Source: an uncultured Planctomycetaceae bacterium (lineage in GTDB: Bacteria > Planctomycetota > Planctomycetia > Planctomycetales > Planctomycetaceae). Taken from it: a DNA stretch of 34,214 nucleotides. Of the stretch, positions 1-34,214 are shown piece by piece. The translations under genes were made by a program, and so were the position numbers. The notes beneath the pieces were generated by a model, which made no database searches, was not told where the DNA came from, and saw only the letters and a program-made list of their open reading frames with translations. Position 1 is the first letter of the stretch. Every line of letters begins with the position of its first letter. The stretch lies in NCBI GenBank assembly GCA_937919915.1, contig CALFOL010000576.1, positions 1-34,214 on the forward strand. Direction: 5' to 3'.

Positions 1-85
1 CGATCACGTCGTAGCCTTCATCGTTCAGCACTTCGACGAGACCTTCGCGCGTGAAGCGGTCGTCTTCTGCAATCAACACTTTCAT
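1..85 (-). CDS. Response regulator, N-terminal fragment (gene runs off the left edge)
   Basis: Reverse complement reads MKVLIAEDDRFTREGLVEVLNDEGYDVI, a typical receiver-domain N-terminus; its ATG overlaps the kinase stop codon (TGATG). Confidence 0.85.
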   Translation of the reverse strand, partial: MKVLIAEDDRFTREGLVEVLNDEGYDVI

Positions 86-1851
86 CAGTCCTGTCCTTTC
101 ATCGTTGCGCGAAAGCAGCAACCGCTGTCGCTGTCTACCAGCACGACATCGCCACCGTGCAGTCGCGCTAACTCGCGGGCGATCGGCAGGCCGATTCCGG
201 TTCCCGCGGCATAGCTGACATCGTTTGAGACTCGAGCAAACGACTGAAACACCGTCTTCCGATTGGCAGCCGCGATTCCTCCACCCGCGTCGCGAACGTC
301 GACCGTCAACAGACCATCGGCAACGGTGCTGTTGATGTTCAGCAGTCCGCCGCCGGCCGCATATTTTTCCACATTGCTGATCAGGTTGCCGAGGATCTGT
401 TCCAGGAAATCGGGGTCCATTCGCAGTGAGGATTCTTTGTCGCAGGTGAGTTGAATGTCGATTTTCTGTTCGACGAAAGCCGGGCGAAAGCGATCGACGA
501 TCTGCTGAATCAGTTTCCCCGGGACTTCATCGCGCGGCTGCAGTTGCAGTGTTTGGCGTTTTTGCCGAGCGAACGTCAACACATTGCCGATCAATCGACT
601 CAGTCGCTGTCCTTCAGAAAGAATAACGTCCAGACGTTCGCGAGGTTTTTCCGCGGTCTCAGTATCGAAGTTCCCGAGGTCTCGATCCAGAAGTTCTGCG
701 TACATGCGAATGTTTGTCAGGGGCGTTTTCAGTTCGTGGGAAACCTGATTGACGAAACTCACCTGTTGAGCGGCTTCGCGCATGTCGCGTGAGTATTCGC
801 GAACGAAAAAGAATGCGATGACCAGTAGAGCCAGAGCCACCGTGATCAGTCCGGCGAACAAACCGACATATACACTGCGCGCCGTGCCCGCCGTCATCCG
901 CGCAGTCGGTACGAAGCACTGCAGCCGCCATGAGGCCAGAGGTTTGGCCAGCGGGACTTCGCACAAAGGACGTGCGTCGTCGGGTGGTTCGTAACTGCCC
1001 CATTGATATACCGCAGCGGCGGATGAATTCACCAGCCGGACTCGAGTTTCCAGGCTGCGCCCAGGTTCGGAATCGCTGTTCACAGTCTCAGGCAATCGGG
1101 CGATCAGATCTGCCATCCAGCGAGCTCGTTCCAAAGCACAGCCCACGATGTGTCCGGATGGCCGACGCTGCCAGTAGATGAGATTCAGTCCACGATCCCA
1201 GTACCACACGAACCATCCTGATGTTTCTTCGAACTGAGGGAAATTCTGGACGACTTTGGATCCGTAGGCATCCAGGACAAGTTCCTGAGCGGTCTGATTC
1301 TGCTGATTGACCTCTGGCGTTGCTGATGCCATGCGTGAAGGTGCGTCGGCCTGTGACAGTGCGCTCCTGTTGTTCGTCCTCGCCCGCTTCACGTTGGCGG
1401 ACGAATTGTTGACGCTGTTGCTGTCCAGTAATCGTTGTTCCGTGCGAGAGACCGCGTCACTCAGATCCTGCCCGGTAAACATTCCGGCAGCCTGAAACAG
1501 AAACGCCTGTTCGTTGACGTTGCGTTCTCCCGCCGGATTGGGATACGTCAAGGTTCCCTGGGGATTCAGCACGAACAGTTGCAGCAACCGGGGTTCGCGG
1601 CGATTAATGTCACGGAGAGCTTCGACGTCGTAGTCGTCGATTGCAGCAACTTTGGCCAGGCTGCGTTCGATGTCCGAGAACACGACGGCCACGTTAGCGT
1701 TGATATCCTGCAGGCGATCTTCCATCAATTCCCGGAAACGCTGCTGCACGACAACCTGTTCGTTTTCTGCCAGTCGCAACACGGCCCAGGTCAATGCTGC
1801 CAGCGGCAGGATGATGATCAGGGCAATCATGATGACGGGACGACGCTTCAT
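85..1851 (-). CDS. Membrane sensor histidine kinase (HisKA + HATPase_c)
   Basis: ORF 85..1962; likely start MKRRPVIMIALIIILPLAALTW at 1851. H-box FVNQVSHELKTPLTNIRMYAELL, N-box NLISNVEKYA, G-boxes DAGGGI and GTGIGLPIA; coupled to the response regulator. Confidence 0.93.
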   Translation of the reverse strand: MKRRPVIMIALIIILPLAALTWAVLRLAENEQVVVQQRFRELMEDRLQDINANVAVVFSDIERSLAKVAAIDDYDVEALRDINRREPRLLQLFVLNPQGTLTYPNPAGERNVNEQAFLFQAAGMFTGQDLSDAVSRTEQRLLDSNSVNNSSANVKRARTNNRSALSQADAPSRMASATPEVNQQNQTAQELVLDAYGSKVVQNFPQFEETSGWFVWYWDRGLNLIYWQRRPSGHIVGCALERARWMADLIARLPETVNSDSEPGRSLETRVRLVNSSAAAVYQWGSYEPPDDARPLCEVPLAKPLASWRLQCFVPTARMTAGTARSVYVGLFAGLITVALALLVIAFFFVREYSRDMREAAQQVSFVNQVSHELKTPLTNIRMYAELLDRDLGNFDTETAEKPRERLDVILSEGQRLSRLIGNVLTFARQKRQTLQLQPRDEVPGKLIQQIVDRFRPAFVEQKIDIQLTCDKESSLRMDPDFLEQILGNLISNVEKYAAGGGLLNINSTVADGLLTVDVRDAGGGIAAANRKTVFQSFARVSNDVSYAAGTGIGLPIARELARLHGGDVVLVDSDSGCCFRATMKGQD

Positions 1852-1984
1852 GTCTGCAGTATACCACACATTTGCGGAACTGGCCTCGTCCCGGATGCTT
1901 CGACGTTCCAAGCACGCTGGATGTTCAGCGTGATTGGAAGCGTCAAAGTCTGGAAGCGTCACGGCCGCGACGTGGGAACGTGAC

Positions 1985-3370
1985 CTACTGGGCTGTCTTC
2001 AGTGCGGTGGAGCCTTTGGCTCGCTGCTGAAGATCGACTTCGCTTTGGTAACCTCGGAAGCTCTTGCGAGCAAGATTCGCGGAAGGAGCGTCCTTGTCTT
2101 TTGCCATCTCAATCTGGTCCAGTTGATAGCTGTTTTGCACTGCCAGGTCGCGAAGCCGAGATTCGTCCGCCGGAGCACAATTCGTCGCGTTCGTATTCAG
2201 GTAGTCAACGTTGGTCTGCAACACCTGCTTACAGCGGCGCAGATCGCCCTGATCCAGATACTGCGTGGCCAGTTTATTATTTTCGCTGGATACCAACGCC
2301 ACAACATCCGCCATGGCCGTTTGGTTTATGCTGCTGTTGACCTTCGCTTCGTCATCACTGAAGACCACCTTTGTATCGCCGGAAAGCTTGTCACTTTCGT
2401 GTGTCTTCATGTTGGCGTAGGTCACGCTGACGGTTGCGAGTTTCAGCTTTCCATCTTTCTCACTGGCTGGGACTTCAACTTCAATCACAATGTGCTTGTT
2501 CTGTTCGCTGTAGATTTGCGACATGCGAGTCACAATGTACTGGCCGTTAATGTCAGCTTCGTTTCCGAGCACTTTGACAGGGCGAATGCCTTCCGGAATG
2601 GTCACCTTCACGTCGATCTCCTGAGCGACCACAGACAGCACGTCGTCGAATTCGCTGCGGAAGATATCCGCCAATTCAGAGGCGTCTTCTATGAACAGAT
2701 GGTTCCCACCACTTCCTTTGGCCAGGTTGACCATCAGATCTTCGTTGTAGCCCAGGCCCAGACCAAGCGTCGATACGCTGATGTTTTCTTTCAGCATGGA
2801 TTTGCCAAGACTGCCGAGTTCGCCGGGTGAGGAAGGCCCGACGTTGGCCAGGCCGTCTGACAACAGGATGACGCGGTTGACTCGTTCTTTGTCCAGAAAC
2901 TTCCGAACTTCAGCAGCTCCCTTGCTGACTCCCGCGAACAAGGCTGTGTTGCCGCCTGGTTGAATGCCCTTGATCGCTTTAATGACCATCGCTTTGTCGG
3001 TGAGCTTGGTTGCCGGCACAAGAACTTCCACCGTTGAGTCGTAGGTGACGATGGAAATGATGTCGTCCGCCTGCAGCAGGTTGATCGCGTCGATTGCTGC
3101 GGCTTTGGCCTGTTTGATTTTTTCCCCCTGCATTGAGCCTGACTTGTCCATCACGATGGCCAGATTCACGCCCGCTCGTTTGCGATCGCCTTTCAGTTTG
3201 AATCCTTCCAGACCGACGCGAATCCACGTTGTTTGTTTGTCGCCGGCTTTCAGCACACTATGCACCGGCGAAATGTCGAGTTTGATCTGGTGAGTGTCCG
3301 CGAGGGCCGCAGCGCTGATGGATGTTACGACGACGAGGGCACAGAGTCGGCTGAGTACGTTGTGTTTCAT
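1985..3370 (-). CDS. Secreted von Willebrand factor type A domain protein
   Basis: ORF 1985..3391; likely start MKHNVLSRLCALVVVTSISAAALA (signal peptide). MIDAS motif DKSGSMQGEK plus VILLSDGLANVG. Confidence 0.9.
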   Translation of the reverse strand: MKHNVLSRLCALVVVTSISAAALADTHQIKLDISPVHSVLKAGDKQTTWIRVGLEGFKLKGDRKRAGVNLAIVMDKSGSMQGEKIKQAKAAAIDAINLLQADDIISIVTYDSTVEVLVPATKLTDKAMVIKAIKGIQPGGNTALFAGVSKGAAEVRKFLDKERVNRVILLSDGLANVGPSSPGELGSLGKSMLKENISVSTLGLGLGYNEDLMVNLAKGSGGNHLFIEDASELADIFRSEFDDVLSVVAQEIDVKVTIPEGIRPVKVLGNEADINGQYIVTRMSQIYSEQNKHIVIEVEVPASEKDGKLKLATVSVTYANMKTHESDKLSGDTKVVFSDDEAKVNSSINQTAMADVVALVSSENNKLATQYLDQGDLRRCKQVLQTNVDYLNTNATNCAPADESRLRDLAVQNSYQLDQIEMAKDKDAPSANLARKSFRGYQSEVDLQQRAKGSTALKTAQ

Positions 3371-3811
3371 GACAGGTCTCCCGAATTCCATTGGATTTGT
3401 AAGTGGAGCGTTTCCAGATGTGTATTGGACTGCGGATCGGTCCAGCGGTGGTCAGAGCTCTGTAAGAAGAGTGTAAGACATTTGTAAAACGCTGCCAGAG
3501 GCGGGAAATGGCTGGGTGGCAGCCGCCGTTTACCAGCCTGCGAAGTTTACCAGCACGATGCGCCAGCGAATGAATTGTTAGAAACGCTGGAGATTCACGT
3601 GCTGACGCCGCGTGCTGGTGTCAGCAGTCGTGAGTCCGGTTATAGCGGGTTTTCCAGCAGACAATGCACAGCTGTATTTTGAGAGGAAATTCTGTCTGGA
3701 TTGACGCCCGAACGCGTTCGGTTTTGGTCGATGACGGATATGAGGCGGTGCGTTCTCAAAGCCTGCCTCCTTAAAAATGGTCCGAACACCGTGGCAAAAC
3801 GGTTTCATCGT

Positions 3812-3855
3812 CGCCGTCTCCGTTCAACCCCCTCTGAACGGTGACGGCGATTTTT
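3812..3855 (+). terminator. Rho-independent terminator-like hairpin with T5 tract
   Basis: cgccgtctccgttca / tgaacggtgacggcg arms (15 bp, one mismatch), loop accccctc-like, followed by attttt. Confidence 0.7.
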
Positions 3856-3893
3856 ATTTGTGGACGACGTAGAACTTATTCCTCGAGCGATTC

Positions 3894-4850
3894 ATGTCAC
3901 GACGTAAAAAGCCACCTGCCGGAAGTCGAGTCAGTGCTGGAGACTTCCAGGATCCGGCCACCTGGCTGCCAGGTTTCATCGCGTATCTGGAAGCCGAATG
4001 CGGGATGTCGCAAAACACGGTAATGGCGTACCGTCGAGACCTGGAGAAATTCTTCAACTGGAATAAAGAGCACGCTCTTAAGACGGTCCATCAGGTTGAC
4101 ATCGCAACGATGACCGCATTCCTGGATCACTTGCAGAACCGCGACCTCGCCAGCAGCAGCATCGCCAGAAACCTGGCCGCGATTCGCATGTTCTTCCGCT
4201 ATCTGATGCTGGAGTCCGTTCTCGCGGAAAGCCAGGTGGATCTAATCAGTTCTCCGAAACTATGGCAGCGGCTTCCGCGCGTCCTGAGTCCGGATATGGT
4301 GAATGAGTTATTGAATGCTCCGATCGGTTCAGCGGATCGATACCATCGACGAGATCGAGCTTTACTGGCAGTGATGTATGCAACCGGCTGCCGAGTTTCC
4401 GAAGTCACCGGCCTGAAGCTGTCTGACCTGAACATGACCGAACGATACGCACGGTGTACAGGTAAAGGCAACAAGCAACGGATGGTGTCTCTGACACCCG
4501 TTGCCATTCAGGCGATCACTCAGTACCTGAGCATTGAACGTGCAGACATGGTGGCCAATGCCGTCGGAGATGACGGCTGGCTGTTTGTAACTCGCAGCGG
4601 TAATCGCATGAATCGCGAAACCGTTTGGTCATTAATCCAACGGTATGCAGCGCGATCCGGCTGTGGTTCAGAAATCAGTCCGCATACTCTGAGACACAGC
4701 TTCGCCACGCATCTGCTGGCGGGAGGCGCCGACATCCGGGCGTTGCAGGAGATGCTGGGGCACGCGAATATTCGCACGACTCAGATCTACACACACGTCG
4801 ATCATACCAGGCTGAAGAGCGTACATTCGAAGTGCCATCCACGAGGATAG
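3894..4850 (+). CDS. xerD: Tyrosine recombinase, XerC/XerD type
   Basis: SAM-like N-domain (FIAYLEAECGMSQNTVMAYRRDLEKF) and the catalytic set R (ATGCRVSEV), K (GKGNKQR), HxxR (SPHTLRHSFATHLL), H (LGHANIRTTQIY) and Y. The C-terminal HTRLKSVHSKCHPRG resembles XerD. Confidence 0.88.
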   Translation: MSRRKKPPAGSRVSAGDFQDPATWLPGFIAYLEAECGMSQNTVMAYRRDLEKFFNWNKEHALKTVHQVDIATMTAFLDHLQNRDLASSSIARNLAAIRMFFRYLMLESVLAESQVDLISSPKLWQRLPRVLSPDMVNELLNAPIGSADRYHRRDRALLAVMYATGCRVSEVTGLKLSDLNMTERYARCTGKGNKQRMVSLTPVAIQAITQYLSIERADMVANAVGDDGWLFVTRSGNRMNRETVWSLIQRYAARSGCGSEISPHTLRHSFATHLLAGGADIRALQEMLGHANIRTTQIYTHVDHTRLKSVHSKCHPRG

Positions 4851-4893
4851 CGTTTAGACTTCTGACTCAAACTCGTCGGCGCCTGGACACAAT

Positions 4894-4936
4894 GGCCGGT
4901 CGGAACCGGCCCTGCAATCGCTCCCATTTGAGCGAT
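4894..4936. terminator. Two adjacent hairpins in a convergent intergenic region (possible bidirectional termination)
   Basis: GGCCGGT-cgga-ACCGGCC (4894-4911) and ATCGCTC-ccattt-GAGCGAT (4917-4936) between convergent xerD and symporter stops. Confidence 0.5.
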
Positions 4937-4955
4937 GAGTTATTTAGAATCTGCA

Positions 4956-6581
4956 TCAGGAGGCAGGGCTGACGGCCGGCGTGTCTTCTCGGCTGGCTTC
5001 AACCACAGCACAACCGCAGCTGTCGCTCCAGACATTCACTGATGTGCGGCACATGTCCAGGACTCGGTCAACAGCGATGATGATGCCTTGAGCTTCCAGC
5101 GGAAGTCCAACAGCCTGCAGCACGATCGCCATCATGACCAGTCCGGCGTGCGGAATCCCGGCGGCTCCGATGCTGGCGATCAACGCGGTAAATGCGACGG
5201 TGATTTGTTGGGCCAGCGTGAGATCGAATCCTGCTGTGGCCTGAGCGATAAACATCACCGCGACCACTTCGTATAAAGCCGTCCCGTCCATGTTGATGGT
5301 GGCTCCGAGTGGCAGGACGAATGAGCTGGTTTCGTTGGAAATCCCCGCCCGCTTTTCGACGCAGTTCATAGTCAGCGGCAATGTGGCATTGGATGACGCG
5401 GTCGAAAATGCCGTCAGCAACGCAGGGCTCATTTGTCTGGCGAACTGCCATGGGTTCCGTTTGCCGAACAGCTTGAGTCCCAGCGGCAGGATGATGACAG
5501 CGTGAACGGCCAGCGCGGAAAAGACAGTCAACATGTACCACGCCAGAGTCTTGAAGATCGCTAATCCCTGTGTGCCGGTTGCATAGATCATGAAGGCCGC
5601 CACACCGATTGGTGCCAGGCTGATGACGGCGGCCGTCATTCGCATGATCACTGCAAACGCAGATTCGAACAGTTCCTTCAGCCGACGACCATGTTCGCCA
5701 CCGACAAAATTGATAAACATTCCAGTCAGGATCGCGAACGAAATGATCGACAGGAATTCGCCGCCCGCAATCGCAGCGAATGGATTCGTCGGAATCAATC
5801 TGTTGATCTGCTGATAGATGATTTCGGTAAGAGACTGGTCGGCCGGTTCCAGTGATTCGCCGCCGCCGGGAAGAATCGCACCCACGCCCGGCTGGATGAG
5901 ATTCACCAGGATCAGCCCGACGGTGATCGCCAGCATGCTGGTCACGACGTAGTATAGTATCGTCCGGCTGAACATGCGTCCGAAGTTCCCCTGCCCGCCG
6001 AGTCCGGTGACTCCGGTAATCAGCGATGTCAGAATTAGCGGCACTGTGACCATTTTCAACAGTCGCAGGAAGAGGTCGCCGATTGCTTTCGCAAGGGTGA
6101 TAATCCGGCCACCGATACCTGCTGGATTGTTGGTTGCCAGAGTCTTCCAGAATACGGGTAACGATTCTGTATCAGCCGCAGAAATCGTGGTGACCGCGGG
6201 CACTCCGTCGTGAGACCTTTGCCATGTGACCGTGACGCCGTTCATGCTTGACGCAAAGCGAGCTTTTGCTTCTGTCACCGCTGTTGGCCCGCGATCCGTG
6301 GGCCGCATCTGTTCTGCCAGCCTGGGAAAACTGTCGGCGAATTGCTGTTCGGTGGCAAACGTTTGCGAGAACAGCACGCTGCGATCAGCATCGGCCGTCG
6401 TTTCTTTCAGCGTCAGGCCTGCGTCAGTGGTTTCAAGAGTAACCTTAATCGGCGTATCAACGGCCACGTCGCCGGGATTGACCAGCACGCCGATAATCGT
6501 CCCGACGATCATTGCCAGCAGGATCTGAATGTGGAGCGGGAAGCGTTTAGTAGGTGTGTCGCTGGTTGACATAACGTGCAT
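4956..6581 (-). CDS. Dicarboxylate/amino acid:cation symporter (DAACS/GltP-like)
   Basis: DAACS signatures: LFLRLLKMVTVPLILTSLITGVTGLG, AFSTASSNATLPLTMNCVEKRAGI, FVLPLGATINMDGTALYE, IPHAGLVMMAIVL, DRVLDMCRTSVNVWSDS. Confidence 0.92.
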   Translation of the reverse strand: MHVMSTSDTPTKRFPLHIQILLAMIVGTIIGVLVNPGDVAVDTPIKVTLETTDAGLTLKETTADADRSVLFSQTFATEQQFADSFPRLAEQMRPTDRGPTAVTEAKARFASSMNGVTVTWQRSHDGVPAVTTISAADTESLPVFWKTLATNNPAGIGGRIITLAKAIGDLFLRLLKMVTVPLILTSLITGVTGLGGQGNFGRMFSRTILYYVVTSMLAITVGLILVNLIQPGVGAILPGGGESLEPADQSLTEIIYQQINRLIPTNPFAAIAGGEFLSIISFAILTGMFINFVGGEHGRRLKELFESAFAVIMRMTAAVISLAPIGVAAFMIYATGTQGLAIFKTLAWYMLTVFSALAVHAVIILPLGLKLFGKRNPWQFARQMSPALLTAFSTASSNATLPLTMNCVEKRAGISNETSSFVLPLGATINMDGTALYEVVAVMFIAQATAGFDLTLAQQITVAFTALIASIGAAGIPHAGLVMMAIVLQAVGLPLEAQGIIIAVDRVLDMCRTSVNVWSDSCGCAVVEASREDTPAVSPAS

Positions 6582-6775
6582 GTTTCAACGGAGATTGGTG
6601 CAGGAGCTAACGAGTCTCTGCACATTACACACGACGCAGAGACCTGCCGCAAACCAGGTGGCCAGCGTTACATACCAGGACGAAACGTCAACGCGTGAGT
6701 CATGCTGTCGATTCACTCGCTGGCGATTCGGGCTGGTATGGTGGGGCAGCCCGGTTGTCGAGGCACTTCGTGAGC

Positions 6776-8272
6776 CTACCGCCGATTGGTCTCGTCAGCT
6801 GCGGCCGTTTGTGTCCCCGTCGCTGCAACAACGGTCACCTGCAACTGACTCTCGCTGGACGCCAGGATTTCCAGTGTTCCACAGCGCTGCACAGGCGCAG
6901 TCCATGTGAATGCTGTGCCGGCGAGTTGCAGTTTCAGCTCGTTGTCTGCTCGCAGCACGTGGCGGGGAAATTCACGGGGCGATGCCATCAGGCTCAATCC
7001 CCATGCCCGAAATGTTTCAGAAAAGCTGTTCCCCGTGACCGATTCCAGCCGGTCGGTGCCAGGAAGTGGACAGCACACTAATGTCCGCAGCGTTTCCTGA
7101 GGCATCTGTTGCAGCGTGTTACTAAGAAACAAACAGGCTGCCGCCCGAGTCGGTCCACGACGTAACGATTGTTGTTGAACACAGTCTGGAATCACCAGTG
7201 GAAAACGATGTGGCTCGCGAGTGAAGTCTGACAGGCGCGTCCTGAGATTGTCGCTGGCGGGATTTATCTGCATTTCCAGATAGTGTGCGATGGCTTCATT
7301 CAGCCAGCCGGGCAATTGCCATTGATCTTCCGGGGACGCCTGCCGGATCGCGCAGAAGGTAGCTGCGTGCGCGAGTTCATGGGCCAGGATGGCGTCGAGT
7401 TCTCTGCCTGTGGGTAACAGTCGATCGAGGTAGACGATGTCTCCGCCTGCGCCGGCTAAATCGACAGAAGGGAGTTCGGACAGAAAGTCGTCGGGCCGAA
7501 CACAACCTGTGATGGGCTGCTGCGTCTCATTCGCTGGTTCGCCTGTGGTCAGTCTGGCAAGTACAAAGCAAAGTCGACCGTCCTCATCCAGATCCGTGAC
7601 CTGACCGATTTGTGTTTCGATGTACTCCAGAACACGACCCTCTGCGCGCTGAATGATCTCCGTCGCCACGGTGATGACATCCCGCCGTGGTTGGTGATTC
7701 GTCGCAACAGCAGCAGCATCGTCGCCGTCAACCAGAAACACGGACACCCGGCGACCACGTGCGATTTCTGTCGCCAGCACGTTGCGATCGTAGACTCGCT
7801 GGCCACAGAAACACGGTACGACGAATCTGCGACGACGCGGAAGTTCGAAGTCCTGCTGAACCACCACGTCGACGGGCTCGCATTCAATGGCGATCGGGGA
7901 CTGGTCTGTCTGCGTGAGAGGTACAGGCAAGATCGCCGCGATGGGTGTTTCCCAGCCTTCCGGGAAAGTCATCACCTTATGGCTGCTGGTTAGCAGGTGC
8001 GGAGATGTGCCGTCATCGTTGGCAGTATCGGGATGCCATAACAAGCGAACCTGATGGCGATGAGCGAACTGATCCAGACTACCCAACAGGACCGCAGTTC
8101 CAGGTGTCAGCCGAATCGTCGCGCGTTCGTCGGTGTCGAGTAAAACGAATGACGTCCGATTGAGCGGGGTCAGACCGGAATCTGAGGAAGGTGGATCTGA
8201 AATGGGGTACTGACTGTGAAAAGCAGCGGCCAGGGCGATTAGAAGAGTAATTTTCTTCGCGCTGTCACCCAC
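6776..8272 (-). CDS. Secreted HExxH metallopeptidase-like protein
   Basis: N-terminal signal-like segment KKITLLIALAAAFHSQ; LDAILAHELAHAATFCAIRQASPEDQWQLPGWLNEAIAHYLEMQ gives HELAH plus a downstream Glu helix (gluzincin-like). Confidence 0.75.
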   Translation of the reverse strand: MGDSAKKITLLIALAAAFHSQYPISDPPSSDSGLTPLNRTSFVLLDTDERATIRLTPGTAVLLGSLDQFAHRHQVRLLWHPDTANDDGTSPHLLTSSHKVMTFPEGWETPIAAILPVPLTQTDQSPIAIECEPVDVVVQQDFELPRRRRFVVPCFCGQRVYDRNVLATEIARGRRVSVFLVDGDDAAAVATNHQPRRDVITVATEIIQRAEGRVLEYIETQIGQVTDLDEDGRLCFVLARLTTGEPANETQQPITGCVRPDDFLSELPSVDLAGAGGDIVYLDRLLPTGRELDAILAHELAHAATFCAIRQASPEDQWQLPGWLNEAIAHYLEMQINPASDNLRTRLSDFTREPHRFPLVIPDCVQQQSLRRGPTRAAACLFLSNTLQQMPQETLRTLVCCPLPGTDRLESVTGNSFSETFRAWGLSLMASPREFPRHVLRADNELKLQLAGTAFTWTAPVQRCGTLEILASSESQLQVTVVAATGTQTAAADETNRR

Positions 8273-8493
8273 TCAGCCTGCCTCTGTTTCTTCCGTCATC
8301 GACCACGTTGCCCAGGTACCGGAAGAGTTATCGATTGACTCTGGCCGGGCACTTGATGGAATCAACGGCTGTGCGCCGTTCCGCCCCTGGTGAAAGGAAT
8401 GGGCATCACCGTTTTCTGTGTTCAGCAGAATCGCTCAGCTCCCGTTAGTCAGAGCGACCGGAGTCTTGAGGAAATCGTTCAACTCGCCGCCGT

Positions 8494-8547
8494 CGGATGA
8501 AACGGTGCGAACGGTGCGAACGGATGAAACGGTGCGAACGGTGCGAC
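8494..8547. repeat. 27-bp tandem repeat, 2 copies, with an internal 9-bp sub-repeat
   Basis: cggatgaaacggtgcgaacggtgcgaa directly repeated (last base differs); aacggtgcg is itself doubled within each unit. Confidence 0.9.
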
Positions 8548-8913
8548 CAGACTCAGCGGCCTCTGATCTTGCCCAATGCTGAAGGGTTAAGCCGATCAGT
8601 CAGAATTGGTCATCCAGCGAGGTTGTCGGCTGCGATGTTCAGGTAAAGTGATACGGTCAGGCGAAAACGTCGGATCGTTCGTCTCATGCCACCAAATCCA
8701 ACGCGGGTGACTTTTCGCAACGCAACAACGCGGGGCACCTTGCCTGTCTGCAAACGCAAAAGACTCGGGGAGATCGTTTTTTTGCAGGGAATTCCTTTCT
8801 CAACGGTCCGAGTACCGATATATGATAAGGGCGAGTTCCGAAATGCGTTCGGGGCTCTCCTGTCTGAATCGGACTGATCCCAACCACTGTTCGGTCTACC
8901 GAAAGGGTTTCAT

Positions 8914-11616
8914 ATGCGGTTTCCGCACATCACTGTTGCTAAGTCTCTGCTAACAATCACTGCTGTCTTGAGCGCCGGGTTTTCCGCGTGTGCCAGCGAC
9001 TCCAGTTCGCCGCTGGTCATCAAGCAGCACACATCGCCCGGTGGTCAGCAATATTTTGCTGTGGCCGTGAAGCCGACGGATGTTCGCTTTTCGACCGTTC
9101 GGCGTCACATCGTTCTGATGGATACGTCTGCGAGCCAAACGGGCACCATTCGCGAATCATCATTGTCGCTGGTTTCAAGGATCACGGCAGAGCTGTCTCC
9201 GCAGAGTCAGATTCAGATTCTGGCTGTGGACACAGAGTGTGTGCCGATGACCGATGGTTTCGTCACCACTGCATCGCGCGAAGTCAGCGATGCGATTCAG
9301 AAATTGTCATTGCGAACACCACTGGGGGCTACGAATCTTAAAGCCGCGTTTGCTCAAATCCTGGCAGCCACCGATCAACAGCCAACTTCCGTCATCTACA
9401 TCGGGGACGGAATGACGTCTCTTGATGTGATCATAACGGCAGAACTGAAGACACTTGTGGCTCAGTTGGCGGATCGAGACATATCGGTGCATTCTCTGGT
9501 CCTGGGACCTCAAACGAATCTTACGCTACCCGGTATTCTGGCGAATCTGACGGGCGGCACGATTGCAGCAGTCACTTCCGGCAACGAAGGCATCGCCGCC
9601 CGGACCGTCGCTAATGCTCTGGCCATTGCACCGACGAAAGCTCAGGCGTTTACTGTCGATGGCAAGGCACTCGCCGTCGTCGGTTCGCAGAGCTGTTTTC
9701 TGCGTCCTGATCGTCACACGGTTTTGTATGGTATGGGCGAGCTGAACGCCTTCCGAGCAATCACAGCCCAAACGCAGACAGGTTCAACATCAACGTGGTC
9801 AGCAGAGCGTTGCGTTCGCTTTAAAGGCGGCCCGGAACTGAAGCAGTTTGTTCAACAGGTGACGGAATCCAACGGCACCAATGCACCAATTGCCAGTCTG
9901 GAAGATCTGAACGCCGCAGGTGAACAATTCGCAGCCGGCATGAAACAATCACTCGCAGCGGCAGAGTTTCTCGAACGCCGAGGCAATGACCTTGAAGCAC
10001 AGATCTACCGCAAGCAGGTGGCCAGACTGACCGGGTTCGTTCAGCCTCCACCAGCATTCGGAGACGACGTTGTCACTCCAGCTCCGCAGCCACCGCCCGT
10101 CGGTTTTCAGCCGGTGCCGGAAGCCGCACCGGCCCCATTTGCAGATGAACCACCGCAGCCGGCGGGGGCTGGCTTTGACGCGGTGCCCATTCCTCAGCCT
10201 GATCAATTTGGTGTGCCTGGCGCTGTCGGGCAAAACCAATTTCCTGCGGCAGCACCAGATGATCCACTGAACGACGTGGAAATTGCTATTCAGCTGCAAA
10301 CGGAAATCCTGGTGGCGGAAACGGACCGGGCCATCAAAAACGCTAAGCAACTGGGCTTCGAACAGCCTGATTACGCAATCAGTCTGTTGAAGGACACGCT
10401 TGAGACAATTCGGTCGTCGAACGACATTAGTCTGGCCATTCGTAATCAATTGGAAAGCAGAATTGTTAACGCTCTTAGTGGCGTGCAGAACCGCAGAGAC
10501 GTCAACGCTCAGATGCAGCGTCAGGCTGCTATTCAGGAAGCTGTCCTGGAATCTCAGAAAGCCACTCTGCAGGAAGAGAAACTGGAAGAAGAACGTCTGG
10601 CAATCCTGATTGATCAGGTGCGAGGCTTGCTGAATCGCGGTCGCCATGGTGACAACAATGGGTTCGAAGACGGAGAATCTGTTTCTCGAACGGCACTGAA
10701 TGTTCGACCTGGTAATGGTCCGGCAACGCAGGCGTTGGTGATGTCTGAGTCACTGGGACAGCTTTCCAAAGCTTACAACCTGGTCAACCTGCGTCATGAC
10801 CGATTTCTCGAAGTGCTGTATCAGGTCGAACTCTCGCACGTTCCGTTCCCGGACGAGCCGCCGATTCAATATCCACCAGCCGATGTGTGGCGATCTCTGT
10901 CACTGACGCGTAAGCCACGTTACGAAGCATTCGACCTGCGGATCGAAGCACCCGTTGAAAAATGGTTGCGACAGATGCTTGACAAGCCAATTCCACCGTT
11001 GGATTTCCCGGGTGAGAATCCGCTGTCAGAAATTCTGGAAACGCTTGAGGCGTTTTATACGACAACCTACGGTGCGGGTGGTGGCTCATCGGGAACAGAC
11101 TTCCGGATGACGATCTATCCAGACCTCGCTGAACTGGATCTTGAAGGTATTACGTCATTGGAAGAAGTGACGGTACGAAACATCCGCTTCGAAGGGATGA
11201 CTCTGCGAAATGCTCTGGAGCTGATCTTTGGGCAGACGACGGATCCAGAACTGACTTACATCATCGAAAACGAAGTTTTCAAGATTACGACTTTGGCGAA
11301 GGCCGAATCTGAAGAGAATCTTGTCACTCGCGTGTACCCCGTTGCCGACCTAGTGATTCCACCACAACAGCTGGGCGGCGGCGGCGGTCAGGGACAGGCT
11401 GGAGGTCTGGGTGGTGGTCAACAGGGCGGTGGTCTAAACCAGGGACAACAGGGCGGTGGTGGTGGTGGTGGTGGTGGCTTTGGTGGGGGCGGCGGGGGCG
11501 GCGGCGGATTCATGAGTGTTCCGCCCGAACTGTTGAAGCAGATGAAGAACGCCGCTCAGAATGGCATCTCAACAGAGGCCATCAAGCAGCTCAAAAAAAA
11601 ACCAGCAGTGAACTAG
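8914..11616 (+). CDS. Large secreted VWA-like protein with proline-rich linker, STN-like region and Gly-rich C-terminus
   Basis: Signal peptide MRFPHITVAKSLLTITAVLSAGFSACA; RRHIVLMDTSASQTG MIDAS-like motif; FRMTIYPDLAELDLEGI...NIRFEGMTLRNALELIFGQTTDPELTYIIENEVFKITT resembles a secretin/TonB short N-terminal domain. Confidence 0.85.
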   Translation: MRFPHITVAKSLLTITAVLSAGFSACASDSSSPLVIKQHTSPGGQQYFAVAVKPTDVRFSTVRRHIVLMDTSASQTGTIRESSLSLVSRITAELSPQSQIQILAVDTECVPMTDGFVTTASREVSDAIQKLSLRTPLGATNLKAAFAQILAATDQQPTSVIYIGDGMTSLDVIITAELKTLVAQLADRDISVHSLVLGPQTNLTLPGILANLTGGTIAAVTSGNEGIAARTVANALAIAPTKAQAFTVDGKALAVVGSQSCFLRPDRHTVLYGMGELNAFRAITAQTQTGSTSTWSAERCVRFKGGPELKQFVQQVTESNGTNAPIASLEDLNAAGEQFAAGMKQSLAAAEFLERRGNDLEAQIYRKQVARLTGFVQPPPAFGDDVVTPAPQPPPVGFQPVPEAAPAPFADEPPQPAGAGFDAVPIPQPDQFGVPGAVGQNQFPAAAPDDPLNDVEIAIQLQTEILVAETDRAIKNAKQLGFEQPDYAISLLKDTLETIRSSNDISLAIRNQLESRIVNALSGVQNRRDVNAQMQRQAAIQEAVLESQKATLQEEKLEEERLAILIDQVRGLLNRGRHGDNNGFEDGESVSRTALNVRPGNGPATQALVMSESLGQLSKAYNLVNLRHDRFLEVLYQVELSHVPFPDEPPIQYPPADVWRSLSLTRKPRYEAFDLRIEAPVEKWLRQMLDKPIPPLDFPGENPLSEILETLEAFYTTTYGAGGGSSGTDFRMTIYPDLAELDLEGITSLEEVTVRNIRFEGMTLRNALELIFGQTTDPELTYIIENEVFKITTLAKAESEENLVTRVYPVADLVIPPQQLGGGGGQGQAGGLGGGQQGGGLNQGQQGGGGGGGGGFGGGGGGGGGFMSVPPELLKQMKNAAQNGISTEAIKQLKKKPAVN
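11388..11512 (+). repeat. GGN-rich low-complexity tract coding for poly-Gly/Gln
   Basis: Runs of ggtggtggtggt and ggcgggggcggcggcgg coding for GGGGGQGQAGG...GGGGGGGGGFGGGGGGGGGF. Confidence 0.9.
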
Positions 11617-11690
11617 GTTGTCGCTCACCGATTCGCATTGACAAAGTTCGCAAAGAATCTCCGCAGCCGTCGTCTCAACGTCGGCACGCG

Positions 11691-12761
11691 GTGATTCCGG
11701 TGGTGTTCGTCCAGCAGAATCCCCCTGCCCCCAATGGCCCTGGCGTTGACTCTAATGCACTGCGCGCCGAGGAGTTGCTGAAAGCGGTCAGTGGTTCAAA
11801 GAAGGCCCCGGCCATCGCATGGGATGAAGCGTTCAAAGGCAAGCCTGTCGGTCCCAAAGTTCTGGCAATTGCGTTCACTCATCTGCGTAAAGTGAACAAA
11901 CATGCGGATGTGATTGCAGGGCTGGAGGCTGCAATCCGGAACGACCACGCGCAGCCGTGGATGTACGACGTGCTGGCGATAGAAATGCAAATCGCCAAAC
12001 ACCCGCAGAAAGAAATCGATCGGGTGTTGACGTCCCGAATCGATTTCGCACCAGGTAATCAGGCGCAAATGCTGGTCACGGCGTCGATGCTGGCGGGGTT
12101 TGATGCCTTCGATCGCGCGATCGAGATTTGCCGTGAAGCAGCGAAGCGAACTCCATGGGAACCGACAGTCTGGTCGGCCGCTCGAAAAATCGCTGACCAA
12201 AGTCAGGATGTAGAGTCCATCATCTGGTCGCGGTGCGGCACAATTCAGCATGTCTGGACCGGCGACTACAAGACCGGACACGAAGTCTGTGCCATTGAGC
12301 TGGATGATCTCGAACGCCAGCTGACTTCAGGCGGAAAGCCGGAACTCGCCAGCAAACTTCGTTCGGCAAAGGCGACTGCGGATCAGCGCGACCTACGTAT
12401 TACCATTCAATGGGCTGGTGATGCAGACGTGGATCTAAGCGTCACGGATCCTGACGGTCAGGTCTGTTCACGGAAAATTCCACTGACCAACAATGGTGGC
12501 ATCCTGATTCAGCAGAGCGATGGCGGAAAAGGCTCTGGTCCGCATTCCGAAGAGTACGTGTGCCCCATGGCGAAGTCGGGAGAGTACATCGTGACTGTCC
12601 AGCACATTTACGGCCGCATTATTCGCGGAGCAGTGACCATCACACAAATCCGCTACGAAAACTCGGCCCACGAGATGAAAACGCAACTTATTGAAACCGG
12701 CGTCGTAGAACACAAAATCACTGTAAAAGTCGAACTCAACCGCGGTCGAGCAACCCAATAG
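11691..12761 (+). CDS. Helical-repeat protein with C-terminal DUF2135/YfaP-like domain (start uncertain)
   Basis: C-terminal GDADVDLSVTDPDGQVCSRKIPLTNNGGILIQQSDGGKGSGPHSEEYVCPMAKSGEYIVTVQHIYG. The only upstream in-frame start is GTG 11691, without a clear ribosome-binding site; the frame is open back into the preceding gene. Confidence 0.75.
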   Translation: MIPVVFVQQNPPAPNGPGVDSNALRAEELLKAVSGSKKAPAIAWDEAFKGKPVGPKVLAIAFTHLRKVNKHADVIAGLEAAIRNDHAQPWMYDVLAIEMQIAKHPQKEIDRVLTSRIDFAPGNQAQMLVTASMLAGFDAFDRAIEICREAAKRTPWEPTVWSAARKIADQSQDVESIIWSRCGTIQHVWTGDYKTGHEVCAIELDDLERQLTSGGKPELASKLRSAKATADQRDLRITIQWAGDADVDLSVTDPDGQVCSRKIPLTNNGGILIQQSDGGKGSGPHSEEYVCPMAKSGEYIVTVQHIYGRIIRGAVTITQIRYENSAHEMKTQLIETGVVEHKITVKVELNRGRATQ

Positions 12762-12797
12762 CACGCACTCACGGAAATTTCTAATCTGTGACGTGAA

Positions 12798-12813
12798 ATC
12801 TGAGATCTCAGAT
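12798..12813. promoter_or_regulatory. Perfect 16-bp palindrome upstream of groEL1 (candidate operator)
   Basis: ATCTGAGATCTCAGAT equals its own reverse complement; intergenic. Confidence 0.4.
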
Positions 12814-12973
12814 GGGTCCAGCTCCCTCGGTTCCGCTAAAGGACCTGCCAAAAAGACGGTTGGCCCCTGACCCAACAATCCATGAGTAGCGTCCCTGGCG
12901 ACTCAAGTCCTTCCGTGCCAATGTCTTAGCCGGTTCTTATCGCTTCTGGCACGCTCTTCGCTTTACAGATTAG

Positions 12974-12997
12974 CTAAGGCAGATTTCTGCCAGTTAG
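12974..12997. promoter_or_regulatory. Inverted repeat just upstream of groEL1 (candidate operator or hairpin)
   Basis: CTAA-GGCAGA-TT-TCTGCC-AG-TTAG about 50 bp before the GTG start. Confidence 0.4.
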
Positions 12998-13045
12998 ACA
13001 CTCAACGTGCGCTCACCCGTATCGGTTGTAATTTGAGGAGAAACC

Positions 13046-14737
13046 GTGGCTAAGTTATTGACGTTCGACGAAGAGGCACGCAAACGCCTGCTTTCCGGCG
13101 TTTCCAAGCTGTCCCGAGCTGTTGCCAGTACTCTGGGACCTCGTGGACGAAACGCTGTTCTGGACAAAGGTTGGGGTGCTCCGAAGGTCACTAAGGACGG
13201 TGTCACCGTTGCTGAAGACATCGAGCTGGAAGACCCCTATGAAAATGTGGCCGTGCAACTGGTTAAGGAAGCTGCTTCCAAGACCAACGAAGTTGCCGGA
13301 GACGGAACGACAACTGCGACGGTTCTTGCCGAAGCAATCTACAGGCACGGATTGAAATACATCACGGCTGGTTGTGGTGCGATGTCGCTGACCCGCGGTG
13401 CTCAGAAAGCAGTGGATGCTGTTGTTGCTGAGCTGGCGAAAATGTCGAAGCCGGTTAAGGCCAATGACAGAGAGCAGATTGCTCGAGTTGCTTCGATTGC
13501 GGGTAACAATGATCCTGAAATCGGTGAAATTCTGGCCGACGCTTTGCTGAAGGTCGGCAAAGACGGCGTTATCACCGTCGAAGAAGGACGCCAGGTCACA
13601 ACGGAAGTGACGCTGGTCGAAGGGATGCAGTTTGATCGCGGCTACCTGTCGCCTCACTTCATCACCAACGAAGACGATCAGGAATGCGTTCTCGAAAATT
13701 GCCGCGTGTTGATTCACGAAGCAAAGATTTCGTCAGCCAAAGATCTGGTTCCTGTTCTGGAAGCCATTGCTAAAGATGGTTCGACGCTGCTGATCATCGC
13801 TGAAGACATCGAAGGCGAAGCTTTGGCAACGCTGGTTGTCAACAAGATGCGTGGCATCGTGAAAGTCGCAGCCGTTAAGGCTCCGGGTTATGGCGATCGT
13901 CGCAAAGCGATGCTGGAAGACCTTGCTGTGCTGACCGGCGGTAAAGCGTTCTTCAAAGATCTGGGCATTAAGCTCGACAAAGTTCAGCTGTCAGATCTTG
14001 GACGGGCCAAGACAATTCGCATTGACGCTGACAAGACCATTCTTGTGGAAGGTGCTGGCAAGAAAGCTGACATCAGTGGTCGAGCAGAACAGATTCGTCG
14101 CGAAATCGAAAACACAGACAGCGAGTATGATCGCGAAAAGCTGCAGGAACGTCTGGCCAAACTGGCTGGCGGAGTGGCTGTGATCAAAGTCGGTGCTGCG
14201 ACCGAAACGGAAATGAAAGAACGCAAGGACCTTGTCGACGACGCTCTGGCAGCCACACGTGCCGCCATTGAAGAAGGCATTGTTCCTGGCGGTGGAGTAG
14301 CCCTGCTGCGATGTGGCGGAGCAATTGAAGCTCTGGGCCTGAAGGGCGACGAAGCTCTGGGTGCAGAACTCATCAGAAACGTTCTCGAAATGCCTCTTCG
14401 CATGATCGCTTCCAACGCTGGCCTCGACGGCGCCGTTGTTGCGAATCGTGTTAAGAAGGAAAAGAAGGCCAATTTCGGCTACGACGCCATGAATAACCAA
14501 TACGGCGACATGATTGCCTTTGGTGTTGTGGATCCAGCCAAAGTTGTGCGTACCTCTCTGCAAAACGCCACAAGTGTGGCTGCTTTGCTGCTCACCACCG
14601 ACTGTATTATTGTCGAAGAGCCAGCCAAAGAAGAAGCTGGCGGCGACGATCATCACCATGACCATGACGGCATGGGTGGAATGGGCGGAATGGGTGGCGG
14701 TATGGGAGGCATGGGCGGCATGCCCGGCATGATGTAA
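13046..14737 (+). CDS. groEL: Chaperonin GroEL (copy 1), His-rich + GGM C-terminal tail
   Basis: GTG start with GAGGAG ribosome-binding site; [50 protein letters not shown]; tail [30 protein letters not shown]. Confidence 0.98.
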
Positions 14738-14751
14738 GTCAACTGCGCTGC

Positions 14752-14778
14752 GGTTCCCGGTACGCCGTACCGGGAACC
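14752..14778. other. Perfect 12-bp stem / 3-nt loop hairpin between groEL1 and groES
   Basis: GGTTCCCGGTAC-gcc-GTACCGGGAACC; not followed by a T tract. Confidence 0.85.
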
Positions 14779-14856
14779 TCGCTGTATCCAGATTCAGATG
14801 TCGCGTTGACGCGGCGTTCTATAAACACAATTAATTCAATACGGAGTGTATCCACG

Positions 14857-15144
14857 ATGAAAATCAATCCTCTTGACGACCGCGTTGTAGTCAAAGCTGA
14901 TGAAGCTGAAGAAACCACTGCTGGCGGAATTGTCCTGCCTGACGCCGCCAAAGAAAAACAACAGCGCGGAACTGTCCTTGCTGTTGGTCCAGGCCGCCTG
15001 CTTGACAGCGGCGAACGAGCGTCTCTAAGCGTTGCTGTTGGTGACAAAGTTCTGTTTGGCAAATACGGCGGAACAGAGATCGAAGTTGACGGCGAAGAAG
15101 TCAAGATTCTTCGCGAAAGCGACATCCTGGCAAAGGTTGTGTAG
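14857..15144 (+). CDS. groES: Co-chaperonin GroES
   Basis: [46 protein letters not shown]...[38 protein letters not shown] at 14857 preferred over the ORF start 14806. Confidence 0.97.
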
Positions 15145-15149
15145 TCGCT

Positions 15150-15264
15150 GAGTTTTCAGTTGGCCGTTTTCCGTTTTCAGTCGATCGCAGAAAAGCAGAC
15201 TGAAGACAGAAGACTTGCCGGCTGCAGATTGAACTGAACACTGAATACCAAAAACTGAAAACTC
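15150..15264. repeat. Inverted-repeat element with 7-bp-periodic arms filling the groES-groEL2 spacer
   Basis: Perfect 12-bp terminal arms GAGTTTTCAGTT ... AACTGAAAACTC; each arm continues as imperfect heptamers (AGTTTTC AGTTGGC CGTTTTC CGTTTTC; CTGAACA CTGAATA CCAAAAA CTGAAAA). Confidence 0.8.
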
Positions 15265-15281
15265 CCGAAGGGATTTAAATA

Positions 15282-16898
15282 ATGGCAAAACAACTTTTGT
15301 TCGACGACCCGGCTCGTCTGAAACTGCAGAGTGGGATTGAAACTCTGGCGAAGGCTGTTGCTGTCACGATGGGGCCAACAGGTCGCAACGTGATCATTGA
15401 CAAAAGCTTCGGCAATCCAGTCGTCACCAAAGACGGCGTGACAGTAAGTAAAGAAGTCGAGCTCGACGACCCATACGAACACATGGGTGCCAAGCTGATG
15501 AACGAAGTGGCCAGCAAAACCAGCGATATTGCTGGCGATGGAACCACAACCGCAACCGTGCTGGCTCGAGCGATCTTTCAGGAAGGCCTGCGTGGCATTT
15601 CTCTGGGTGCAAACCCAACCGTCGTTCGTCGAGGCATCGACAAGGCTGTGGAAGTCGCATTGGAGAGCATCGAAAAGATGGCCCAACCTGTGAATTCCAA
15701 AGAGCAGGTTGCACAGGTGGGTGCCATTTCTGCCAACAACGACCGTGCTATCGGCGACATGATCGCTGATGCTATGGAACGCGTTGGCCGTGACGGCGTC
15801 ATCACTGTTGAAGAAGGCAAAGCCAACGACACAACGCTGGAATTCGCCGAAGGCATGCAGTTCGACAAGGGCTACATTTCACCATACTTCGTCACTAGTG
15901 CCGAAGATATGAAATGTGTCATGGAAGACTGCATGATTCTGCTGTTCGAAAAGAAGGTCTCCAGCCTGCGGGACCTTGTGCCGTTGCTGGAAAAAGTTGC
16001 CCAGACTGGCAAGCCACTGCTGATCGTCGCTGAAGACGTCGACAGCGAAGCTTTGACAGCACTTGTCATCAACAAGCTGCGTGGCATCCTGAAGATCTGT
16101 GCTGTCAAAGCACCGGGCTTCGGTGATCGCCGCAAAGCAATGCTGGGCGACATGGCTGTGTTGACCGGTGGAACTCTGATTTCAGAAGACCTCGGTATTA
16201 AACTCGACTCAGTCGAACTGGCTCAACTGGGTTCAGCCCGCAAGGTCGAAATCGCTAAAGACAGCACGACGATCATCGACGGTGCTGGCGATGTCGCTAC
16301 GATCAAGACGCGAGTGCAGCAGATTCGTGATCACATCGAAAAGACAGACAGCGATTACGATCGTGAGAAGTTCCAGGAACGACTTGCGAAGCTAACTGGT
16401 GGTGTTGCCGTGATTTCTGTAGGTGCAGCAACCGAAACAGAAATGAAGCAGACCAAGGCTCGTATGGAAGACGCCCTGCACGCGACACGTGCGGCTGTCG
16501 AAGAAGGCATTTTGCCTGGCGGTGGTGTTGCGTTGCTGCGAGCTGTCGAAGCTGTTGAGAAGATGAAGCTGGAAGGCGACGAAGCTCTCGGCTGTCAGAT
16601 CATCGCCAGGGCCCTGACGGCTCCTATTCGTCAGATTGCTGCTAACTGCGGCATGGACGGTGCCGTCGTCGCAGACGAAGTTCGTCAGCTCAAGGGTGCC
16701 GAAGGCTTTAATGCGGCTACTGGCGAGTACACCGACATGCTGAAGGCCGGGATTCTCGACCCAGCAAAAGTTGTTCGCAGTGCACTGTCTCACGCAGCGT
16801 CAATCTCCGGGTTGATGTTGACGACTCAGGTTCTGATTACTCGTACTGACGATGCAGATGGTGGTGCCAAAGCGAAAGTCGCTGGTGCTGTCAGATAG
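15282..16898 (+). CDS. groEL: Chaperonin GroEL (copy 2), no GGM tail
   Basis: [69 protein letters not shown]; ends [13 protein letters not shown]. Confidence 0.98.
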
Positions 16899-16975
16899 TT
16901 TGATTACCTGATCAAACGTATTCGCGTCGACTGACAGGCGGCCTCACGGCGACAGTCGACACAGGATAACAAACA

Positions 16976-17005
16976 ACGGGGCACCAACTTTGGTGCCCCG
17001 TTTTT
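16976..17005 (+). terminator. Rho-independent terminator after groEL2
   Basis: ACGGGGCACCAA-ct-TTGGTGCCCCGT followed by TTTT. Confidence 0.88.
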
Positions 17006-17018
17006 CATAAGACAGGAC

Positions 17019-17063
17019 GATACTGAACCTCGCTGACGCCACAGGGTGAGAACGTTCAGTATC
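17019..17063. promoter_or_regulatory. 10-bp perfect inverted repeat in the dnaJ upstream region
   Basis: GATACTGAAC (17019-17028) and GTTCAGTATC (17054-17063), between the groEL2 terminator and the dnaJ start. Confidence 0.5.
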
Positions 17064-17102
17064 AAAGACAATCGACAGCTCAAGCACGGACCGGAAGTGA
17101 CG

Positions 17103-18245
17103 ATGGCAACTCAGACTTGCTACTACGAAGTTCTCAGCGTGACACGCACGGCGTCTGACGGTGAGATCAAGAAGGCCTACAAGAAACTCGCAATCAAATA
17201 TCACCCTGACCGCAACCAGGGGGATGAAGAAGCCGTTGAGAAGTTCAAGGAAGCCTCAGATGCATTTGGCATCCTCAGCGACGCAACGAAACGCTCTCGC
17301 TACGATCAGTTCGGCCATGCTGGTGTGCAGGGTGCGGCGGGTCGAAGCGGCGGGGGCGGATTCAATGACGTCAACGATATCTTCAGCGCATTCGGGGATA
17401 TCTTTGAAGGGTTTGGCTTCGGTGGTGGCGGAAGAAGCCGCGGTCGCAGTGGAGCTCGGAAGGGTGCTTCGCTGGAAACCACGATCGTCCTGGAACTTCC
17501 CGAAGCCGCATCCGGATGTACGCGAGAACTGGAAGTGTCACGGCGGGAAACCTGCGAAACCTGTGATGGATCTGGTGGCAAAGCGGGCAGTCAGGCAATC
17601 AATTGCAGCACATGCGGCGGTCATGGACAGGTGATTCAGTCGCAGGGATTCTTTCGAGTTCAAACGACGTGCCCTGCGTGCAAAGGCGAAGGGAAAACAA
17701 TCAAAGACCTTTGTAACGACTGTTCCGGCAGCGGCCGCAGGATGAAAACGACGACGCTCGAAATCAACATTCCCGGCGGTGTAGACAATGGCATGCAGAT
17801 GCCGATTCGTGGCGAGGGCGAAGCTGGCGTCAAAGGTGGCCCGCGTGGTGACCTGCACGTGAACTTTAAAGTCAAAGAACATCCTCTGTTCAAGCGTGAC
17901 GGTCAGGATCTGTTGTGTCGTGTGCCGATTTCCTATTCTCAGGCAGCACTCGGGGCGGAAATCGAAGTGCCCACGCTGACCGGGCGCGAAACACTAACGG
18001 TGAAATCTGGCACGCAACCCGGCGCGATTACTCGACTTCGTCATAAGGGAATGCCTGATCCCAACGGCCGCCACAGCGTTGGTGACCTGTTGCTGGAATT
18101 CCAGATTGAGGTCCCTAAAAAAGTTGGCGCGAAGCAGGAAAAACTGCTGCGTGAGCTGGCAGAACTGGAAGAAGCGGACGTCATGCCTCAGCGGACATCA
18201 TTTTTTGATCACGTCAAGAGTTTCTTTGGTGGAGACGACGAGTAA
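17103..18245 (+). CDS. dnaJ: Chaperone DnaJ (type I, zinc-finger)
   Basis: J-domain KKLAIKYHPDRNQGD, G/F region, four CxxCxGxG-type motifs (CETCDGSG, CSTCGGHG, CPACKGEG, CNDCSGSG); start MATQTCYYEVL. Confidence 0.96.
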   Translation: MATQTCYYEVLSVTRTASDGEIKKAYKKLAIKYHPDRNQGDEEAVEKFKEASDAFGILSDATKRSRYDQFGHAGVQGAAGRSGGGGFNDVNDIFSAFGDIFEGFGFGGGGRSRGRSGARKGASLETTIVLELPEAASGCTRELEVSRRETCETCDGSGGKAGSQAINCSTCGGHGQVIQSQGFFRVQTTCPACKGEGKTIKDLCNDCSGSGRRMKTTTLEINIPGGVDNGMQMPIRGEGEAGVKGGPRGDLHVNFKVKEHPLFKRDGQDLLCRVPISYSQAALGAEIEVPTLTGRETLTVKSGTQPGAITRLRHKGMPDPNGRHSVGDLLLEFQIEVPKKVGAKQEKLLRELAELEEADVMPQRTSFFDHVKSFFGGDDE

Positions 18246-18318
18246 CCACGCTTAATAATGCAAATCCACAGGGGCTCAGCTACTGCCTGTCCCGAAATGT
18301 AATTATTGTGAGTCAGAT

Positions 18319-18936
18319 ATGAGCACAGAAGAGAACAACGAGAACAACGAGAACACAGCCGAAGATCAGGCGGCCGAGAACTTCGGGCAATTCGAAGAGC
18401 CTCTGGCGGAAGCCCCCGCTGTGGAGGACGAACTTCGGAATCTGCAGGCGGAAAATGCCGAGCTGCGCGATCGTATTCTGCGTTCTCAGGCGGAGCTCGA
18501 AAATTTTCGCCGCCGAACTCAACGTGAAGCGATGGATGCGATGAAGTATTCGTCAATACCCGTAATTCGCAGTATGCTGCCGGGGATCGACAATCTTCAG
18601 CGCGCAATCGCTGTCGCGGAACAGACGGGTGACACTCAGGGCCTGATCAACGGCATCAAGATGGTGTCTCAGCAGTTTTCCGAAGCGTTGAAAGCCAATT
18701 CGTGTGAACTGATGCACCCGGAGGGCGAGGCCTTCGATGCGAACTTCCACGAAGCGCTCACCCAGATTCCGTCAGCGGATCATGAACCAATGACGGTGTT
18801 GCAGGTCATCGAAGCGGGCTACAGGATTTATGATCGCGTGCTGCGACCGGCCAAAGTCATGGTGTCGTGTCTTCCGCCAGCGCCACCAGCAGCAGCAGAG
18901 ACTATTGAAGCAGCAGACGATGCAGCTTCTGAGTAG
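18319..18936 (+). CDS. grpE: Nucleotide exchange factor GrpE
   Basis: LQAENAELRDRILRSQAELENFRRRTQREAMDAMKYS...LLPGIDNLQRAI-type core and C-terminal VLQVIEAGYRIYDRVLRPAKVMVS. Confidence 0.94.
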   Translation: MSTEENNENNENTAEDQAAENFGQFEEPLAEAPAVEDELRNLQAENAELRDRILRSQAELENFRRRTQREAMDAMKYSSIPVIRSMLPGIDNLQRAIAVAEQTGDTQGLINGIKMVSQQFSEALKANSCELMHPEGEAFDANFHEALTQIPSADHEPMTVLQVIEAGYRIYDRVLRPAKVMVSCLPPAPPAAAETIEAADDAASE

Positions 18937-19006
18937 CGACAGGCAGTTCCAGCTTATTCGATACGGATCCTAACAACACTCAATTTTTCATAAGAGTCGC
19001 CGTCCA

Positions 19007-19333
19007 ATGCCAACCTACGAATATCGCTGTTCTGCATGTGAGCACAAATGGGAAGAGTTCGAATCGATTACCTCGAAGCCCATGGAGAAGTGTCCGTCCT
19101 GCAGGAAGAAAAAAGCAGAACGCATGATCAGCGCCGGCGGCGGCATCATTTTCAAAGGCACCGGATTCTACCAGACCGACTATCGTAGCGAGAATTATAA
19201 GAAGGGCGCCAAGGCGGAATCAAAGGCGAACGAAACGAAGACGGAATCAAAGGCGGAAACGAAGACGGAATCAAAGTCTGATTCGTCGAGCAAGGCATCG
19301 GATTCGGGTAGTTCCAGCAGTTCGAAGGACTAG
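19007..19333 (+). CDS. FmdB-family zinc ribbon protein with K/E/S-rich tail
   Basis: MPTYEYRCSACEHKWEEFESITSKPMEKCPSCRKKKAERMISAGGGIIFKGTGFYQTDYR; two CxxC knuckles. Confidence 0.92.
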   Translation: MPTYEYRCSACEHKWEEFESITSKPMEKCPSCRKKKAERMISAGGGIIFKGTGFYQTDYRSENYKKGAKAESKANETKTESKAETKTESKSDSSSKASDSGSSSSSKD

Positions 19334-19466
19334 AGCGGTTTACTTAAACGTGTGAATGCGTCGGGCTTGTGGGAGCAGGCGAGTTGCTGTCGAAAACCGT
19401 TCGCCGCCGCCACAGGTCAGCGTAATACGCTGTAGTGCATCAGCACCGTGGCTGGGGCTTCCAGCC
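19331..19466. repeat. Dispersed palindromic repeat, copy A
   Basis: tagagcggtttactta...gccacaggtCAGCGTAATACGCTGtag, then GGCTGG-ggctt-CCAGCC; matches copy B at 26481. Confidence 0.75.
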
Positions 19467-19519
19467 GCCGTCTGCCTCCGGGCACAAACCACAAAGTCAC
19501 AGCAGGAAAGTCAGATCGC

Positions 19520-20041
19520 ATGGGGCGCATCGGATTAGCATTAAAAGTTCTGTTTAGCGGCGCGTTTGCGAAACAGGTTGCCACGATTGGTGCGGCTCCT
19601 GCGATCGCACACGTACCAGCGGAACGAAAGCCCGTTGAGCCACCGAAGCCGGTGCGCAGCGATGCTGTCACGCTGCTGGCAACGCTGCAGCGTGAGGCTC
19701 GATTGCTGGATTTTTTCAAAGAACCGATCGGCGACTATTCGGATGCTCAAATCGGTGCTGCTGTTCGAGACGTGCATCGCATGACGAACGATGTGCTTGA
19801 TCGTATGTTCGCGATTCAGCCGTTGCTGGACGGCGTGGAAGGCAGCACTGTGAACGTGCCGGGCGATGCCGATGCGGGGCAGTACAAATTCACGGGGAAC
19901 GTCGGCGACAGACGTCCCGACAGCGGTGAACTGATGCATCATGGCTGGCGGGCCACCAAATGCGATTTGCCAAAATGGACAGGCGCCGGCGACAGCGCGT
20001 TAGTGATTGCCCCGGCAGAAGTTGAAGTAAAAGGCTCATGA
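19520..20041 (+). CDS. DUF2760 domain protein
   Basis: MGRIGLALKVLFSGAFAKQVATIGAA...ALVIAPAEVEVKGS; overlaps the downstream Hsp70 start (ATGA), consistent with the DUF2760/Hsp70 gene pairing. Confidence 0.85.
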   Translation: MGRIGLALKVLFSGAFAKQVATIGAAPAIAHVPAERKPVEPPKPVRSDAVTLLATLQREARLLDFFKEPIGDYSDAQIGAAVRDVHRMTNDVLDRMFAIQPLLDGVEGSTVNVPGDADAGQYKFTGNVGDRRPDSGELMHHGWRATKCDLPKWTGAGDSALVIAPAEVEVKGS

Positions 20042-21828
20042 CAGCGGACTTCGCAATCGGAATCGATCTCGGCACAACCAACTGTGTGTTGGCTTATGCG
20101 AATCTGACCGCCGAGAAAGCGGACGTGCAACTGCTGGACATACTGCAGTTGGTGGCACCCAACACGATCGACCAGAAAAAATCACTGCCGTCGTTTCTGC
20201 ATCTTGGCATGAGCAGCGATGCAGAAAGCGGTACGTGGAACCTTCCATGGGAACAGGCGCGGACTTACGCGGTCGGCGAAGTTGCTCGCCGGCAATCGGC
20301 AGACCTTCCGCAACGGACCATCAGTGCCGCGAAGTCATGGTTGTGCCACAGCAAGGTTGACCGCCACGGCGCCATTCTTCCCTGGAACACGCCGGATGAC
20401 GTCCAAAAGCTGTCGCCCGTGACCGTGTCGCGAAGGTACCTGGAACATCTGGTCGCTGCCTGGAAAGGCGAGTTTCCTGATTCGCCGATTGCCGACCAAC
20501 ACGTTGTGCTGACTGTTCCTGCGTCATTCGATGCCAGTGCCCGCGAATTAACGCGCGAAGCCGCGCTGGCTGCCGGCCTGCCTGAGTCGCTGGTCCTGAT
20601 CGAAGAACCTCAGGCAGCAACGTACGCCTGGCTGGACAATCAGGGCGATCACTGGCGTAAGCAATTGCAGGCCGGGAACCAGTTGCTGGTCTGCGATGTT
20701 GGCGGTGGGACCACCGACCTGACGCTGGTGGATGTGGTCGACGAAATGGGTGAGTTGCAGCTTCGCCGGCGAGCGGTCGGCGATCACCTGTTGGTTGGCG
20801 GCGACAACATGGACCTGACTTTGGCGTTTTATGTTTCGCAACTGTTTAAAGAACAGAAGAACATCGACCTGGATCCCTGGCAGTCGGTTTCGCTGTGGCA
20901 CGCGTGTCGCGCGGCCAAAGAAGCGCTGTTGGCCGAAGACGGTCCGGAGACATTTCCGGTCGCGATTCCAGGTCGCAGCAGCCGACTGATTGGCGGCACT
21001 GTCGCGGTCGACGTGAACCGAGAAGCCGTCAGCGATTTGCTGGTGAACGGTTTCTTTGCGGCCTGCCAGTTGTCCGATAAGCCGACTCGCCAACGGTCGT
21101 CTGGCTTTCAGGAACTGGGCCTGCCGTTCGAAACAGAAACCGCCGTCACAAAGCATCTGGCTGCATTTTTGGCCAGAAATGCGAACGAAGGATCTGCTTC
21201 CGCTCAGCCGTCTCATGTGTTGTTCAATGGTGGCGTCTTCAAAGCCGCGAAGTTGAAGGCCCGCCTGCTGCAGCAAATGGCAGACTGGTTTGCAGACGCA
21301 CCCCGTGAGCTGGATGGCAATCGTGATCTGGACTACGCGGTGGCTCGCGGTGCAGCGTTCTATGCATGGAACAAGCACAATGGGGGCATCCGAATTCGCG
21401 GCGGTGCGGCTCGGTCATACTACATTGGCATCGAAACCGCGGGGCTGGCGATTCCCGGTGCTCCGCGACCGTTGAGCGCACTCTGCGTCGTGCCGCATGG
21501 TATGGAAGAAGGCAGCCAGACTGATGTTCCCGGCGATGGCATCGGCTTGGTCGTTGGTGAACGAGCCACGTTTCGTTTCTTCAGTTCTGTAGTCCGAAAG
21601 GATCAACCCGGACAGCGTCTGCAGCATTGGTCTGAAGACGAGCTTGTCGAAACCGATTCGATGGAGGCGGAGTTAACAAAGACGGACGGCATGGAAGACG
21701 ACTATGTGCCGGTCCGCTTCGAATCAAAAATCAACGAACTGGGTATCTTTGAATTGTGGTGCGTGCACACAGAATCAGATGCCCGATGGAAGCTCGAATT
21801 CAGTGTCCGCGATGATGCCGACGTATAG
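20038..21828 (+). CDS. Hsp70-family protein A (non-canonical, no lid)
   Basis: FAIGIDLGTTNCVLAYA phosphate-1 motif, LLVCDVGGGTTDLTLVDV phosphate-2 motif, HVLFNGGVF adenosine-like motif; ends shortly after a compact beta region. Confidence 0.93.
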   Translation: MTADFAIGIDLGTTNCVLAYANLTAEKADVQLLDILQLVAPNTIDQKKSLPSFLHLGMSSDAESGTWNLPWEQARTYAVGEVARRQSADLPQRTISAAKSWLCHSKVDRHGAILPWNTPDDVQKLSPVTVSRRYLEHLVAAWKGEFPDSPIADQHVVLTVPASFDASARELTREAALAAGLPESLVLIEEPQAATYAWLDNQGDHWRKQLQAGNQLLVCDVGGGTTDLTLVDVVDEMGELQLRRRAVGDHLLVGGDNMDLTLAFYVSQLFKEQKNIDLDPWQSVSLWHACRAAKEALLAEDGPETFPVAIPGRSSRLIGGTVAVDVNREAVSDLLVNGFFAACQLSDKPTRQRSSGFQELGLPFETETAVTKHLAAFLARNANEGSASAQPSHVLFNGGVFKAAKLKARLLQQMADWFADAPRELDGNRDLDYAVARGAAFYAWNKHNGGIRIRGGAARSYYIGIETAGLAIPGAPRPLSALCVVPHGMEEGSQTDVPGDGIGLVVGERATFRFFSSVVRKDQPGQRLQHWSEDELVETDSMEAELTKTDGMEDDYVPVRFESKINELGIFELWCVHTESDARWKLEFSVRDDADV

Positions 21829-21904
21829 ATTTGAAATTTCCGTTTTTTCCCTGACGCTATTGATCAACTTATTTCTGCAAGAGCCCTGACGAACGACCGA
21901 ATCC

Positions 21905-24700
21905 GTGATTAACACTGACAGCAATCCAGACGGTCCCCGCAGCCGCTTTGTGGTCGGCATCGATCTTGGCACGACCAACTGTGCCGTGTGCTATCTGGAC
22001 ACGCAGGAATCGGATTCCGAAATTCGCCACTTCGATATCGCCCAATTGGTTGCACCAGGACAGGTGGAATCTCGATCAACGCTGCCATCGTTTCACTACG
22101 AACCCGCGGCCGGGGAATCTTTCGCTGATGCTCTGACACTGCCCTGGAAGACGTTCGATCGCACCTATGCCGTTGGCGCTTATGCACGCGATCATGGTCG
22201 GATGGTGGCGGGTCGGCTGATCGAATCCGCCAAGTCGTGGCTTTGTCATTCTGGCGTCGACCGTAAGTCAGCGATGCTGCCCTGGCATGGAGCGGCCGAT
22301 GCTGAATCACTGTCACCTGTACAGGCGAGTGCACGGTATCTGCAGCATATTCGAGAAGCATGGGACGCGGGTTTCCCCAACGCCCCGTTGGCTGGGCAAG
22401 ACGTCACGCTGACGATTCCGGCTTCTTTTGATGAAGTCGCTCGTGAACTGACGGTCAACGCCGCGCGGCTGGCGGGACTTCCGAAGATCATGTTGATCGA
22501 AGAACCCCAGGCCGCCTTCTACTCCTGGGTGAACGCGCACCGTGACGATTGGGAACGACACGTCGCAGCGGGACAGAAGATCCTGATCTGTGACATTGGC
22601 GGCGGGACATCAGACTTCACCCTGATCAATGTGCGACCAGCTGATGATGAACGGCTGCAGTTTCATCGTGTTGCCGTGGGAGACCACCTGATCCTGGGCG
22701 GCGACAACCTGGACCTGGCGCTGGCGCATTTCATCGAACGCAGGTTAAAAGGCGATGGTAAACTGGAACCGCGTCAGTTCAGCGTGCTGGTGCCGACGTG
22801 CCGCCACGTCAAGGAAGTGCTGCTGGGCGATGACGCACCCGAATCGTTTACCGTATCGTTGCCGGGGGCTGGTTCGAAGCTGATCGGCGGCAGTCTGCAG
22901 GTGGAAGTCACGCGTGAAGAAGTTCGCCAGCTGTTGATCGACGGGTTTTTGCCGGCAGCCACACTGCATGACCAACCGGCACGCCGTCAATCGGGGTTTC
23001 AGGAATTCGGTCTGCCGTTTGCCGCTGATGCTGCGATCACAAAGTACCTCGCAACGTTTTTGCAGGCTCATCAATCCGGCAGTGAGGCAACTTCTGCACG
23101 ACCGGACATCATTCTGTTTAATGGCGGTTTCTTTGCCTCAGAAGTCCTGAAGCAACGCCTGCTGAGTGTGCTGAATTCGTGGTTCGGTGACGACTGGTCG
23201 CCGCAGGTGCTCGACAACGATCGGCTGGATCTGGCAGTGGCTCGCGGAGCAGCTTACTTCGGCATGGTGCGCCGCGGCGTGGGGATCCGTATCGTCGCTG
23301 GTTTGGCGCGAACGTATTACGTTGGCGTCGAAAAAGACGGCCAACCAGCGGCGATGTGTCTTGTTCCCGCGGGTGCTGAAGGTGGAGATACGAATGCCAT
23401 CGATCGTGAATTTGAAGTCCGAACGGGCGAACCGGTGGAGTTCCCGATCTACGTTTCCAGTACGCGTCTGACAGATAAACCATCGCAACTGGTAGATGTC
23501 GATCCCGAACAAATGTCTTCGTTGCCGCCGATTCGTACCACGCTGCAGTCACGCAGGAAGAACGAACAGAGCACCATTCAGGCAACCTTGTCGGCACGTC
23601 TGACAGAAATTGGAACACTGGAAGTCTGGTGCAACCAGGTAGACGATTCTCGTCGCTGGCAACTGCAATTCGACGTTCGCAGTGCGACCGAAACAGATCG
23701 TGACGCTCATACAGGAACGGCAGAGCAAAGCGGGATCGTGGATCAGGAGCTGATCGAAACAGCGGCTCACGTTGTCCTGAATGTCTACGGTCCGGACGCC
23801 ACGGAAAAACCGTCGGCGTTGATGAAGAACCTGTCCTCAGCGCTCGATCAGAACAAAGCCGACTGGCCGCCATCGTTGTTGCGTAGTCTGTGGAGCACTC
23901 TGATGCAGAATGAGTCTGCTCGCAGAAAGAGCCCGAGCCACGAAACTCGCTGGTTGAATCTGCTCGGTTATTCTCTGCGCCCGGGGTACGGCATGGCGGC
24001 CGATGATTGGCGTGTTGCAGAAACCTGGGCTGCCGTCCGTGGCAAGCTGGCTCATCAGACCGCAGATGCGGTTGCAGAATGGCGGATCTTAAGTCGCCGG
24101 ATTGCCGGCGGGCTGAACGCTGGACAGCAGAACGAACTGGCCTCGCCGATTCTGGCGTTGATTCGTCAGCAGCATCGGCAGATGACGACCGGCACAGGCA
24201 AAGCTGGTAAGTACGCGTCGAATAATCATGAAGCGTCCGAAATCTGGCGCATGCTGGGTTCCCTGGAATTGCTCGACCGACGGACTCACCAGGAACTCGG
24301 AAATATTATTCTGGATTTTTTACCGAGGAAGAAATTCGAAGCGATTCAGCCAGCACTGACATGGGCTTTGGGACGCGTCGCAGCACGTGTTCCGGTGTAC
24401 GGTCCGCTGAACAGTGTGCTGCCTGCAGATGTGGTTGAACGCTGGATCGAACGGCTGATCGACATCGCCGACTGCAGCGATCCCGTAACGCAACTGGCAC
24501 TGATGCAGATGGCTCGCCGGACCGGCGACCGCTATCGAGACATCAGCGATGCGATTCGCAGCGGTGTGGTGCAGGAGCTTCAACGCGGCAAAACGCGACA
24601 GCATTTGATTGATCTCGTGCGCGAAGTCGGCTCGCTGGAATCTGACGAAGCCAGCCAGATCTTCGGAGAAGCGTTGCCCGCCGGGCTTCGTGTGCGGTAG
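21905..24700 (+). CDS. Hsp70-family protein B with C-terminal extension (DUF3731-like)
   Basis: GTG start; FVVGIDLGTTNCAVCYLD, ILICDIGGGTSDFTLINV, DIILFNGGFF; about 300 extra C-terminal residues, mainly helical in composition. Confidence 0.92.
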   Translation: MINTDSNPDGPRSRFVVGIDLGTTNCAVCYLDTQESDSEIRHFDIAQLVAPGQVESRSTLPSFHYEPAAGESFADALTLPWKTFDRTYAVGAYARDHGRMVAGRLIESAKSWLCHSGVDRKSAMLPWHGAADAESLSPVQASARYLQHIREAWDAGFPNAPLAGQDVTLTIPASFDEVARELTVNAARLAGLPKIMLIEEPQAAFYSWVNAHRDDWERHVAAGQKILICDIGGGTSDFTLINVRPADDERLQFHRVAVGDHLILGGDNLDLALAHFIERRLKGDGKLEPRQFSVLVPTCRHVKEVLLGDDAPESFTVSLPGAGSKLIGGSLQVEVTREEVRQLLIDGFLPAATLHDQPARRQSGFQEFGLPFAADAAITKYLATFLQAHQSGSEATSARPDIILFNGGFFASEVLKQRLLSVLNSWFGDDWSPQVLDNDRLDLAVARGAAYFGMVRRGVGIRIVAGLARTYYVGVEKDGQPAAMCLVPAGAEGGDTNAIDREFEVRTGEPVEFPIYVSSTRLTDKPSQLVDVDPEQMSSLPPIRTTLQSRRKNEQSTIQATLSARLTEIGTLEVWCNQVDDSRRWQLQFDVRSATETDRDAHTGTAEQSGIVDQELIETAAHVVLNVYGPDATEKPSALMKNLSSALDQNKADWPPSLLRSLWSTLMQNESARRKSPSHETRWLNLLGYSLRPGYGMAADDWRVAETWAAVRGKLAHQTADAVAEWRILSRRIAGGLNAGQQNELASPILALIRQQHRQMTTGTGKAGKYASNNHEASEIWRMLGSLELLDRRTHQELGNIILDFLPRKKFEAIQPALTWALGRVAARVPVYGPLNSVLPADVVERWIERLIDIADCSDPVTQLALMQMARRTGDRYRDISDAIRSGVVQELQRGKTRQHLIDLVREVGSLESDEASQIFGEALPAGLRVR

Positions 24701-24720
24701 CACCGCCTGCAGAGCACAAG

Positions 24721-24737
24721 CACTGGCGGAGCCAGTG
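24721..24737. repeat. REP-like hairpin downstream of Hsp70 B
   Basis: CACTGGC-gga-GCCAGTG 20 bp after the stop codon. Confidence 0.55.
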
Positions 24738-24947
24738 GCACACGGCTTTCATTCGCTCCGAAGTCCGGCAGGCATTGCAGCCGTTCGGTGATGATATCGT
24801 TCACCGATGACGGGGATCAGGACATTCTGCCAGAGCGATGATCCGCAGCGGAATGCGAGCCGTGACTCGGCTTGTTCCGTTGTCGAAAACATCTCACTCT
24901 ACAGCCAGCCACTTTGCCGCCGCGTCACGATCGTGATATGTCCGGTT

Positions 24948-26478
24948 ATGAATCTGCTGTTCCGAGTCCTCTACGCTCAGAAATGCACCAGCACTCACCA
25001 CATGCTGGCGATGGACGCATTGCGCTATTTACGAGCGGAGCATTCTGAGGATTGGTGTCGACTGTTCCTGACAGAAATCGAACTCTTCATAGACGGCGCG
25101 AAAGCACCGGACAAAAAGTTCAAAGACTTTCGTAATCACGTCCTGCACGTTTCAGATAACTTCTGGGGCGGCGCTGTGTCAGCGGCGGAACTGTGGTATG
25201 GGCGACTGGTCGAACAACTCAAAGCCAAAGACTGGCCGCGCGCCGTTTATTGTGCGCGCCGTTTATTGTGCGGGCGTGCTGACGTGCGGGCGTGCTGACG
25301 TGCGGGCGTGCTGACGTGCGGGCGTGCTGACGCATTACGTAACAGGCCCGTTGATGCCACTGCACACCGGCCAGACAGAAGACGAAGCGCAGGTTCACAA
25401 ATTTATCGAATGGGACACGGCAAAGATCTATCAGAAACTGGTTTATACTCATGAAGCCGCCCGAGTTCTGCAGAACTGGAGGCCGCCGGAATCCCCTGCT
25501 TCCGAAGACTGGCTGCCGCTGCTGATCACCGAAGGCGCGAAGGTCGCGCATGGTCATTATGACGTCCTGATCGACCACTACGATCCTGCGATTGGACGCG
25601 ACAAGCCCGACGAAGGCTTCGACGATGTTTCGCGGGCGAGCATTTCAACCTTACTGGGTTGGTCGATCAAAGCGATTGCGTATGTGATTGATCAGGCAAT
25701 TATGGAAGCGGCCGTTGAACCGCCCAAACGAAAAATTACCGTTGCGACTGTCCTGTCAGGATTGTCAACGCCACTGTTCTGGATCACTCGTAAACTGGCA
25801 GATCGCAAAGACCGCGACATTGTGGCTGCGATCCGGGACGAGCTGCAGGCCACTGGCAAAGTCATCGAAACACTTCCGGAAGACGACAGTATTGTGCGAG
25901 CGGCCTATGCGGAAGAAGTGCTGGGGGTTCCCGTGCAGGAGCTCGACCGCGTCCCGGTTCGTAAAGCTGGATCAAAATGGCAGCCAGAAGATGCCCCACA
26001 CGTCACAAAGATAAAGCGCCAGGCGTCAGCACCGCGACCGCCGCGGTTCTACCTGGAACTCGACAGCCCGGTTGTGGACGCCCCATCAATCGGACCTAAA
26101 ACGGCGGGGCGCCTGCATCAGATCGAAATTCACACGGTCGAACAACTGGTCAACGCGAATCCAGACGACGCGACTGATCAATTGGATGAACGCTGGATTT
26201 CTTTCGAAATCTTCAATGCCTGGCAGCAACAATCTGTGCTGACGTGCCGTGTGCCGGGACTACGAGGCCACGATGCTCAATTGCTGGTAGCCGTCGGAAT
26301 CACGCGTCCGGAAGAACTCCGGGACGCCGATGCTGACGAGCTGTTGGCAAGAGTTCTCGAATTCGCTGTTACAGAAGACGGTGAACGTATCGTCCGCAGC
26401 AGTACGCCGCCGGACATCGCAGAAGTCCGCCGCTGGCAAAGCTTCACTCAGAATTCACGCACCTTGCGAGCCGCTTAG
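24948..26478 (+). pseudogene. Putative Zn-dependent phospholipase C/S1-P1-like N-terminal region + DUF4332-like C-terminus, split by a tandem-repeat frameshift
   Basis: ORFs 24807..25298 and 25324..26478 are two halves of one gene; with one A and one B repeat unit the sequence reads KDWPRAVYCAGVLTHYVTGPLMPLHTGQTEDE. C-terminus DAPSIGPKTAGRLHQIEIHTVEQLVNANPDD is HhH/DUF4332-like. Confidence 0.8.
25238..25333. repeat. 16-bp-period tandem array: A x2 + B x4
   Basis: A = gcgcgccgtttattgt at 25238 and 25254; B = gcgggcgtgctgacgt at 25270, 25286, 25302 and (last base c) 25318. Confidence 0.97.
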
Positions 26479-26480
26479 CT

Positions 26481-26585
26481 TAGAGCAGTTTGCTTATTGT
26501 TGTGAACGGTGCTGGCTCACGGGAACCGGTTCACGCACGACGAAACGCGTCCTCCGCGGCCACAAGTCAGCGAAATTCGCTGTAG
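26481..26585. repeat. Dispersed palindromic repeat, copy B
   Basis: tagagcagtttgctta...gccacaagtCAGCGAAATTCGCTGtag; same 87-bp spacing from tagagc to the hairpin as copy A. Confidence 0.75.
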
Positions 26586-26708
26586 CCTGGAAATCGCCCC
26601 GAAATAATATCCGGACAGAGCGCTGCGTAGAATCTCCATTCTGCAGGCAGCGTAAGAAGGGAAATTCATAGGCCGTGCGTTTGTCAGAGCAAATGCTGTC
26701 GTCCGTTT

Positions 26709-26768
26709 GTAGCTGCGTGCCGGAATGCGGTCCGTACGGCAGATCCGCCCTCTGGCGACGGCAGCTAC
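26709..26768. repeat. Inverted-repeat element in the 26479-26792 intergenic region
   Basis: GTAGCTGC (26709-26716) ... GCAGCTAC (26761-26768), with imperfect extension on both sides. Confidence 0.55.
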
Positions 26769-26792
26769 GACGGCAGGAAAACATAAAGCGTT

Positions 26793-27077
26793 TTAGCTCT
26801 TGTAGATCTTATGCTGTGGGCGGCCTGACAGGATCTGCTCTTTGCCCCAGTTGGTCACAGCACGGAACGCGTCGCTGCGAATGAATTCCGTAAAGGCCGC
26901 TTCTTCTGTCCACTCACTGGTGATCAGGTAAGAGGCGCCATCAGCCACATCCTTCCAAAGTGTGGAGCTGGTATGACCTTCAGCAGCGTTCAGCGCGCCG
27001 ATGACGGCGGCAAACTTTTCTTCAAAATCCAGCTGCTTGCCTTCGATGACGTGGTAGTTCATGCCGACGGTGATCAT
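26793..27077 (-). CDS. Antibiotic biosynthesis monooxygenase (ABM) domain protein
   Basis: MITVGMNYHVIEGKQLDFEEKFAAVIGALNAAEGHTSSTLWKDVADGASYLITSEWTEEAAFTEFIRSDAF; compact ABM fold pattern. Confidence 0.87.
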   Translation of the reverse strand: MITVGMNYHVIEGKQLDFEEKFAAVIGALNAAEGHTSSTLWKDVADGASYLITSEWTEEAAFTEFIRSDAFRAVTNWGKEQILSGRPQHKIYKS

Positions 27078-27245
27078 GTTCTTTGAGTTTCCTGACTGAG
27101 GTTGAAAATCTGTTTCAGTCCGCCATTCTATCACCGGTTTGCGTTTTCGGTACTGTTGACGACAGCTCACTTGATCTTCGCGGCATTCTGACAGACCGTT
27201 CTGGAGAAACGTCCGGTGCTTTCTATGGTCGTGGACGATGAGAGT

Positions 27246-27260
27246 CAGCGTAATACGCTG
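27246..27260. repeat. Dispersed palindromic repeat, core-only copy C
   Basis: gtCAGCGTAATACGCTGtag, identical core to copy A. Confidence 0.7.
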
Positions 27261-27353
27261 TAGAAGTAAGACAGCAGGATCCGAATTGCCGACGGAATCG
27301 AAAACCGTTGATTTCGAATTGCAGGACGTGAAGCTGAAAGGGTAAGACAGGCG

Positions 27354-27893
27354 TCAGTCTGCAGCAGCGGACAACAGCTGCAGTGTTGTGGATGCCAGCT
27401 GTTGATAGAAGCTGGCCTCTGCCGCCACAGTGACTCGCGATAGAAATTCCACTGGCCACGTGAGATGAGCGCTCTGGAATTCCTGCAGGACTTCGCTGGC
27501 TTCCGTTTCGTCTGTGGCGGATTGCTGCAGCAACCAGCTGTAGAACTGCAACTGCAGGCCGAGATGATCGGGGGGCGTGTCATGGCCGGGATTGTGATGT
27601 TCGTAGCCGGACGTCTTCAGATATCGTTCCATCGAAATGCAGGCGGGGCCACCCAGTTGTCCTGTTTGCCAAACCGATTGATATGGTGGCAGATGGTCTT
27701 TGGGACCAATAAACAGGCGGCAGTATTCGATGTGCAGAGTTTCGAGATCTTCGCTGACGGCGGCTGTTGATTCCACGCCGGGAATTGTTGGGAGAACTGT
27801 TTGCCACTGTGCGTACGTTGCTTCATCGAGTTCGCGCAGCCAGAGGTGGCCGAGGAACTGATAGACCGGAGCGAATTCGGGTGCGTGGTTCAT
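27354..27893 (-). CDS. TorD/DmsD-like molybdoenzyme chaperone
   Basis: MNHAPEFAPVYQFLGHLWLRELDEATYAQW...HIEYCRLFIGPKDHLPPYQSVW...HLGLQLQFYSWLLQ; downstream of the molybdoenzyme genes. Confidence 0.87.
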   Translation of the reverse strand: MNHAPEFAPVYQFLGHLWLRELDEATYAQWQTVLPTIPGVESTAAVSEDLETLHIEYCRLFIGPKDHLPPYQSVWQTGQLGGPACISMERYLKTSGYEHHNPGHDTPPDHLGLQLQFYSWLLQQSATDETEASEVLQEFQSAHLTWPVEFLSRVTVAAEASFYQQLASTTLQLLSAAAD

Positions 27894-27902
27894 GGTGCTG
27901 TT

Positions 27903-28030
27903 CAGCTGTAGCCTGGTTTCTCCGAAACCAGGCCGTATCGGGAGAAGGCTCTTTTTCCGCTCGGTGACATTTTCGACAGCCAATGCCCCCTTCACGGTGA
28001 ACGAGTTTCGGGGCAACTCGACTACAGCTG
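27903..28030. repeat. 128-bp element with perfect 9-bp terminal inverted repeats, between the molybdoenzyme and TorD genes
   Basis: CAGCTGTAG (27903-27911) ... CTACAGCTG (28022-28030); internal hairpins GCCTGGTTT-ctccg-AAACCAGGC and CGAGTT...AACTCG. Confidence 0.65.
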
Positions 28031-28042
28031 GGACAATGACGT

Positions 28043-30820
28043 CTACTCTAGTTTTGTGACTCGAACAATTGTGCCGTGGAACGCCTGCTGGCCCGTGACG
28101 GGGTCCGGGGCAATGGGGAGCAGTTTATTTTGGTTCCAGCCGTTGCCGGTATTGGGTTTCCAGGTGGCGGGGTCGTTGTTCGTTTGATCTTCCCACCACA
28201 TGTTGCGTTCCCAGTCCGGGTCGCGGTAGCCGTCGGTATCCATACCGGCTGTTTTGTCGTCGGTCGCTCGGGATTTTTTCGCCTGAGCAACATTCGTGTA
28301 CTGCGAATGTCCGCAGCTGTTGCTCATGGCAATCGCTTTCGGATGCAGACCTTCCATCGTCACGATCGGCACTCGCATGCGAGATACGATTCGGCGACCG
28401 GTCGCTTCGTCGATTTCTTCGGTGTGATTCAGGTGAGCACTTTGCGTTTCCAATTGCTTGGAATGGAAGCTGAGCAGTTCGATCCAGTCGCCATCCTTCA
28501 GCCCAAACGATGCAGCGGTTTTCGGATTCATCCACGCGGGGTTGGTGTGAACAATTTCCGCCAGCCATTTCAGATTCATCGTGCGGCCGTGGTTGTGCAC
28601 GTTCCACTTGAAGCTGGTCATCACCAGTTCGTCGTCGCGCGTGGTGGTGAGTTCTTCCGGCTGAATCCAGATCGGCAGTTCGCTGACTTCGGAATTGTGA
28701 CCCGCGTGCTGTGACGGCCGATTGGACGCCTTACTTCCACTGGCAGAAATCAGAGCCGTGCAGTCTTCGTTCTTCGCGATCCTGTTGACGAACAGGCTCC
28801 GGATTTCCATCTTGCGGCTGGGTGTCTTGAAGCCACGGAAGATCTTGTCGCCGACTTTAATGCCAACGCCCTTGCCGTCTTTGCTGATAAGACCAGTGTC
28901 GGCGTCGACGACGGAACCTTCCAATTGGTCGGCAGGAACTGACTGCAGATACGCTTCGTAGAACGGTTCGCGATCCGTGTTTTCGTATGCGCCTTCGTCA
29001 AGCAGGCGGTCGAGTCCGGATTTTCCGGTCTCCGGGTTTACCGGAACCTTCGACGCCCATTCTCGCATGTAGTCTTCGACGCTGCCGTATTCGTAGGCTT
29101 TCTCCATACCGCCACCCACGCGTTTCGCGATCTCGGGGAAGTAGTCGCGGATGTCGCGTGCTTCACCCAGTGGCTTAATCATCGGCGTTCGCAAGCCGAC
29201 GTATGGTCGCAAATTGTAGGAGCCGCGAGCGTCCAGGTCCCAGCGTTCCAGGTAAGTGGCCCACGGCAGCACGAGATCCGCGTAGTGAGCGGTTTCGTTG
29301 TAGAAGCAATTGATGCAGACGTGGAAGCTGATCTTTTCTTCGTCGCACATCACCTGTTTGGTGAGATCTTCTTCCGGCCAGGTCAGCGGCGAATCCAGGT
29401 TGTACGTCATGTACATTTGCAGGCGAGCTCGATCCTGCAGCAGATACAGATACACGATTTCGCCGACACGCATTCTGTTCCAGACGTTGGCGAGCGGGTA
29501 TTCCGGCGGGTCTTCCAGGATGCTCCAGGTTTTCGCCGCGGCCGGCATCGCAGGTGTTTTAAAATCGGGATCCACGCCGCTCCACGGTGACCAGCACCAG
29601 CCGCCTTTTTTGCCGACGTTGCCGACGATTGCATTCAACAGGCCGATGGCGCGGTCGTTGTAGTAACCGTTCAGATGCGCCGACGACCCGCGGTTGCACA
29701 TCGTTGTGCAGGTCGGCGCTGCTTTCGCGAATTCCGTCGCGACGCGCGCGATGTCGGCGGCGGGTACCCCGCTGACGCTTTCTGCCCACGCGGGCGTGTT
29801 TTCTTTGAGGTGCGCGCGAAGTTCTTCCACGCTGACGTTGGTCCATGTTTCCATGAAGTCCGCGTCGTACAGGTTGTTGTTCAGAATCGTATGAGCCATC
29901 GCCAGCGCGATCGCTCCGTCGGTGCCGGGGTATGGCGCGAACCACTCGTCGCTGCAGCCAGCAGTGTTGGATAGACGCACGTCGAAGGTGACGAGTTTGG
30001 CTCCGTTTTTGAATCGCCCGTTTTGAATTCGCTGAGCGAACGAAACGTGGCCCTGATGAGCTTCGAAGGCGTTGGAACCGAAGTTCAGAATGTACTTCGT
30101 GTGCTCAACGTCGTTCAGGTCCCAGTCGCTTTCCCACAGATACGTAAGGTTCGCCGCGCGGCGGTTTCCTGAACACAGCGAGCGATGACTGAGCTGTGTT
30201 TTGGTGCCGAAGGCGTCGAGAAATCTGGTGATCGCGTCTTTGCTGCGCTGTCGTCCCTGATGAAAGGCGAATTCTTCCGGGCGACCACTTGCTCGGACGG
30301 CTTTCAGGCGGTCGGCGATTTCGTCGAGAGCTTCATCCCACGAAATGCGTTTCCACTTGCCTTCGCCACGTTTACCGACTCGCCGCAGCGGGTACAGCAG
30401 ACGTTCGGGATGGTACACATGGTTGAGACCCGCGTGGCCGCGGGCGCAGAGTTTGCCGCGGCTGTTGGGGTCGTTGGGATTGCCCTCGATCTTCAGCAGT
30501 CGGCCGTCTTTGACGTGGCCGATGATGCCGCACACTGTGCTGCACAACTGACACATTCCGGGAATTTGTTGGGTGTCTTTGTACTTGTTGATGTCCGGCC
30601 AGTTGCGTTTGGCCAGCGGTCCGGGCAGACGACAAACGCCCGGCGGATCAAACAGTCCGGATTCGTACGGAATGCCGCGCATCTTTTTCCACTTGGGCAG
30701 ATCTATGCCCTGAGGAATCCGCTGAGGCGGGGCGTTTCGTGCCGCTGCCGTCGCACCTGACAGTCCTGCCAGAGCCGCAGCGAGTCGCAGGAAACTCCTG
30801 CGATCGGTTTGCGTTGTCAT
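28043..30820 (-). CDS. Tat-exported molybdopterin-dependent oxidoreductase (DMSO reductase/PsrA-like family)
   Basis: Tat signal MTTQTDRRSFLRLAAALAGLSGATAAA; [4Fe-4S] motif CQLCSTVCGIIGHVKDGRLLKIEGNPNDPNSRGKLCARG; likely Cys Mo ligand in SHRSLCSGNRRAANL. Confidence 0.93.
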   Translation of the reverse strand: MTTQTDRRSFLRLAAALAGLSGATAAARNAPPQRIPQGIDLPKWKKMRGIPYESGLFDPPGVCRLPGPLAKRNWPDINKYKDTQQIPGMCQLCSTVCGIIGHVKDGRLLKIEGNPNDPNSRGKLCARGHAGLNHVYHPERLLYPLRRVGKRGEGKWKRISWDEALDEIADRLKAVRASGRPEEFAFHQGRQRSKDAITRFLDAFGTKTQLSHRSLCSGNRRAANLTYLWESDWDLNDVEHTKYILNFGSNAFEAHQGHVSFAQRIQNGRFKNGAKLVTFDVRLSNTAGCSDEWFAPYPGTDGAIALAMAHTILNNNLYDADFMETWTNVSVEELRAHLKENTPAWAESVSGVPAADIARVATEFAKAAPTCTTMCNRGSSAHLNGYYNDRAIGLLNAIVGNVGKKGGWCWSPWSGVDPDFKTPAMPAAAKTWSILEDPPEYPLANVWNRMRVGEIVYLYLLQDRARLQMYMTYNLDSPLTWPEEDLTKQVMCDEEKISFHVCINCFYNETAHYADLVLPWATYLERWDLDARGSYNLRPYVGLRTPMIKPLGEARDIRDYFPEIAKRVGGGMEKAYEYGSVEDYMREWASKVPVNPETGKSGLDRLLDEGAYENTDREPFYEAYLQSVPADQLEGSVVDADTGLISKDGKGVGIKVGDKIFRGFKTPSRKMEIRSLFVNRIAKNEDCTALISASGSKASNRPSQHAGHNSEVSELPIWIQPEELTTTRDDELVMTSFKWNVHNHGRTMNLKWLAEIVHTNPAWMNPKTAASFGLKDGDWIELLSFHSKQLETQSAHLNHTEEIDEATGRRIVSRMRVPIVTMEGLHPKAIAMSNSCGHSQYTNVAQAKKSRATDDKTAGMDTDGYRDPDWERNMWWEDQTNNDPATWKPNTGNGWNQNKLLPIAPDPVTGQQAFHGTIVRVTKLE

Positions 30821-31656
30821 GGCTTGTCCTTCGGTTTGGCGTCTGCCGCTTCTTTCCACTGATGAATATTGTACGCTGCTGGCGAATACGATTCGCCTTC
30901 TCGTGGAACGCGGTCTTCCAGCTCCACAGCACCGTCGCCAGCAAACCACATCCGTGGTTTTGTGCCTTTCTCCGGACGTAACTGAGACGGTTCGCCGAAT
31001 TCTTTTTTTGCGTTCGCCAGAGCCATGCTGATTGGTGATTCGTCGTCGTTGAGGTCGCCGAAATACAGCGCTTCCGAGGGACAGGTGGGAACGCAGGCCG
31101 GTTCCATATCGTGTTCAAGCCGGTGGTAGCAGTTGTGGCATTTCACCGCCTGCTTGGCGACTGGATCCATGTAGATCGCGCCGTAGGGACAGACGTCGAC
31201 ACAGCTGCCATGCCCGCAGCACGTTTCGTAATCGACGAGTACAGAACCGCCGATCCCCTTGTGCAGAGCTCCACATGGACAGGCCTTTAAGCAGGGAGCG
31301 TCTTCGCAATGCTGGCAGGCCATCGGCATGAACACGCGAGCCACTTTGGGATATTCGCCGACGTCTTTGGTAAACGTTTGGCGAATAAAGTGCCCCAGCG
31401 GGACGTCGTTCTCGGCCTTGCAGCTGACTTCGCAGGCATGGCATCCGAAACACCGCCGCGTGTCGACGAACCAGCCCAGCTTCTTGCCGTCGTCTGGTGC
31501 CTTCATGCGTTCCGACCAGTAACTTTCTGGTTGAAACAACGGGTTGTCCGCAGGCTGTGTTGGGACTGCTTCTGCATCAAGAGCTGTGGCCGCGGTAGCC
31601 GCCGCAATGGCTCCCGTCAGCAGATCTCGTCGCGTTGTCTTATCTGATTCAGGCAA
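30817..31656 (-). CDS. 4Fe-4S ferredoxin-type electron-transfer subunit (DmsB/PsrB/NrfC-like) with twin-Arg N-terminus
   Basis: TTRRDLLTGAIAAATAATALDAEA; CFGCHACEVSC, CQHCEDAPCLKACP, CCGHGSCVDVCPYGAI, CHNCYHRLEHDMEPACVPTCP; ATGA overlap with the catalytic subunit. Confidence 0.93.
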   Translation of the reverse strand: MPESDKTTRRDLLTGAIAAATAATALDAEAVPTQPADNPLFQPESYWSERMKAPDDGKKLGWFVDTRRCFGCHACEVSCKAENDVPLGHFIRQTFTKDVGEYPKVARVFMPMACQHCEDAPCLKACPCGALHKGIGGSVLVDYETCCGHGSCVDVCPYGAIYMDPVAKQAVKCHNCYHRLEHDMEPACVPTCPSEALYFGDLNDDESPISMALANAKKEFGEPSQLRPEKGTKPRMWFAGDGAVELEDRVPREGESYSPAAYNIHQWKEAADAKPKDKP

Positions 31657-31880
31657 TGTATTGGCGTCTGTGATTGTACCGTGGGGTTTGGAGGCCAGAG
31701 GCTAATGATAAGCTGAGGCGGCGTCCAGTCATTCAAAAATCCTATTTGGCAAAATGCGTCTTCGTTGCTGTGCATTTGTTAACAATTTGATGTCTTTTTC
31801 GGCGCCGGATCAGGAATTGATTCGGGCCGCCAAATCACCGAACGTCAACTGCCCGTTTGCCGTCCGTGTCTCATCAGCTG

Positions 31881-33586
31881 TCATGGTCTGCGAAAAGAGC
31901 CACCGTTTTCACAAATCGTATAGCGCCCTGGCACTGTCAGATTTTCGATGACCCGAACATCACCTGAAGGCCAGCGAACACGAAGCTTCGAAATCGTTTT
32001 GTTGGCACCGCAACCCAAAATGATTTCGTGCTGATTACTGGCATGATAACCATCGCCAGCCGTCAAATGTCGGATCAATTGCTTGTCTCCGATCATGTAT
32101 TCAAGTACCGCACCGACAGGATCGCGTGGAGACTGAGTCCCGATCAAACGGATGAAAGCCGAATTTCCCGTTTCGTCGGTTGTGTTTGTCAGCAGCGCAT
32201 ACGGTTCGACAAGATGCCCAATGGCTGCGTCCGGTCGCCCATCCACGTTCCAGTCCAGGACCACAAGTGAACGTCCCAGGTGGTCGTTGGTAAAATACTC
32301 ACCAGAGTCCTCGGAACGGCACAGCCGAAACTTTCCATCGTGCAAATCAAAAATCTGAGCAGGCATCTCGTACGGCCTGCCGAGATCTCTTAGATCGTCG
32401 ACATGACCATTGGCAACGATTAATTCGAATCGACCGTCCAGATTAATATCCACGAACTGTGTGCCGAATCCGAGCACCAGGCGAGAATCTTTTTCCAGTG
32501 CGACACGCGTCGTGTCGTCTATGAAATGTTCTTCGTCGATGGCTCGATAAAACGTGTTTGTTTCGCCGTAAACATTCGTAAGCAGCAGATCTGCCTGCTG
32601 ATCTTCATCGATGTCTCCGATGGCAATTCCCATGCAGCCTTCGCCCGTTCCCTGAGCATTCAATGCCAGTCCCGCCAGAAACGACTCGTTGCGTTCGTCT
32701 GATACCAGTTTCAGCTGGCCTGGAATCGTTTGCTCCAGCCGTGCATTGAGATTCATCAGTTGCGCATCGTTCGGAAACTGTTTCCGAGCAAGCCTGCTCC
32801 AGCCGATGGCTTCCCAGACTCTGCCCAGCTGTTCAAACTGTACGATCAGATCCATCAGCGTTTCAGCGTCGTTTGACCTTTGAGAAAACACGCGTTCCCC
32901 GATCGCCTCGAGTTTTTGCGTGTGCAGCAGCCTTTTCTGAAAGATCGCGACCGCTTCCTGGTCGTCGGCTTGTTGCAACAACTGCATCAGTCGATAAGTG
33001 ACATCCTTCAACTCCGGGCCGCGCTGTGCTGCTTCCAGAAATGCCTGCAACGCCTGCTGCTGTTCCCCGCGTGACTCGGCCATGTGGCCCAGTACTCGCC
33101 ATGTTTCGGCAACGTCAAACGCTTCCGACGGTAACGTGGCCTTCCATTCCTCCAGCTCATCCGATCGAGCATCTGCCAGGAGATATTCTCCCAGAGCCAC
33201 GTAGGCTGCGCCGGGCGGATCGGTCGAAGCAACGGCCTGACGACAAAGTTCAATCGCCCGATCAAGTTTTCCGGCACCTGAGGCATGCCGCGCAAGTCCA
33301 ATCAGTGTCCCGGCATAATCGGGCGTTTTTGCGAACGATTGATCTAAAGCCTCTGTGTCCAGGATGAATCCCGATCTCCGGGCCAGCACAGTCAGGAGAT
33401 CCGACGCGTGACCGATTTTTACGATATGTGGCTGGGCATCGCGACGTCTAGTGGTTCTTCATCGAAAAACACAAAGCCGCCCACAGCCGGGCCGGAATCG
33501 GCCTGACCATTGGTCAACAGCTTCGCCAGGCAAACCAACGCGGAAACAACGAAGATCCCAGACGCCAGATTTCTTTTGTTAATCAT
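31881..33586 (-). pseudogene. TPR / FG-GAP / ASPIC-UnbV (CRTAC1-like) protein with apparent N-terminal frameshift
   Basis: ORF 33419..33586 (MINKRNLASGIFVVSALVCLAKLL...DEEPLDVAMPSHIS*) and ORF 31881..33389 (TPR-like, FG-GAP, UnbV tail DPVGAVLEYMIGDKQLIRHLTAGDGYHASNQHEIILGCG). Deleting one AT of ATAT at 33424-33427 gives PSHIVKIGHASDLLTVLARRSG. Confidence 0.75.
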
Positions 33587-33590
33587 CACT

Positions 33591-34214
33591 TTAGAATTCA
33601 CCGATGGCCTGACCATCCTGAATATAATTCAGAAGACAGAACAGGCGATAGTCGACGGTATCGCTGAGGAATCGGACGGAGCCGTCGCCGAGCAGGAATT
33701 GTCCGCCGCCGGTGTGACCGCTGTTGAAGACCCACGCGTAGCTGCGTTTTGAAGCATCCCACGCGGCATTGAGTCCCCATCGCGTGTCAGTGAAGTGGAT
33801 CGAGTCAACAGACGTCGAACTATCGCTTACCACTCGGCCATGGCAGCAAGTATGGCTGCCGGTCATGCCCCATCATGGCCCAAAGTGTGGACTGACTTTG
33901 CGTTGCTCACCACCGTGAGACTCACCGATGGCGATTGAGTTCGACGACCCGTCTCGCATGTCTCGCATCCGTGCTGAGGAATTGTTACCGAACATACCGC
34001 GACGAATGTCGTAGGCGGTTTCGTTCCATGTCACGTCCCAATCAGTGAAGCGCCCTGTTGAAAACAGATAGCTCGTCCTGCGCCCGGCTCGTCGCGAATA
34101 CACGTGTGTTGTCCCCGGTGCAAAAGCAGAAATTTCGCCCGCAGCAGTATCGGTTGGGCATTCCAACACCGGGACAAAGTGGCTGGTGATTTGTGAATTA
34201 AGAGTGTCGTCGCC
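33591..34214 (-). pseudogene. DUF1559 (pseudopilin-like) protein, partial at right edge, interrupted by an in-frame TGA
   Basis: Same-frame ORFs 33873..34169 and 33591..33866 read ...GEQRKVSPHFGP*WGMTGSHTCCHGRVV...GHTGGGQFLLGDGSVRFLSDTVDYRLFCLLNYIQDGQAIGEF; the upstream frame is open to the window edge. Confidence 0.82.

Follow-up and report, generated by a model that had tools for sequence, protein, structure and literature searches.

A dispersed repeat in the window, by which we mean the whole 34,214-nt stretch of planctomycete DNA analyzed here, is very probably a non-autonomous MITE of the IS630/Tc1-mariner type. Its unit reads Y-TA-(GAGCAGTTTAC...CAGCGTAATACGCTG)-TA-R, a 100-bp gene-less core between TA duplicates, and it has sharp ends and a nearly invariant length: 98 of 115 full-length matches, and 138 of 170 copies in a larger set, measure exactly 106 bp when the outer Y and R are included. 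An earlier note on this DNA had described three copies of a hairpin-bearing repeat and called the family "REP/MITE-like." The MITE part of that description stands. The REP part does not, given that the element has a 100-bp core, imperfect terminal inverted repeats, a TA duplication, and IS630-type ends, and is not a short GTAG-tagged palindrome.

Copies in the window and the terminal hairpin

The window contains two full-length copies, A and B, and a fragment, C (Table 1). Copies A and B align over their entire 106 bp and have a common start, TAGAGCRGTTTRCTTA, 87 bp from the hairpin, just as the earlier note had read them; the hairpin sequences and coordinates that it gave for all three copies were also accurate. 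Copy C, which had been taken for a core copy, matches over only 21 bp and is a 3' fragment, not a full copy. The stop codon of the gene preceding copy B (26476-26478) lies two bases ahead of that copy's TAG. A hairpin-like motif, TGGGGCTTCCAGCC, is found 3' of copy A (window 19440-19480) and recurs, inverted, adjoining a copy at another locus (L046, 1419-1475); it occurs in only three places among the loci examined.

Table 1. Coordinates of the repeat and associated features in the window
Feature	Position	Strand	Details
Copy A, full-length with target bases	19330-19435	+	106 bp: C 19330, TA 19331-19332, core 19333-19432, TA 19433-19434, G 19435
fmdB TAG stop codon	19331-19333	+	ORF 19007-19333; T and A from target, G is the element's first base
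Copy A terminal hairpin, CAGCGTAATACGCTG	19418-19432		overlaps right inverted repeat
Copy B, full-length with target bases	26480-26585	+	106 bp: T 26480, TA 26481-26482, core 26483-26582, TA 26583-26584, G 26585
Copy B terminal hairpin, CAGCGAAATTCGCTG	26568-26582		paired change relative to copy A
Copy C, solitary 3' end, AGTCAGCGTAATACGCTGTAG	27243-27263	+	21 bp; truncated or internally deleted relic; hairpin 27246-27260 is CAGCGTAATACGCTG, identical to that of copy A

The two ends of the element, which begin GAGCAGTTTAC and CAGCGTATTAC, form imperfect terminal inverted repeats (TAGAGCAGTTTACTTATTGTTGTGGACG versus TACAGCGTATTACGCTGACTTGTGGCCG) that are identical in 17 of the 28 consensus positions (p 4e-4 by shuffling, TA excluded). 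Within the right end is the palindrome CAGCGTAATACGCTG, which may, speculatively, represent a doubled transposase-binding site. At locus L008 (1480-1540), a palindrome, CTACAGCGTAATACGCTGTAG, stands alone between direct repeats of CTGATGGTCCTGTTG; with its left neighbor bases it spans about 27 bp, and the arrangement resembles a minimal hairpin insertion or a tandem duplication.

The compensatory change that had been noticed between the hairpins of copies A and B is real. At the sixth stem pair, 135 of 170 copies have T-A and another 21 have A-T, for a total of 156 Watson-Crick pairs where independence would predict 121, and this pair is the highest-scoring covarying pair among all position pairs of the element. 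The remaining stem pairs barely vary and so provide little information; covariation in the additional copies thus holds for a single pair, and its support does not extend to a large RNA structure. RNAalifold also proposed a body stem at columns 22-42, which we rejected since its changes are mostly one-sided.

Such a hairpin might instead belong to a structured RNA or a regulatory 3'-UTR element (an mRNA stabilizer or terminator) that is retained for its function, with no transposon involved. The fixed length of the repeat, its conserved hairpin with one covarying pair, and its position right after stop codons would all be consistent with such an element. However, we found no Rfam match within the window, no stem in the body that rivaled the terminal pair in an all-pairs covariation test, and no T-run 3' of the hairpins of copies A and B. 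Copies away from stop codons are randomly oriented, and the element is missing from the stop codons of the fmdB orthologues examined (in genomes G001, G002, G003, G004, G005, and G007). Given that the repeat also has a target-site duplication and IS630-like ends, we consider a purely functional origin very improbable, and co-option of single copies for function is possible.

Target site and TA duplication

The TA duplication was established statistically from the flanking bases. On its left the element is flanked by T or C and on its right by G or A; in model-picked copies away from stop codons, these outer bases are correlated across 100 bp (T..G 33, C..A 14, C..G 8, T..A 2; Fisher p 3e-6). 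T..G and C..A correspond to the two orientations of TTAG/CTAA, and C..G corresponds to CTAG, so the outer bases come from a single target in which TA alone is doubled. In addition, about 110 of 113 copies have a G immediately before the right TA, which means that only TA is duplicated and excludes a 4-bp duplication. This flank pattern is the signature of IS630/Tc1-mariner transposition, unlike that of REP/RAYT systems. ISY100, a characterized IS630-family element, duplicates TA, and its transposase and some 30 bp from each end are sufficient in vitro (PMC2170065); a preference of IS630 for CTAG is stated in the title of a reference cited in that paper. Two loci (L058, 1-208; L006, 1413-1620) hold tandem copies with one common TA, as expected from insertion at the TA flank of another element.

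The flanks also bear on whether the repeat could derive from an IS5-type element, as a MITE with a 4-bp YTAR duplication like MITEPsy1 of Pseudomonas syringae. MITEPsy1 is similar in size (100 nt) and in target, inserting at CTAG or YTAA and duplicating 4 nt (PMC3189936), and its ends are common with ISPsy2, which is listed, with a query, as IS5-type. In our element, however, a G instead of a Y precedes the right TA, so the Y is not duplicated, and the ends match IS630, unlike the GGAAGGTCTGAAAAAGCC-type ends of MITEPsy1. We therefore give an IS5-type origin next to no chance.

The mobilizer implied by the REP part of the earlier description would be a RAYT (Y1 HUH) transposase, which would spread a REP/BIME-type repeat by recognizing GTAG and a hairpin in single-stranded DNA. 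Our repeat does end in a hairpin whose 3' foot carries GTAG, it is extragenic and present in hundreds of copies, and Y1_Tnp genes are present in the genome to which the window belongs (G000). GTAG-tagged REPs, high-copy extragenic palindromes near GTAG, have been reported in planctomycetes too (PMC3733652). However, those REPs are 20-40 bp long and depend on a Y1 transposase; GTAG heads their palindromes, and a rayt gene is always located between two inverted REPs (PMC2817692), whereas the Fuerstiella unit is 106 bp long with a TA duplication, and it carries GTAR at its 3' foot, with a last base that varies with the target. None of the Y1_Tnp loci we examined is bounded by the element, so the suspected RAYT link was not borne out, and G007, with its 134 copies, has zero Y1_Tnp matches. 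Finally, the correlated flanks are what a single 4-bp target used in either orientation would leave, a pattern that HUH insertion does not give. Spread by a RAYT transposase is thus extremely unlikely.

Distribution in Fuerstiella and kinship with IS630 elements

The family extends far beyond the three copies first noticed. Allowing at most one mismatch, the pattern CAGCGNANNNCGCTGTAG has 284 matches (156 + 128) in the window genome, compared to 10 for a reversed control pattern, which puts the copy number at about 270 by pattern matches, and a covariance-model scan of the same genome recovered at least 150 full-length copies. The same model found at least 150 full-length copies in each of G001 and G005, 134 in G007, 79 in G004, and 78 in G002, and it found none in G003 and G006, which belong to the same genus. 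The exact pattern is present in 6 of the 8 Fuerstiella genomes searched and in 0 of 50 genomes outside the genus; G172 contains many near-identical copies. Among named records, exact matches come mostly from Fuerstiella sp. and Planctomycetaceae MAGs. One exact 3'-end match (L237, CATMOC010000297) is on a contig assigned to an uncultured Mesorhizobium MAG; that contig probably comes from Fuerstiella and was mis-binned.

The gene preceding copy B resembles fmdB in this respect: its orthologues in G003 and G004 have no element at the stop codon. The searched Fuerstiella genomes share only about 65-77% identity, which makes empty sites unreadable at the level of single bases, and they accordingly offered diverged homologous sites without the element but no clean base-level empty site. 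At one locus in G005 (L114, 1332-1437), a copy directly follows a probable intrinsic terminator of the ACGGGGCACC...GGTGCCCCGTTTT type; the homologous site in the window (about 16755-17283) has the terminator and lacks the element.

The ends of the element are related to those of IS630 elements. We scored every TA-anchored 28-mer of the examined loci, other than those in the repeat (48,781 in all), with the left-end profile, and the four best matches were all four ends of two complete IS630 elements, L068 and L072. Both are in G002 (Fuerstiella sp., JAQWOH assembly), a sister species, and each is about 1.03 kb long and flanked YTA...TAR; the first ORF of L072 matches HTH_Tnp_IS630 and the second matches DDE_3. 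An IS630 remnant in G005 starts TTAGAGCAGTTTACTCAT and adjoins a decayed transposase, and many more distant IS630 relatives across the family read YTA-GAGC...TAR. The MITE thus has its left end, YTAR target, and TA duplication in common with L068, L072, and their relatives, although L068 and L072 carry transposase ORFs and differ from it in length, internal sequence, and right end; the right end of the MITE resembles the IS630 ends less than its left end does.

Complete elements of the cognate type were found in G002 only, with the remnant in G005. We did not find a cognate IS630 transposase in the window genome, a 925-contig assembly from which a collapsed copy could be missing, or in G001, G003, G004, G006, G007, and G172, several of which are copy-rich and most of which are fragmented assemblies where collapsed copies could likewise escape detection. 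Two DDE_3 fragments of the window genome were considered as the cognate element and rejected, as they come from another IS630 whose ends are unrelated. They lie where contigs C490 (L071, 1-192) and C447 (L281, 1-183) begin inside the 3' end of that IS630, and two such contig starts suggest that multi-copy IS elements have probably been collapsed in this assembly. Given the absence of a cognate transposase from the window genome and several other copy-rich genomes, we infer that the MITE is mobilized in trans: an IS630-family DDE transposase would move the core by cut-and-paste into CTAG or TTAG/CTAA targets, where the core would enter at the TA and double that dinucleotide.

Copies on stop codons

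The earlier note had remarked that the TAG of copies A and B lies at or near the end of a gene, and this was a good lead, since the property is family-wide. Of the 113 copies with sufficient flanking sequence, 38 have a left TAG that coincides exactly with the in-frame stop codon of the upstream gene, compared to 2, 0, 2, and 1 in control frames and 0 in reverse orientation. These copies come from the window genome (28) and from other genomes (10), and their share of about 34% compares with 8% expected from the available targets. In a second count, we related occupied to available targets according to how far they lie from the closest gene 3' end and obtained 44/76 at the stop, 16/37 at 1-30 bp, 10/30 at 31-60 bp, 10/51 at 61-120 bp, 30/158 beyond, and 6/110 with no upstream 3' end. 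Only relative rates are meaningful in these stop-codon counts, because the gene calls rely on a simple hexamer score and the loci were chosen for holding the element. We found no report of such a stop-codon class in the literature searched.

Orientation is strongly biased at stop codons (44:0 in the second count) and even elsewhere (33:33). CTAG is palindromic, so a transposase choosing by the 4-bp target alone would insert both ways at C-TAG stops, and yet the orientation there is 19:0. This is best explained as loss of reversed insertions, which turn TAG into TAC, and selection against stop loss is likewise the best explanation for the orientation bias at stop codons as a whole. When only same-oriented targets are compared, 44/76 are filled at the stop and 7/37 at 1-30 bp downstream, a roughly threefold excess (p 0.003) that could reflect selection or targeting. 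That the element, via its tip base G and its choice of CTAR/TTAG, actively or preferentially uses TAG stops as safe sites, beyond selection against harmful insertions, seems to us rather doubtful.

Under the preferred reading of an IS630-type MITE, selection would act as a filter on where copies survive. Insertions within genes would be removed, and intergenic ones would persist best close to gene 3' ends. At a TAG stop, an insertion would persist if the element points along the gene, because the element's first base, G, restores TAG; the opposite orientation would leave TAC and was not seen. We also considered in-frame insertion into genes, as in the Rickettsia RPE type, and rejected it: the net 102 bp keeps the frame, yet only 2 of 109 copies were called within genes.

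The closest known system we compared is RUP of Streptococcus pneumoniae, a 107-bp non-autonomous element with about 108-110 intergenic copies and ends like those of IS630-Spn1, which inserts at TA (PMC2229807, PMC3049150). Both are small, non-autonomous, intergenic elements with IS630-like inverted ends and TA insertion. However, the Fuerstiella element differs in sequence and phylum, it has a conserved palindrome as its right end, its GC content of 56% equals that of its host and is not AT-rich, and one third of its copies lie exactly on stop codons. By functional analogy, the family is the planctomycete counterpart of RUP.

For the Fuerstiella planctomycetes, these results provide a defined high-copy repeat, with its ends, its target, and its likely mobilizer, that can be used in genome annotation. 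Since one end base rebuilds the target codon, a third of the copies that survive are located at gene ends, all in one orientation, and this stop-codon class shows how a parasite can become nearly cost-free.
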